Shown here in pieces: positions 1 through 59,884 of a stretch of 59,884 nucleotides of DNA. This stretch comes from an uncultured Clostridia bacterium. Its GTDB lineage: Bacteria; Bacillota; Clostridia; Christensenellales; UBA1242. The notes under the pieces were generated by a model. That model worked only from the letters and a program-made list of their open reading frames with translations. It was not told where the DNA came from and did no database searches. Made by a program: the position numbers and the translations under genes. Where the stretch lies: the NCBI GenBank assembly GCA_945919375.1, contig CAMEJD010000009.1, positions 1-59,884 on the forward strand, written 5' to 3'. Numbering within the stretch: the stretch's first letter is position 1; each line of letters opens with the position of its first letter.

Positions 1-1060
1 CCTATACTTGTTACACTGCTTGGTATTTCTATACTTGTAAGGCCGCTACATCCATCAAATGCATAATTTCCTATACTTGTTACCCTGCTTGGAATGTTGA
101 TACTTGTAAGGCCGCTACATCCATTAAATGCATAATCTCCTATACTTGTTACACTGCCATCTGTTGGTATAACTGATGTCTTACATCCTGCTACCAATTC
201 TGTCCCTTTGATTAAACAATTACCTTGTGCAGTATATGTTCCACCTGTTCCACTCACTGTTATACTTTCTAGTCCGCTACATTTATAAAATACATCAGTC
301 CCTATACTTGTTACACTGCTTGGTATTTCTATACTTGTAAGGCCGCTACATCCATAAAATGCACCTTCTCCTATATTTGTTACACTGCTTGGAATGTTGA
401 TACTTTGTAGAGTTTTGTTATTATAGAATGCACGATCATAAATAACCTGAACACCAGATAACATTTCTTCTGTTATTGTGGTTAAAGATCCAGTATATTC
501 AAATAAGAACTTAACATTTGCATTATCACTTGATGTTACTATTTTTAGTCCATTACTATCTGCTGTTAAGTTTGCTAACCATGGTGTACCAGCAAATGCT
601 TGAAATCCTATACTTGTTACACTGCTTGGTATGGTAATACTTGTAAGGCCGCTACAGTTCCAAAATGCATTACTTCCTATACTTGTTACACCGCTTGGTA
701 TGGTGATACTTGTAAGGCCGCTACATGAACTAAATGCTTGAGATCCTATACTTGTTACCCTGCTTGGAATGTTGATACTTGTAAGGCCGCTACATCCATA
801 AAATGCACGATCTCCTATACTTGTTAATTTACTACCTGTTTCAAATGTTACAGTTGTAAGGTCGCTACATTCTTCAAATGCATAATCTCCTATACTTGTT
901 ACACTGCTTGGTATTTCTATACTTGTAAGGCAGGTACAGTAATGAAATGCATAATCTCCTATACTTGTTAATTTACTACCTGTTTCAAATGTTACAGTTG
1001 TTAAATTGTTACAGCGATAAAATGCTTCTTCTCCTATCAATTCAATTCCACTTCCTAAAA
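1..1060 (-). repeat. 69-bp tandem repeats coding for BspA leucine-rich units
   Basis: Units of 69 bp (23 codons) recur with very similar nucleotide sequence. On the plus strand each carries 'ctatacttgt' and 'ggccgctaca' about 40 nt apart. Many neighbouring copies are nearly identical, so the array can recombine and is prone to collapse in assembly. It is coding sequence, not a CRISPR array. Confidence 0.85.
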
Positions 1061-2366
1061 CAAGTTCTTGGATTACAGAACCATAAAAACAACCCATTGG
1101 AATTTCTTTTATGTTATCTTGTATAATTACTTTTCTAATATTATTACAATTTCCAAATAATCCCATACCCTGTTGAAGTCCTACAACTGGTTTATCTTGG
1201 AAAGTTTCAGGATCTTGGAAGGTCTTAGGAATTGTTATTTCTCCAGTTATGTTTTCATCTTTTGGTCCAACTACCCATTCTGTGTCCTTGTTTGTTGCAA
1301 AATATCTAAACTCCCCTTCCGTAAAAGATTTAGAAATACTTATCTTCAAATTGTATCCAGATGTTAATTCTGTTTCACCGTCCGTCACTATAAATATACA
1401 AAAATTTAATGGAGTTGCTTCAGTTAAATCATAATATGCACTTGCAGTATCTAAAGCCATTACATATACTATATTTTCACTACTAACATCTTTCCCGAGT
1501 TCTTGAAAATTTGCATAACATTTTGGTGCAATAAAAATCATAAATGAATTACTTGTGGAAAAAGTAACCTGAACGTTATTAAATTTGGATGTATCTATAT
1601 CAGATAATTGAAAATTATATAAATATCCTTGAGTATCAAAGTGGTCACCATCTAACTCAAAAGGAGAATCTGTAATTTGTTCTGTAAGCACTTTTGTTTT
1701 TGTTTCATCAACTGTAAATTCATTATCGTAGTTTAAGTAAGAAAATGTTGCAATTGGACCTGCAATTTCGCCATTATTGATTGTTACAACATATTCAAAG
1801 TTAATATCACTCATTCCAAGTGTTATATCGTCAAGCATAAATGCCATTACTATTTTTTGTTTATTGGATTTTGAAAGACTTGTTATTGGGTTTGTTTTTA
1901 CAAAAGTTGTATTTGCATTTTCACCAAGTGTTCCACTTACACTTGCACTTATTATGTTATCTCCATTATTTGTTATGGAAATCACAACAAAATATGTCCT
2001 TTGGTCTGTTGTATTATATGCAATGTTAATTCCACCAGTTGTATTACCTTCAAGAGCATCCAAATTACTATAATTTTCACTATCCAACCCCTTTGTGGTA
2101 AAGTCATATTTATAGTCTGTTTGAACAGCATTTTCAACAGTGTCACTTGTTAAAAACTTTTCGGCTTCAGCTTTTAGATTTGTTGCATTGTTAAAACTGC
2201 TTGTATAAACATCTGTTTCTACTGTTGCAAAAACATCGTTTACTACATAACTTATGCTACCACCAATTGTGTATGAAACAGATGTTGCTGCAAGTACTCC
2301 AAAGCATAGTACTGCAATCGCCAAACACATTGTGGCTATTGACATGACTAGTTTTAATTTTTTCAT
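1..2366 (-). CDS. BspA-like leucine-rich-repeat surface protein (partial, open at left edge)
   Basis: The reading frame starts at ATG 2366-2364 and runs without a stop to the window edge (about 788 codons seen). AAAGGAG lies just upstream. The first 30 residues form a hydrophobic export signal (LAIAVLCFGVLAATSVSY) of a type common at the N-terminus of clostridial surface proteins. Residues of about 35-420 are beta-rich and unrecognised. From about position 1060 down to 1 the protein is made of 23-residue LRR_5/BspA units of the form SSVTSIGDYAFxGCSGLTSI, broken once by a non-repeat stretch (about 400-600) and once by a CLIKGTELVAGC spacer (about 150-245). BspA-type proteins are exported adhesins or matrix binders; that role here is inferred from the family. 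The missing C-terminus would hold any wall-anchoring domain. Confidence 0.85.
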   Translation of the reverse strand, partial: MKKLKLVMSIATMCLAIAVLCFGVLAATSVSYTIGGSISYVVNDVFATVETDVYTSSFNNATNLKAEAEKFLTSDTVENAVQTDYKYDFTTKGLDSENYSNLDALEGNTTGGINIAYNTTDQRTYFVVISITNNGDNIISASVSGTLGENANTTFVKTNPITSLSKSNKQKIVMAFMLDDITLGMSDINFEYVVTINNGEIAGPIATFSYLNYDNEFTVDETKTKVLTEQITDSPFELDGDHFDTQGYLYNFQLSDIDTSKFNNVQVTFSTSNSFMIFIAPKCYANFQELGKDVSSENIVYVMALDTASAYYDLTEATPLNFCIFIVTDGETELTSGYNLKISISKSFTEGEFRYFATNKDTEWVVGPKDENITGEITIPKTFQDPETFQDKPVVGLQQGMGLFGNCNNIRKVIIQDNIKEIPMGCFYGSVIQELVLGSGIELIGEEAFYRCNNLTTVTFETGSKLTSIGDYAFHYCTCLTSIEIPSSVTSIGDYAFEECSDLTTVTFETGSKLTSIGDRAFYGCSGLTSINIPSRVTSIGSQAFSSCSGLTSITIPSGVTSIGSNAFWNCSGLTSITIPSSVTSIGFQAFAGTPWLANLTADSNGLKIVTSSDNANVKFLFEYTGSLTTITEEMLSGVQVIYDRAFYNNKTLQSINIPSSVTNIGEGAFYGCSGLTSIEIPSSVTSIGTDVFYKCSGLESITVSGTGGTYTAQGNCLIKGTELVAGCKTSVIPTDGSVTSIGDYAFNGCSGLTSINIPSRVTSIGNYAFDGCSGLTSIEIPSSVTSI

Positions 2367-2415
2367 TCCTTTCTCCTTTTATTTTTAGTTTGTAAAATTA
2401 AACTAAATTTATTAC

Positions 2416-2468
2416 GATAGACAAAAAATCGGTTGACCAACAGTCAACCGATTTTGTCTATCTTTTTT
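2416..2468 (-). terminator. Strong hairpin in the BspA gene leader, terminator-like
   Basis: An inverted repeat of about 20 bp (arms 2416-2437 and 2443-2462) has its core GGTTGAC/GTCAACC next to six T on the minus strand. It lies about 50 nt upstream of the BspA start codon and downstream of that gene's predicted promoter, so it would act as an attenuator. Six T also follow it on the plus strand, but no plus-strand gene ends here. Confidence 0.6.
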
Positions 2469-2546
2469 GCCACCTACACTTTCGGTCAACATGTATGAGA
2501 TCATGTACTGCAGTACGAATACTGCTTATTATCTATTATTAATAAT

Positions 2547-2576
2547 ATAATGGAATATTTGCGTTTTTTTTGTCAA
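2547..2576 (-). promoter_or_regulatory. Predicted promoter of the BspA-like gene
   Basis: A perfect -35 TTGACA (2571-2576) is followed after 18 nt by CATTAT (2547-2552). Transcription would start near 2540, giving a leader of about 175 nt that holds a GCAGTA-TTCG-TACTGC hairpin (2510-2525) and the terminator-like hairpin at 2416-2468. Other -10 choices nearby, such as TATATT at 2544-2549, are possible. Confidence 0.45.
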
Positions 2577-2622
2577 ATGTTTTTTACAACTTTTTTACTT
2601 TTTTCAAAAATTTTTTATATTT

Positions 2623-2679
2623 TGTCATTTCGAGTGTGACATCTTCGCAATCGCTAACGAGAAATCTCATTCTTTGTCA
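2623..2679. repeat. Possible dispersed intergenic repeat (TGTCATTTCGAG...GAGAAATCTC type)
   Basis: This stretch carries TGTCATTTCGAGTGTGACA at one end and GAGAAATCTCATTCTTTGTCA at the other. It resembles small dispersed intergenic repeats known from many bacterial genomes. No second copy was noticed in the window, so the call rests on resemblance only. Confidence 0.3.
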
Positions 2680-2682
2680 AAA

Positions 2683-4338
2683 CTATTTCTTTTTTGTGTC
2701 TTTTAGTGTGATTGTTCTGTTAAATACCAAGTGGTCTTGAGTTGTGTCTTTATCCAAGCAAAAATAACCATTTCTCATAAACTGATATCTATCTTCAAAA
2801 TTAAAATCTACATCATCTTCAATATATGCATTATTTAATATAATTTTTGAATTTGGGTTAATTTTGAAATTGTCTGTTGCATGCTCTTGACCTTCAACTT
2901 CTTCTTGGCTTTCTTCATCAACAAGATTTTCAAATAATCTTGCTTCAATTTTTCTTGCATGATTTGGGTTTACCCAATGAATTGTACCTTTTACTTTCTT
3001 TGTGCAATTGCTTCCGGATTTTGTACCTTCTTCATATTCAGCATAAACTGTTGTTACATTACCATTGTCATCAACATCAAAATCAGTACACTTTACAATA
3101 TATGCACCTTTTAGTCTAACTTCTGCACCAACATACAAACGGTGAAATTTTGGATCTGGTATTGATATAAAATCTTCTCTTTCTATTAAACTTTCTTTTC
3201 CAAAATAGTATTTTCGCTTTGTTGTTGTTTCATTTTGTGGATAGTCTTCAAGTTCAACTTCTTCTTCCTTTCCGTCTTCCCAGTTTGTTATAACAAGTTT
3301 TATTGGGTTCAAAACTGCCATAACTCTTTTTGAAACTCTGTTTAAATCATCACGAATAAAGTGATTCAAAAATTCTGGGTCTATTAGCGAATTGCTTTTT
3401 GAAATTCCTGCTGCAACAACAAAATTTTTTAAGCTTTCAGGAAGCACACCCCTTCTTCTTAACCCACGAAGAGAGTAAAGTCTTGGGTCATCAAAACCTG
3501 TAACCTTTCCGTCTTGAACAAGTTTTTTAATAAATCTTTTGCCAAGAATTGCACCTTTTATATAAAGGTTTGCATATTCTACTTGTCTTGAATGATTTTT
3601 TAATCCACTGTTTTCTACAACCCAATTGTATAGTGGCCTGTGGTCTTCAAATTCTGGACCACAAATTGAGTGAGTTACTCCTTCATAACAATCATCAAGT
3701 GGATGAGAAAAATCGTATGTTGGATAAATATTCCAACTTCTTCCAATTCTTTGGTGATTTAGGTATTGAATTCTATAGATTACTGGATCACGCATATTCA
3801 TATTTGGGCTTGCCATATCTATTTTTGCTCTCAAGCATCTTGACCCCATGGGGAACTCGCCATTTTTCATTCTTCCAAACAAGTCAAGATTTTCTTCAAC
3901 TGACCTATCTCTATATGGGCTGTTTGTTCCCGGTTCGGTTAATGTTCCACGAGTTTTTGATAGTTCTTCTGGGCTCAAGTCACAAACATAGGCTTTTCCT
4001 TCTTTTATAAGTTTTAAAGCCACTTCATAATTCATTTGAAAATATTCTGTTGCATAGTGAATTTCATGCCAATTATAACCAAGCCAATGAACATCATCTT
4101 GAATAGAATCAACAAATTCCTGACTTTCTTTTTGTGGGTTTGTGTCATCATATCTAAGGTTGCAAACGCCACCATATTTTTGTGCAAGACCATAGTTTAA
4201 TACGATATTTCTAACATGTCCAATATGCAAATAACCACTTGGTTCTGGTGGATGTCTTGTTTGGACATGGTCGCATCTTCCTTCTGCTAAGTCTTTGTTT
4301 ATAATGTCTTCAATAAAATTAGTTGCTTCTACTTCCAT
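2683..4338 (-). CDS. glnS: Glutaminyl-tRNA synthetase
   Basis: This enzyme charges tRNA-Gln with glutamine using ATP in the cytoplasm. The class I signature PPEPSGYLHIGH lies at residues 30-41, followed by the GlnRS-type catalytic core (LRYDDTNP, YDFSHPLDD) and the C-terminal anticodon-binding beta-barrels. The length of 551 is normal. The place of the KMSKS-type loop reads ILGKRFIKKLV rather than the usual VMSKRK, a departure that leaves the Lys-Arg pair. Many Bacillota lack this gene and make Gln-tRNA through GatCAB, so its presence is informative. GGGAG sits just before ATG 4338. GluRS is the main alternative, but the overall order of motifs fits GlnRS better. Confidence 0.93.
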   Translation of the reverse strand: MEVEATNFIEDIINKDLAEGRCDHVQTRHPPEPSGYLHIGHVRNIVLNYGLAQKYGGVCNLRYDDTNPQKESQEFVDSIQDDVHWLGYNWHEIHYATEYFQMNYEVALKLIKEGKAYVCDLSPEELSKTRGTLTEPGTNSPYRDRSVEENLDLFGRMKNGEFPMGSRCLRAKIDMASPNMNMRDPVIYRIQYLNHQRIGRSWNIYPTYDFSHPLDDCYEGVTHSICGPEFEDHRPLYNWVVENSGLKNHSRQVEYANLYIKGAILGKRFIKKLVQDGKVTGFDDPRLYSLRGLRRRGVLPESLKNFVVAAGISKSNSLIDPEFLNHFIRDDLNRVSKRVMAVLNPIKLVITNWEDGKEEEVELEDYPQNETTTKRKYYFGKESLIEREDFISIPDPKFHRLYVGAEVRLKGAYIVKCTDFDVDDNGNVTTVYAEYEEGTKSGSNCTKKVKGTIHWVNPNHARKIEARLFENLVDEESQEEVEGQEHATDNFKINPNSKIILNNAYIEDDVDFNFEDRYQFMRNGYFCLDKDTTQDHLVFNRTITLKDTKKK

Positions 4339-4422
4339 TTTTACTCCCTTTTTCCCTATTTAATGTTGATATTTTAGCATTATTGTTTATATTTTTCAAG
4401 CGTATAAAAAAAATATTTAAAC

Positions 4423-5355
4423 TTATACATATTTTTTTAAAAATTCTTCCACTGCTTGAATATATTTACCTTTTAGAGTGTACAAACTCTCGCCATGTCC
4501 AGCATTTTCAACTGAAAGTTTGTTTCTATATTCTTCGGGGCAAGCGTTATACAATTCGTCTTGCATTTTAAATGGCACAAAGTTATCTTTTTTGCCGTGG
4601 ATTAAAAGGATTGGGACATTGCACTTTGAAATTTGTTTTACCACATCAACATCACTTAACTTAAACCCCACCTTGTGTTTTGCATACAAATTAAAAATTT
4701 GGAGTGTTGGAAGAATTGAAAATATCACACTTTTGTTTGCAACACTCTTTACAACTTTGTATGCATTAGAATACCCACAATCGCTGATTATTGCTTTAAC
4801 ATTTTTTGGTTTTTCTGTTCCGCTATACATACAAACCGATGCTCCACCCATACTTACTCCAAAAACAACGATTTTGACATCTTTGTTTTGTTCAACCAAA
4901 AAATTCACCCAAGAAGATATGTCATATTTTTCATAATATCCCATTGAAATGATTTTGCCATCGCTTTTGCCATGCCCACGATTATCAACAACCAAAACAT
5001 TGTACCCCATATCGTAAAACATTTTTGCATAACATTGCATTTCGTAAGCATTTGATGCATAACCATGGACTAACAAAGCAGTGTTGTTTGATTTTTTGTT
5101 GAAATAATATCCAACAAGATTAAGTTTGTCAAAAGATTTAATACAAATCATTTGATACTTTTGTTTGTCCCACCATGAAAAATCAATATTATAATGATTA
5201 AGGTCTTTGTACATAACTGTTGTTATAATCCTACCAACATAACTATTCCTATTTAATATCATGTCATATCTAAATAGACTTGCAAAAAAATAGAATATAA
5301 TTGTAGCAACTATAAACCCAACGACTATTAAAAATACTATTGTACCTAATTCCAT
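4423..5355 (-). CDS. Membrane-anchored alpha/beta hydrolase
   Basis: This 310-residue protein starts with one membrane segment (residues 5-28) and continues as a serine hydrolase domain. Visible landmarks are the oxyanion-region LLVHGYASN (about 94-102), VVDNRGHGKSDG, the nucleophile elbow GVSMGG with Ser168, the acid in HGKKDNFVP (Asp257) and the base in NAGHGES (His287). The catalytic triad is complete. It resembles the uncharacterised B. subtilis YqkD-like family, so the substrate is unknown; esterase or lysophospholipase activity is a guess. It lies 42 nt after the amidase gene and 84 nt before glnS on the same strand, and may share their transcript. Confidence 0.85.
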   Translation of the reverse strand: MELGTIVFLIVVGFIVATIIFYFFASLFRYDMILNRNSYVGRIITTVMYKDLNHYNIDFSWWDKQKYQMICIKSFDKLNLVGYYFNKKSNNTALLVHGYASNAYEMQCYAKMFYDMGYNVLVVDNRGHGKSDGKIISMGYYEKYDISSWVNFLVEQNKDVKIVVFGVSMGGASVCMYSGTEKPKNVKAIISDCGYSNAYKVVKSVANKSVIFSILPTLQIFNLYAKHKVGFKLSDVDVVKQISKCNVPILLIHGKKDNFVPFKMQDELYNACPEEYRNKLSVENAGHGESLYTLKGKYIQAVEEFLKKYV

Positions 5356-5397
5356 ATTATATATAATAACATATATAATTAAGTTTTTATAATGTTT

Positions 5398-6099
5398 TTA
5401 TACCATATAGTCAATAATTCCACACAAAATTGAGTAACAAACATTATTTTTGTAGTCATTTGTAAGCAACAATTTTTCTTCTTCTTTGTTTGATAAAAAT
5501 CCACATTCAACAATAACGCTTGGATATGGTGTGCAATTGATAATATAATAATCTCCGCTTTGTGATGTTTTTCGGGGTTTTATTAGTTTATCTTGAAATT
5601 GTTTTTGTATTGAATTTGCTAGTTTTATTGAATGTTCATTTTCTTTGTTATAAAAAACTTGCGCTCCACGAGAAGTATTCCCTTTTGTGCTATTCATATG
5701 AATTGAAATAACAATGTCTGGTTTTGCCCTTTCTATAATTTGTTTGCGTTTTTTCATATCGTCTTTCTTTTTGTTGACTGCAAACGGACTATATAATCCA
5801 GAATCATTTGACCTTGTCATAACAACTTTAAAGCCGAACTCACTGCACATACTTTTTAATGTTTTTGAATATTCCAAGTTTATATCTTTTTCAATTGTGC
5901 CACTATATCCAATACTTCCCCCATCAATTCCGCCATGCCCTGCATCAATAACAATTGTGCTTATGTAAGTTGAAGCTTTTGCTGTTTTGGCAATAAAGAA
6001 CACACCAACACTGCTTATGACAAACAATACCGCAAAAAGCGTGGCTATAAGATATTTCTTTTTTATAACAAAACAAGTTAATTTTCCAAATTTTTTCAT
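5398..6099 (-). CDS. N-acetylmuramoyl-L-alanine amidase, CwlD-like
   Basis: This is an Amidase_3 zinc hydrolase that cuts the bond between muramic acid and the stem peptide of peptidoglycan. An N-terminal membrane segment or signal lies at residues 15-38, then the zinc and catalytic motifs VIDAGHGGIDGG (His55), GTIEKDINLEY (Glu70), VISIHMNS (His134) and VECGFLSNKEE near the C-terminus. The length of 233 is close to CwlD (about 237), the amidase that makes muramic-delta-lactam in spore cortex. A role in sporulation is inferred from that similarity and is not proven here. No clear ribosome site precedes ATG 6099. Confidence 0.87.
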   Translation of the reverse strand: MKKFGKLTCFVIKKKYLIATLFAVLFVISSVGVFFIAKTAKASTYISTIVIDAGHGGIDGGSIGYSGTIEKDINLEYSKTLKSMCSEFGFKVVMTRSNDSGLYSPFAVNKKKDDMKKRKQIIERAKPDIVISIHMNSTKGNTSRGAQVFYNKENEHSIKLANSIQKQFQDKLIKPRKTSQSGDYYIINCTPYPSVIVECGFLSNKEEEKLLLTNDYKNNVCYSILCGIIDYMV

Positions 6100-6133
6100 A
6101 CAATATGTATACTACTTGATTTTTGATATTATG

Positions 6134-6168
6134 TAAAAAAACAAGGCAAATCTTTACGATTTACCTTG
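6134..6168 (-). terminator. Terminator after the giant lipoprotein gene
   Basis: An 11-bp stem (6142-6152 with 6158-6168, one G-T pair) is followed by a run of T on the minus strand. It separates the giant gene from the amidase gene. Confidence 0.85.
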
Positions 6169-6198
6169 CTTTTTATTTTTGATAGATTTTTGAAGAGA

Positions 6199-9100
6199 TT
6201 AGACTTCTGTCTTTTCGTTCCATAAATTATCAAATTCGGTTTCCCAAACCAAACTTGGGAAATTACTTTCGTTTGCAACATAATATGCACTTCCACCCGC
6301 ATTCAAAGTTGTCCCGCTTGGTCTATCAGTGTAGGTATTGATTGTAATTTTTGCACCACCAATTAGTGAATATGTTGAGTCAATATTACTCCAACAATTG
6401 CTTGCGTTTGTTGGACTTTGTGCATTTGCAATATATGCAAATGTATAAACTGAACCAATTTGAACACCCGAACTGCTTTGTGCATTTATCGTGTTGTATA
6501 CATATGACCTTGAAATCCTGTCGTTTGCTGAATATCCTACAAGACCTGCAATATATACCTTGTCGTTTGATGTGTTTGATGCCAAACGAGATACAACTGT
6601 GTTTGTGTATACATATGAATAACTGATTGTTCCTGTGTTTGCATTATTCCCAACAATTCCACCAAGGTATACACTTGCATTTCCAGAAACTTTTGGAATT
6701 GTTATTTTTGAAGTTGTATTCTTAAGCACACATCTTTCAACAACCCCTTCATTGTTTGCAACAATTCCACCAACTGTGGCATTTATTGAACAAACTTCAA
6801 TGTTGCCGTAGTTTGCACATCTTGTAACTGTTCCATAGTTTCTATTTGCAATGCCTGCATAACCCATTTTTGTAGACTTTGTTTGAGATGTTAATGTAAC
6901 ATTGCAATAATTTACAACATTATCTATTGTCCCTCTATTGTTTATGCACACACCATTCCAATATACTTCTTGGTCTTGAATTGATACATTATTTCCTTCA
7001 ACACTAATTTTTATATTGCTTATTGTTCCATAGTTTTCCATACAAATCATTGAAATAGTGCCTGCAACAGTAAGTTTGCCTGTGTATGTTGCTGAAATAT
7101 TCAAGTTCATTATCTTACCTGTTGATGCAATATCCGAGAACAATGACAATCTTTTTGTTTTAAGTGTACGCACAACATCTAGGTCGCAATTCCAAATCAA
7201 TTTTTTATAGTTGCCATCATAAACGCCTTTAAAGGAAATATTGTCTTCGTCTTTTTTAACCATCCCAAGTGGAGAAACATTGCTTATATCACATGTTTGT
7301 TTAAAGTTGAAATATTCATCTTGTCCAGAAACTGTGATTTTTGTTTCTATTCCGTCTTGAGTTAAAATATACGAATTTTCATAAATTGGCTTGTCAATTC
7401 TATACTTAATATTTGCAAATTGTGTTTCGTTGCTAATTAAGTAAGGATTATCGGAAGTTCCAAGTGAACCACAAACGCTTGCACTAACTTCACTTGTTTC
7501 AAATAGGTCAATTAAAGTTCTTGTGTCACTATTTTTATAATATGTGTAACTTGATGTCAAACTGCCCTCATCACCACTTGTTCTAACAACAACGGCAACC
7601 GAAACTTTGTGATATCCAAGTTCAAGAGGAATGTATGTGTTTGTTGTGTTATCTTTTGTAATGAATGTGTATGTTCTTATTACGATAGGGTTGCCATTTT
7701 CATCCAATTGCAATTCACCATTTTGATCCATTGCAAGAACTTCATCTCTAATCTTGAAACTATGGTCATTTGATGTGCCCTCTGTTGACCAGTAATAATA
7801 CATCTTTTCTTCGTCATAGAACACTTCTGCAACAGATTTTGGTTTTTTGATATCTCTTACATCACTAAGTACTGATGGAACATAACTTAAAGTGCCTAGT
7901 GGCAACACTTGTATTTGATAGTATAAAGTGAATTCGCTTACAATATCAAATTCAAATCTATTTGTATCTATCTTTGTATCCTGAACAATAATTTCTTGTT
8001 TTTCTGAAGTTGTGCCACCATTTTCTGTCCAATATACAATTTTGTATTTAACTTGTAAAGATTCACTTAAATCTGTTTTCCCTGTTGAAACAACATACTT
8101 GCTCCAATTGATGTACAGTGAATCACTATCTCCACTCTTTGAAAGCAAAATGTCTGATTCTTTTATACCATTAAGTTGGTAAATAATTTCACTATCATAA
8201 GCATTGATATTTACAAATTTTACATAATCTGAACTAATAAAATCTTGAACCCCATCTTTTGGAATTACCCTTACCCTTAGTGAGAAGGTTTCTTCCAAAG
8301 TAAGACTATCTATAATGTTACTAAAGAAACTTGGGTCACTGCATATAAATGTTTGCACTGTACCAGAAGTTGAAGTGAATACCAATTCATAATCATAGTT
8401 TACTTCGTCAAGGTCACCTGAATATTCCCATCTGAATTCGCCATCATTGATTACAACATTATCAATAACAACACCTTGTGTTCCATTTTGACCTTGAACC
8501 TTGCTATACTTTTCAAATATATATCTTTGTTCAATTAAACTCATTAGATAATATGCTGTTGAATTATTGTATTCATATAACCTTTCTTGCTTGTTATTTT
8601 CATAATATGCTTGAATTGTCACTTGATATCTACCACTATCCAAATCATCGCAATCATATGCGTATTTTGTTAGACTGTCAACATCCTTAAACCCTGAGCC
8701 CGAAACAACATACTCGCTGTCGCTTATGCTACCATCCTTGTCAACCTTGTTGAATATAAGTTTGTAAGATGTAACACTAAGTCCACCATTGCTAATTATT
8801 TCCCATGTAAGTTTACCGTCTTTTGCAACAATGTCTTTAAGTGAAGCAAGAACTGTTCCATAAATTCCAACAGTTTCATTTGAGTTTACATAGGCAATGG
8901 TTGTTTCGTTCATATCGGTTTTTAAATCGCCAATTGCTTTGAATCTATACAAAATATTCTCTTCGGCAAAAGTTGTTTCGTAACTAATGTTATTTGAACT
9001 ATCTGCTATGTTTGAAATCTTTACATTGTTTTGTTTTTCGTCGTTGATATATGTGTTAATTTCGTATGAACTTGCATGTTCAATTTGTTGCCATTTAAAG

Positions 9101-12100
9101 ATACCGCAATCAACTTTTGACACTGGGTCATATAGTTTTACGACTTTTCCAACACTTGAATCTTTTCCTGTTAGGGTTGCTTGAGTTGTTGAAGCAAGTC
9201 TTAGCCCGATTGCTTGAATATTTATTACATATTCAATTCCATTTTCAAGTTCAGCACAATCCCAGAACGCTTTGTTTAATGTAATTTGTTTTGAAGATTG
9301 TTCTGTTGTCTTTTTATATGTAACCAAGTATTCTGTTGCACTTTCTTGTGAATTCCAGTACATTTCACCGTTGCTTACATATGCTTTGGTTTCATCAAGG
9401 ACTTTCATTTCAATTGAATTTGAAAGTTTACCATTTATTACTTTTGAATTATCACCTGCGACGAACACATAAATTCTTGTAAATTCGCTTGTAAGTTCAC
9501 CATTTTGAATACAATCTGTCAAATTGAACTTGAGTTCTTGTGTTGTTCCAAGAATTTTTCTATTTGTTATTTCTTGTCCTTGTTCGTCTTGTGTTTTGCC
9601 CTCTACAATAATTTTATATGTTGGATTTGTTATTCCATATTTTGCAGGAATTGTAATTTTGTTCCAAGTTAATTCAAAACTATTATTTTCATAAATCATT
9701 TTAATTTTTGGTGCATATGGCACATAAACTTCTTGAGCCATGCCAAAATTTGATGTTACATAGTTTTTGTTATCACCAAATTGTTTTAGGTACATATTGT
9801 ATGTTCCACTTGGTAAATCGTTTCCAACTTCATCAAAACCATTATCTACTGTTGGCCAACCAAGATATTGGAAATCGTCAATATTTGCCGTTCCACCCGA
9901 AAACGTTTTTATTTGGTCCCTTAATTCTTGTGAAATATTTATAAAGTCTGATAAATCGTAAACATATGTGTATGTTGCTCCTGTTGATGTGTCACTAAAT
10001 TTTAATGCAACTTTGTCATTTGACAATGATTGAATTGAAATTGTTGCTTGGCGTCTTATTCTTTGTCCTTGTGAAAGTTCAATCAGTTCTTTCGTACTAA
10101 ATTTTTCTTTTACATTCCAAACAAATGCACCATCTTCCACTTCCAGACTTTCTGGAGATTGAAGTTTTGCAACCTTTTGAGCTTCTAGCATTATTTCGCC
10201 AGTGTCACTTGTTTTTTCTATTGCATATTCCACAGTATTCCCACACATAAATTTTGGGTCTGTGGATATTGCTCTTATCTTTAGTGTGTGAAGAGAATAA
10301 TCGCTCCAATTTTCTAATTCGGTTTGCAAACTTGCAAGTGGCGTTTCGGAATAGATTTTGTCATCAAGATAAACAAAATATCCTGTTGCCATTGACACTT
10401 CTTCCCAAGTTATTTTTCCGTCAATAACTTGAATTTTTGGTCTACCAAGTTTTTGAATTTGCAAGCCTTCGCCAAATCTTGAGTTAAGATGATAACAACC
10501 TTCACTATCAACTGCAGAACTCCCTCTTACTGCAACATTAAAATTATATATTGTGTCTGCCAAATCATCACTGTTTGGAAGGAATATTGTGTCATCTACA
10601 TAAGTAAGTTTGTTATTAAATCTTACTATATATCCATTTTGTGCATTCTGATCTTCGTCCCATGTTATCTCATTTATTGTATAATCGAATTTTTGTGGAT
10701 TTTTTGATAATACTTTAAAGTTTGCCGTTAAGGAATCTTTTGAGTTGTTTGTCATTATTTTTATCTTAATTGAAGATGTTAAATCTGAATAGATAATATT
10801 TGCATCTGAACTTTTTGCTTTTATACATACATTATACGACTTGTTTTCTTGCAATTCATTGTACATATCATTTGAATACATTACAAGGTGGTCTGTTTGT
10901 TCAGATTGAACATAAGTTAAATCATATTCGTTACCATCAACAACTGCAACATAGCTCAAATCGGTTTCTTGTTCTTTGAATGTTATATATCCATCTATTA
11001 CTTTGTAATCTTTTACAATTGCAAGTTTTTTACATTCATAATCTTTTTCAATAGTAGTTGATTCTTTTGTTTCTTCATCAACTGTTGTTTCAAGCATATA
11101 GGTTGAATCAAGAATTATGTCTTGGGTTTTTAATGTATTGCCAACATTGCCAAGTGCCTTGATATTTGCTTTAAGTGCTCCCACTTTTCCAGTAAGTTCG
11201 CTAAATAATGTATGAATATTATTGTTGACAAAACCAGTAAGTATTTCAACTTTATTTGAGTCTTGAATTCGTAATGCATAATCACTTGCATCACCAATTT
11301 GGTTCCAAATAAGTTTTCCATTGCTAGTTTCAAGTTTTGTGTTTTGCGACAACTTTTTGCCTGAAATACTTATTTTTGAGCTATTGATGTAACTAATTCC
11401 GTCATTGCTAATCATTCCTTGCTTGTAGATGGTCAGCATAAAGTTTGCTGATAATTTTTGAAGAAATGGTATATCTAATGCTTTTTCAAATTTTTCTGTT
11501 CCTAACACAAAGTCGTTTATAATATCACTTTGGTTTATGTTGAGAATATATTTATTTGCATTGCTATCAATATCACCTTGAACATAGATTAAAGAATCAA
11601 TCCCATTTGCTCTCCTTACAAAACCAAAATTCTTTACATCACTTAATTTTGTTACTTCTTTTTTGGTTGAGTTTGAAAGAACATAATTTTCCAAATTTAC
11701 CTTTCTTACTGTTTTTATTACAAAAGTTTGTTCAATGCTTGTATCTACTTTTGTTTTTGAATCACTATATTCAAAATCTTCAAAATAGTATTCGCTACCA
11801 TATTTTAGATTAAGTTCTTTTACAACTCTACCTTCTTTTGTTGCAATTGTAATTTGGTAAATACTATTATCATCAATTGCGTCCTTGTTTTCATCACCAG
11901 CAATAAGTTTGTCAACGAATATTCTTACATTTGCTTCTTGTGCCTTTGTGAATGTGTAATTGGTTGAGAATGGACTTGAAAGTGTTTGATATTCATCAAT
12001 GCCTTGCCCACCAACTGCAATAACCTTTATTGCAACATCACCAAAGAATGTGTTTGCATACAAAAGTTCTTGCATATCATAGGTTGTTGACAAAACATTT

Positions 12101-15100
12101 TCTATTTTGCCACAAAAGTCTTCGCCATGATAGTATTCTATATAATATGATTTTGCATTTTCTATACCAGTAAAAGACAAAATTCCATTTTGACTTATTG
12201 TAATGTCTGTAGGAGATTTGAATCTTGTTACAACATTTGATTTTGCAAAATCTGAATCGATGAAATTACTTTGTCCAATAACTTTGATTCTTACAAAATA
12301 TTTCCCGTCATCTTTTGCATCATCAATATAAATGTATTTTTCTTGACTTGTTATGTTATCTCTAATCAAAGTATCATTTTTGTATAAACTAATTAAATAT
12401 CGTTTAACTTGAACACTTGAGTTATCAAACTCCCAACTTATTTTTAGTCTTTCTTGTTTTATTACATCTTCGCTTGAAGAAATTGTTATGTTGCTTACAT
12501 TTTCAAGTTTAATGAAATCTGCACCATTTGAATAGTTAGAAGAAAGTTTGTATTCTTCGCCATTTGCCAAAGCGACAAATGGATCAATATCAACTTTAAC
12601 ACAAACGCTAATTTGATTACTATTTAGATTCTTTATTATTTCTTGAATTTTTGTGTCAGTTGTAAAAACAACATTATTAGAAGTTTCCAAAAATTCTGAC
12701 AAATCTTGAGCAGTAAATTTGAGTATATATTTATTATCTTCAACTTTTGTCCAAGTAATTTGGTTATCATTTACAACAGGAGTTTCAAGTGTGCCAATTC
12801 TTGAGAAATTAAATGTTCTTTCTTTGCTGTCAAGATAATAATATTCGCCACTCGTATATTTTGTTGCAATCAATTTTATTGTAACTGCAAACTTTCCCGT
12901 TAGGCTTGTTAAATTCTCAATTTCTTGACCGTTGGAAGTAATCTCAATTTTGTCAAGTTGCATTATTTTGTGAAGTTTTGAATCATCTCCAACTGTGTAT
13001 TCGCTTTTTGTATATTTTGTTTGAACATTGATTTTTTCATTTTCATCAATAGATACTTGTTCAACATTTTCCAACCTTTCAACATATGCATCAACAAATT
13101 CAGAAGAGATGTATCCTTGTTTTGTAATTTTTAGTCTTAATGTATATTTGCCTTCTTCCTTAACTTTTTCGGTTATATCAAATTCCGGTGTTGTGCCAGT
13201 GTAGAGAACTTCAAAATCGCCATCATTTTCCGATTTGAATTTAAGTTCGTAAGTTGCCCCTTCAATTTCGCTTGCTTGCCAAGTTACTTTAACAACTCCG
13301 GAGTTTTCACTTACAACCATTGTTTTGTCGCTTTTTAACTTGTGAATTAGGGTTTGTTCACTCGCATGTGATGAAAATTTAAATTCTCTTGTTTCGCTTA
13401 AATCCAAAGCACCGCCTTGGTATTCATATTGAACATTTACATAAAAATCGTTCGTTTTGTCTATTGCTGTCAATTCTTCATCACTCAGAACATCAATGGT
13501 TTGAATTTCTTTTGAAACAGATTTTACTTTTATTATGTCATTTTGCGTAAACACAAATCTATAAACAAAGTTTGAGTAATCAATTGTGTCCCAAGAGAGA
13601 GTCGCATCATTTAGAATTGGTTTTTGTGGAGTTTGAAGTCTTGAAATATTAAATGTTTCAAAGTCACTATCAAGATAATAAATATTGCCAATTGAATTTT
13701 GATTTGCTACAAATTTTGCTCTTATAACAAAGTCTGATGTTGTTTTGTCCAAAGTTAATGTTTGTTCATCATTTATTGTAACATATGTTTTTTGTTCGCT
13801 AAGAGAATTTGGGTCAACTTGTGTTGTCACTTGAAGGACTCCATCTTTTGAAAGATAATAATTTATTGGAGTCACAAGTTTTGTTACTTGAATTATTGAA
13901 AATTCAGATGGATTGATTAAAGCATTCGCTTCATTTTTTGCCCTAACCTTAATCACATAAGTTTTTGCTTGAATTATTTTTTCACTCAAATCAATTGCAA
14001 TTGTTTCGCCACTATTGTCATATGTAAGAGTTGAATCATCAAATAATATCTCATAATCTGTTGCAAGTGCATCTTTTTGAATTGTTAAGATTTTTGTATT
14101 TCTGTCAAACGAGATTTCTGGATTGTTCAAAGTGTATGAGATTTCAAAAGATTGTTTTGAATAATTTAAGCTATCAAGATACAAGCATCCAACACTGTTT
14201 GAGCCAATTGCTTTAACATAAAAATCATAATAACCATACTCGTATGATGAGTAAGAATATTGATTTTCTGTCGTTAATCTTGTTTGTTCAAATGGCTGAC
14301 CATTCTTATTGACATAGTATTCATAACCTGAAGCATAAGGTGAAACTATCCAATTTACATTTTTATCATTTTGATTATTTGTAACAGTTAAATCTGCTTG
14401 CCTTACAACTTTTACCGATGTTGTTGAAGGGATAAAGTATTTTCCATTGCCAACATCTTGATACTTTATTGCTTTAATTGAAATTGTGTATTCTCCAACA
14501 CTACTAAACAACACGTCAATGTTCCCAAAACTTCCATTTGATAATTTATTTAGTGGGGTTGTTGCATTGTTAAATGTTACATAATATTCATACAGGTCTA
14601 TATTCTCCGATTCGCTATGGGTTATGTAATATTTCCCGTCTTCAACTTTTTGAGCTATTGTATTTATGTTAATTTTTGCGAGGTTTGTAAGAGTTATAAC
14701 ATTTGATTCATTTGATTGAACTTCACTATTATTTTGCGCCTTTACGATTGCACTAATTTCATATATTCCTTCTTCCGTTTTGTCAAAAATATATTTGCCT
14801 TCTGCGTTTAGTGTAACTTTTTCTGTTTTGCTTTTATATGTGATGCTTAACTCAATATTCTTCCCGACATAATCTGTTGCACTTATTGTTTTTGTTTGTG
14901 GATCAAAAGAAAGAGTTGTTGCTGTTAATTTTGTAACATTTTCTATTTTGCTTTCGTTCTTACTTGACAAATAGTCTTTACTATCTGACACAGCTTTTAA
15001 TGAAATTTCATTATATTGTCCCGGATTTATAGTTTTTGATACGTCAAAATTGTTTTGGTCAACATCTGTTGATATTGAAGAATCGCCAGCCCTTGTTATT

Positions 15101-16071
15101 ATTACATAGTGGAAATCGCCAACCAAAGAATTATCCCAAGTTACCAGTCCGTTGTTTATTGTTATTTGTGGAGCATAGAGTCTTTTCCAAACAACAACAT
15201 CACTTTTGCCAACAGCAACTTTGTTTATTGTTTCGCTTTCACTTGAATTATTATATGAAACCGCATTAACTTGAACTTTATATTCTTGAACTTTTGAATC
15301 TTTTGGATCATACAAATCAATAGCAAATTGTTTTTGCGATACTTTTGGATATGTTACACCATTTACAACAACTTCAAATTCGCCAACATCATCTCCACAT
15401 TCCCAAGATAAAATTTCAGTTTCATCATTGTAAGTTACATTTGTTGGATTTGATAATTTTCTTACAACATATGATTCGGAATAATTTGAACCACTATAAA
15501 GTTCTTGTCCGTTAACTGTTATTCCGTCACATTTAACTTTGATATCATAAAGTCCCCTTTCACTTAAAATATACGAATTAGAGTTCTTTATTGAAATTTC
15601 TTTTGCTTGTTCATTGTTATGAGAAACAAGTAATGTGTAGGAGTTTATTTCTTGAATTGAGTCGCCAATTTTTACTATAACTTTGTTCCAAGAAATTGAG
15701 TTTGTTTGTTCATTATAAACAATTCCGTTTGGGGTGTCACTTTGCATTGGCTTTGCAAAAACTTTTACTTCCATATAAGAAAATGCAGTGTCATAATTTG
15801 CATCAATAATGGTCACACCAGAGTTTACTGCAGTTATGGTTTGTCCACTTAATGCAACGACACTTGCGTCATGAGTTGTGAACTTTATATCACTTTTATT
15901 CGCATTGTCAATTTTTACGACCGTTGATAAATCCAGAGTGTCACCGATTGACATCTCTATATACGACTTTTCAAAAGATAAATTGTATTTTGGACTTTCG
16001 TTACAACCTGCGATTATTCCAAAACAAAATATACTCAAAATGCCAAATATGTATGGAAATATTTTTTTCAT
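6199..16071 (-). CDS. Giant surface lipoprotein with many FN3-like modules and GLUG-like C-terminus
   Basis: The start at ATG 16071 is preferred over one at 16131: GGGG lies just before it, a promoter -10 lies between the two, and it opens directly with a lipoprotein signal (KKIFPYIFGILS... lipobox IIAGC). The mature protein of about 3265 residues would be lipid-anchored outside the cell. After a Big_2-like domain (about residues 30-105) come some 30 fibronectin-III-like modules of about 80-100 residues, each with a strand such as ITWTKVED or LSWECGDD and a Tyr/Val-rich partner. The last 330 residues (LGTSDNPYLISNETQF, then NYGTVTRCANYGNI and similar) look like GLUG/beta-helix repeats. No LPXTG or SLH anchor is seen. 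Adhesion or polymer binding is an inference. At 9.9 kb it fills a sixth of the window. Confidence 0.85.
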   Translation of the reverse strand: MKKIFPYIFGILSIFCFGIIAGCNESPKYNLSFEKSYIEMSIGDTLDLSTVVKIDNANKSDIKFTTHDASVVALSGQTITAVNSGVTIIDANYDTAFSYMEVKVFAKPMQSDTPNGIVYNEQTNSISWNKVIVKIGDSIQEINSYTLLVSHNNEQAKEISIKNSNSYILSERGLYDIKVKCDGITVNGQELYSGSNYSESYVVRKLSNPTNVTYNDETEILSWECGDDVGEFEVVVNGVTYPKVSQKQFAIDLYDPKDSKVQEYKVQVNAVSYNNSSESETINKVAVGKSDVVVWKRLYAPQITINNGLVTWDNSLVGDFHYVIITRAGDSSISTDVDQNNFDVSKTINPGQYNEISLKAVSDSKDYLSSKNESKIENVTKLTATTLSFDPQTKTISATDYVGKNIELSITYKSKTEKVTLNAEGKYIFDKTEEGIYEISAIVKAQNNSEVQSNESNVITLTNLAKININTIAQKVEDGKYYITHSESENIDLYEYYVTFNNATTPLNKLSNGSFGNIDVLFSSVGEYTISIKAIKYQDVGNGKYFIPSTTSVKVVRQADLTVTNNQNDKNVNWIVSPYASGYEYYVNKNGQPFEQTRLTTENQYSYSSYEYGYYDFYVKAIGSNSVGCLYLDSLNYSKQSFEISYTLNNPEISFDRNTKILTIQKDALATDYEILFDDSTLTYDNSGETIAIDLSEKIIQAKTYVIKVRAKNEANALINPSEFSIIQVTKLVTPINYYLSKDGVLQVTTQVDPNSLSEQKTYVTINDEQTLTLDKTTSDFVIRAKFVANQNSIGNIYYLDSDFETFNISRLQTPQKPILNDATLSWDTIDYSNFVYRFVFTQNDIIKVKSVSKEIQTIDVLSDEELTAIDKTNDFYVNVQYEYQGGALDLSETREFKFSSHASEQTLIHKLKSDKTMVVSENSGVVKVTWQASEIEGATYELKFKSENDGDFEVLYTGTTPEFDITEKVKEEGKYTLRLKITKQGYISSEFVDAYVERLENVEQVSIDENEKINVQTKYTKSEYTVGDDSKLHKIMQLDKIEITSNGQEIENLTSLTGKFAVTIKLIATKYTSGEYYYLDSKERTFNFSRIGTLETPVVNDNQITWTKVEDNKYILKFTAQDLSEFLETSNNVVFTTDTKIQEIIKNLNSNQISVCVKVDIDPFVALANGEEYKLSSNYSNGADFIKLENVSNITISSSEDVIKQERLKISWEFDNSSVQVKRYLISLYKNDTLIRDNITSQEKYIYIDDAKDDGKYFVRIKVIGQSNFIDSDFAKSNVVTRFKSPTDITISQNGILSFTGIENAKSYYIEYYHGEDFCGKIENVLSTTYDMQELLYANTFFGDVAIKVIAVGGQGIDEYQTLSSPFSTNYTFTKAQEANVRIFVDKLIAGDENKDAIDDNSIYQITIATKEGRVVKELNLKYGSEYYFEDFEYSDSKTKVDTSIEQTFVIKTVRKVNLENYVLSNSTKKEVTKLSDVKNFGFVRRANGIDSLIYVQGDIDSNANKYILNINQSDIINDFVLGTEKFEKALDIPFLQKLSANFMLTIYKQGMISNDGISYINSSKISISGKKLSQNTKLETSNGKLIWNQIGDASDYALRIQDSNKVEILTGFVNNNIHTLFSELTGKVGALKANIKALGNVGNTLKTQDIILDSTYMLETTVDEETKESTTIEKDYECKKLAIVKDYKVIDGYITFKEQETDLSYVAVVDGNEYDLTYVQSEQTDHLVMYSNDMYNELQENKSYNVCIKAKSSDANIIYSDLTSSIKIKIMTNNSKDSLTANFKVLSKNPQKFDYTINEITWDEDQNAQNGYIVRFNNKLTYVDDTIFLPNSDDLADTIYNFNVAVRGSSAVDSEGCYHLNSRFGEGLQIQKLGRPKIQVIDGKITWEEVSMATGYFVYLDDKIYSETPLASLQTELENWSDYSLHTLKIRAISTDPKFMCGNTVEYAIEKTSDTGEIMLEAQKVAKLQSPESLEVEDGAFVWNVKEKFSTKELIELSQGQRIRRQATISIQSLSNDKVALKFSDTSTGATYTYVYDLSDFINISQELRDQIKTFSGGTANIDDFQYLGWPTVDNGFDEVGNDLPSGTYNMYLKQFGDNKNYVTSNFGMAQEVYVPYAPKIKMIYENNSFELTWNKITIPAKYGITNPTYKIIVEGKTQDEQGQEITNRKILGTTQELKFNLTDCIQNGELTSEFTRIYVFVAGDNSKVINGKLSNSIEMKVLDETKAYVSNGEMYWNSQESATEYLVTYKKTTEQSSKQITLNKAFWDCAELENGIEYVINIQAIGLRLASTTQATLTGKDSSVGKVVKLYDPVSKVDCGIFKWQQIEHASSYEINTYINDEKQNNVKISNIADSSNNISYETTFAEENILYRFKAIGDLKTDMNETTIAYVNSNETVGIYGTVLASLKDIVAKDGKLTWEIISNGGLSVTSYKLIFNKVDKDGSISDSEYVVSGSGFKDVDSLTKYAYDCDDLDSGRYQVTIQAYYENNKQERLYEYNNSTAYYLMSLIEQRYIFEKYSKVQGQNGTQGVVIDNVVINDGEFRWEYSGDLDEVNYDYELVFTSTSGTVQTFICSDPSFFSNIIDSLTLEETFSLRVRVIPKDGVQDFISSDYVKFVNINAYDSEIIYQLNGIKESDILLSKSGDSDSLYINWSKYVVSTGKTDLSESLQVKYKIVYWTENGGTTSEKQEIIVQDTKIDTNRFEFDIVSEFTLYYQIQVLPLGTLSYVPSVLSDVRDIKKPKSVAEVFYDEEKMYYYWSTEGTSNDHSFKIRDEVLAMDQNGELQLDENGNPIVIRTYTFITKDNTTNTYIPLELGYHKVSVAVVVRTSGDEGSLTSSYTYYKNSDTRTLIDLFETSEVSASVCGSLGTSDNPYLISNETQFANIKYRIDKPIYENSYILTQDGIETKITVSGQDEYFNFKQTCDISNVSPLGMVKKDEDNISFKGVYDGNYKKLIWNCDLDVVRTLKTKRLSLFSDIASTGKIMNLNISATYTGKLTVAGTISMICMENYGTISNIKISVEGNNVSIQDQEVYWNGVCINNRGTIDNVVNYCNVTLTSQTKSTKMGYAGIANRNYGTVTRCANYGNIEVCSINATVGGIVANNEGVVERCVLKNTTSKITIPKVSGNASVYLGGIVGNNANTGTISYSYVYTNTVVSRLASNTSNDKVYIAGLVGYSANDRISRSYVYNTINAQSSSGVQIGSVYTFAYIANAQSPTNASNCWSNIDSTYSLIGGAKITINTYTDRPSGTTLNAGGSAYYVANESNFPSLVWETEFDNLWNEKTEV

Positions 16072-16111
16072 AAAGTACCCCTTTTTTGTATCAAAGTTAT
16101 TTTTCTTTTTT

Positions 16112-16141
16112 ATTCTAACACTTTTTGACATTTTTTATCAA
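16112..16141 (-). promoter_or_regulatory. Predicted promoter of the giant lipoprotein gene
   Basis: TTGATA (16136-16141), an 18-nt spacer and TAGAAT (16112-16117) with an upstream TG make an extended -10 promoter. The expected transcript start near 16105 lies downstream of the upstream candidate start codon (16131), which supports translation from 16071. Confidence 0.55.
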
Positions 16142-16211
16142 ATAAAATACACATATTTTTGCAAAATATTTATTACAAATAAATACCTTATACAAAGTCA
16201 CAAAAAATTAA

Positions 16212-16240
16212 ATAAAAAATATGTCATAAATCGACATATT
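16212..16240 (-). terminator. Terminator overlapping the 3' end of the 16224 gene
   Basis: The stem AATATGTC/GACATATT (16218-16225 with 16233-16240) includes the last codons of the gene and is followed by T-rich sequence on the minus strand. Confidence 0.7.
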
Positions 16241-16706
16241 TATTGATTAAATTTATTATTATTTGTTTGTGTTTTTGCTCACAAATTAAAATATTTTCAA
16301 GTTGTTTTTTGATATTTTTTTGGTTTATTTTATTTAATGCAATTTTACAACTTATTATTGATTTTTCTTTTATTTCAAGAGCATAATTTAATATATTTTT
16401 TATGCCCTTGTAATACTCAAAATAAATACCGGAAATTGGAATATTTTTGCTTGAAATATAAGATGGTTCTTCATAATTTTCAATAAGTAATTTTGCCAAA
16501 ATTTGGCTATTTGTTTTGCCATCTTCAAACATTTGCTCAAAACATTCTTTAAGTTCTTTTATATCATACATAACATTGCAAAAATAAAAGAACTGCATCA
16601 TTTGAAAAATTTGTCCATTTTCGCCTGAATATAGTTCCTTTATTATTTTTGTTTCATATTCGTTTTTGCTTACACCATAAATATTCACATACATTTTATA
16701 TGACAA
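16224..16706 (-). CDS. Small helical protein of unknown function, possibly ferritin-like
   Basis: The protein has 160 residues if it starts at TTG 16706, or 156 if it starts at ATG 16694; neither has a clear ribosome site, and the upstream pseudouridine synthase gene ends only 6 nt before the first choice. The product is almost wholly helical with no membrane segment. Spaced acidic and His residues (EYYKGIKN, EIKEKS, ICEQKHKQII) recall the four-helix ferritin-like or rubrerythrin-like fold with ExxH, but a full metal site cannot be confirmed by eye. I do not recognise the family. It is probably translated together with the upstream gene. Confidence 0.6.
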   Translation of the reverse strand: MSYKMYVNIYGVSKNEYETKIIKELYSGENGQIFQMMQFFYFCNVMYDIKELKECFEQMFEDGKTNSQILAKLLIENYEEPSYISSKNIPISGIYFEYYKGIKNILNYALEIKEKSIISCKIALNKINQKNIKKQLENILICEQKHKQIIINLINKYVDL

Positions 16707-16712
16707 AATTTT

Positions 16713-17573
16713 TTATTTTGTTACTTCCAAAAATTTGTCCAATTTTGCGCATAAATCAATATCGTTAAGATATTCAAGTGCGTTGCCTTTTGGAATGTTG
16801 AATTGTATCTTGTATGCCTGCAAACATTGTGTGTGCTTTTTATATTTTTGATTTAGTTTTGCGTCTCCATATTTTTCATCTCCCAAAATTTGCATTTTAC
16901 TATGGGCAAGTTGTGCCCTTATTTGATGAGTTTTGCCTTCACTTATTTTTACATCCAAAAGAGATAACTCCACGTTAATATCTTTTCTTTTTTGATAGTG
17001 AGTTTGAACAAAAACCGAGCCCGCGACCTTTGTATCAAATATTTTTACTTCACTTTTTTCGCTATTTTTTTTCAGATAACCTATCAAGTTGTCTTCTTCC
17101 TTTTGACAATTTGAAACAACTGCAAAGTATTGTTTTAAAACATAACCTTTTTTAAAACAGTCAATCAAAATTTTTTGAGTAAAAAGACTTTTTGCAAACA
17201 AAACAAGTCCAAGTGTATTTCTATCTATCCTATGAATTGGGTAGATTTCTATATTTTGCTTTTCTTTGTAATCTTGCTTTATATTAAATTCTCCGTCACA
17301 AACTTCAATGCCTTTATCTTTGTAAAAGACAATTATGTTATTATCTTGATAAAAAACTGAGTATAAATCTTTTTTTGAAGTTGCATCCAAAAATATTGTT
17401 ATATTGTCGCCAATGGCAACAAAAACATTTTCTTTTGTACGTCTTTCATTTATCAAAACATCTTTGTTTCTTAATGCCTTTTCAAAAGCAGAGTACTTAT
17501 ATTGGGGCAAGTTTTCACTCAAAACTTTTATAAGCCTTGCATTTTGATTTGACACAATTTCAATTTTTTCCAT
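16713..17573 (-). CDS. RluA-family pseudouridine synthase with S4 domain
   Basis: This enzyme turns specific uridines of ribosomal RNA (or tRNA) into pseudouridine. Residues of about 15-60 form an S4 RNA-binding domain (YSAFEKALRNKDVLINE). The catalytic motif is IHRIDRNTLGLVLFAKS, with the aspartate of the HRxDxxTxG motif in place, and the C-terminal family motif is EGKTHQIRAQLAH followed by LGDEKYG. The length of 286 is normal for RluC/RluD-type enzymes. AAAGGTAG lies just before ATG 17573. The exact target site in RNA cannot be told from sequence. Confidence 0.9.
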   Translation of the reverse strand: MEKIEIVSNQNARLIKVLSENLPQYKYSAFEKALRNKDVLINERRTKENVFVAIGDNITIFLDATSKKDLYSVFYQDNNIIVFYKDKGIEVCDGEFNIKQDYKEKQNIEIYPIHRIDRNTLGLVLFAKSLFTQKILIDCFKKGYVLKQYFAVVSNCQKEEDNLIGYLKKNSEKSEVKIFDTKVAGSVFVQTHYQKRKDINVELSLLDVKISEGKTHQIRAQLAHSKMQILGDEKYGDAKLNQKYKKHTQCLQAYKIQFNIPKGNALEYLNDIDLCAKLDKFLEVTK

Positions 17574-17684
17574 AAACTACCTTTGTTCTAAAATAGATTA
17601 TATACGAATATATATTAGTATGCAAACCAAAATTGTAGCAAATTGGCATTTTTGCAAAATTTTAAATATTTTAGTAGATTTTGT

Positions 17685-17712
17685 TTGAATTTTTGGTTAA
17701 ACAATGTATAAT
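17685..17712 (+). promoter_or_regulatory. Predicted promoter of the small membrane protein gene
   Basis: TTGAAT (17685-17690), 16 nt, then TATAAT (17707-17712). The expected start near 17719 would fall directly in front of the ribosome site GGAGGAG, leaving a leader of only about 14 nt. Confidence 0.6.
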
Positions 17713-17732
17713 TATTATTGGAGGAGAGAAAA

Positions 17733-17975
17733 ATGGCAGAAAAAAATGATTTTGTATCAGCAATGGATAGTCTTCCATTCATCCTTAAACTCATTCTTTG
17801 TATCCCTGCTCTTGACATCGTTTGGGCAATCTATCGTCTTGTTAAAGGCGTTAGCACAAACAATGTTTTGATGATTGTTTTTGGAATACTTTGGATAGTT
17901 CCAGGAATTGCTATTGGTTGGCTTGTTGACCTTATTAGCACAATCCTATTTGGAAGACCAAAATTCTTCGCTTAA
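17733..17975 (+). CDS. Small membrane protein of unknown function
   Basis: The 80-residue product begins at ATG 17733, chosen because GGAGGAG (17720-17726) lies seven bases before it. A TTG at 17718 in the same frame sits on the ribosome site and the likely transcript start, so it is rejected. Two hydrophobic stretches (about residues 14-40 and 48-72) suggest two membrane helices joined by a short basic turn (YRLVKG). The gene stands alone between its own promoter and a terminator. I do not recognise the family. Confidence 0.8.
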   Translation: MAEKNDFVSAMDSLPFILKLILCIPALDIVWAIYRLVKGVSTNNVLMIVFGILWIVPGIAIGWLVDLISTILFGRPKFFA

Positions 17976-17984
17976 TCGGAGATA

Positions 17985-18027
17985 AGAAAAAGGCAAATAA
18001 TTGTATATTATTTGTCTTTTTTCTTTT
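17985..18027 (+). terminator. Terminator after the small membrane protein gene
   Basis: The stem GGCAAATAA/TTATTTGTC (17992-18000 with 18008-18016) is followed by six T. The promoter -10 of the next gene begins about 20 nt further on. Confidence 0.8.
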
Positions 18028-18046
18028 TATTTTTTTGCATTTTATG

Positions 18047-18052
18047 TATAAT
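18047..18052 (+). promoter_or_regulatory. -10 element of the phosphorylase gene
   Basis: A perfect TATAAT stands 20 nt before ATG 18073, with only weak -35 matches upstream in the T-run of the preceding terminator. The leader would be about 14 nt. Confidence 0.5.
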
Positions 18053-18072
18053 AAAAGCATATGGGAGATAAT

Positions 18073-19314
18073 ATGGACACAAAAGAAATAGCAAAAAAAA
18101 TTGCACAAAAAGAACCACTTGGCAAAAATTTGATTGATAACTTTATTACTTCATATTGCAATGGTAAAATAAGTGATGATGAAATTTTGCCAATTATAAA
18201 GGCAATATATGAAAATGACATATCTGACCAAGACCTATTCTTTCTTACCGATGCCATGAAAAATAGTGGGCATACACTTGATTTAAAGGAACTTGGACAG
18301 GTTATTGACAAGCATTCAACAGGTGGAGTAAGTGACACTACAACAATTATTTTGGTTCCTATCTGTGCCGTACTTGGTACAAAAATGTTAAAATTGAGTG
18401 GCCGTGGGCTTGGGTTTACCGGAGGGACTTGTGACAAACTTGAAGCTTTTTGTGGATACAAGACGGATATTGATTTAAAAGATGCCATAAACCTTGTTAA
18501 AAGAAATGGTGGATGTATGATGACATCTTCTCTTGAGATAGCCCCTGCCGACAAAAAAATATATAGTCTTAGGAATAAAACTGGACTTGTTGACAATGTT
18601 TCATTAATTGCTTCCAGTATTATGAGCAAAAAACTTGCAAGCGGTGCAAACATAATTGTGCTTGATGTAAAATATGGCAATGGTGCTTTTATGCAAAACC
18701 TAAAAATAGCAAAAAAACTTGGCAACAAAATGAAGAGAATTGGAGAACTTGCCGGCAAAAAGGTTAAAATCGTTTATGGAAAAATGAGTCAACCATTGGG
18801 CTACAATATTGGCCCAAAACTTGAAACAATGGAAGCAATCAAAGTTCTTGAAGGAAAAGAAAAAGGGAATTTGTATAAAGATTCTGTTCGCTTGGCATCT
18901 ATATGTGTTTCTCTTGACAAGCACATCCCTTTCTTTTGGGCAAAGCATAAAGTTATTAAAACAATAAAAGACAAAACCGCACTTGAAAAATTGAAAGTTA
19001 TGGTAAAATCTCAAGGCGGAAGTTTGGAATTATTCGGTGAAGATTATTCAAAACCAACACTTGTTACAAAATCAAATATTGGCGGAAAGGTTAAAGGTTA
19101 CAATACAAAAGTTCTTGGCGAAATTGTTTGTGAAATGGGAACAAATGTAAGAACTGCAAATGATAAAATAGACTATAATCTTGGAGTTATCACAACAAAA
19201 AAAATTGGAGATAAGGTTAAAATTGGAGATGATTTGTTTAAAATTTATGCAAAAGATTTGGTTCAAGCAAAAGAAGTTGAGAAAAAACTTTTGAGTACTA
19301 TTTTAATAAAATAA
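18073..19314 (+). CDS. Pyrimidine-nucleoside (thymidine) phosphorylase
   Basis: The enzyme splits thymidine, uridine or deoxyuridine with phosphate into base and (deoxy)ribose-1-phosphate, a nucleoside salvage step. ATG 18073 is chosen because GGGAG lies five bases before it; ATG 18061 in the same frame lies upstream of the ribosome site. The family signature SGRGLGFTGGTCDKLE is present, as are DKHSTGGVSD for phosphate binding and the small C-terminal domain. The 413 residues are slightly below the usual 430-440. Phe-Thr replaces the usual His-Thr in the signature (LGFTGGT for LGHTGGT). Pdp-type (uridine and thymidine) and DeoA-type (thymidine only) specificity cannot be told apart here. Confidence 0.9.
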   Translation: MDTKEIAKKIAQKEPLGKNLIDNFITSYCNGKISDDEILPIIKAIYENDISDQDLFFLTDAMKNSGHTLDLKELGQVIDKHSTGGVSDTTTIILVPICAVLGTKMLKLSGRGLGFTGGTCDKLEAFCGYKTDIDLKDAINLVKRNGGCMMTSSLEIAPADKKIYSLRNKTGLVDNVSLIASSIMSKKLASGANIIVLDVKYGNGAFMQNLKIAKKLGNKMKRIGELAGKKVKIVYGKMSQPLGYNIGPKLETMEAIKVLEGKEKGNLYKDSVRLASICVSLDKHIPFFWAKHKVIKTIKDKTALEKLKVMVKSQGGSLELFGEDYSKPTLVTKSNIGGKVKGYNTKVLGEIVCEMGTNVRTANDKIDYNLGVITTKKIGDKVKIGDDLFKIYAKDLVQAKEVEKKLLSTILIK

Positions 19315-19336
19315 TTAGAAATTTACATAAAATAGC

Positions 19337-19364
19337 AAAAAAACGGCAGATTTGCCGTTTTTTT
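19337..19364. terminator. Bidirectional terminator between convergent genes
   Basis: The stem AAACGGCA/TGCCGTTT (around 19341-19360) is flanked by A and T runs, so it can end transcripts from both the phosphorylase (plus) and the P-ATPase (minus). Confidence 0.85.
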
Positions 19365-22005
19365 ATTGTTTTTTAACTAATTTTTTGTTTTCTTTTTTCC
19401 TTATAAATAATTTGATTATTTCACTTAATGCAAAAACTACAAGCCCAATACCAAAAACAATAAGCCAGTTAACAAGCCCGATATTTGTAACTTTTAGCAA
19501 GTTCCTTACTGGTGTAAATTCAATTATTGCCAAGGTTCCAAAACTAAACAAAACCGAATACCATATCCATTTGTTTGAAAATGGATTTGTTTTAAAGAAA
19601 CTTGTATTTGTTCGCATTGAAATAAGATAGGCCATTTGAATAACATTAATAGTTAAAAATGCCATACTTGAAGGTATAAGTGGGTCAGATGAAATCACTG
19701 TTCCAATATAGAACGCAACCAATACTGCAATTGTTTGGACTATTCCAATAAATATTATTTCAAGACCAACACCACCCGAGAAAATAGATTTGTTTGCCCT
19801 TCGTGGTGATTTTGTCATTAAGTCACCTTCAGGTGGTTCAAGTCCAAGTGCAATTGCCGGCAAGGTGTCGGTTAATAGATTTACAAATAATATTTGCACT
19901 GGCATCAAGAACGTTAGATTTGGGAATAGTATTGTCGCCAAAAATAATGACAAAATTTCCGCTGTGTTTGCACCAAACAAAAATGTTATTGTTTTTATTA
20001 TATTTGAGTAAATTCTTCTACCTTCTTTAACTGCCATAACTATGGTTGCAAAATTATCGTCAGTTACTATCATATCTGCAACTTCTTTTGTTACATCAGT
20101 TCCCGTAATTCCCATACCAACACCAATGTCAGCATTTTTTAGTGACGGAGCATCATTTACGCCATCACCTGTCATTGCAACAACCTTGCCCAAACTTTTG
20201 TAAGTTTTTACAATTCTTACTTTGTTTTCTGGGCTCACTCTTGCATATACTTTTATATCATATATTATCTTTTTGTATTCTTCATCGCTCAATTCATCAA
20301 GTTCAGCACCTAACATTACTTGTTTTTTGTTTGAGCAAATCCCAATTTCTTTTGCAATTGCAAATGCTGTATCTTTGTGGTCGCCAGTTATCATAATCGG
20401 TGTCATATGTGCGTTCTTACATTTTTCAACTGCATCTTTCACTTCTTCTCTTGGTGGGTCCATCATTCCAACAAGCCCAACAAAAGTCATATTTTCTTCT
20501 TTAACTTCGCCCAAAGTTACCTTATTTTGTATTGCACAACCAAGCACTCTTAATGCACTGTTTGCCATTGTTTCGTTCGCTGATATTATATTGTTTTTTA
20601 GTTCATTATTTAACTCAACTTCCACTCCGTTTACCAAAACTTTTGTGCAGTGCTTTAATATTATATCCGGTGCACCTTTTGTGTAAGCAGTAAAAATGCC
20701 GTTTTGTTTGTTTATAACAGTCATTAGTTTTCGGTTGCTATCAAAAGGTATTTCATCTACTCTAACATTTTCAATTTCAAGTTGTTTTTTATTTAGTCCA
20801 CATTTTTGAGCATATTCGGTTAGTGCTGTTTCTGTTGGGTCGCCAACATATTTATCATGAGAAAACTCACTATCATTACAAAGTGCCATTGTTTTTAGGA
20901 GAGTGACAAACATTTCATCTTCAAACTTTTCGGCAGTTTTTAGTTCGTTGTTATAAAAAACTTTTCTAACGGTCATAACATTTTGAGTTAGTGTCCCCGT
21001 TTTATCACTACATATAATTTCGGTGCTTCCAAGAGTTTCAACAGCGTGCAAGCGTTTTACGATTGCTTTTTGCTTGCTTAACCTGTTTACACCCATACTC
21101 ATTATTATTGTAATTACTGCTGGCATACTTTCCGGAATTGCAGCAACAGATATTGCAACAGCAGTTAAAAATGCTGTAATAATGCTTCCGTTTGGTTTTG
21201 CAATTACTTCCAATAAAAATGTTATAACCGCAATAACCAAAACTATTATTGTGATAACCTTTCCAACTGACTTTATGTTTTTTTGCAATGGAGTTATATC
21301 TTTTTTAGATTCAGTTAGCATTGTGGCTATTTTGCCAAGTTCGGTATCTTTGCCGGTTGCAACAACAAGACCTTCTGCTCTTCCAAGCCCAACAACACTA
21401 CCCTTGTATGCCATATTTTTTCTATCCGCAAGTGGTGTTTTTGCTTTGCATAATTTTAGGGCATCTTTTTCCACAAGCAAACTTTCACCAGTAAGCGAAC
21501 TTTCGTCAACTTTTAGGCTTGATGAAAAAATAAGTCTTACATCTGCAGGGACAATATCGCCCGCTTCCAAAATAACTATATCACCAACAACAATATCACT
21601 TGAATTGATTTTTACGATTTCGCCATTTCTCTTTACTTTGGATTGTGGCTCACTCATCTTTACTAATGCCTGCATCTCTTTTTCGGCTTTGATTTCTTGC
21701 AAATATCCGATAAGAGCATTAACAAAAACAATTGCCAAAATGATAAACCCATCAACCATTTCGCTGTAAGTTTTTTGAATAACTGCCATAGTTATTGATA
21801 CAACGGCAGCAACCAAAAGAATGATTATCATAATATCACAAAATTGTTTTAAAAATTTTACAATATTTGGTGTTTTCTTTTTTTGTGGCAATTCATTTTT
21901 CCCATTTTTTGACAAACGCTCAACGGCTTCGTCTTGCGTAAGTCCATTTTTGTTTGAGCCAAATTCATTTAAACATTCATCAATTTTTTGTTCATAATTA
22001 TCCAT
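19363..22005 (-). CDS. P-type calcium-transporting ATPase (PMR1/SERCA type)
   Basis: This membrane pump uses ATP to export Ca2+ (or Mn2+). ATG 22005 is preferred to a TTG at 22041 because homologues begin near this point. In the 880 residues one sees the N-terminal cation-transporter domain, the actuator motif LTGES, the M4 ion site VAAIPESMPAV, the phosphorylation motif CSDKTGTLTQN, the nucleotide-site KGAPD, the hinge TGDGVNDAP and the M5/M6 ion residues GANTAEIL and NLLTDTLPA. The glutamate in AIPE and the Asn and Asp of M6 fit a calcium pump. No ribosome site is apparent; uppP ends 36 nt upstream, so coupling to it is likely. Confidence 0.92.
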   Translation of the reverse strand: MDNYEQKIDECLNEFGSNKNGLTQDEAVERLSKNGKNELPQKKKTPNIVKFLKQFCDIMIIILLVAAVVSITMAVIQKTYSEMVDGFIILAIVFVNALIGYLQEIKAEKEMQALVKMSEPQSKVKRNGEIVKINSSDIVVGDIVILEAGDIVPADVRLIFSSSLKVDESSLTGESLLVEKDALKLCKAKTPLADRKNMAYKGSVVGLGRAEGLVVATGKDTELGKIATMLTESKKDITPLQKNIKSVGKVITIIVLVIAVITFLLEVIAKPNGSIITAFLTAVAISVAAIPESMPAVITIIMSMGVNRLSKQKAIVKRLHAVETLGSTEIICSDKTGTLTQNVMTVRKVFYNNELKTAEKFEDEMFVTLLKTMALCNDSEFSHDKYVGDPTETALTEYAQKCGLNKKQLEIENVRVDEIPFDSNRKLMTVINKQNGIFTAYTKGAPDIILKHCTKVLVNGVEVELNNELKNNIISANETMANSALRVLGCAIQNKVTLGEVKEENMTFVGLVGMMDPPREEVKDAVEKCKNAHMTPIMITGDHKDTAFAIAKEIGICSNKKQVMLGAELDELSDEEYKKIIYDIKVYARVSPENKVRIVKTYKSLGKVVAMTGDGVNDAPSLKNADIGVGMGITGTDVTKEVADMIVTDDNFATIVMAVKEGRRIYSNIIKTITFLFGANTAEILSLFLATILFPNLTFLMPVQILFVNLLTDTLPAIALGLEPPEGDLMTKSPRRANKSIFSGGVGLEIIFIGIVQTIAVLVAFYIGTVISSDPLIPSSMAFLTINVIQMAYLISMRTNTSFFKTNPFSNKWIWYSVLFSFGTLAIIEFTPVRNLLKVTNIGLVNWLIVFGIGLVVFALSEIIKLFIRKKENKKLVKKQ

Positions 22006-22041
22006 AACTAAAATAATATCAAAACACATCAAATTTATCAA

Positions 22042-22815
22042 TTAAATTAACAAGCAAATGGTAGACAAAATTGCCAAATATAGAGAAAAATAGTAAAATT
22101 TGCCAGTTTTTGCAAGCTTTTTCATTATTTTTATAGCAAAAACACCACAAATTAGTGCAATAATAAATGCTAATGAGATATTTAAAAAACCACCTGTGTA
22201 TACATTTTGATTACCAGATACACACTCATAAATTTCAAACAAAAGAGAACAAATTATAATTGGGATACTTAATATAAAAGAATAACTTGTTGCCTTATCA
22301 CTATCAATATCAAGAAGTATTGCAGTTGAAATTGTTGTTCCACTTCTGCTTATTCCCGGCAAAACTGCAACCCCTTGCATAAGTCCAACAATGCTTGCAT
22401 TTTTGTAAGATATCTCTTTGTAATTTTTATATTTTTTTGATTTTGTTTTAAAATATGTTATCATAAGCAAAATTGAGGTTATCATAAAACAAACTGGCAA
22501 ATATGCCCCAGAAAATGAATTGATAAAAAAGCCTTTGAATATCAGAACAACAACCACTGTACAAATTGTAGACATCATAAGACACTTGCCATCTTTTGAA
22601 AAAGGATTTTTTATAAGTCCCCAAATATCCTTATAAAAAACAATTATAACCGAAAGCAATGTTGCAATATGCAATATTATTGAAACAAGCATAAAATTCC
22701 CAGTTTCGATCTTGAATATCCTATCCAAAAGCACAAGATGTCCACTTGATGACACAGGCAAAAATTCGGTTAAGCCTTGAACAAGTCCCAACAAAATAAA
22801 GTATAATGTTTCCAT
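22042..22815 (-). CDS. uppP: Undecaprenyl-diphosphatase UppP/BacA
   Basis: This membrane enzyme removes a phosphate from undecaprenyl diphosphate and recycles the lipid carrier for peptidoglycan; in other bacteria extra copies give bacitracin tolerance. Motif 1 LVQGLTEFLPVSSSGH (residues 11-26) and motif 2 LPGISRSGTT are both complete, with about eight hydrophobic segments. The length of 257 is normal. There is no ribosome site before ATG 22815: instead the 3' arm of a hairpin and its T-run end three bases before the start codon, which is unusual. Confidence 0.93.
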   Translation of the reverse strand: METLYFILLGLVQGLTEFLPVSSSGHLVLLDRIFKIETGNFMLVSIILHIATLLSVIIVFYKDIWGLIKNPFSKDGKCLMMSTICTVVVVLIFKGFFINSFSGAYLPVCFMITSILLMITYFKTKSKKYKNYKEISYKNASIVGLMQGVAVLPGISRSGTTISTAILLDIDSDKATSYSFILSIPIIICSLLFEIYECVSGNQNVYTGGFLNISLAFIIALICGVFAIKIMKKLAKTGKFYYFSLYLAILSTICLLI

Positions 22816-22817
22816 AT

Positions 22818-22860
22818 AAAAAGGATATGTAATAGCTTTGATTTTATTACATACCCTTTG
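22818..22860 (-). terminator. Hairpin with T-run abutting the uppP start codon
   Basis: A 14-bp stem (22845-22858 with 22821-22834) pairs fully only in the minus-strand RNA, where the one odd pair is G-U rather than A-C. Five T follow, then the uppP start codon. It can end the transcript of the 22864 gene, or act as an attenuator of uppP. Confidence 0.75.
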
Positions 22861-22863
22861 TTT

Positions 22864-23550
22864 TTATCTATTTATTTCTTGTGATTTTTTGACATTTTTT
22901 GTAATTACTTCGCCATTTGCAGACCTTTCAAATTCTCTTACAGCAAAAGGTGTTAAGTTTTCTATGTATTTATCAATATTTTTGTAAATTGATTTATAAA
23001 TAAGCGCATACTCTCCCTTTATGAATGGGATTCTTGAATATAGCATTTTATATTCGTTTTGATATTGTTTTGCACTTACCGGATTTTTATTTTTATCCAA
23101 TTTAATATAATCATAAAGCATACACCAATTTCTTAATTGACACAAAATGACAACAAAATCATTGATTTGTGAAAGCACTTCTTCGGCATTTTCAAAATCT
23201 TTTTCCTGTTGCTTTGTATATTTAGGTTTTAACCCATAAAATTCACTGCCATTTGGCAAAAACTTGAAACCATTAAACACATATATGTCCTTATCAGTCC
23301 AAATGTTATTATCCTCATTTTTAGTAAATTCGGCAAGAGAGTTTTCCATCAAAATTTGTTGATTTTTGCAAATGTTTTTCCATTTTATTATTTGTTGCCT
23401 TGCTTTTTGCAATATTTGTTTTGAATACTCAAGTCTATTTTCTCCACCAGAAATTTTGTCTATTGATTGTTGATATCTTTCGCAAATACCCAAGCATTCT
23501 TGTGGATGACCATTAAATAACCAATTTAATTTTTGTTCTTTTATATCCAT
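22864..23550 (-). CDS. Hypothetical protein, 228 residues
   Basis: The protein is soluble, rich in Lys, Gln and aromatic residues, and mostly helical, with a possible coiled coil at about residues 45-85 (YSKQILQKARQQIIKWKN). It has no signal peptide or membrane segment. GGGAAT lies just upstream of ATG 23550, and a good promoter precedes it. The family is not recognised. Confidence 0.75.
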   Translation of the reverse strand: MDIKEQKLNWLFNGHPQECLGICERYQQSIDKISGGENRLEYSKQILQKARQQIIKWKNICKNQQILMENSLAEFTKNEDNNIWTDKDIYVFNGFKFLPNGSEFYGLKPKYTKQQEKDFENAEEVLSQINDFVVILCQLRNWCMLYDYIKLDKNKNPVSAKQYQNEYKMLYSRIPFIKGEYALIYKSIYKNIDKYIENLTPFAVREFERSANGEVITKNVKKSQEINR

Positions 23551-23572
23551 TTTATTCCCTTTTTATATAATT

Positions 23573-23601
23573 ATTCTATTACACAAAGGTTATTATGTCA
23601 A
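23573..23601 (-). promoter_or_regulatory. Predicted promoter of the 22864 gene
   Basis: TTGACA (23596-23601), a 17-nt spacer and TAGAAT (23573-23578). The expected leader is about 17 nt. Confidence 0.65.
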
Positions 23602-23611
23602 TATGCAACTT

Positions 23612-25195
23612 TTAAATTTGTTGGGTTTTTTCCATATATTCTTTATATCCGCACATCATTGAAACAATGTTATTTTCACTTCTTATATCAATAACTCTAT
23701 TTGCAACAGTTTCAACAATTTCTTGGTCATGACTTGAAAATAACATACACCCTTTAAAATTTATCATACCTTTGTTTAGTGCCGTAATTGATTCAAGGTC
23801 AAGGTGATTTGTTGGCTCGTCTAAAATCAAGAAGTTTCCACTTTCCAACATCATTTTTGCAAACATACATCTAACTTTTTCGCCACCAGACAAAACATTT
23901 ACTTGTTTTAAGGCCTCTTCACCCGAAAACAACATTCTTCCAAGCCAACCACGAATGTAACTTTCATTTTGGTCTTTTGAATATTGACGAAGCCAATCGA
24001 CAAGGTTTAGGGTATTGCCTTCAAAATACTCTCTGTTATCTTGTGGAAGATAACTTACTTTTATTGTTTTTCCCCAATTGATTGTTCCGCTATCTGCTGT
24101 GTCTTTCCCCATAAGAATGTTAAACAATATTGTTGGGGCAAGACTATTGTTTGACAAAATAACAATTTTATCATCTCTGTTAAATGAAAAACTTAAATTT
24201 TCAAAATATCCTTTTTTGCAAAGATTTTTTACCACCAAAATTTCTTTTCCAATTTCTTGCTCATACTTAAAATCAATAAATGGATATCTTCTGGAACTGA
24301 TTTTAAAATCATTGATTGTAAGTTCGGCAAGTTCTTTTTTTCTTGATGTTGCCTGTTTTGCTTTTGAAGCATTTGCACTAAATTTTGCAATAAAATCTTT
24401 GAGTTCTTTTGCTCTTTGTTCTGCTTTTTTGTTTTGATCTTTTTGTTGACGAAGAAGCAATTGATTTGTTTCATACCAGAAATCATAGTTTCCAAGCATC
24501 ATATTGATTTGACCATAGTCAACATCACAAATATGTGTGCAAACTTTGTTCAAAAAGTGTCTATTGTGTGAAACAATGATAACTGTGTTTTCAAAATCAA
24601 GCAAGAAATTTTCAAGCCATCTTGTCGTTTTAAAGTCCAAGTTATTTGTTGGTTCGTCTAATATCAAAATATCAGGGTTTCCAAAAAGTGCTTGTGCAAG
24701 CAATATTTTAACCTTTTTCTTTGGATCAAGTTCACTCATTAACTTATCAAAATCACTTTCTTCAATGCCAATGCTTTTAAGCAAAGTTTTCGCTTCGCCA
24801 TCTGCTTCCCATCCACCAAGTTCGGCAAATTCCGCTTCAAGTTGGGCAGCAAGCATTCCATCTTCTTCATTAAAATCTGGTTTTTGATATAATTCGTCTT
24901 TTTGTTTGCTCACTTCCATAAGTCTTTTGTGCCCCATAAGTACTGTTTCAAGTGCGGTATGGTCATCAAAGGCATTTTGGTTTTGCATAAGAACTGACAT
25001 TCTTTCTTTATCATCACGAATAACTTCACCTTTGTTCGGTTCAAGTTCTCCGGTTATAATTTTTAAAAATGTTGATTTCCCAGCGCCATTTGCACCAATA
25101 ATTCCATAGCAATTTCCACGAGTGAACTTCAAATTAACGTCTTTGAACAATACTCTCCCACCAAATTGCAAGGTTACATTACTAACTTGTATCAT
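23612..25195 (-). CDS. ABC-F family ATPase (YbiT/YkpA-like)
   Basis: A soluble protein with two ATP-binding cassettes in tandem and no membrane part; ABC-F proteins act on the ribosome in translation or antibiotic protection. Cassette 1 has Walker A GANGAGKST (about residue 34-42) and Walker B ILILDEPTNNLD; its signature motif is degenerate (LDPKKKVKILLAQAL), as is usual in the YbiT/YkpA subgroup. Cassette 2 has the signature LSGGEKVRCMFA and FLILDEPTNHLD. The linker between (about 240-320) is basic and helical. The length of 527 matches YbiT. Nothing points to a resistance-type long linker. Confidence 0.9.
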   Translation of the reverse strand: MIQVSNVTLQFGGRVLFKDVNLKFTRGNCYGIIGANGAGKSTFLKIITGELEPNKGEVIRDDKERMSVLMQNQNAFDDHTALETVLMGHKRLMEVSKQKDELYQKPDFNEEDGMLAAQLEAEFAELGGWEADGEAKTLLKSIGIEESDFDKLMSELDPKKKVKILLAQALFGNPDILILDEPTNNLDFKTTRWLENFLLDFENTVIIVSHNRHFLNKVCTHICDVDYGQINMMLGNYDFWYETNQLLLRQQKDQNKKAEQRAKELKDFIAKFSANASKAKQATSRKKELAELTINDFKISSRRYPFIDFKYEQEIGKEILVVKNLCKKGYFENLSFSFNRDDKIVILSNNSLAPTILFNILMGKDTADSGTINWGKTIKVSYLPQDNREYFEGNTLNLVDWLRQYSKDQNESYIRGWLGRMLFSGEEALKQVNVLSGGEKVRCMFAKMMLESGNFLILDEPTNHLDLESITALNKGMINFKGCMLFSSHDQEIVETVANRVIDIRSENNIVSMMCGYKEYMEKTQQI

Positions 25196-25229
25196 TTTTC
25201 TTTCCCTTTAATAAACTAATTTCTTTGGT

Positions 25230-25258
25230 AGTATATCATTATGCCAAAAGTTTTGCAA
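25230..25258 (-). promoter_or_regulatory. Predicted promoter of the ABC-F gene
   Basis: TTGCAA (25253-25258), 17 nt, then TATACT (25230-25235). AAAGGG follows before ATG 25195. Confidence 0.5.
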
Positions 25259-25282
25259 GCACAAAGCATAGCATATAATAAT

Positions 25283-25311
25283 TTGACTTGCTTTTGGTTT
25301 TATGATAAAAT
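25283..25311 (+). promoter_or_regulatory. Predicted promoter of the DHH phosphoesterase gene
   Basis: TTGACT (25283-25288), 17 nt, then TAAAAT (25306-25311) with the extended element TGA directly before it. The leader would be about 48 nt. Confidence 0.6.
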
Positions 25312-25365
25312 TGGAATGTTTTTTTCGATAAGAAAAAGCAAATAAAAGAATCTTAAAGGAGATCT

Positions 25366-26430
25366 ATGAGATCATTAAAACAGTGCCTAAAAGACATAAA
25401 TAACAGCAAAAAAATTGCAATATTTTGCCACACAAGCCCAGATGCTGATGCTTTATGCTCAAGTGTTGCACTAAAAAAATTGATTAAACTGAATCAACCA
25501 AAAGATACAAAACAAAAGACTATTGATCTATTGGTAGATGCCGATATTGATGACATAAGCGATGTAAACAAGGCAATTATTGCGGGAGTTGAGATAAATA
25601 ACCCACACTACAAGCGTTATGACCTTGCAATTGCTGTTGATTGTGCAAATTTGTCAAGGCTTGGCAAATATGCAGAATTATTTAAGAAAACAAAGAAAAA
25701 TATACAATTTGACCACCATGCAACAAACGACAATTTCGCAAAAAACAACATTGTTCTTCCAAGGGCATCTTCTACTTGTGAAGTGCTGTATGCCTTAACA
25801 AGACTAAAAAATCTTAATATTAGCGATGACATTTGCAAAATGATTTATTCCGGAATAATAACTGACACAGCAAACCTTACGCAAGGTACAATAACTGTTA
25901 ACACCCACAAAATTATAACTGAGATGATGGATAGAAAAATCAATCTTAATGCACTTAATGAACATTTCTTCAAAAATAACACCAAATCAAAGGCATATCT
26001 TCTCAAACAAGCCTTGGACAGTTTGACCTTTTATTCTGGCGATAGAATTGCCTTTATGAAATTGACAAAACAAGATTTGTCTGAATGTGATGCCACAATG
26101 GATGACACTTTTGGAATTGTAAACCATGGCATAGATATTAAAGGTGTTGAAATTGCCGTTATTGCCATAAAGCAAGAAGATAACTCGTATTATGTTAGTC
26201 TTAGAAGCAAACAGGAAATAAATGTTGGTACAATTGCGCAAGAACTTGGTGGTGGTGGACATGACCAAGTTGCTGCATTTACATACACTGGTTCTCTCAC
26301 TGAAATGAAAGACTCATTGATAAAGGCTTGCAAAAAAGAACTTGCAAAGCATATAGACAACATTGAAGCACCATTGTTTGAAGGTGACGAAGTTGTAATT
26401 GACCAACAAAAACCTGTACAAAATCAGTAA
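25366..26430 (+). CDS. DHH/DHHA1 phosphoesterase, NrnA-like
   Basis: Proteins of this family degrade short RNAs (nano-RNA) and in some species also pAp or c-di-AMP products. The metal-binding motif I reads FCHTSPDADAL, motif III is FDHHATND, and the C-terminal DHHA1 motif is GGGGHDQVAA. The length of 354 is close to NrnA (about 313-330) with a short acidic tail. AAAGGAG lies four bases before ATG 25366. There are no PAS or GGDEF domains, so it is not a GdpP-type protein. The gene stands alone. Confidence 0.87.
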   Translation: MRSLKQCLKDINNSKKIAIFCHTSPDADALCSSVALKKLIKLNQPKDTKQKTIDLLVDADIDDISDVNKAIIAGVEINNPHYKRYDLAIAVDCANLSRLGKYAELFKKTKKNIQFDHHATNDNFAKNNIVLPRASSTCEVLYALTRLKNLNISDDICKMIYSGIITDTANLTQGTITVNTHKIITEMMDRKINLNALNEHFFKNNTKSKAYLLKQALDSLTFYSGDRIAFMKLTKQDLSECDATMDDTFGIVNHGIDIKGVEIAVIAIKQEDNSYYVSLRSKQEINVGTIAQELGGGGHDQVAAFTYTGSLTEMKDSLIKACKKELAKHIDNIEAPLFEGDEVVIDQQKPVQNQ

Positions 26431-26450
26431 AAAATCACGAAAAAATACAT

Positions 26451-26486
26451 AAAAAACCACTATTTTTTGTAAATAGTGGCTTTTTA
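26451..26486. terminator. Bidirectional terminator between convergent genes
   Basis: The stem CCACTATTT/AAATAGTGG (26457-26465 with 26471-26479) is bounded by A and T runs on both sides. Confidence 0.85.
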
Positions 26487-26495
26487 TTACAAATT

Positions 26496-27512
26496 TTAAC
26501 CCCCTGCCCCTGTTGGTCCGGTTGGTCCGGTTGGGCCGGTTGGCCCGGTTGGTCCGGTTGGTCCAGTTGGGCCTTGCACACCTTGAATCCCTTGAGTACC
26601 AGCAGTCCCTTGAGCTCCTGTTGGTCCGGTCGGTCCAGTTGGCCCGGTTGGTCCGGTTACACCTTGAATACCCTGCAATCCTTGGATGCCTTGGCTTCCG
26701 GTGGCACCGGTTGGTCCGGTTGCGCCAGTCACCCCTTGAATACCTTGGATACCTTGACTTCCTGTTGGTCCAGTTGGACCTGTAGGGCCCGTTGCCCCAC
26801 TTGGAATAGTTAAGTTTAGTACAAAGTTTGGTGCAGTTCCTGTTATAGAAGCTGCCGCTTGTGTACCTGGGGCACCTGTTGTAACAGTTCCTATTGTAAT
26901 TACCGGTGTTTCTCCGTCAGTTCCAGCTTCCCCAGTTGGTCCAGTTGGGCCGGTTGGTCCGGTTGGCCCGGTTGGTCCAGTTGGGCCTTGCACACCTTGA
27001 ATCCCTTGAGTACCAGCAGTCCCTTGAGCTCCTGTTGGTCCGGTCGGTCCAGTTGGCCCGGTTGGTCCGGTTACACCTTGAATACCCTGCAATCCTTGGA
27101 TGCCTTGGCTTCCGGTGGCACCGGTTGGTCCGGTTGCGCCAGTCACCCCTTGAATACCTTGGATACCTTGACTTCCTGTTGGTCCAGTTGGACCTGTAGG
27201 GCCCGTTGCCCCAATATTTCCTGTTGCTCCGGTCGGTCCAGTTACCCCGGTTGCACCTTGCACACCTTGGACACCTTGTATTCCTTGCACTCCTTGGATG
27301 CCCGTTGCCCCTGTTGCACCTGTTGCCCCAGTAGGTCCGGTTGGGCCGGTTGGGCCGGTTGCACCTGTCACTCCGGTTGATGGACCAGTAGGTCCAGTTG
27401 GGCCAGTTGGACCAGTTGGGCCTTGTGGTCCCCTTTGCCCCTGAGCGGTGATATCATTGGTAAAATAATCTCCACAACAAGGATATGGTGTTCTTGAACA
27501 ATTACATGCCAT
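26496..27512 (-). CDS. Collagen-like GPT-repeat protein
   Basis: ATG 27512 is chosen because AAAGGAG stands seven bases upstream; ATG 27533 lies ahead of that site. A short Cys-rich head ([16 protein letters not shown]) is followed by about 300 residues of Gly-X-Y triplets, mostly GPTGPTGAT and GIQGIQGVQ, interrupted once by [13 protein letters not shown] and a following 30-residue segment, a module often seen in BclA-like spore-surface and exosporium proteins of clostridia. Here that module sits in the middle, and the protein ends in triplets (GPTGAGG) without the usual globular C-terminal head. The gene is richer in GC than its neighbours because of its Gly and Pro codons. A spore-coat or surface-filament role is inferred. 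Confidence 0.88.
26554..27213 (-). repeat. Perfect 246-bp direct duplication within the collagen-like gene
   Basis: 26554-26799 and 26968-27213 are identical base for base over 246 bp at an offset of 414 bp, which is 138 codons. The match includes wobble positions, so the copying is recent or kept by gene conversion. Confidence 0.93.
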
Positions 27513-27536
27513 AATTTTTCTCCTTTTATCCATTGC

Positions 27537-27542
27537 ATTATA
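27537..27542 (-). promoter_or_regulatory. -10 element of the collagen-like gene
   Basis: TATAAT stands 25 nt before ATG 27512 on the minus strand. No good -35 is seen at the right distance, so a second sigma factor or an activator is possible. Confidence 0.4.
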
Positions 27543-27573
27543 TGTTTTTGTTTAAGTTAAAGTTACATCTTAA

Positions 27574-27602
27574 TTGACATAGCTTTTGCAAAATGTTAAA
27601 AT
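27574..27602 (+). promoter_or_regulatory. Predicted promoter of dut
   Basis: TTGACA (27574-27579), 17 nt, then TAAAAT (27597-27602) with an extended TGT in front. This is among the best sigma-A-type promoters of the window. Confidence 0.7.
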
Positions 27603-27632
27603 TATATTGTAGGATTAAAAGGAAAAATACTT

Positions 27633-28082
27633 ATGAAAACAGTAAATTTTATTAAGTCAAACAAAGATGCAATAATTCCAGATTATGCACATAAAGGCGA
27701 TGCAGGAATGGATCTTTATTCTTGCGAAGATACAACAATTGAACCTATGGAATGGAAAAAGGTAAACACAGGCCTTATTATGGAACTTCCAAAAGGTACA
27801 GAAGGACAAGTGAGAACAAAAAGTGGCATTGCTTTTAATTATGGCGTTTTTGTTTTAAACACTCCCGGCACTGTTGATGAAAATTATCGTGGCGAAGTTG
27901 GAGTTGTTTTGTTTAACCTTAACAAAACACCATTTGTTATCAAAAAGGGTCAAAAGATTGCACAACTTGTTATAAATGAAATTTGTTATTGCAAAACAAA
28001 AGAAGTTAAAAAAATGTCAGAAACTTCTCGTGGTGAAGGTGGTTTTGGTTCAACAGGTCTTGGCAAAAATAAGAAAATTTAA
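27633..28082 (+). CDS. dut: dUTP diphosphatase (trimeric dUTPase)
   Basis: The enzyme splits dUTP to dUMP and diphosphate, keeping uracil out of DNA and feeding dTMP synthesis. All five motifs are there in order: DAGMDLYS (1), RTKSGIA (2), NTPGTVDENYRGEVGVVLFN (3), GQKIAQLVI (4) and RGEGGFGSTG (5). At 149 residues the length is normal for the homotrimeric class. AGGA lies about 12 bases before ATG 27633. The gene is transcribed alone from its own promoter. Confidence 0.95.
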   Translation: MKTVNFIKSNKDAIIPDYAHKGDAGMDLYSCEDTTIEPMEWKKVNTGLIMELPKGTEGQVRTKSGIAFNYGVFVLNTPGTVDENYRGEVGVVLFNLNKTPFVIKKGQKIAQLVINEICYCKTKEVKKMSETSRGEGGFGSTGLGKNKKI

Positions 28083-28168
28083 GCAAATTTATCCCAAATT
28101 TATATAAATTTGTCAAAATTTTAATCAATTTCTTGGTTTTTGTAGTTCCCATAAAAAACTACAATCTT

Positions 28169-28245
28169 GCGTCTGTAGCTCAGTTGGATAGAGCACGAGT
28201 CTTCGAAATTCGGTGTCGTTGGTTCGAATCCAATCAGACGCACCA
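28169..28245 (+). tRNA. tRNA-Arg (anticodon UCG)
   Basis: It folds into a full cloverleaf: acceptor stem GCGTCTG/CAGACGC, D arm GCTC...GAGC, anticodon stem CGAGT/ATTCG around the loop CTTCGAA, and T arm GTTGG-TTCGAAT-CCAAT. The loop gives anticodon TCG, which reads CGA and probably CGG (arginine). The CCA end is encoded (28243-28245). Confidence 0.96.
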
Positions 28246-28292
28246 AATATTGCAAAATACAAAACATCAATTTTTATTATCAGAGAATAAAT

Positions 28293-28448
28293 ATGTATAA
28301 AACTTAAGTTATTGGCTATACCCCATCGGCAAAAAATATGGCAAAGAAAATTGAATCAAAATGTAATGAGATGGAACAAAACGGATTTTGCTTGATTTCC
28401 ACAACAATAACATTGAGCGCAAAAGCAATTTTAGTCTTTAAAAAATGA
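28293..28448 (+). pseudogene. Probable remnant of a DUF4177-like small protein
   Basis: An ATG at 28293 opens a frame that meets TAA at codon 5 (28305-28307) and then runs on through VIGYTPSAKN, KKIESKCNEMEQNGFCLIS and AKAILVFKK to TGA 28446-28448. The pattern of helix, 'NGFxLIS' strand and terminal 'AILVFKK' strand is like the small DUF4177 family (GWELVSV ... AVLKR). If translated at all, it would start at ATG 28341 and give a 35-residue fragment. A broken gene is the likely reading. Confidence 0.4.
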
Positions 28449-28454
28449 GTAATA

Positions 28455-28486
28455 AAAAATATCTATCAATCTGGTAGATATTTTTT
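28455..28486. terminator. Bidirectional terminator before the RlmM-like gene end
   Basis: The stem AAATATCTA/TAGATATTT has a loop of about nine bases and T-rich sequence on either strand. Confidence 0.65.
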
Positions 28487-28489
28487 CTT

Positions 28490-29491
28490 TTAAAGCGATT
28501 TTGCAACAACCGTTATCTCGCTTCTATTATAAAATAGTTGTCTGGCTGTTATTAGTTTGAACTCCTTTTGCAAAAACAAAAGGTCTTTTTCTATTAAGTT
28601 AAGAGTATAGTTTTTGGGCAGTTTGAATGTCATTATAATCAGTCCATTTGGGTTGAGTTTGTCACGAAACTTGCCCATAAGTTGAATACTTTTTTGGACG
28701 TCCATTTTCATATCATTTACTATAATATCAAACTTTTTGTCGTTATAATGGAAAAAATATTCTTGAATTGTCATTTTTTTGTGTTCAACATTTTTTAATG
28801 TTAAAACCTTTTTGTCCATTTCTGCCGGGTCAATTGCAACCATATTTATTCCAGTTTGGGCAAGGACTTTTGTCCAACCACCTGGGGCGGAGCCAAAATC
28901 AACCCCGTTTTTTAGATTTGATGTGTCTATATCAAAAACATCAAGTGCTTCTTTCATTTTAAATTCGGCACGACATACAAAATCTTCGTTTTCTGCATAA
29001 TGTGGAATACCACCCTTGAACTTGCTAAGATTATTTTCAACACTATCAACACCACAGTAAATATCTTGATTATCTATAAAAATGGAAACAACTTGCTCAC
29101 AATTTTTTACATCTAAAGTAAAACCTTGTTCACAAATTTTTGTTGATAGTTCTGTTAAAATTTGGTTTGTATCTAAATTGATATCGGTATTATGCCTTAG
29201 TTGAATGCTAAAAGTTTTTGACCTGTTAAGTTTGTTTTTTGCCAAACTTATCACCTTGTATTTCCAATTTGAATAATAGGTCAACACTAAATCTACCTTG
29301 CAAATATGTCTTATAAAAATAATTGGTTTGTTATATATAAAATGTGCATATTCTTTTGAGTTCCCATTAGTTTCAGCAAGTCCTATGCCACCATTAAGCC
29401 ATTTTAACATTTTAAAATTTGGGTCTTTTTGCTCAAATTCTTCCAACATAATATTGCTTGACAATTCGTCGCAAGTAAAAATAAATCTCAT
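28490..29491 (-). CDS. RlmM/FtsJ-like RNA 2'-O-methyltransferase with THUMP-like N-terminus
   Basis: ATG 29491 is preferred because GGAG lies six bases before it; ATG 29503 contains that site in its second codon. The C-terminal half is a Rossmann methyltransferase: SAM motif I VDFGSAPGGWTKVLA, then MVAIDPAEMD, and IIVNDMK. The catalytic Lys-Asp-Lys-Glu set of FtsJ-type enzymes can be placed on EFKMKEAL, NDM, FKLPKN and SEITVV. The N-terminal half fits a THUMP or ferredoxin-like RNA-binding domain. RlmM methylates C2498 of 23S rRNA in gammaproteobacteria; the target here is likely rRNA but not proven. Length 333. Confidence 0.8.
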   Translation of the reverse strand: MRFIFTCDELSSNIMLEEFEQKDPNFKMLKWLNGGIGLAETNGNSKEYAHFIYNKPIIFIRHICKVDLVLTYYSNWKYKVISLAKNKLNRSKTFSIQLRHNTDINLDTNQILTELSTKICEQGFTLDVKNCEQVVSIFIDNQDIYCGVDSVENNLSKFKGGIPHYAENEDFVCRAEFKMKEALDVFDIDTSNLKNGVDFGSAPGGWTKVLAQTGINMVAIDPAEMDKKVLTLKNVEHKKMTIQEYFFHYNDKKFDIIVNDMKMDVQKSIQLMGKFRDKLNPNGLIIMTFKLPKNYTLNLIEKDLLFLQKEFKLITARQLFYNRSEITVVAKSL

Positions 29492-29628
29492 AAAATTCTC
29501 CATGTAGAGTTTAGCATTTTATGGTAATTTTTCAAATAGATTTTTTATATTAAGTTTTAATTTTCTTTTTATTAGATTTATACAACATAAAAATATTTCA
29601 AAAATTAAGCCAAATATCAATCTTTTGT

Positions 29629-29657
29629 TTGTCGAATTTTTTAATATAGTGTATAAT
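29629..29657 (+). promoter_or_regulatory. Predicted promoter of the MscS-like gene
   Basis: TTGTCG (29629-29634), 17 nt, then TATAAT (29652-29657). The transcript would start about 19 nt before ATG 29683. Confidence 0.6.
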
Positions 29658-29682
29658 TATTACGTAATAAAAGGAGAATTTT

Positions 29683-30696
29683 ATGGATTGGGCAGGTATT
29701 TGGGAATCAATCAAAAACTTTTTTACCAATAACTACATTGGAATAATAAAGTTCTTTGCAGTTCTTGTTTTGGGAATTATTCTTATAAAGTTATTTCTTA
29801 ATATTGTAAAGCGAATTATGAGTAGGACTAAAATGGAAAAAGTTACACAAAGTTTTTTGTATGGCATACTTAAATTTTGTTTGTATTTACTTTTGATTTT
29901 AACTTTATTGAGTACATTAGGAATTTCTATTTCTGGAATAATAACTGCGTTAAGCGCTCTTGTCCTTGCAATTGGTATGGCGCTTCAGAGCAACATTTCC
30001 AACCTTGCAAATGGCATTGTAATTATTTCAACGCATATGTTTAAAAAAGGTGATTACATTAGCGTTGACGGTGTTGAAGGAAGCATATATGATATTAACT
30101 TTTTGTTTACAACAATAATGACTACCGACAATAAAAAAATAACAATTCCAAACTCAACAATTGTAAATAATGCCGTAACCAACTTTGGTGCAAACGCAAC
30201 AAGAAGAGTTAATTTTTCTTTTGGTGTTGCATATGAAAGTGATGTTGAAAAGGTAAAGAAAATAATTATTGATGTTATGAAGAGTAATGGAAAAGTTAGA
30301 CTTGACAAAGAACTATTTTGTAGATTAAAAGAATTAAACAGTAATAGTATTGACTTTTTTGCTTACTGCTGGGTAGACAATGAAGATTATTGGGATGTTT
30401 ACTATTATGTTATGGAAAATGTTTTTAACGAGTTTAAAAGAAACAACATATCCATTCCATACAACCAACTTGAAATTAGAGAAAGAACTGACAACCCAAT
30501 TATGCCTGTTGAAAATGACGGTTTGCCACAAAGAGTTGAAAAAGAAAGAGTTGAAAAAAAGCATATATTTGACCTTGAAAATGATGACCTAATGACAATT
30601 TTTAAAACCGGCAAAAATAAAAAACCAAAGAAAGATAATTCAAAAACAAAAAAAGTAAAAACAGATTCTGCAAAAGAAAAAGTAAATAAAAAATAG
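29683..30696 (+). CDS. MscS-family mechanosensitive channel
   Basis: Small-conductance channels of this family open under membrane tension and release solutes in osmotic downshock. Three membrane segments are visible (about residues 17-42, 60-80 and 85-115). The pore-lining helix reads ALVLAIGMALQSNISNLANGIVI, with the Gly/Ala pattern of MscS TM3, followed by the beta domain (KKGDYISVDGVEGSIYDI, TIPNSTIVNNAVTNF). The cytoplasmic C-terminus ends in a Lys-rich tail of about 35 residues (KNKKPKKDNSKTKKVK) that is not part of the usual fold. AAAGGAG precedes the ATG. Length 337. Confidence 0.93.
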   Translation: MDWAGIWESIKNFFTNNYIGIIKFFAVLVLGIILIKLFLNIVKRIMSRTKMEKVTQSFLYGILKFCLYLLLILTLLSTLGISISGIITALSALVLAIGMALQSNISNLANGIVIISTHMFKKGDYISVDGVEGSIYDINFLFTTIMTTDNKKITIPNSTIVNNAVTNFGANATRRVNFSFGVAYESDVEKVKKIIIDVMKSNGKVRLDKELFCRLKELNSNSIDFFAYCWVDNEDYWDVYYYVMENVFNEFKRNNISIPYNQLEIRERTDNPIMPVENDGLPQRVEKERVEKKHIFDLENDDLMTIFKTGKNKKPKKDNSKTKKVKTDSAKEKVNKK

Positions 30697-30699
30697 CAA

Positions 30700-30732
30700 A
30701 AAAAATATGCAACATGTGTTGCATATTTTTTA
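30700..30732. terminator. Bidirectional terminator between convergent genes
   Basis: The stem AAAATATGCAAC/GTTGCATATTTT has a four-base loop with A and T runs outside it. Confidence 0.85.
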
Positions 30733-31209
30733 TTGACCATAATTTGAATCTTTTTGTTTGTACATCTTATCCACAAATGCATCCAGATTTTTCAAGAACT
30801 CTTGTTTGTCTTGTTTTATTTTTGATAAATTTTCTTTTGCAAAATCCAAGAAATAACTATCCAAACTTGCTTGTTTTGAAATATCCATATTAACATAATC
30901 CCTTGCTCTATTAAACAAAAATTGATGTTTGTTTATTTCACTTTTTAAAGTAGTTTCTTGAAATCTCGTCAACAAATTTTGATAAATTAGTTCATTTGGT
31001 TTTTTGCCGTCACTCATCTTTATTTTGTGATAAACAACAAAACAAAATGCGGAAATATTTAAAAATAGATTTCTCTCTGCAGGTGTATATATTTTTTCAA
31101 AGCATGGAACTTTTGTGCCTATAAAAGAAACCTTTACACTTTTTTTATTGTTTATAATCTCAAAATTGATATATTTGCCTATATCGTAAACTTGTTTTAA
31201 TGTTAACAT
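30730..31209 (-). CDS. Hypothetical protein, 159 residues
   Basis: A soluble protein without signal or membrane segment: a beta-rich N-terminal third (FEIINNKKSVKVSFIGTKVP) and helical remainder. AAAGGAG stands before ATG 31209. It follows the 31255 gene on the same strand, but a hairpin lies between them. The family is not recognised. Confidence 0.75.
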   Translation of the reverse strand: MLTLKQVYDIGKYINFEIINNKKSVKVSFIGTKVPCFEKIYTPAERNLFLNISAFCFVVYHKIKMSDGKKPNELIYQNLLTRFQETTLKSEINKHQFLFNRARDYVNMDISKQASLDSYFLDFAKENLSKIKQDKQEFLKNLDAFVDKMYKQKDSNYGQ

Positions 31210-31230
31210 AATTTTTCTCCTTTTGGTTAG

Positions 31231-31250
31231 AAAAAGCGAGTTAAACTCGC
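31231..31250 (-). terminator. Terminator between the 31255 and 30730 genes
   Basis: The stem GCGAG/CTCGC with a five-base loop is followed by five T on the minus strand. It starts only five bases after the stop codon of the upstream gene, so some read-through to the next gene is plausible. Confidence 0.75.
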
Positions 31251-31254
31251 CCTT

Positions 31255-31737
31255 TTACATTGATAAGTCGTTATCATTTTTGTATTGTTCTTGTATTTGT
31301 GTTTTTTGCTTTTTGTTGTTTGAAATCACTGGTTGTTTGCCATATAAGATAAATTCTTTATATTCGGCAAGTTCTATCTCTTGTTCCTTTATTAAAGAAC
31401 TTTTTTCTTTTTTTAGTTCTTCAATTTTTGCATTGCAAGTTCCTATATTAAATTGCACATCTTTTGCAATTTTTTTATGTTTTCCACTAAATGCACTAAA
31501 TGCATATCCAGAAATTGCTCCAACACCAAGAACACAAAGCCCTGCGATAAGATTTAGAAAGAGTAAGAAAAATCCGCATGTCGCTGTAAGCATTCCCGCT
31601 CCGCTCAACCATTCAAAAATGTATCTCTTTTTATTTCCTTCATTTTGAATGTTGACATAATCTTTTCTTTGTTGCTCCAATTTATAAATCTCGTCATCGA
31701 TTTTGCTCAATCTTTCATCGATTGATTTTTTTACCAT
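31255..31737 (-). CDS. Coiled-coil membrane protein of unknown function
   Basis: The 160 residues show an N-terminal coiled coil (about 5-30, DERLSKIDDEIYKLEQQRKD), two hydrophobic segments (about 44-82) and a second long coiled coil (about 92-125, AKIEELKKEKSSLIKEQE), ending in a polar tail. The order coil, hairpin membrane segment, coil suggests both ends face the cytoplasm. Function unknown. Confidence 0.78.
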   Translation of the reverse strand: MVKKSIDERLSKIDDEIYKLEQQRKDYVNIQNEGNKKRYIFEWLSGAGMLTATCGFFLLFLNLIAGLCVLGVGAISGYAFSAFSGKHKKIAKDVQFNIGTCNAKIEELKKEKSSLIKEQEIELAEYKEFILYGKQPVISNNKKQKTQIQEQYKNDNDLSM

Positions 31738-31760
31738 TTTTTAACCCCTTTTGTGAATAT

Positions 31761-31789
31761 ATTATATTGCCAAAACAAGATTATGTCAA
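31761..31789 (-). promoter_or_regulatory. Predicted promoter of the 31255 gene
   Basis: Consensus TTGACA (31784-31789), 17 nt, consensus TATAAT (31761-31766). Its -35 starts three bases after the tilS stop codon. The leader would be about 17 nt. Confidence 0.75.
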
Positions 31790-31792
31790 TAA

Positions 31793-33121
31793 TCAATTTG
31801 TGGTAACTTTGTATATTCTCTTTGAATTTTCATCAACTTTTATCTTGCTTGAGATTGCAACATTTGCAATTATGTATACTTCGTTATCCGATGCTAAAAC
31901 AGGCAAAACACTTCTCATTCTTTGTGGATATTTTATATCAATTAGATAGTCTTTTAATTTTTTTGTTCCGCCACCAAATTTTGAAAACACATCGCCATTT
32001 TGTCTAAATCTCCAAACTGCATCTTTTGGCAATTTGTCTGGGTCATAAAATAGTGCATTTTGGTCATTGTCAAGTGCATCAACTTTTTTTGTTGTAATTC
32101 TGCCAAATCCATCAACAGCAAATGTTCCAAGTTTGTGTTTTTCGTACAAATGTGGCACTTCTTTTTGTTTGGAAAGTATCGTCAAATAGTCATATTCCTT
32201 ATATACACTTACTTTTAGTGGAAGTTCCAACCTTTTCCCATTTTGTCCGCTTTGAACGAAGTCCAAAATCATATCAATATGTTTGTTTTCTATGTCCTTG
32301 TTTATACCAATACTATGCAATGCCTTGTATAAAAGCCTTGAAGTAATTGGCTTTGGATATACAAAATATGAAAGTGGAACTTTTACTTCTTTTTCACCGA
32401 TAATCAAAGAATCTTTTGGGACTTGACTTTGAATATACTCATCATCTTGACTTGCCAACAGCCCAAAATTTGTTATTGCATTGATTGCATTTGGCCACCT
32501 TTTTTGAATAAGTGGCAAGACTTCATTACGAATAAAATTTCTGTTATACTCATTTTCAAAATTACTTTCGTCTTGAACAAAAGGAATTTCATTCTCTTGT
32601 ATGTATTTTTCAATTTGTTCTCTGCTTGTTTCAAGCATTGGTCTTATGTATTTGTTGTCACGAATAACACTCATACCCTTAAGTCCAGTGACTCCGCTTC
32701 CACGAAATAGGTGCATAAGTATTGTTTCTGCTTGGTCAAACTTGTGATGTGCAAGAGCAATTTTATCAACTATATGTTCGTTAAGCAATTTTTCAAAGAC
32801 CAAAAATCTACCTTCTCTTGCCCCACTTTCAAGTGAAATTCCTTTTTGCTTTGAAAGAGTTATGCTATCAATTTTAAATTTGCAAACTCTTATACCATTT
32901 TTATTGCAAAAGTCCTCAACAAATTTCACTTCGCCTTTGCTTGCTTCTCTTATTGAATGGTCAATTGTGATGGCAATTACATCAAAGCCATAGTCAAATT
33001 TTATTTCGTTTAGATAGTTTAGTAGTGCCATACTATCTTTGCCACCACTAACACCAACACCAATCGTTTCTCCTTTTTTAATTAAATTATATTTTTCAAT
33101 GAGTTTTTTTATATTTTCCAT
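31793..33121 (-). CDS. tilS: tRNA(Ile)-lysidine synthetase TilS
   Basis: The enzyme attaches lysine to C34 of the tRNA-Ile with anticodon CAU so that it reads AUA; it is normally essential. The PP-loop ATP motif GVSGGKDSMALL lies at residues 23-34, with the N-type ATPase core (ALAHHKFDQAETILMHLFRGSG) and LKGM after it, then the C-terminal TilS_C domain (DAVWRFRQNGDVFSKFGGG). Length 442 is normal. In many Bacillota tilS stands beside ftsH; here the two are 11 kb apart. Confidence 0.93.
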   Translation of the reverse strand: MENIKKLIEKYNLIKKGETIGVGVSGGKDSMALLNYLNEIKFDYGFDVIAITIDHSIREASKGEVKFVEDFCNKNGIRVCKFKIDSITLSKQKGISLESGAREGRFLVFEKLLNEHIVDKIALAHHKFDQAETILMHLFRGSGVTGLKGMSVIRDNKYIRPMLETSREQIEKYIQENEIPFVQDESNFENEYNRNFIRNEVLPLIQKRWPNAINAITNFGLLASQDDEYIQSQVPKDSLIIGEKEVKVPLSYFVYPKPITSRLLYKALHSIGINKDIENKHIDMILDFVQSGQNGKRLELPLKVSVYKEYDYLTILSKQKEVPHLYEKHKLGTFAVDGFGRITTKKVDALDNDQNALFYDPDKLPKDAVWRFRQNGDVFSKFGGGTKKLKDYLIDIKYPQRMRSVLPVLASDNEVYIIANVAISSKIKVDENSKRIYKVTTN

Positions 33122-33275
33122 AATTTTTTCCTTACAATATTTTACATTATGAAATATTATAAATCAATTATAATTTTACAAAAAATATATAATAAATTGG
33201 CAAAATTATTGTTTTTTTAGTATTTTTTGTTGTTTTTTTATAATATTTAAAATATATTTGTATTTTTTTGTAAAT

Positions 33276-33309
33276 AAAAATCCACTAACATTTTTATTAG
33301 TGGATTTTT
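33276..33309 (-). terminator. Terminator after the gyrB-gyrA-33313 operon
   Basis: A 13-bp stem AAAAATCCACTAA/TTAGTGGATTTTT with a T-rich 3' side on the minus strand. Confidence 0.85.
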
Positions 33310-33312
33310 ATT

Positions 33313-33624
33313 TTAGTCTATTTGGTTTATATCACTTGCTTTTTCTTGTGATTCTTTTTCTTTTGCTCTTTTGTCTAACTCTTGTTGAACTTCTTGTTTA
33401 ATTATATTAGGATTTTTTTCATGTGAATATAATGCATACATTACACCCAAAAGAGCACAACAAATCAAAAAGCCAACACCAACAGCAATTGTTCCCCAAA
33501 TTCTTATGCTTGTTGAACCATTTGATAACATTGCATTTGCACATATAATCAAAACTGCAACGCAAGCAACCGCCATAATGGCAAACAAAATTGATAATGT
33601 TAAATATAATGTTTTTTTCTTCAT
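33313..33624 (-). CDS. Small membrane protein downstream of gyrA
   Basis: The 103 residues have two membrane segments (about 5-32 and 42-68) and a charged, coiled-coil-like C-terminus (QEVQQELDKRAKEKES). AAAGGAG lies before ATG 33624, 40 nt after gyrA, with no terminator between, so it is probably cotranscribed with the gyrase genes. Function unknown. Confidence 0.78.
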   Translation of the reverse strand: MKKKTLYLTLSILFAIMAVACVAVLIICANAMLSNGSTSIRIWGTIAVGVGFLICCALLGVMYALYSHEKNPNIIKQEVQQELDKRAKEKESQEKASDINQID

Positions 33625-33663
33625 AATAATTCTCCTTTTTTATTTTTTACTTTTTATTTGATT

Positions 33664-36213
33664 TTATTCTTGAGTGTTATTATCCAAATTTTCATTATTT
33701 CGTTCAGCATTCTCAATGTTTTCTTCAATCACTTCGTCAACGCTTTCTTGATGCTCTTCTTCGTGTTCATTTACTGCCATACTTACAACCTTTGCACCCT
33801 CTCTCAACTTCATAATCTTTACACCTTGAGAGTTCCTTCCAATAAGGCTAATATCTTTTACCGGTGTTCTTATTATTACTCCATTATCAGCAACAATAAT
33901 AACATCTTGGTCAATCCCTACTTGTTTTAAAACTGCAAGTTTGCCGGTTTTTTCATTAAATATGCCAGCTTTGACACCTTTTGCACCACGAGATGTCAAC
34001 CTAAAGTCGTCAACATGATTTCTTTTTCCATAACCTTTTTCACTTACTGTTATAATTTCGGCATCATTTTCACCTTTCTTTATAACTGTCATTGCAACAA
34101 CACATTCGCCGTCTGCAAGATTTATTGATTTAACACCTTGGGCTGTTCTTCCCATTGTTCTTACTTTTTGTTCGTTAAATCTTGCACATTTGCCATCACT
34201 TGATGCAATTAAGATTTCATCATCACCTGTCGATGTCATAATGCCAATAAGTTCGTCACCTTCGTTTAGGCTAATTGCAATTTTACCATTTTTACGTATG
34301 TTCGCAAATTCAATAAGTTTTGTTTTTTTGATAAGCCCTTGTTTTGTTGCCATAACAAGATTGCTTGTTGTATCCTCGGTTAATGAAATGATTGTATTAA
34401 CTTTTTCGCCACTTTCAAGTGGAAGAAGGTTAATCATTGCCCTTCCTTTTGCTTGTCTTTGTGCTTCTGGAATTTCATAAGTCTTTAATGTGTATACCTT
34501 TCCAAAGTTTGTAAAGAACAATAGGTCGTCATGTGTGTTTGCAACAAATATATCTTCAACAAAATCTTCTTCTTTTGTTCTGTGAGCACTTATTCCAATA
34601 CCGCCACGTTTTTGTGTTCTATATTCATCAAGACTCATTCTCTTGATGTATCCTTGGTGCGTTTTTGAAATAACAACATCTTCCTTTTTGATTAAATCTG
34701 CAATGTTAATATCGCCAAGGTCGTGACTTATTTCTGTTCTTCTTTCATCACCGAACTTGTTCTTTATGTCTTCCAAATTATTTTTTATGATTAAAAGAAC
34801 TTTTGCTTCGCTTGCCAAGATTGAGTTAAGTTCTTCAATAAGATTTTCAAGTTCCTTGTATTCTTCATTAAGTTTTTCAACTTCCAAACTTGTAAGTTTG
34901 CTTAACTTCATCTCCAAAATTGCATTTGCTTGAATATCGTCAAGTTCAAAGTTTTGAATAAGTTTTGTTTTTGCATCGTCTTTGTCATCTGCTTCTTTTA
35001 TAATCTTGATAACTTCATCAATATGTGCAAGTGCGATAACAAGACCTTGAACAATATGCATTCTTTCTTCGGCTTTTTTTAGGTCAAATTTTGTTTTTCT
35101 TATCAAAACATCTTTTTGGTGTTCAAGATAATAATACAATACTTCTTTTAAGTTAAGAACTTTTGGTTCACGATTAACAAGTGCAAGCATAATAATACCT
35201 TCACTTTGTTGGAGCATTGTCTTTTTGTAAAGCATATTAAGAACAACTTGAGCATTTGCATCTTTCTTTATGTCAACAACAACTCTAAGTCCATCTCTGT
35301 CACTTTCTTCTTTTATGTCGCTTATGCCTTCTATCTTTTTATCTTTTACAAGGTCAGCCATTTGCATAATAAAGCGTGCTTTGTTTACACCATAAGGCAA
35401 TTCAGAAATAACAATCCTAAATCTACCATTTTCAGTTTCTTCAATTTCGGCTTTACCACGAACAATTATGCTCCCACGACCTGTTGTATAGGCTTGGCGA
35501 ATTGCATTCCTTCCCATAATAATTCCACCGGTTGGAAAATCCGGAGCTGGAATGTAATTCATAAGTTCATCAACAGTTATATCTGGGTTGTCAATAAGTG
35601 CTTCAACGCCATTTATTACTTCAGTTAGGTTATGTGGTGGAATATTTGTTGCCATACCAACGGCAATACCATCTGCACCATTTACAAGCAAGTTAGGAAA
35701 TTTGCAAGGCAAAACTCTTGGTTGCATAAGTGTATCATCAAAGTTTGGATACATATCAACAGTTTCTTTGTCAATATCTTCAAGCATATATTCACTAATT
35801 TTGCTTAATCTTGCTTCTGTGTAACGCATTGCGGCAGGGCTATCACCATCAATTGAACCAAAGTTCCCATGACCATCAACAAGTGGATATCTTATTGAAA
35901 AGTCTTGGGCAAGACGAACCAATGCATCATAAACACTGCTATCGCCATGTGGGTGATATTTACCCATAACTTCGCCGACAATTCTTGCACATTTTTTGTA
36001 TGGCTTGTCACTAAAATTCCCAAGTTCGCCCATAGAGTAAAGAATTCTTCTATGAACAGGTTTAAGTCCATCTCTTACATCAGGAATGGCACGAGATACG
36101 TTTACTGCCATCGCATAAGAAATAAACGATTTTTTTAATTCATCAGTTGCTTCAACTTGCATAACTTTTGTGTTTGCAAACAACTCATGAAGTTCTTTTT
36201 TCTTTTCTTCCAT
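33664..36213 (-). CDS. gyrA: DNA gyrase subunit A
   Basis: Gyrase A cuts and rejoins DNA while gyrase B supplies ATP energy, adding negative supercoils. ATG 36213 follows AAAGGTG at five bases; a GTG at 36228 is upstream of that site. The cleavage domain shows [11 protein letters not shown] and the catalytic-tyrosine motif [10 protein letters not shown]. In the quinolone region [17 protein letters not shown] the residues matching E. coli Ser83 and Asp87 are Ser and Asp, the sensitive form. The GyrA box QKRGGIGI and the six-bladed C-terminal domain mark gyrase rather than topoisomerase IV. The tail is acidic. Length 849. Confidence 0.96.
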
Positions 36214-36238
36214 ATTTTCACCTTTCACTTAATTTTTA

Positions 36239-38170
<1,932 letters not shown>

Positions 38171-38236
38171 CTAATTATAAATTTTGCAAATATAATTTGA
38201 TATATATCTTTATAGCAATATATATAAATATATACT

Positions 38237-38258
38237 TATAGTATTATAACATACTATA
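38237..38258 (-). promoter_or_regulatory. Palindrome over a possible gyrB -10 element
   Basis: The inverted repeat TATAGTAT/ATACTATA (38237-38244 with 38251-38258) surrounds TATAAT on the minus strand (38243-38248). It could be an operator. The region is extremely AT-rich, so chance is also possible, and no good -35 is seen. Confidence 0.3.
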
Positions 38259-38331
38259 GTTTATAAATAAAGTAAAAAGTTAAAATTTATGGCAAAAAAC
38301 AAATGTAAAGATATACAGTTTTTATCAACTA

Positions 38332-38360
38332 TTGCAGACCCAAATGGTTTGTGGTAAAAT
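38332..38360 (+). promoter_or_regulatory. Predicted promoter of the 38382 gene
   Basis: TTGCAG (38332-38337), 17 nt, TAAAAT (38355-38360). The leader would be about 15 nt. Confidence 0.55.
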
Positions 38361-38381
38361 ATGCCAACAAAGGATAGATGT

Positions 38382-38576
38382 ATGGATAACCAAGATTTAA
38401 GGTTTATTAATTTTTTGGTTTATGATTATTGTTTAAAAAATGTCAATATGCCAAAAATCAAAAATGTAGGCGAACACTTTTTGGAAGCGTTATTAGCAGA
38501 AGCACAATTAAATGTGCCAAACCTAAAAAGAATCAACTTTAAAGATGAAATTGATTGCTATAGGCTAAAAAATTGA
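38382..38576 (+). CDS. Small orphan protein, 64 residues
   Basis: It starts at ATG 38382, six bases after AAAGGAT; an in-frame ATG at 38361 falls at the promoter's likely start point. The product is soluble and helical (FINFLVYDYCLKN, EHFLEALLAEAQ). A promoter before it and a terminator after it support a real gene. The family is not recognised. Confidence 0.65.
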   Translation: MDNQDLRFINFLVYDYCLKNVNMPKIKNVGEHFLEALLAEAQLNVPNLKRINFKDEIDCYRLKN

Positions 38577-38626
38577 AGAAATTTACAAATTAGGCAAAAA
38601 CACAAAAAACAAAGACTATTTACTTT

Positions 38627-38664
38627 AAAAAAAGCTTCGAAGTAAACTTCGAAGTCTTTTTTAT
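38627..38664. terminator. Bidirectional terminator with nested palindromes
   Basis: Each arm is itself the palindrome CTTCGAAG; together they form an 8-10 bp stem with a four-base loop, with A and T runs outside. It separates convergent genes. Confidence 0.85.
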
Positions 38665-39722
38665 TCAGTATAATAGAACAATAATCCAAGAGCAACAGCA
38701 ATTAAGATAATAAATAGCACAAAGAATGTAATCTTTACGGCCGACTTTGGCATTTTTCCTGCAAGTTTTCCGGTTTGACCATTCATATATGTCAAATAAT
38801 CTTTGTCTTTATATTTGTATCTTACTTGATATATTGGCAAAATACAATAATCAAATTTTTCATTGCTAAATATTGTATTTTGTGAATAACTTACAACACT
38901 TGAATACGAATATCGTGACAACACTTGATTTTTTATAATTTTTTCCATCATAGAATCTGCCATTTTTTTACAATTGGCTAAACTATTGTCATAATATTCA
39001 ACACAATACCCCAATATAAAATCAGGTGTAAATTTTACAAGTTCGGCAGTTGAAAATGGTTTTAATTTATCAAAAATATCTTGTGTTATGTGCGAACTTG
39101 TTTCCACCATAATATCTTTTTGATTCATTGCTTGTTGACCCGATATGTTTTGATATGTAGTGTTTGTTTGTGTTTTCCCATTAACCACCACAGTTGTTGT
39201 GTGAGCAAGCACACCTTTGTATGTTGTATTTGTTTTTGCATCAAAAGAAAAACATGGAACATACACACCGGATATATTGTCAACCGGTGGTGTTTTTTTG
39301 AATTCATTTGGCAAAAACCATTTCTTTTTTACTCTTTGCTTATATAACCTACTTGCTTCTTCCTTGGAATATTTGAAAGGAATTATTGCATCGGGTTTAA
39401 GACTTGGCATTTCCTTTTCTTCGGCAACATAACTACTTCCACAATACGGACATTTTTTTGCAACTTCCAATTTGTTAAGCACAACATTTGCACCACAATT
39501 TGAGCATTTAAAGACTTTGCTCTCGTTTGCAAAATTGGTGTATGCTTCTGTATTTTCTATATTTGCCACATAATTATGCTTTTCAACATTAAAGTCATAA
39601 TCAAGTTTTGTTACATTTTGACAAAATTGGCATTTAAGCCCCTTATCTTTGGGCGAAAATGCCATATTGCCACCACAAGATTCACATTTTTTACTTTGTC
39701 TTGTTAGTTCTTTTTCATTCAT
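38661..39722 (-). CDS. Zinc-ribbon membrane protein, YdjG-like
   Basis: At least two zinc ribbons stand at the N-terminus (CESCGGNMAF ... CQFC at about residues 13-35, and CSNCGANVV ... CPYC at about 73-95), then a soluble domain (PFKYSKEEASRLYKQR, VYVPCFSFDAKT) and a single membrane segment at the C-terminus (about 330-350). This is the layout of B. subtilis YdjG, which with YdjH and YdjI helps bring the phage-shock protein PspA to the membrane. Its start codon shares one base with the stop of the upstream SPFH gene, so the two are coupled. No pspA gene lies in the window. Function is inferred from family and context. Confidence 0.78.
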   Translation of the reverse strand: MNEKELTRQSKKCESCGGNMAFSPKDKGLKCQFCQNVTKLDYDFNVEKHNYVANIENTEAYTNFANESKVFKCSNCGANVVLNKLEVAKKCPYCGSSYVAEEKEMPSLKPDAIIPFKYSKEEASRLYKQRVKKKWFLPNEFKKTPPVDNISGVYVPCFSFDAKTNTTYKGVLAHTTTVVVNGKTQTNTTYQNISGQQAMNQKDIMVETSSHITQDIFDKLKPFSTAELVKFTPDFILGYCVEYYDNSLANCKKMADSMMEKIIKNQVLSRYSYSSVVSYSQNTIFSNEKFDYCILPIYQVRYKYKDKDYLTYMNGQTGKLAGKMPKSAVKITFFVLFIILIAVALGLLFYYTE

Positions 39723-40843
39723 TAAATTTTATTCCCACATTCTGGACAAAATTTTGCACCCTTTTTAAGTTCTGCACCACATTTTGAACAAACATTTTTG
39801 TTTGCAACTTTTGTGCCACATTCAGGGCAGAATTTTGCATTCTTGCTTAATTCTGCACCGCAGTTACTGCAAGTAAGTACTTGGCTTGCTCCACATTCTG
39901 GACAGAATTTTGCACCTTCTTTAATTTTTGCACCACAGTTGTTACATTCAACAAGTTTTGCTTTTGGTTTGTTTTCTGTTGCTACATTTCCAATAAAAGC
40001 ATTCCCAATTGTTGCACCTGCACCAAGCCCAACACCAAGACCTGCCAAATTTCCACCACTAGGGTTGTTTGCTGCATCTTTGATTGCTTGTGCTGTTTGA
40101 TATTGTGTGAATGTTCCCATCTTGTCTTCCAAAACACCAAGTTTTGTTCTTTCGTCAAGAACTTTTTCGACTTCTTCTGGGAGAGAAATGTTTTCTATAA
40201 CCAAACTGCAAAGTTTGAGCCCAAGTTTTTTGAATGGTTCTTGGGATAATTCCAAAACCTTTCCCGAGAATTCACGATAGTTTGCCGCAAGGTCAAGTGC
40301 CGAGATTTTGCTTTCTGCAATTGAATCTGTTATTGATTCAATAAGCATAGGTTTGATTTGGTCTGCGACATCACTAACTGTATATACTGCGTTTGTTCCA
40401 AAAACTTCTTTCATAAACACTTTTGCATCATCAACTTTGAAAGAATAAACACCAAAGCCACGAAGTCTAACAGTTCCAAACTCATTATCGCGCATCATAA
40501 TTGGGTTTTGTGTTCCCCATTTTTGACCTACAAATTGTTTTGTGTTTACATAGTAAACTTCGGCCTTAATTGGGCTTTCAAATCCTGTTGGAAGAGATAA
40601 TGCTTTTGTTAAGAAAGGAATATTTTCTGTTGAAAGCTTGTATGTCCCCGGCATAAACACATCTTGAATTGTACCTTTGTGAACAAAAATTGCCACTTGA
40701 GATTCCCTTACAACAAGTGTTGAACTTGTCATTATTTCATCACGATCTTTTAATGGAAAACGATATACAATTGTTTCTTTTGAATCGTCTTTCCATTCAA
40801 TAACTTTTAGAAGTTGTTTTTTTACAAAATTAAATAACCCCAT
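39722..40843 (-). CDS. SPFH-domain protein with C-terminal zinc ribbons, YdjI-like
   Basis: The first 240 residues match the SPFH/virion-core-like family of B. subtilis YdjI (VIEWKDDSKETIVYRFP, LVVRESQVAIFVHKG). A Gly/Ala-rich linker (about 265-295) leads to three zinc ribbons in a row (CNNCGAKIKEGAKFCPECG, CSNCGAELSKNAKFCPECG, CSKCGAELKKGAKFCPECG). SPFH proteins form membrane-linked oligomers; here the role may be in envelope stress. It has its own promoter and forms a two-gene unit with the YdjG-like gene. Confidence 0.85.
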   Translation of the reverse strand: MGLFNFVKKQLLKVIEWKDDSKETIVYRFPLKDRDEIMTSSTLVVRESQVAIFVHKGTIQDVFMPGTYKLSTENIPFLTKALSLPTGFESPIKAEVYYVNTKQFVGQKWGTQNPIMMRDNEFGTVRLRGFGVYSFKVDDAKVFMKEVFGTNAVYTVSDVADQIKPMLIESITDSIAESKISALDLAANYREFSGKVLELSQEPFKKLGLKLCSLVIENISLPEEVEKVLDERTKLGVLEDKMGTFTQYQTAQAIKDAANNPSGGNLAGLGVGLGAGATIGNAFIGNVATENKPKAKLVECNNCGAKIKEGAKFCPECGASQVLTCSNCGAELSKNAKFCPECGTKVANKNVCSKCGAELKKGAKFCPECGNKI

Positions 40844-40869
40844 AATTTCTCCTTATAAATATATAACCT

Positions 40870-40898
40870 ATATTAAAATATTATGCGATTTATGTCAA
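40870..40898 (-). promoter_or_regulatory. Predicted promoter of the YdjI-YdjG-like unit
   Basis: Consensus TTGACA (40893-40898), 17 nt, TAATAT (40870-40875), then AAGGAG before ATG 40843. Confidence 0.7.
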
Positions 40899-40928
40899 GA
40901 AAAAACAAAGTTAATTGCTTAACTTTGC
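40899..40928 (-). terminator. Terminator after recF
   Basis: The stem CAAAGTTAA/TTAACTTTG (40906-40914 with 40919-40927) is followed by six T on the minus strand and directly by the next gene's -35. Confidence 0.85.
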
Positions 40929-40949
40929 TTTATTTTTTATATGTGTTAT

Positions 40950-42020
40950 TTATTTTTTAACTTCGCCATTTTCTATTTCTAGTTTATTACATTGCACATT
41001 ATAATTAAATGAAGTGCAAGTGATGAGTGTTTGCACATTTTTGCAATATGCAAGCAACCTATTCTTTCTGTCATCATCAAGTTCACTCAAGACATCATCC
41101 AAAAGCAAAACAGGTTTTGTGTTTATTTGGTTTTTTATTATATCAAGTTCGGCAAGTTTTAACGACAAAGCACAAGTTCTTTGTTGACCTTGCGAACCAT
41201 ATGTCCTTACATCAACATCATTTATTGTAACTTTTATATCGTCCCTATGTGGACCATAACTTGTGTAGCCAAGAGCCAAGTCTTTGTCAAGATTTTTCTC
41301 CAAGTGTTTGATTATATCTTCTTCGGTTTTTTCTTCAATTCCAACATATTCAAGTCCCAATTTTTCTTTGTTGTCAGTAAGATAAGAATGTGCCTTTTGT
41401 GCAAAAGGAGCAAGCATATATACAAAATTTTGACGATATTTTGCAATTTTTAGTGAACAAGTTGCAAGTTGAGTGTTCCATATCTTCATAATATCAACAA
41501 GGTCATCTCGCTTTAGATTCATTTTTAACTGTTTGTTTCTATTTTGCAAAATTTGATTATATCTATTTAGCAAATAAAAATATTGTTTATTTGTTTGCGA
41601 AATATCTATATCCATAAATCTTCGCCTATCTTCTGGGCTTTCTTTAATGAGTTTCAATTCGTCGGGAGAGAAAAATACACCATTAAATTCGCCCAAAAGT
41701 TCGCTTATTTTTTTTATTGGAACACCATTTATTTTTACTGTTTTTTTATCTTTTCTTGAAAAAATTATTTCAACAATGCTGTTTCCAATTTCTTTTTTTA
41801 TAAAAAGTTTTATTTTTGCAAACTCACTGTCTTTGTTTATTACTTCTTTTTCTCTTGATGCTCTAAAACTTTTTCCAACAACGCAAAAATACACAGCTTC
41901 AAGTAAATTTGTTTTTCCCTGTGCATTTTTCCCACATATAACATTTAAACCGTTTTTAAAGTCGATTTCGCATTGTTTGTAATTACGATACGAAAATAGT
42001 TGTAATTTTGTTATCTCCAT
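40950..42020 (-). CDS. recF: DNA replication and repair protein RecF
   Basis: RecF loads RecA at gaps with RecO and RecR. It starts at ATG 42020 after GGGA, 10 nt inside the end of lepB; a start at 42056 would overlap lepB further and lacks a ribosome site. The SMC-like ATPase motifs are Walker A GKNAQGKTNLLE (about residue 30-41), signature YGSQGQQRTCALSLKLAE and Walker B PVLLLDDVLSELD. The length of 356 is normal. It is cotranscribed with lepB rather than with dnaA-dnaN or gyrB, its usual neighbours in Bacillota. Confidence 0.94.
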   Translation of the reverse strand: MEITKLQLFSYRNYKQCEIDFKNGLNVICGKNAQGKTNLLEAVYFCVVGKSFRASREKEVINKDSEFAKIKLFIKKEIGNSIVEIIFSRKDKKTVKINGVPIKKISELLGEFNGVFFSPDELKLIKESPEDRRRFMDIDISQTNKQYFYLLNRYNQILQNRNKQLKMNLKRDDLVDIMKIWNTQLATCSLKIAKYRQNFVYMLAPFAQKAHSYLTDNKEKLGLEYVGIEEKTEEDIIKHLEKNLDKDLALGYTSYGPHRDDIKVTINDVDVRTYGSQGQQRTCALSLKLAELDIIKNQINTKPVLLLDDVLSELDDDRKNRLLAYCKNVQTLITCTSFNYNVQCNKLEIENGEVKK

Positions 42021-42715
42021 TTGTATATTCCCAAAAATTGCATAACAACTTGCCAAATTCTTGGCTCACCCTTGTGAATAAGGTAAACGACTTTTGCAAC
42101 CAAACGTTCCGTTTTCATTGCTCCATAACTAAAACAATCAATTGAAACAGGTCGGTTATCTCCCGCATAAAATATTTCATCTTTATCTATATGATAGTAT
42201 TTGTTTCCATTCTCATCTGTAAATATTTTGCTTGCATTTTTTGATGAATCGTATAACTTTTCATAACTGCCTTTATAACTAGATTTGTCTTTGATATAAT
42301 CTTCTTCAAGTTTTTTCCATTCGCCTGTTGAATTATACTGCAAATATATTGCATATTCGCCATTATCTTCTTTTATCATTATATTATCATTGCCCATTGC
42401 AATAACCCTTTTTATGACATATGTGGCAGATTCCCCATTCATAGGAGGTCTATTGTAAATGATTATATCACCGTAAGTCACACTTTTTATATTTGGTGTT
42501 GCATATGCACAATCGCCACTATAGTATGTTGCATTGATTAACGGACGCATACTTGGCCCAGAGATTGGGTAGTAAGATAAAAAAATATTACAATAGAACA
42601 TTATGCCAACAACAAAAATGGCCAAGGCAAGCAAAAGCATGGCTATACTTTTTAGTATAGCCTTTGTCAGTGATATTGGTTTCTTTTTGTAATTTTCATA
42701 TTCGATTTTTTCCAC
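42011..42715 (-). CDS. lepB: Signal peptidase I
   Basis: This membrane protease removes signal peptides from exported proteins. One membrane segment (about residues 22-48) precedes the catalytic serine motif SGPSMRPLI, the lysine motif YVIKRVIAM and the late motif GDNRPVSIDC. The spacing and the Lys base mark the bacterial type; SipW/ER-type enzymes would have His in place of Lys. A 50-residue stretch rich in Lys, Tyr and Ser (about 120-170) between the lysine box and the last motif is longer than in small relatives. It shares 10 bp with recF and follows queH closely. Confidence 0.93.
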   Translation of the reverse strand: MEKIEYENYKKKPISLTKAILKSIAMLLLALAIFVVGIMFYCNIFLSYYPISGPSMRPLINATYYSGDCAYATPNIKSVTYGDIIIYNRPPMNGESATYVIKRVIAMGNDNIMIKEDNGEYAIYLQYNSTGEWKKLEEDYIKDKSSYKGSYEKLYDSSKNASKIFTDENGNKYYHIDKDEIFYAGDNRPVSIDCFSYGAMKTERLVAKVVYLIHKGEPRIWQVVMQFLGIYKWR

Positions 42716-42717
42716 TT

Positions 42718-43314
42718 TTATCTTCCCATTGAAAATCTACAACCGCAGTAATTTTGCCTATATAAATTCATTTCTCGGCTAAGGATAATACTTCTTTTGT
42801 ATCCATCGTGTTTTTTGAAATCGGAATAAAGAAAAGGAATCCCAACTTCTTTTTCAATTTCTTCGCCAATTTTGTTTATATGTTCAGCATTTTTGTGAGA
42901 ACTTACCGTGAGTGTTGTTCCAAAAAAATCAAAACCATTTTCCTTTGCAAAAATTGCCGTTTGTTTTAGTCTTAAATAAAAACAAACATCACATCTTTTG
43001 CCCCCTTCTTTTTCGGCTTCAAGACCCTTAACCTTTTCCAAATATTCCACTTCGTCATAATTTGGGCTGACTAATTTTACCCCGAGATTGTTTTCTATAA
43101 CAATTTTTTGATTTTGTAATCTTTTTTCAAACTCTTCCTTTGGATAAATATTTGGGTTATAATAAAAAACTGTTATTTCAAAATTTGGTTTTAATCTTTC
43201 AATAACAGCACTACTACATGGTCCACAACAACTATGGAGCAATATTTTTTTCTTTCCATCAAACTTTGCAATTTGTTCTTGCATAAGTTTGTCATAATTA
43301 TTTTTTAAGTCCAT
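42718..43314 (-). CDS. queH: Epoxyqueuosine reductase QueH
   Basis: The enzyme makes the last step of queuosine synthesis in the tRNA wobble base, replacing QueG. It has the Cys pattern of the DUF208/QueH family: HSCCGPCSS (about residue 28-36), KRCDVCFYLRL (about 107-117) and YCGCRFS near the C-terminus, ligands for the iron-sulfur cluster and nearby iron. ATG 43314 follows AAAGGAA at five bases and lies 17 bases inside the upstream gene. Length 198. Other queuosine genes are not in the window. Confidence 0.92.
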   Translation of the reverse strand: MDLKNNYDKLMQEQIAKFDGKKKILLHSCCGPCSSAVIERLKPNFEITVFYYNPNIYPKEEFEKRLQNQKIVIENNLGVKLVSPNYDEVEYLEKVKGLEAEKEGGKRCDVCFYLRLKQTAIFAKENGFDFFGTTLTVSSHKNAEHINKIGEEIEKEVGIPFLYSDFKKHDGYKRSIILSREMNLYRQNYCGCRFSMGR

Positions 43315-43798
43315 CAATTTCCTTTACAATATGGTCTATTATTTCATACTTACTTTGAAGGTCTTTTAAAGACAAGTCTTTTTCATCCCCAACAATATAT
43401 GTATGAAAACAATATACATTTTTCATAAATACAAAGAAAACATCAACAACATTAAATTCAGGCTTTGTTATAACTTTTACAACACTAAGCATTGAGCTAT
43501 CTTTGTTAAATATTTCCCAATGTTCAGGCGTTATACCAAATTCTTCTTGTTCTTCTTTGTTGTCTTTTAATTCCAAATAAGACTCATCAAGTTGTTTTAT
43601 AAACTTGTCATCTTTGCCATAATCGTACAATGTTAAGGTGTTAAATGCTCCATAAATTGTTCCAACTTTATAGCAATAAACAACTCTTGCTTCTGGCAAA
43701 CTTGCAATTCCATAGTTTGCATAATCTTTTGGCAACACTTCTACCCAACTCAATTTTTGTGTTAATTGGTTTTTAAGTTTATCTACTGTATTTAGCAT
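43298..43798 (-). CDS. Hypothetical protein, 166 residues, first gene of queH-lepB-recF operon
   Basis: A soluble alpha/beta protein with no signal or membrane segment; GGGG stands before ATG 43798. It is rich in aromatic residues (VVYCYKVGTIYGAF, VFFVFMKNVYCFHTY). It overlaps queH by 17 bp, so the two are coupled. The family is not recognised. Confidence 0.78.
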   Translation of the reverse strand: MLNTVDKLKNQLTQKLSWVEVLPKDYANYGIASLPEARVVYCYKVGTIYGAFNTLTLYDYGKDDKFIKQLDESYLELKDNKEEQEEFGITPEHWEIFNKDSSMLSVVKVITKPEFNVVDVFFVFMKNVYCFHTYIVGDEKDLSLKDLQSKYEIIDHIVKEIDGLKK

Positions 43799-43814
43799 AT
43801 TTACCCCTTAATGT

Positions 43815-43843
43815 ATTATAAATGAATTTTTGTCAAAATTCAA
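43815..43843 (-). promoter_or_regulatory. Predicted promoter of the 43298-queH-lepB-recF operon
   Basis: TTGAAT (43838-43843), 17 nt, TATAAT (43815-43820). The start point near 43808 leaves about 10 nt of leader, just enough for GGGG. Confidence 0.65.
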
Positions 43844-43859
43844 GTAATATAATACAGTA

Positions 43860-43896
43860 CAAAAGATAAACAAAAAATTTTGTTTATCTTTTGTAA
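43860..43896 (-). terminator. Long hairpin after the 43899 gene
   Basis: Two arms of about 17 bases (ACAAAAGATAAACAAAA and its complement) pair with almost no loop. The T-run lies in the 3' arm rather than after it, so terminator strength is uncertain. Confidence 0.65.
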
Positions 43897-43898
43897 AT

Positions 43899-44501
43899 TT
43901 ATTCAAAACTTGATATTGTTTTATACATATCGGCAAAACTTCCCATTACTGTTTGTCTATAATAGGTGTAACCTGCTGTATTGTCAGCAATACACTTAAA
44001 ATAAACATAATGACTTTGCAATTTTTCGCCTTCAGAAACGCTGAATGTCATTTCTGTATACTTTAAAACCAAATTACTATTTGTTGGTGGATTATATATT
44101 TTCCCATTCAATGTTAATGTTTGTGGTTCTTGGAAGTAAAATGTCACAACATAACCAGTCAATTTTTCAACTGGATTCTTGTTTGTTCCGTTACATTCTT
44201 CAATTCTTGATTTAAATGAAGTCCTTCCCGAAAAGAATCCAGACATAACACTTTCTTCAAATGCCGACTTGTAATTTGACATCAAATTGTTATAAACTTC
44301 AACGTCTTTACTGTCTTCACTGTCTTTTTCTCCGCCGGGGAATGGTTTACTTGAACCTGCCTGTTTTATATTGATAAATGCAGGCTCATCCACATCCGGT
44401 GCATAGTTTGTTTTTACAATACTTAAAGTGATTGATGTGGCAATCAAAATTCCACAAATACAATAAATTAGAATTAACCACCATTTATTCTTTTTTGTCA
44501 T
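43899..44501 (-). CDS. Membrane-anchored extracytoplasmic protein of unknown function
   Basis: ATG 44501 is used because AAAGGAG lies seven bases upstream, within the end of ftsH (17-bp overlap). One N-terminal membrane segment (about residues 7-30) precedes about 165 outer residues with two Cys (EECNG, FKCIAD) and beta-rich strands ([19 protein letters not shown]). Coupling to ftsH suggests a link to membrane-protein quality control, but that is only inference. Confidence 0.75.
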
Positions 44502-46725
44502 CTTTTTTCTCCTTTGCACCTTTTGTGCCTTTTCTTGCTAATACTCTCTTTGGTTTTTCTTCTTTTTTGTCCTGCTCTTGAACTTTTGGTTCTTCTTTTT
44601 CTTGCTTTTCCCCTTGCTCTTCGACCTTTGGTTCAAGTTTTTGAGCATATTCTTCTTCAATTTTTTGTTTTGCTTCTTTGTTTTCTTTTTCAACAAGGTT
44701 ATAGTCGTCTTGAGAAATTATACCTTGTTTTAGATAAACTTGTGCAGTCTTTAACTTTTGGTCAAGTTCGGCAAGTTTGTCTTTTTTTTCTTTTTCTTCT
44801 CTGTATCTTTGTTGTTCACTTTCAGTTTGCTTTGACTTTTCTTCCATGGCTTGCTTGATTTCTTCATTTGTTTTTCCTGCAAGAATCATATCAACTTCGT
44901 CTTTATAAATTGTGTCTTTTTCAAGCAAAAGTTGTGCCATTTGTTCAACAAACTTTTTATTCTTTGTTAGTATTTCTTTGGCTCTGTTATAGTTATAATC
45001 CAAAATCTTTTTAACTTCGCTATCTATTAACGATGCTGTTTCTTCGCTGTAACTCTTTTTTTCTTGATAATCTCTACCAACAAAAACTTCGCCTTCACTT
45101 GAGAAACTCATAGCACCGAACTTATCACTCATACCCCATTCGGTAACCATTTTTCTTGCAACATTTGTTGCTCTTTGGATATCGTTGCTTGCACCGGTTG
45201 AAATGTCTTTCATAAACAATTCTTCGCTGATTCTTCCACCAAACATCATTGCCATCATATCATTGAGTTTATTCTTGCCCATATGATTATCGTCATTGTC
45301 TGGTCTGCTCATTGTATATCCGGCAGCATTTCCTCTTGGAATAATTGACACTTCTTGAACTTCTTCACAATTTTCAAGCATTTTTCCAACAATTGCATGC
45401 CCACTTTCGTGATATGCTGTTATTATCTTATCATTTTCAGTTATGAGCAAGCTCTTCTTTTGTGGTCCCATAATAACTTTGTTTATGCCTTCTTGAATGT
45501 CTTGCATTGTTATTTGTGACCTATTTCCCCTTGCTGCCAAAATTGCAGCTTCATTAAGCATATTTTCTATGTCTGCACCGGTAAATCCAGTTGTCATTCT
45601 TGCAAGAGTTTGAAAATCAACATCGCTTGCAAGTGGTTTGTTTCTTGCGTGAATTTTGATTATTCCTTCTCTACCTTTTACATCAGGTGGATTAACATAT
45701 ATTTGTCTATCAAATCTGCCCGGACGCATAAGTGCTGGGTCAAGTACATCACTTCTGTTTGTTGCTGCAAGAACAATAATTCCTTCGTTTGCTTCAAAAC
45801 CGTCCATTTCTACAAGTAATTGGTTTAATGTTTGTTCTCTTTCGTCATTTCCACCACCAAGACCTGCACCTCTTTGACGACCAACTGCATCGATTTCATC
45901 TATAAATACAATACATGGTTGGCATTTTTTTGCCTGGTCAAACAAATCTCTTACTCTGCTTGCACCAACACCAACAAACATTTCAACAAAATCACTACCA
46001 CTTATTTCCAAAAATGGTACATTACTTTCACCTGCAACTGCACGAGCAAGTAATGTTTTACCTGTTCCTGGTTGACCAACAAGGAGAACTCCTTTTGGAA
46101 CTCTTGCACCAAGTTCAGTAAATTTTTGTGGGTGTTTTAAAAACTCAACAATTTCTTGAAGTTCTTCTTTTTCTTCATCTGCACCTGCAATATCTGTAAA
46201 TCTAACTTTGATATTAGATGTCATTCTTGCACGATTTTTGCCAAAACTCATTGCACTGTTATTTGATTTTGAAAACATTTTAAAAATAAATATAAGTGCA
46301 AAAACACCAAGACCTATATACAAGATTGGGAACAATGTGTCAAGCCAACTTGCTCTTGTTGCCGGTGCTTCATATGATATTTTTTGTTCTTCCGGTTTGC
46401 CTTTATTATATGCATTTATCGTTATAACAATTTGTTCTTTTTCTACTGATGTGTATTCAATATAATAGTCTGCTATGTTTGGGAATTTTTTCCTATTGTC
46501 ACCTTTTACACTACTTTGGCCTTCTACAAGCAAAACTCTTGCCTCTCCATCATAGAAATATACACTCGCAACATTATTATTCTCTATATCAGAATAGATT
46601 ATTGATGTGTCTTTTTTTGCAAGCCTTGGAGAAAGATTTGTAAATGAAAAAACAATTAAAGTTGCAAGCAATAATAATATTAAGATATAAGTAAAATTAA
46701 ATCCTGTTTTCTTTTTATTATTCAA
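44485..46725 (-). CDS. ftsH: ATP-dependent zinc metalloprotease FtsH
   Basis: FtsH is a membrane-bound AAA+ protease that removes damaged or surplus membrane and regulatory proteins. Two membrane segments (about 9-30 and 127-151) flank an outer domain. Walker A is GQPGTGKT (217-224), Walker [10 protein letters not shown], the second region of homology [20 protein letters not shown], and the zinc site HESGH (439-443). The last 130 residues are an unusually long Lys/Glu-rich tail. It starts at TTG 46725 behind a strong GGAGGT; no ATG fits. Confidence 0.95.
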
Positions 46726-46917
46726 AATTTTTACCTCCGTCTAGTTTGTCTAATAATATTGTATTGTATGCAAAAAAAATACAACACAAATACTTTGCAT
46801 TGTATTTTAACATAAACGAAACAACTTTTGCAACTAACTTACAAACTTTTATTATTATAAAAGTAAGATATATATCTTAAATACGAATAATTTGTCACTT
46901 AATCTTTCACTTATATA
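46726..46917. other. Intergenic region between pfk and ftsH
   Basis: This 192-nt AT-rich gap holds a weak ACTTTTAT/ATAAAAGT hairpin near 46845-46865 that may end the pfk transcript, and short TTGTATT/AATACAA inverted repeats near 46760-46810 that may belong to the ftsH control region. No gene was seen. Confidence 0.4.
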
Positions 46918-47799
46918 TTAAATTTTATTTATGTCAATTGCATAAAAAGAGTTATTTTTTACAATTATTGCACTATTAAGTTTGTTTCTTCTAATTTCCA
47001 TTGCACACTTTTTGGCAAAACATTTTGCAAAATGCTTTTCCTTTTGAGTTGGCTTACCACCCCTTTGGATATAACCAATGGTGCTTATTTTTACATCGCT
47101 ATTCAATTGGTCTTGAATGTAATGCTTTAGTTCTTCAACATCAATCAAATCTTCTTTTACTATAACAATTGGTGCATCTTTTTTGCTTTGACTTAATGCT
47201 TCCAAACATTTTTCCTTTGTGCAAAATTCGTCTGTAAAAACATAATCTGCATCAACACTTTTCCCAACATCCAATGCAATTTGTGGGCATTTTCTTCCCA
47301 TAACTTGATATATGCAAGTTCTATTAAACGACTGCATTGTATCGTTAACTTGCTTTATAAAATTGATTGAGTTGTTGCATGCAGTATCAAACCCAATACA
47401 ATAGTCAGTCCCTGCAAGGTCATTATCTATGGTGCAAGGGACAAACATAACATCCATTCCCCTGTCACTGATTTCTTTTAGACCTTTTAGTGAGCCGTTG
47501 CCACCCATAACAACAAGACAATCAATATTATGTTTTTGCAAAGTTTTTATGGCATCGTCAACACCTTCGCCAGTTTCAAACTCTTGACATCTTGATGTTT
47601 TTATGCAAATTCCACCATTATTCCTGTTTTTTCTTAAAAATTTTATATCGTATGGAATTGTTATATCATAAATAAGACCTTTGTATCCTTGACTAAAGAG
47701 AGTTATTTTGTTATTTATGTGCAACCATAAGCAAAAGTTGTATAGAAAAGTGTTCATCCCAACACCATCACCACCACTTGCCAAAATTCCTATATTCAT
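46918..47799 (-). CDS. Divergent ATP-type 6-phosphofructokinase homologue
   Basis: PfkA phosphorylates fructose-6-phosphate in glycolysis. The fold is clear: SGGDGVGMN (8-16), GGNGSLKG (99-106), the catalytic TIDND (123-127), IGFDTACNNSI, VMGR (166-169) and IQRGG. But the residue matching E. coli Asp103 (Mg2+) is Asn101, His249 (sugar phosphate) is Tyr243, Arg243 is Lys237, and the effector-site Arg21 and Arg25 are missing. At 293 residues it is shorter than PfkA (about 320). Position just after dnaE matches the pfkA place in many Bacillota. It may be an altered or regulatory PFK; activity is uncertain. Confidence 0.8.
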   Translation of the reverse strand: MNIGILASGGDGVGMNTFLYNFCLWLHINNKITLFSQGYKGLIYDITIPYDIKFLRKNRNNGGICIKTSRCQEFETGEGVDDAIKTLQKHNIDCLVVMGGNGSLKGLKEISDRGMDVMFVPCTIDNDLAGTDYCIGFDTACNNSINFIKQVNDTMQSFNRTCIYQVMGRKCPQIALDVGKSVDADYVFTDEFCTKEKCLEALSQSKKDAPIVIVKEDLIDVEELKHYIQDQLNSDVKISTIGYIQRGGKPTQKEKHFAKCFAKKCAMEIRRNKLNSAIIVKNNSFYAIDINKI

Positions 47800-47802
47800 T
47801 TT

Positions 47803-50800
47803 TTACTCCTTTTTGTCGTCAACCAATACAACATTTTCTTCTCCCAAAACACCAATAAGTTCATTGACCAAATGGTTGTTTCCATTAACTTCATTTGGTA
47901 ACCTGTATGCCTTGTTATCGCTTGTACATCTTACCATAACCGGGCAATCACCTTGATATAATGACAAAATTAAATTAACTTTGTCAGCAAGTTTTTGGTC
48001 CTTTAGGTCATATTTTAGGTACAATCGTTTGTTTGTTACTTGCTCTTTTACTTCTTCTTTCATCTCACTTATTCTTTCAATCAAGATAATAGGTTCTTTA
48101 CCCGGACGAACGGAAAATCTTCCACCAATTTGAATAATCTTGTCTTCTTCAAGCAAGTCCTTATATTTTTCATAAATCTTTGGTACTGCCATTGCCGAAT
48201 ATGTGCCATACAAGTCTTCTATTTGCAAAATGCTCATCGGCTTGTTTGTTGTTTTTACAAGTATTCTTTTTGTTTCAGTAATAATACCACCACAATTTAC
48301 AATTGCGCCATCTTCAAGTTCATATTGCTCAACTTGATTCTCTTCATCGTCAACATCTTCTTCTGCCATATCTTCATTTTTGGCAATCATTGGGCTTTTG
48401 AAATTAAAGTTGTCCCATCTTGATGCAAAATTTTGCAATGGGTGACCTGACATATACACACCCATTATCTCTTTTTCAAGTTTAAGTTTTGTTTCTTTAT
48501 TAAACTCTTTTATTTGTGGAACTGTTACCTTGTCCATTTCTTTTGTTTCAACTTTAAAATTGTCAAAAAGCGAGAACTGTCCACTTTGTCTATTTTTCTT
48601 GTCTGTTGCGACCTTGTTAATTACATCTTCATAAATCGCCATCAATTGGCTTCTATACAAATGGAAACAGTCAAAAGCCCCGCTAAGTATCAAACTTTCC
48701 ATACTTTTTTTATTTACAACACCAGTATCATATAGTCTTTCAACAAAATCTCGTAAGTCTTTAAATTCTCCATTTTTCTTGCGTTCGTTTATCATTACAT
48801 CAATAGCCGAAACCCCAACGCCTTTAAGTCCACTTAAACCATATCTTATTTTTCCATTCTCAATTGAAAAATATGTTGTACTTTTGTTTATATCAGGGAT
48901 CAAAACATCTATTCCTTCACTTCTTGCATACGCAACATATCTTTTGATTTCGTCTGCATTTGTAATACGGTTGTTTATGATAGCAGTCAAAAATTCTACT
49001 TCGTAATAACATTTTAGGTATGCTGTTTGATAAGTGAGCATTGCATATGCCGTTGCATGAGATTTATTGAAGGCGTATTGAGCAAATGTTTCCATTTCGG
49101 AGAACACCTTTTCTGCTGTTTCTTTTGGAATACCAAGTTTAATTGCTCCCGGAATGGAATGTTTACCAGTTGGGTCTTCCCAACCATATATAAACTTTTC
49201 ACGCTCGTGTGCCATTTTTTCAACTTTCTTTTTACCCATAATTCTGCGCACATTATCTGCTTGTCCAAGGCTATATCCACCCATAATTTGGCAGATTTGC
49301 ATAACTTGTTCTTGGTAAACAATGCAACCATAGGTAACTTTTAGCACATCTTTAATACATTCGTGTGGATACTCAACCTTGTCGGGATTAAATTTGTTTC
49401 TTACATATGTTGGAATACTATCCATTGGGCCGGGTCTATAAAGCGACACACCGGCGATAATATCTTCAAGGCTACTTGGTTTAAGGTCTTTCATAAACTT
49501 TTTAAAACCACCACTTTCAAGTTGGAATATGGCTTCAGTTTTACCTAGTCCAATCATATCGTAAACTTTTTTATCATCATAACCGATTTTATCAAAATCT
49601 ATATCCACATTGTGTTGTTCTTTAACGTATTGCAAAGCCTTGTCTATATCTGTCAAAGTGTTTAGTCCCAAAAAGTCCATTTTGAGTAGTCCCAAAGATT
49701 CAAGGTCAACTGCTTCATATTGAGTTGTAATATCTTCGCCATTCCTTGATTGTGGAACAAACTCATCAACCGGTTGCGGAGCAATAAGCACACCACAAGC
49801 ATGCATAGATGTATTCCTTGGGAATCCTTCCACCTTTATTGCAACATCAATAACATGCTTTAAGTCTATATCATTATCATAAATTTCTCGGAGTTCTGGA
49901 ACAATATATTTATCATTTTCAGGTTTACCGGTTTTGCCAAAATAATATGCAAGAACAGGTGGTTTTTTAATTCCTTCTGGCAACCTACTTGGAATCAATT
50001 TTGTAATTTTATCCGTTTGGGAATATGGTATTTGCAATACTCTCCCAACATCTTTTATGGCATTTTTTGCCTGCATTTTACCAAAAGTGATAATATATGA
50101 AACATTTTCTGGGTGATATTTCCTTTTTGCATATTCAATAACTTCACCCCTACGTTCTTTATCAAAGTCAACATCAAAGTCGGGCATTGAAACTCTTTCA
50201 CGATTGATAAATCTTTCAAAGAATAGTGCATACTTTAATGGGTCAACTTTTGTTATGCCCATAAGATATGCAACAATGCTACCTGCACCACTTCCACGAC
50301 CTGGCCCAACCGAAATACCGTTTTCTTTTGCCCAGTTAATATAGTCCCAAACAACAAGGAAGTATTCAACAAAACCCATTTCGCGAATGGTTGTAAGTTC
50401 GTACTCAACTCTATCATAAACTTCTTTTGTCGCATTTGGATATTTTTTTGGAAGGTTATCATAAGTCAACTTTTTCATATACTCAAAAGTTGTCATTCCA
50501 TTTTCTGGAACATATGGTGGAATAAAGTTTTCATTTGCAGGAAGAACATACTTTTCTTCAAGCCCCATTTCGCCATGGACTTTTCTTTTTATTACAACAT
50601 CGCATTTGTCTGCAATTTCCAACGTTGTTTTAAGTGCATCTTCAAACCCGACAAATGCTTCCTTCATTTCTTCATAGGTCTTATAATATAATTCTTGTGT
50701 TGAGAACTTAAACCTATCTGGGTCATTTTGTGTTTTACCCATTTGAACGCACATCAAAATATCTTGAATTTCGGCATCATCTTTTGTCAAATAGTGACAG

Positions 50801-51408
50801 TCATTTGTTGCAACAAGTTTTATTCCTGTTTTTTTACTTATCTCATTAAGCCCCATCATAATTTCTTTGTCTTCCGGAAAATTGTGATTTTGAATTTCAA
50901 GATAAAAATCACCCGGAGCAAACATTGAGTTTAGGTATAATGCAAACTTTTCGGCATCTTCTTTTCTATGTTCCAAAATAAGTTGCTGAACTCTACCAAA
51001 AAGACAACCAGAAAGACAAATAAGACCTTCGCTGTATTTTTCCAAAGTTTTGTAATCTATTCTTGGTTTGTAATAATACCCGTCAACAAAGGCAATTGTG
51101 TTAAGTTTTAACATATTTTTGTATCCTGTATTATTTTTTGCCAAAATAATCAAGTGGTCGTATTTTGACTTACCCTGTTTGACTTTTAGGTCATCGCACA
51201 TATAAAATTCACAGCCAATAATAGGTTTTATTCCTGCTCCAAGGCATGCAGTATAAAACTGCAAAGCCCCATACATATTTCCATGGTCAGTTATAGCAAC
51301 TGCCTTCCATCCTCTATTTTTTGTTTCTTTTACAAGGTCACCAACTCTTATTGCACCATCAAGCAAACTAAATTCTGTATGGTTATGAAGGTGTACAAAT
51401 TGTTCCAT
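47803..51408 (-). CDS. dnaE: DNA polymerase III alpha subunit DnaE
   Basis: A replicative DNA polymerase. The N-terminal PHP domain shows LHNHTEFSLLDG and ITDHGNMYG; the polymerase core shows GPGRGSGAGSIVAYL and the catalytic acids in MPDFDVDFD; then come helix-hairpin-helix (LSGLKGVGVSAIDVM) and the OB-fold with INCGGIITETKR-like strands. Length 1201 fits DnaE1/DnaE3 rather than the 1440-residue PolC, and there is no exonuclease domain. Its start shares one base with the whiA stop. Confidence 0.95.
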   Translation of the reverse strand: MEQFVHLHNHTEFSLLDGAIRVGDLVKETKNRGWKAVAITDHGNMYGALQFYTACLGAGIKPIIGCEFYMCDDLKVKQGKSKYDHLIILAKNNTGYKNMLKLNTIAFVDGYYYKPRIDYKTLEKYSEGLICLSGCLFGRVQQLILEHRKEDAEKFALYLNSMFAPGDFYLEIQNHNFPEDKEIMMGLNEISKKTGIKLVATNDCHYLTKDDAEIQDILMCVQMGKTQNDPDRFKFSTQELYYKTYEEMKEAFVGFEDALKTTLEIADKCDVVIKRKVHGEMGLEEKYVLPANENFIPPYVPENGMTTFEYMKKLTYDNLPKKYPNATKEVYDRVEYELTTIREMGFVEYFLVVWDYINWAKENGISVGPGRGSGAGSIVAYLMGITKVDPLKYALFFERFINRERVSMPDFDVDFDKERRGEVIEYAKRKYHPENVSYIITFGKMQAKNAIKDVGRVLQIPYSQTDKITKLIPSRLPEGIKKPPVLAYYFGKTGKPENDKYIVPELREIYDNDIDLKHVIDVAIKVEGFPRNTSMHACGVLIAPQPVDEFVPQSRNGEDITTQYEAVDLESLGLLKMDFLGLNTLTDIDKALQYVKEQHNVDIDFDKIGYDDKKVYDMIGLGKTEAIFQLESGGFKKFMKDLKPSSLEDIIAGVSLYRPGPMDSIPTYVRNKFNPDKVEYPHECIKDVLKVTYGCIVYQEQVMQICQIMGGYSLGQADNVRRIMGKKKVEKMAHEREKFIYGWEDPTGKHSIPGAIKLGIPKETAEKVFSEMETFAQYAFNKSHATAYAMLTYQTAYLKCYYEVEFLTAIINNRITNADEIKRYVAYARSEGIDVLIPDINKSTTYFSIENGKIRYGLSGLKGVGVSAIDVMINERKKNGEFKDLRDFVERLYDTGVVNKKSMESLILSGAFDCFHLYRSQLMAIYEDVINKVATDKKNRQSGQFSLFDNFKVETKEMDKVTVPQIKEFNKETKLKLEKEIMGVYMSGHPLQNFASRWDNFNFKSPMIAKNEDMAEEDVDDEENQVEQYELEDGAIVNCGGIITETKRILVKTTNKPMSILQIEDLYGTYSAMAVPKIYEKYKDLLEEDKIIQIGGRFSVRPGKEPIILIERISEMKEEVKEQVTNKRLYLKYDLKDQKLADKVNLILSLYQGDCPVMVRCTSDNKAYRLPNEVNGNNHLVNELIGVLGEENVVLVDDKKE

Positions 51409-52367
51409 TATTTCTCCTTTACTTTATCTGCAATTTTTATTAGTTTGTTAAGTCTATAATTTAAAGCACTTTTTGTTATTGGAAATCCCGCAAGACGAAT
51501 AAGTTCGTCAAGACTTTCTTCGGGGTTTGCCATTCTAAGCAGTGCCACATTTTGCAAATCTTGTGGCAATTCTTCTAGTCCTATCTTTGTTATTATTGTT
51601 GATATTGCGTCGTTTTGCCTAAAACTTGCATCAACAGTTTTTGCAATGTTTGCATTAACACAATTTGTTTGTCTGTTCACTTTGTTTCTTAATTCTCTTA
51701 CCGCAATTTCATTTTGAAGTGAAAAAACACAATTGTACGCACCAATAAGTGCCAAAATATTGCTCACTTCGTTTGCATCTTTAACGTACAAAATATACAA
51801 ATTTTTTCGTTTTACAATTTTTGCATAAATTTCAAATTGGGTTAAAACTTCTTTAAGACCCTCCAAAAATTGTTCGTTTTTGGAAGCAAATTCCATATGA
51901 TAACCAGTTGACATTCTATCTTGTTTGTTTATCTTTATGCTTGAAGTCCCACATCCAACAAATACACCACTTACAAAATGTTTTAGGTTGTCTTGTTCCT
52001 TTAAAAAATATTCATCAATTTTATATCGCCTTACAAGTTTTTCTTCTTCTATCGCAATGCAACCTGTATCCATTAGTATTTGGCAAGCAAGTGAAGGTTC
52101 AAATGTCAACTTGTAATAGTCATCTTTTTTTATTTGATAACTTTTGCAAACTTCAACTTCTGCACTTTTGCCATACATTTTTTTTATTATTTCATTAACA
52201 TATGGTGCAAGACTTTCTAAATCGGTGTTTAGTGTCAGATTTACTTCTGGCTCAAGAGTTATACTTGCCGAACTTGAAAAAAGACCACTTAAAAAAGCAA
52301 GACAACTATAATCGTCTTCAATTGTCTTACTCAATATTTCATTCTTTACATCTTTTGAAAAACTCAC
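51408..52367 (-). CDS. whiA: WhiA, cell division and sporulation regulator
   Basis: WhiA combines a LAGLIDADG-like N-terminal domain (SFSKDVKNEIL, CLAFLSGLFSSSASI) with a C-terminal helix-turn-helix (PITKSALNYRLNKLIKIADKVK). In actinobacteria it is a sporulation activator and in Bacillus it influences chromosome segregation and division. The 319 residues are typical. Its usual neighbours rapZ and yvcK are replaced here by a PHP gene. The start overlaps the PHP stop by four bases. Confidence 0.94.
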   Translation of the reverse strand: MSFSKDVKNEILSKTIEDDYSCLAFLSGLFSSSASITLEPEVNLTLNTDLESLAPYVNEIIKKMYGKSAEVEVCKSYQIKKDDYYKLTFEPSLACQILMDTGCIAIEEEKLVRRYKIDEYFLKEQDNLKHFVSGVFVGCGTSSIKINKQDRMSTGYHMEFASKNEQFLEGLKEVLTQFEIYAKIVKRKNLYILYVKDANEVSNILALIGAYNCVFSLQNEIAVRELRNKVNRQTNCVNANIAKTVDASFRQNDAISTIITKIGLEELPQDLQNVALLRMANPEESLDELIRLAGFPITKSALNYRLNKLIKIADKVKEK

Positions 52368-53131
52368 TTTACTTCCTTTGGTTTTATTTCAATTTTTTTG
52401 CCATAGTTGGCAATTCTGTCAAAATCAATGTCACATTTTATTGCAAAGTTTAGTGGCTTGTCCACTTCTCCAACTCTACTTGCACTGTGAGCATCACTAT
52501 CTATTGTTATCTTTGCACCATTGTTTAATATTGTTTGAATATCTTTGTATGTGTAGGCAATTCTCTTTCCGTTTATTTCAAGGTGAGTGCCTGTTTTTTG
52601 TGCATGCTTTGACAATTCATCAAAATCAACAGCCATTCCAACACCGGGATGAGATATGATATCAATTGGATACTTGTCCATTGCCATCATAAGAGAAAGT
52701 GTGTTTCTTTCTCTTGTTTTTTTGCCTTTTCTTCCAAGCAAGTTTGGTACATAAAACTTCCAAAACTCTTTTACACTTTTTGCCCTTGCAAATTTGTGAA
52801 AGCCAACAACAATCAAGTCAAACAATTCTATTTCTTCTTTTGTTAAATCAATATCTCCTTGACTTGATATTATATTTGCTTCTATTCCAAGATAAATTTT
52901 TACACCCGTCAAATTTTGGGCGTATTCAATTTCTTCTCTCATTCTTTTTATGTTCTTTTTTTGAAGTCCATACAATTTGTGGTTAAATCCATGTTCAGTT
53001 ATTGCAATTTCCTTTAGACCTTTCTTTTGTGCAATAAGAGCGTTTTCAAGAATTGTACCCGTTGCATGCATTGCGTTATGCTTGCCACTTGAATAAATTG
53101 TATGTGTGTGATAATCTCCATATAAAATCAT
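52364..53131 (-). CDS. PHP-domain metal-dependent phosphoesterase
   Basis: It has the PHP metal ligands DYHTHTIYSSGKH (residues 6-18), ITEHGF, GIEANI, DIISHPGVG and ITIDSDAHS. The family includes histidinol-phosphatase HisK and YcdX-type phosphatases; the substrate here cannot be told. The 255 residues are normal for YcdX-like proteins. The gene overlaps both neighbours by four bases (ATGA), so it is part of the murB-whiA-dnaE operon and may work in cell-wall or DNA-linked phosphate chemistry. Confidence 0.85.
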   Translation of the reverse strand: MILYGDYHTHTIYSSGKHNAMHATGTILENALIAQKKGLKEIAITEHGFNHKLYGLQKKNIKRMREEIEYAQNLTGVKIYLGIEANIISSQGDIDLTKEEIELFDLIVVGFHKFARAKSVKEFWKFYVPNLLGRKGKKTRERNTLSLMMAMDKYPIDIISHPGVGMAVDFDELSKHAQKTGTHLEINGKRIAYTYKDIQTILNNGAKITIDSDAHSASRVGEVDKPLNFAIKCDIDFDRIANYGKKIEIKPKEVK

Positions 53132-54051
53132 TTTTTATCTCCAACAAAAATTACTTCTTCTTCAAGCCAAACCCCATAGTTTTCATAAACCTTGTTTTTT
53201 ATAAAGTCAATTAGGTCTTTTACATCTTTCATTGTTGCATTATTTTTATTTATTATAAAATTGCCATGTACTGTGGAAATTTGTGCCCCATTTATTTTAA
53301 CACCTTTTAACCCCAAATTGTCAATTATTTTGCCGGCAATTATTCCATTTGTTTTTTTAAATGTACTCCCAAAATTAAAAGTTTCTAGCGGTTGAGATAT
53401 TTTTCTTTTAGAAAAATATTCTTGGCACTTTGCTTCAATTTGATGTTTATTCCCATTTTTTAATTTTAACCATGCTCTTAAAACAATATAACTTTTTTCA
53501 CTGACAACACTTTTCCTATAAGAAAATGTCAAATCTTTCCCTTTTATTATCCTTATTTTTTTGCCATCAAACACCTGTAATTTTTGGACAAAACTACCAA
53601 TGTCTCCACCATATGCACCGGCATTCATAAAAATCGCACCACCCATTGTCCCCGGAATCCCATAACTAAATTCAAGACCAGATAATGAATTTTTTATTAA
53701 AAACCTATTTAGAGAAAAAAGATTTACGCCACACATCGCACAAACTGTATTCTTTCTTTTTGTTAGTTCATTCAATTTTTTTGTGCAAATCACAACCCCG
53801 CGGAAGCCATTATCTGAAAAAACAACTTTTGTACCATTCCCCAATATATAATAAGATATTTTGTTTTGCTTACAAAATTTTATTATCTTAACCAATTCTT
53901 TTATTGTTTTTGGTTCAACAAAATAATCTGCCTTGCCCCCAATTCTTATTGAATTATGTTTACCTAATTCTTCGTTTTTTATTGCACCAGTGTTTACAAA
54001 AAAATATCCAGTGCTTACATCCTTTTTTGATTTATTAAACAATTTGCCCAT
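53128..54051 (-). CDS. murB: UDP-N-acetylenolpyruvoylglucosamine reductase MurB
   Basis: MurB is a flavin enzyme that makes UDP-N-acetylmuramic acid with NADPH. The FAD domain shows SIRIGGKADYFVEP, YYILGNGTKVVFSD and LSGLEFSYGIPGTMGGAIFMNAGAYGG in part (about residues 120-146); the catalytic Ser lies in FNFGSTFKKT, followed by GLKGVKINGAQIS. Length 307 fits the Gram-positive type. There is no ribosome site, and a TATAAT ends five bases before ATG 54051. Confidence 0.94.
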   Translation of the reverse strand: MGKLFNKSKKDVSTGYFFVNTGAIKNEELGKHNSIRIGGKADYFVEPKTIKELVKIIKFCKQNKISYYILGNGTKVVFSDNGFRGVVICTKKLNELTKRKNTVCAMCGVNLFSLNRFLIKNSLSGLEFSYGIPGTMGGAIFMNAGAYGGDIGSFVQKLQVFDGKKIRIIKGKDLTFSYRKSVVSEKSYIVLRAWLKLKNGNKHQIEAKCQEYFSKRKISQPLETFNFGSTFKKTNGIIAGKIIDNLGLKGVKINGAQISTVHGNFIINKNNATMKDVKDLIDFIKNKVYENYGVWLEEEVIFVGDKK

Positions 54052-54056
54052 ATTAA

Positions 54057-54062
54057 ATTATA
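54057..54062 (-). promoter_or_regulatory. -10 element abutting the murB start codon
   Basis: TATAAT with five bases between it and ATG 54051; transcription would start at or beside the A of the start codon, so the mRNA looks leaderless. The -35 match is poor. Confidence 0.45.
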
Positions 54063-54107
54063 TGAATTTGTGTAAAAATAGTTTAAAATAGTAATTTTAA
54101 TTTAAAA

Positions 54108-54138
54108 AAACAAGGAAATTATCAATTTTTCCTTGTTT
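54108..54138 (-). terminator. Terminator after the 54150 gene
   Basis: The stem CAAGGAAA/TTTCCTTG (54111-54118 with 54128-54135) is followed by seven T on the minus strand. Confidence 0.85.
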
Positions 54139-54149
54139 TTCTATTATTT

Positions 54150-54788
54150 TTAACATTCAAAGCAATATTTGTATAAGTCATCAATCACATTTTTTACTCT
54201 TGTGCTCTTGACTTTAAATCCGCTTTTTTCAAGAAGATTTGCATATTCTTTTATTGTTGGCCTAATTAGGTCACACAAATTGTTGCATTTTATATAATTT
54301 AGCGTTGCAATATCTTCCATTAGTTTTTTTGTTACTTTGTGAAAACCTAGTTTTTTCATCTCAAAAATCAATTTCTTAATATAAAGCGAATAGGTGCTGT
54401 TTACAACAACCCCTAATTCGTTAAATTTGTCATTGATTTTTTGCAAGCACTTTTCTGCGTTAAATTTGTAAACAGGGCTATAAAACAATTTTGACGAAAA
54501 GAATTCTTCCAAATTTGTAAACATCATCTCTTTGTCCAAATTGTATATCTTGTCATCCTTTATGTAAAATATCTTGTTTTTATGTTCCTTTGAAATATAT
54601 TCGCTAATATTTTCAAATTTTTCTACCCATTCCACCAAGACGGAATTAACACCTTCGTGAAATTTGTCCAACATATCAAAGATATTTCTTGATGCAACAA
54701 TTTCTATTCCATTTTGCAAAGACACTTGCCTTAGATTATAAAGCATACAATAATTGTCTTTTGACAAAAATATGCATTTTTTGTCCAT
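54150..54788 (-). CDS. Divergent Spo0A-like protein with degenerate receiver
   Basis: The first 100 residues alternate strands and helices like a receiver domain (KCIFLSKDN, IEIVASRN, VNSVLVEWV, KIFYIKDD) but without the phospho-acceptor Asp. Residues of about 110-205 can be laid on the Spo0A DNA-binding domain: NELGVVVNSTYSLYIKKLI on EIGVPAHIKGYLYLREAI, and VTKKLMEDIA ... LIRPTIKEYA on ITKVLYPDIA ... AIRHAIEVAW. The match is weak in the recognition helix, so DNA binding is doubtful. It is 2 nt after the FN3 protein gene and surely cotranscribed. Length 212. Confidence 0.5.
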   Translation of the reverse strand: MDKKCIFLSKDNYCMLYNLRQVSLQNGIEIVASRNIFDMLDKFHEGVNSVLVEWVEKFENISEYISKEHKNKIFYIKDDKIYNLDKEMMFTNLEEFFSSKLFYSPVYKFNAEKCLQKINDKFNELGVVVNSTYSLYIKKLIFEMKKLGFHKVTKKLMEDIATLNYIKCNNLCDLIRPTIKEYANLLEKSGFKVKSTRVKNVIDDLYKYCFEC

Positions 54789-54790
54789 TG

Positions 54791-55840
54791 TTATAAATTC
54801 ATTCCATTGTCAACAAAGTATGAAACTTGTTGTGCTTTTGCGTTTTGTTTTGCTTGGTTCTTAACAAATGTTTCATTTGCCCAATTATAAAGGTCGCCTG
54901 TTAGTTCGTGAGCTTCATATTCCTCTATTGTTCTGTTTGATAATTCTTGAAGTTTTACTGTATAACTTGCAGATTTTGACGCGTTCTTATCTTTAATGCC
55001 ACAGCCGATTGAACTTGTTAGATATTTTACATCATTTCCATTAGATAACCTATATGTACCAAAAATTGTAAAGCAACGATCTCCTTCATCAGCAACTTCG
55101 CTTGAAACAACTTCAAAAGTATAACCTTGCTGCCTATATTTTTCCATAAGCCCAACATATTTATCTGATTTAATAAGATATTTTGCAGAATTGTAATTTG
55201 AATGTTCATCTAGCGTTAAGTCTGAACCCAATAATTTTGCATTCATAGCATCAGAAAGTGTACTGATGTCACTTTTAAATCGTGTTTCACGACTTGCAAC
55301 ATACTCTCTTCCGTCTGATTTTTTTTCATAAGTTTTTGTATAAAGTACATTATCTTCTATATACATGCCAGCAATATTCACAAGGTCGGTTGCACTGTCA
55401 AAACTGTCAACAAATGAAAAGACCGCTTCCGGACTTAAAACATTGTCTGGTATTGTGTATGTTATTGTATCTGACCAAACTGATGAATTATAGTTACCTG
55501 TTGTATCCAATGCTTGAACTTTCATTGTTGAAACTTTGTCGGTTGGCATAAATGAATATGAATTTGTTTCAACTTCATTTTGCTTTCCATTGACATTAAC
55601 ACGATACATATTTGCGTGTTCAACTTCGTCCCAAGAAAGGATATTTGTTTTTTCATCATATGCCAAATTTGTTACTTGACTTAATGTTTCGTGTATTGGT
55701 GTTGGGTTTGTTCCATTTCCTCCACCGATAATCCCTATTTTATTAAGAGCAATAATTCCTGCAGCAACTGCAACACCTGTCCCAGCAATTGTAGATATAA
55801 CCTTTATTATTTTTGACTTCTTTGATTTTTCTTTTTTCAT
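54791..55840 (-). CDS. Membrane-anchored FN3-domain protein
   Basis: ATG 55840 follows GAGGTG; a GTG at 55846 is part of that site. A basic head (KKEKSKKSK) and one membrane segment (about residues 12-35) anchor the protein. Residues of about 50-130 form an FN3-like module (TNLAYDEKTNILSWDEVEHA) of the same kind as in the giant lipoprotein. The remainder (about 135-349) is an unknown outer domain with one Cys pair (DRCFTIFG, SIGCGIKD). It is divergent from a Spo0A-like gene and upstream of another. Confidence 0.75.
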   Translation of the reverse strand: MKKEKSKKSKIIKVISTIAGTGVAVAAGIIALNKIGIIGGGNGTNPTPIHETLSQVTNLAYDEKTNILSWDEVEHANMYRVNVNGKQNEVETNSYSFMPTDKVSTMKVQALDTTGNYNSSVWSDTITYTIPDNVLSPEAVFSFVDSFDSATDLVNIAGMYIEDNVLYTKTYEKKSDGREYVASRETRFKSDISTLSDAMNAKLLGSDLTLDEHSNYNSAKYLIKSDKYVGLMEKYRQQGYTFEVVSSEVADEGDRCFTIFGTYRLSNGNDVKYLTSSIGCGIKDKNASKSASYTVKLQELSNRTIEEYEAHELTGDLYNWANETFVKNQAKQNAKAQQVSYFVDNGMNL

Positions 55841-56009
55841 AATCACCTCATCACTGATTTATCATATTTTACCACATCTTTATTTGCTTTGCAATACTCT
55901 TTTTCTATGCCGGTGTCTCCGCAATGCAATAATAAGTTTTGTACAAAATTTTGATATTTTGAAAATATTTGTAAAAATGTGTTGCATTTTAGATTTTTAT
56001 TTGTTATTA

Positions 56010-56015
56010 TATAAT
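56010..56015 (+). promoter_or_regulatory. -10 element of the plus-strand Spo0A-like gene
   Basis: TATAAT, followed at once by GCTAGGGGG. The start point near 56022 rules out the TTG at 56015 as start codon and supports GTG 56036. Confidence 0.5.
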
Positions 56016-56035
56016 TGCTAGGGGGAAAGAAAAAG

Positions 56036-56755
56036 GTGTTTAATCGGAACAGTGTGATATATTATCATGATAATGACGACAATGATTATTTAAAACTTAT
56101 GGATATTTGTACAAAAATAGGGTTAAGTTTATTTGATTGTCAAAAGTTGGATATATTAACATATATAATGAAAAATATTAACCCTTTATATATTATTGTA
56201 AACAAAAAGCAAAATATAAACACAGGGCTTTTGGTTGATTTTTGCAATATATATCCAAACTTATATGTTTTTCTTATAAATTGCGAAACCGACGAACTTG
56301 CCATGAGCAATTGTTTTAAACTTAACGATATGGAAACCTTGTATTCAAAACTTTACACTCATCACAAGTATTATATCAATCATATGGTTGATACAAAAGA
56401 AGAAAAAAAGTTATTTTATAACCATCTTATTCTTGAATTGGATAAGTTATCATTTAGACCAAAACTTATTGGAGTGAAATACTTGACCGATTTAGTATAC
56501 GAGTTGTACCTTAATTCCGATTCAACTCAAAACAAGTGTTGCAAAGCATATAATATGATTTCATCAAAATATAACATCTCCATCCCCAGCATTGAAAAAG
56601 CAATTAGATTCTCAATCTTGACTGCTTATGCAAGATGTCAAAACAAACAACTGTTTTTAACAATTTCAAAAAACAACAAAACTCCAACAATAAAAGAACT
56701 TGCAAACTATTTGATTGATAAACTAGTGTATATTGCCGACGGAAAAAGTTATTAA
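56036..56755 (+). CDS. Spo0A-like transcription factor with degenerate receiver
   Basis: The C-terminal 110 residues resemble the Spo0A DNA-binding domain: ELDKLSFRPKLIGVKYL, SSKYNISIPSIEKAIRFSI (compare AKKYNTTASRVERAIRHAI) and NNKTPTIKELANYLIDKL (compare AKPTNSEFIAMVADKL). The first 120 residues fit a receiver fold (NSVIYYHDN, PLYIIVNKKQN, NLYVFLINCE), but the strand-3 Asp that takes phosphate is replaced (Asn in IVNKK), so control by phosphorelay is unlikely. The start is GTG 56036, after GGGGG and the likely transcript start. Spo0A controls sporulation entry; this one may be an orphan regulator of the neighbouring surface gene. Confidence 0.68.
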   Translation: MFNRNSVIYYHDNDDNDYLKLMDICTKIGLSLFDCQKLDILTYIMKNINPLYIIVNKKQNINTGLLVDFCNIYPNLYVFLINCETDELAMSNCFKLNDMETLYSKLYTHHKYYINHMVDTKEEKKLFYNHLILELDKLSFRPKLIGVKYLTDLVYELYLNSDSTQNKCCKAYNMISSKYNISIPSIEKAIRFSILTAYARCQNKQLFLTISKNNKTPTIKELANYLIDKLVYIADGKSY

Positions 56756-56783
56756 AAAAAAGACCAAAAATTTGGTCTTTTTT
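56755..56783 (+). terminator. Terminator after the plus-strand Spo0A-like gene
   Basis: The stem AGACCAAA/TTTGGTCT with A and T runs outside; six T follow on the plus strand. Confidence 0.85.
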
Positions 56784-56805
56784 GTTGTTATGGTTGGCGT
56801 AACCG

Positions 56806-57501
56806 CTAACCATACTGACAAATTTCGGCACGTTTTATTGTACTTTCTCTTTGCAATTTATGAAAATGGTTATCACTAGTTGAGAGCATTTTTGCGGTGG
56901 ACTGAATATTTATTAGATTTTCAAAACGCAAACCGGCTCCAATTTTGTTTATTAGTGTTGCAACTTTTTTATGACTTTGTATTTTAACGAAGATTTTTTT
57001 GAAGTCAATCAAACTCAAAAGAATTATAATCGATTCAATTCCGTCTTCCAACGCATTGGCATATGCCATAACCATTATGTCATATATCACAAGTAATATA
57101 TTAGGTAAAAGATACATTACTTTTATTGAGTCGAGATTTTTTTTGTATAGTGCAATTGTACACCAAGAATATGTCAAAATTGGGATGATATCAAAAACTG
57201 TATTTAAGTTTATTGACCCCAAAATGATAAATCCTGCAACAAACAAAAATCCCAATGTCTTTGGCGCTTGCTTTGATTGTGCTTCATAAAGATAGTAAAC
57301 CAAACTTTGCACACAAGACAAAAATACAATAAGACCCGCACCGATAGAATTAACAAAAACAAAAGTTAATCCATATGCTACTTCCCCTACTAGACTAAAA
57401 AACAAAAATGTCTTTTTAGTTTTTACCGTGTAGGATAAGCATAGCATCAATGTCGCAGTCAATCCAAATACTTGGGCGAGAACCTCGCTGACAGTTGACA
57501 T
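56806..57501 (-). CDS. YgjV-family inner membrane protein
   Basis: The first 165 residues hold about six membrane segments with the look of the Imp-YgjV family (AQVFGLTATLMLCLSYTVKTKK, SLVGEVAYGLTFVFVNSIGAG in part, ILTYSWCTIALYKKNLDS). E. coli YgjV has no known function. A soluble basic tail of about 60 residues follows (KKIFVKIQSHKKVATL, STIKRAEICQYG). AAAGGATT precedes ATG 57501. The gene lies directly downstream of a structured RNA with no terminator between them. Confidence 0.8.
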   Translation of the reverse strand: MSTVSEVLAQVFGLTATLMLCLSYTVKTKKTFLFFSLVGEVAYGLTFVFVNSIGAGLIVFLSCVQSLVYYLYEAQSKQAPKTLGFLFVAGFIILGSINLNTVFDIIPILTYSWCTIALYKKNLDSIKVMYLLPNILLVIYDIMVMAYANALEDGIESIIILLSLIDFKKIFVKIQSHKKVATLINKIGAGLRFENLINIQSTAKMLSTSDNHFHKLQRESTIKRAEICQYG

Positions 57502-57535
57502 TTTACTAGAATCCTTTTATATAATCACCACAAAC

Positions 57536-57811
57536 CATTAGCCTTACTACCATAGATTGGATAGGATTGCCTTTTATTGAGCATTGCCTTTGCTTTTATA
57601 GGTAAGACCCCACATTTAGTAAGAATTTGCGATTTAGATTTCTTGCAAATCTGCAAGATGCACCAGGACTTGTGATATCACTTTGACCACAATAGAAGTG
57701 TTAAAATTTATCTACCCGTTAACTAGTAAAACGGACGTTTCGTTTGCAACACCCACTTCTTTATGGTAACTAAAATAGTCCCAAAAGTGATATGAATCTA
57801 TGCCTAATGAC
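57536..57811 (-). ncRNA. Candidate structured RNA, probable 5' leader of the YgjV-family gene
   Basis: The minus-strand RNA from about 57811 has a set of nested helices. P1 closes the whole element: 57804-57809 with 57536-57541, and 57795-57802 with 57551-57558 (8 bp). P2 is 10 perfect pairs (57784-57793 with 57675-57684). P3 is 7 pairs (57754-57760 with 57694-57700) and P4 a hairpin (57730-57734 with 57716-57720). P5 is a 6-bp hairpin (57642-57657). A pseudoknot, GGACU/AGUCC (57777-57781 with 57666-57670), crosses P2. I found none of the conserved motifs of tmRNA, RNase P, 6S, SRP or T-box RNA. It could be a riboswitch-like leader or a stand-alone RNA such as the raiA class. Confidence 0.6.
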
Positions 57812-57817
57812 ATTTAT

Positions 57818-57846
57818 ATTATAATACACAACTAAAAAAAACGCAA
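57818..57846 (-). promoter_or_regulatory. Predicted promoter of the structured RNA and YgjV-family gene
   Basis: TTGCGT (57841-57846), 17 nt, perfect TATAAT (57818-57823). The start point near 57811 coincides with the 5' end of helix P1. Confidence 0.6.
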
Positions 57847-57886
57847 CACCCTTCTGTTTTTTATATTGTATTTTTTTGCAAAAATA

Positions 57887-57915
57887 TTTACTTTTTTATA
57901 TAGATAATATATACT
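57887..57915 (+). promoter_or_regulatory. Predicted promoter of mnmG
   Basis: TTTACT (57887-57892), 17 nt, TATACT (57910-57915). The leader would be about 21 nt. Confidence 0.5.
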
Positions 57916-57942
57916 TGTTTGGAAATTTTATAGGATAGTATT

Positions 57943-59817
57943 ATGGAAAATTTAGATGATTTATATAACTTTGATGCAATAGTTATTGGTGCTGGGCATG
58001 CCGGCTGTGAAGCCTGTCTTGCCCTTGCAAGAATGGGTAAAAAGACGCTTCTTCTTACAATAAACCTTGATGCAATAGGATTTTTGCCTTGCAACCCAAG
58101 TATTGGTGGCACAGCAAAAGGGCATTTGGTTTGCGAAATTGATGCCCTTGGTGGAGAAATGGGAGTTAATACCGACAAAAGTTTGCTTCAACTTCGTATG
58201 CTTAACCTTGGGAAAGGGCCTGCAGTCTATTCTCTTCGTGCACAAGTTGACAAACAACTTTATCACAACAATATGAAAAAAACTTTGGAAAACAACCCAA
58301 ATGTATATATTAAGCAAGCAGAAGCAAAAAATTTGCTTATTGAAAACAAAAAAGTTGTTGGTGTTGAAACAGCACAAGGAGAAATTTATCATGCAAAAAC
58401 TGTTGTAATGTGCACTGGTGTTTATCTTAAGAGCAAAATCATTATCGGCGAATATTCAAAAGAGAGTGGCCCAAACGGTTTTTTACGTGCCGAAGATTTG
58501 ACACAAAGTTTGATTGACAACGGAATCACTATAAGAAGATTTAAAACCGGTACACCAGCAAGAATGAACGGAAGGACAATTGATTTTTCAAAATTAACAA
58601 TTCAAAAAGGTGATGAGAATATTCAATCATTCAGTTTTATGACAAAAGAACAACCAAAAAATATTTGCAATTGTTATTTAACCTATACAAATGAAAAAAC
58701 TCACGACATTATAAGAGCAAACCTTTCTCGTGCTCCTATGTATAGTGGAATAATAAAAGGTATTGGACCAAGATATTGCCCTAGCATTGAAGATAAAATT
58801 GTTAGGTTTGCCGACAAAACAAGACATCAAATTTTCCTTGAACCGGAAGGTCTTTATACAAACGAAATATATATCCAAGGTGTATCAACTTCTCTACCCG
58901 TTGATGTGCAAAAACAAATGTATCGAACTATTGAAGGTCTTGAAAATGCACAAATTATGCGTGATGCCTATGCAATTGAATATGATTTGATTGATAGTCT
59001 TGAACTTAAACCAAGTTTGGAATACAAATATATATCCGGTCTGTTCTTTGCCGGTCAGGTTAATGGCACAAGTGGATATGAAGAAGCCGCCGCCCAAGGT
59101 CTTATTGCAGGAATAAACGCAAATAACTATCTTGAAAATCGTGAGCCACTTATTCTTGGAAGAGACCAAGCGTATATTGGTGTTTTGATTGATGATTTGG
59201 TTACAAAAGGAACAAATGAACCATACAGAATGATGACTTCTCGTGCAGAATACAGACTTCACTTACGTCAAGACAATGCCGATGTAAGACTTACCGAAAT
59301 TGGAAGAAAACAAGGTCTTGTTAGTGACAAAAGATGGGAAATATTTACAAAAAAACAAGAAGATGTTAAAAAAATATATGAACTTCTTGAAACAAAATTT
59401 AAAGTTGATGAAATAAAAGATTTTTATGAAGAAAATGGCGAAAGTGTTCCAACCACATCTCAAACCATTTACAAAATGATAAAGAGAAGCAATATTGATA
59501 TTTTTAAAGTAAATCACAAGTTCCATATCTTTGATAATTTTGATAGGCGTGAACTTGACTATGTTAACACCGAAGTTAAATTTGAAGGATACCTAGCACA
59601 AGAAAAAGAAGATATAAAGAAATTTAAGGAACAAGAAAATTTGCTTATTCCACAAAATATTGAATACAAAAATCTTAAGGGGTTAAGGCTTGAAGCAAGA
59701 CAAAAACTTGACAAGGTTAAACCAATAAGCATTGGGCAAGCATCAAGAATTTCTGGTGTTTCCCCTGCCGATATTACAATTCTTATTATGTGTATAAAAA
59801 ACAATAAACTTAAATAA
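57943..59817 (+). CDS. mnmG: tRNA uridine-5-carboxymethylaminomethyl modification enzyme MnmG
   Basis: MnmG (GidA), together with MnmE, modifies U34 in the wobble position of several tRNAs, using FAD and methylene-tetrahydrofolate. The FAD-binding motif is [19 protein letters not shown] (about residues 14-32); family motifs [45 protein letters not shown] and [16 protein letters not shown] are all present, and the C-terminal helical domain that meets MnmE is complete ([13 protein letters not shown]). Length 624 is usual. AGGAT precedes ATG 57943. mnmE, its common upstream neighbour, is not beside it here. Confidence 0.96.
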
Positions 59818-59884
59818 AAAAAAGTTCACTAAGGTCTAAGTTAATTGAAACTAGTTAAATAAAAATTTTATTATAAACTTTGTT
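59818..59884. other. AT-rich end of window
   Basis: These 67 nt downstream of mnmG show no gene and no clear terminator stem. Confidence 0.5.

Follow-up and report, generated by a model that had tools for sequence, protein, structure and literature searches.

What kind of RNA lies in front of a YgjV-family gene near one end of a 59,884-nucleotide stretch of Clostridia DNA (the window), where does this RNA stop, and what might it do to the gene behind it? A preliminary description based on the letters of the window had proposed a pseudoknotted leader of about 275 nt between a TATAAT promoter and the start codon, with a cis-acting switch as its likely role and a processed free RNA as the alternative. 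The parts of the transcription unit are as follows.

57502–57811, minus strand: structured 5′ leader, from the predicted transcript start to the start codon (alignments A1–A3, model R1)
57818–57823, minus strand: predicted promoter, −10 hexamer TATAAT (a −10-like hexamer here in 18/18 genomes)
57841–57846, minus strand: weak −35 candidate TTGCGT (sequence)
57510–57518, minus strand: Shine-Dalgarno-like AAAAGGAUU (sequence)
56806–57501, minus strand: YgjV-family coding sequence, 231 aa (PF10688)
56754–56783, minus strand: predicted intrinsic terminator closing the transcript, a palindrome (18/18 genomes)

The transcription unit and its relatives

By sequence comparison, the leader (57502–57811, minus strand) is a conserved structured RNA that lacks a match in Rfam, and like a riboswitch leader it directly precedes one gene family, YgjV. 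Scanning the leader, the window and seven loci with the Rfam 15 covariance models gave no leader match at the gathering threshold: the best score, to SNORA27, was far below it (18.6 bits vs 64, E 0.69). Permissive thresholds likewise returned only matches far below gathering, in agreement with the earlier view of the RNA as unassigned. In the whole window, only a tRNA at 28169–28242 reaches gathering level.

The TATAAT box of the preliminary description is present at 57818–57823, and its hexamer is conserved in 18/18 relatives: by eye, −10-like hexamers lie just 5′ of the RNA in all of them (13 TATAAT, 4 TATACT and 1 TATGAT), and a separate, non-overlapping pattern count also found one in 18/18. 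A consensus promoter scan, whose count equals chance (7 vs 6.7), does not list this promoter because the −35 is poor. Between the box and the start codon at 57501 the scan lists no terminator-like site, as had been claimed. Behind the gene, a hairpin followed by a T run is found in 18/18 genomes (−5.4 to −14.8 kcal/mol); the consensus scan lists the palindrome for the plus strand only. The −10 box and the terminator bracket a predicted transcript of ~1.06 kb in the window, and the support for both signals is their conservation. The convergent gene at 56015–56752 encodes a Spo0A C-terminal DNA-binding domain (PF08769), and the palindromic terminator at 56754–56783 could serve both genes. Further along, 54794–55846 (351 aa) and 54153–54788 (212 aa) have no Pfam match at E 0.001.

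The encoded protein belongs to the YgjV family (PF10688, 62.1 bits vs a gathering cut-off of 23.5). An AlphaFold2 model has seven predicted helices and a low-confidence tail, residues 175–231, that is predicted to be disordered. A Foldseek search of the PDB had no match at or below E 0.001; at E ~2, chains of eukaryotic SWEET proteins came up among unrelated ones. Among the titles and abstract starts of the literature searched, no paper linked YgjV with RNA and riboswitch, and none described a fold-back layout of leader and coding end.

The RNA is single-copy in the window's 1.16-Mb genome. A DNA search found it in 10/99 genomes (the window's own genome counted), all of the window's genus, and YgjV protein matches occur in 68/197 family genomes. 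The best 17 YgjV places are of the long form, and a homologous leader lies directly before the start codon in 17/17. Covariance model R1 has matches in 18/247 family genomes and, in a larger draw, in 22/309. All 21 complete leaders precede a coding sequence of the YgjV type, whose frame is interrupted in one case; this fits the proposed action in cis on the YgjV gene and speaks against a processed free RNA with a locus of its own. The 22nd match (G642) is a 101-base leader fragment (E 3e-4) with no YgjV relative within 3.1 kb around it, apparently a remnant or a chance match. At the 13 loci of shorter YgjV paralogues, the RNA model finds nothing at E up to 10. An order-wide draw of 396 genomes gave only two matches, both in the window's genus, from a search that scored few first-look candidates per genome under strict filters and may miss weak relatives. 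A named-genome scan, which may leave out records of the window's own genome, returned 17 loci (uncultured Clostridia or Christensenella) from genomes already found; the named members are metagenome assemblies. The protein search yielded at least 38 clusters (best 7999 candidates scored), and no relative of the YgjV protein was found among viral contigs.

Neighboring genes vary by clade, with at least six different gene neighborhoods, and the YgjV gene with its RNA is therefore an independent unit. Its neighbors (loci L059–L075) include a sporulation-type sigma factor with methionine gamma-lyase, a DnaA/IstB-type ATPase, UvrB, a collagen-repeat protein and a DegV protein. When the sigma-factor locus was compared between genomes, other content was found there.

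Helices within the leader

Single-sequence folding of the leader is weak (z −2.0) and is not used as evidence; relatives were therefore compared. The helix count covers 50 pairs in 17 sequences, or 834 cells, of which 94.5% hold standard pairs; when partners are slid by 1–3 columns the figure is 39–45%. Changes on both sides occur in 28/50 leader pairs, and the observed covariation score was reached by 0/500 shuffles. As judged from these sequences, the leader helices covary strongly, and the comparison argues against chance. The elements of the leader are:

57803–57809 with 57661–57667, minus strand: P1, CAUUAGG/CCUGGUG; both-sided changes in 6/7 pairs, 99.2% of cells paired
57784–57793 with 57675–57684, minus strand: P2; both-sided changes in 7/9 tested pairs
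57795–57802, minus strand: strand a, CAUAGAUU, of the 8-bp end pairing; 100% of cells paired, 17 genomes
57551–57558, minus strand: strand c, AAUCUAUG, the partner of a; one-sided changes only
57652–57657 with 57642–57647, minus strand: P4 hairpin, CUUGCA; variable length by eye
57619–57624 with 57542–57547, minus strand: P5, UCUUAC; both-sided changes in 4/6 pairs
57625–57631 with 57529–57535, minus strand: P6, CGCAAAU; both-sided changes in 3/7 pairs
57635–57641, minus strand: segment b, AAAUCUA, a possible anti-Shine-Dalgarno (partner 57510–57518) and possible competitor for a (by eye)

Domain I is enclosed by P1 and P2, and domain II by P5 and P6, with P8 and P7. P8 has both-sided changes in 3/3 pairs; P7 is less secure, with such changes in 5/7 pairs but only 76.5% of cells paired. 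In P4, 88% of cells are paired for three pairs, and both-sided changes are absent. The 10-bp helix noticed earlier (P2) is real by the covariation listed for it, and the outermost covarying helix, P1, had been absent from the earlier list. The 8-bp pairing that had been thought to close the RNA stands as a pairing, standard in every cell with one-sided variation in 3/8 pairs, but crosses P1 and is not the outermost helix. With strand a inside P1 and strand c within P5–P6, a–c is a pseudoknot joining the two domains, and the earlier picture of a pseudoknotted leader fits the comparative evidence in this form. The pseudoknot that had been named, a GGACU/AGUCC pair within the leader, reduces to GGAC/GUCY (standard in 16–18/18 genomes per pair). 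It was rejected: two of its bases are also used by P1, and a partner at the coding end is better (5 bp, 18/18).

Two further features of the leader are suggestive. The pairings of b with the Shine-Dalgarno site and with a fit most genomes by eye, the exceptions being G124 and G024 (absent) and G111 (weak), and b is possibly an anti-Shine-Dalgarno element or a competing partner of a. The P8 hairpin loop GGC (57586–57588) is invariant in 18 aligned genomes and unpaired in the model, which makes it a candidate contact or ligand site.

Complementarity between leader and coding end

The leader head (the head of domain I) is complementary to stretches in the final third of the coding sequence behind it, "complementary" meaning here, for all long-range pairs (LR1–LR5), conserved complementarity in the comparison of sequences. 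The coding partners of the leader head sit 800–900 letters further downstream, within the end of the gene, and fall in the tail of the protein (residues 175–231). The earlier boundaries of the RNA were too short, as the conserved RNA runs on past the start codon into the coding sequence. The strands are:

57744–57753, minus strand: LR1 leader strand, GGUGUUGCAA, in the head domain; 9–12 bp in 12/12 genomes having the head
56954–56963, minus strand: LR1 coding strand, UUGCAACACU, complementary to 57744–57753
57777–57781, minus strand: LR2 leader strand, GGACU; standard pairs with 56899–56903 in 18/18 genomes
56899–56903, minus strand: LR2 coding strand, AGUCC, complementary to 57777–57781
57721–57729, minus strand: LR3 leader strand, UUACUAGUU; 6–9 bp in 12/12 head-bearing genomes
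56873–56881, minus strand: LR3 coding strand, AACUAGUGA, complementary to 57721–57729
57063–57075, minus strand: mid-coding segment, AUGGUUAUGGCAU (conserved codons, helix ranking)
57068–57075, minus strand: LR4 mid-coding strand, AUGGUUAU, complementary to the coding end
56866–56873, minus strand: LR4 coding strand, AUAACCAU (helix ranking)
57063–57068, minus strand: LR5 mid-coding strand, UGGCAU, complementary to the first codons
57496–57501, minus strand: LR5 strand AUGUCA at the start codon (helix ranking)

In a helix ranking over an alignment of 1153 columns, LR1 (GUGUUGCA/UGCAACAC, leader/coding) came out on top with a score of 20.6, ahead of P2 and P1. Eight helices scored 12 or more; block permutations gave one such helix in 3/20 and none in 17/20 (top 13.8). 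LR2, LR4 and LR5 are among the top eight, with one-sided changes only and individual scores (12.0–12.8) that lie within permutation reach (13.8). In a control with parallel strands, a single run scored high (16.6), and it lies in the mid-coding palindrome; nothing else exceeded 11.2. Five pairs of LR2 are standard in 18/18 genomes and a sixth in 15/18. LR3 has the core CUAGU with ACUAG, and the pair preceding it is A-U in G000 and G010, G-C in G001, G002, G015, G013 and G011, and G-U in G009 and G023. By position, LR1 with LR3 and LR4 cross one another.

Loss of the head is informative as well: both strands of LR1 and LR3 are absent in 6/6 head-less genomes (clade C: G014, G007, G004, G016, G008 and G111). 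This loss may be a single event; independent lineages are few, and clade C may count as one loss. A later test drew on four further genomes found by the leader model alone, three with complete leaders and G642, which was left unaligned. LR1 is present in 3/3 of these complete leaders (10–11 bp), and the coding end had not been used in finding them. Its outer pair is U-A in two of them, where the encoded leucine becomes glutamine, and the third encodes histidine. LR2 is found in 2/3, G620 being without both strands. LR3 is kept in 0/3: both strands are absent in two, and G620 has the leader strand only. In G620 the leader and LR1 are present, the YgjV frame is interrupted and LR2 is missing; G620 and G642 are possibly decaying copies. 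Conserved long-distance complementarity between 5′ and 3′ parts, as a fold-back message would have, is thus found for LR1 in 12/12 plus 3/3 genomes and for LR2 in 18/18 plus 2/3.

The mid-coding segment encodes Met-Val-Met-Ala-Tyr-Ala. In three later leaders, the LR5 motif lies at codons 3–5 and the start codon itself is not involved, which weakens start-codon masking by LR5. The last codons, AUGGUUAG (56806–56813), repeat AUGGUUAU, and in 9/18 genomes AUAACCAU could pair with either (by eye). In some genomes AAUGUC (codons 3–4) could pair locally with GACAUU (codons 16–18), which would compete with LR5.

Are these coding strands conserved as nucleotides or as amino acids? Between clades, at equal amino acids, codon identity is 1.5–2.4 times that expected at codons 1–16, 145–152, 176–190 and 197–212, and 0.75–1.35 of expectation in the remaining codon windows. 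By this comparison, codon choice is conserved at the predicted pairing sites and near expectation elsewhere. Among 14 genomes (four near-duplicates dropped), rare codons are fixed: TCC at Ser201 (13/13) and CAG at Gln200 (12/12), in all those having the residue, and GCC at Ala148 (13/13). TCC at Ser23 is found in 15/18 genomes with the RNA vs 0/13 paralogues without it (12 of which have serine there), and at the aligned positions these 13 paralogues mostly differ in codon or residue. Near the start of the gene, codons 2, 4, 16 and 23 (within 57433–57501) likewise show a conserved choice.

Synonymous divergence between G013 and G001 is 1.24 in the core vs 0.28 in the tail; of six other pairs, two are slightly reduced in the tail and four are not (three clade-C pairs and G001–G002). 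The core has a dN/dS of 0.09–0.27 (seven pairs), a purifying selection from which it follows that the protein matters too. Per-genome codon-shuffle duplex energies are mixed (LR1: 64/300 in G000 and 2/300 in G024; LR4: 258/300 in G007) and were supplemented by the column-wise tests.

A natural variant separates the RNA motifs from the reading frame. In G023 the frame ends early: as far as the stop codon, the LR1 partner is covered by a different frame, and behind that codon, in non-coding sequence, the partners of LR2, LR3 and LR4 are kept. Protein cluster P0019 shares the same early end on four contigs, so an assembly slip is unlikely.

Possible readings and known systems

Taken together, the YgjV mRNA has a leader complementary to the end of its own coding sequence. 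A fold-back of the message is predicted, and we put at about even the chance that it acts as a translational latch. With few ribosomes on the message, the coding end would dock into the leader head; the docked state would hold the first codons, and perhaps the ribosome site, and translation would stay low. Ribosomes reaching the end, or else a metabolite, an ion or the YgjV protein, would open or stabilize the latch. The LR strands lie in the leader head rather than at the Shine-Dalgarno site, and the link to translation is therefore one that we infer.

A rather doubtful alternative is that the folded RNA is itself the selected product, for example as part of a ribonucleoprotein at the membrane, together with the YgjV protein that the RNA itself encodes; that a reading frame came to run through the RNA's 3′ domain, as this would imply, is doubtful to the same degree. 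Crossing helices (LR1 with LR3 and LR4) resemble one compact fold more than a simple fold-back, G023 does without the coding tail, which is predicted to be disordered, yet keeps the RNA motifs, and RNA and gene occur together in every complete leader. The core protein is nevertheless under purifying selection, no complete copy was found apart from a YgjV coding sequence, and we know of no trans function for the leader RNA. On a further reading, one ~1-kb ornate RNA would serve both as the mRNA of a membrane protein and as an RNA machine, compact and pseudoknotted, with the coding sequence supplying the 3′ half of the fold, which we hold to be a possible if somewhat improbable arrangement. Translating and folding would then exclude each other, giving either a bistable genetic latch or an RNA acting with the encoded protein.

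Were the leader an ordinary riboswitch-like one, with only the 5′ part functional and binding a ligand linked to a PnuC-like transporter, coding conservation would need another cause; this is unlikely, as it leaves unexplained both the conserved codons and the joint loss of leader and coding strands, and the leader has no riboswitch match in Rfam. The coding motifs could instead be kept as protein (ATL, LQS and TSDNH in the tail) or for codon speed, with the complementarity to the leader a coincidence. ATL does occur in 19/25 protein clusters, and LQS or a near form in 21/25, but in G023 the motifs persist as nucleotides, in another frame or beyond the gene, the later leaders change the amino acid yet keep the pairing, and the rare codons at residues 200 and 201 are invariant; this reading seems very improbable. 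Least credible of all is that the reading frame lies inside a self-splicing intron or an RNA of transposon type. Introns in general can have a reading frame between structured RNA parts, which is the layout seen here, and the unit does occur in at least six gene neighborhoods. It is enclosed by a −10 box and a terminator in 18/18 genomes, however; no interrupted host gene was seen, and Rfam, at E up to 1, gave no match to an intron of group I or II.

To return to the fold-back with its putative latch, the leader's most conserved helix is with the far coding end, and this complementarity persists where pairs have changed in compensation, where the encoded amino acid differs and where the frame is broken. 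If the reading is true, it offers a direct handle on YgjV, an uncharacterized family of membrane proteins. Searches for structured RNAs in bacteria mostly examine intergenic regions, and the ends of coding sequences would be worth searching for partners of orphan leaders.

Several known systems share one part of this arrangement each. The NAD+-II (pnuC motif) riboswitch is described as a structured pseudoknot leader before a PnuC-like transporter (PMC7749635, PMC10085692); the YgjV leader is far larger, has no Rfam match and reaches into the coding sequence. OLE RNA, a large and ornate RNA found in Gram-positive bacteria, is described as forming a ribonucleoprotein located at the membrane (PMC12265935). 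The YgjV RNA has no Rfam match to OLE, and its membrane protein is encoded inside the RNA itself. IStrons are described as intron RNAs combined with reading frames (PMC4227781), whereas the YgjV unit has a promoter box and a terminator to itself, was not seen to interrupt a gene and has no match to an intron core.

Another likeness is to the type I toxin mRNAs hok and aapA, in which the 5′ and 3′ ends are reported to pair over the frame and translation is held down (PMC6733600). Long-distance pairing of 5′ and 3′ parts is common to both, in the YgjV message as conserved complementarity. The hok and aapA mRNAs encode small toxic peptides and have an antisense antitoxin, whereas YgjV, with 231 aa and seven predicted helices, is no such peptide. 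In the YgjV message the comparison gave no direct pairing between the 3′ end and the ribosome site, its long-range strands lying in the leader head. Its leader is pseudoknotted and 250–330 nt long, and the partner lies inside the coding end. If the fold-back reading is true, the YgjV mRNA would represent a conserved fold-back system outside the toxin mRNAs.
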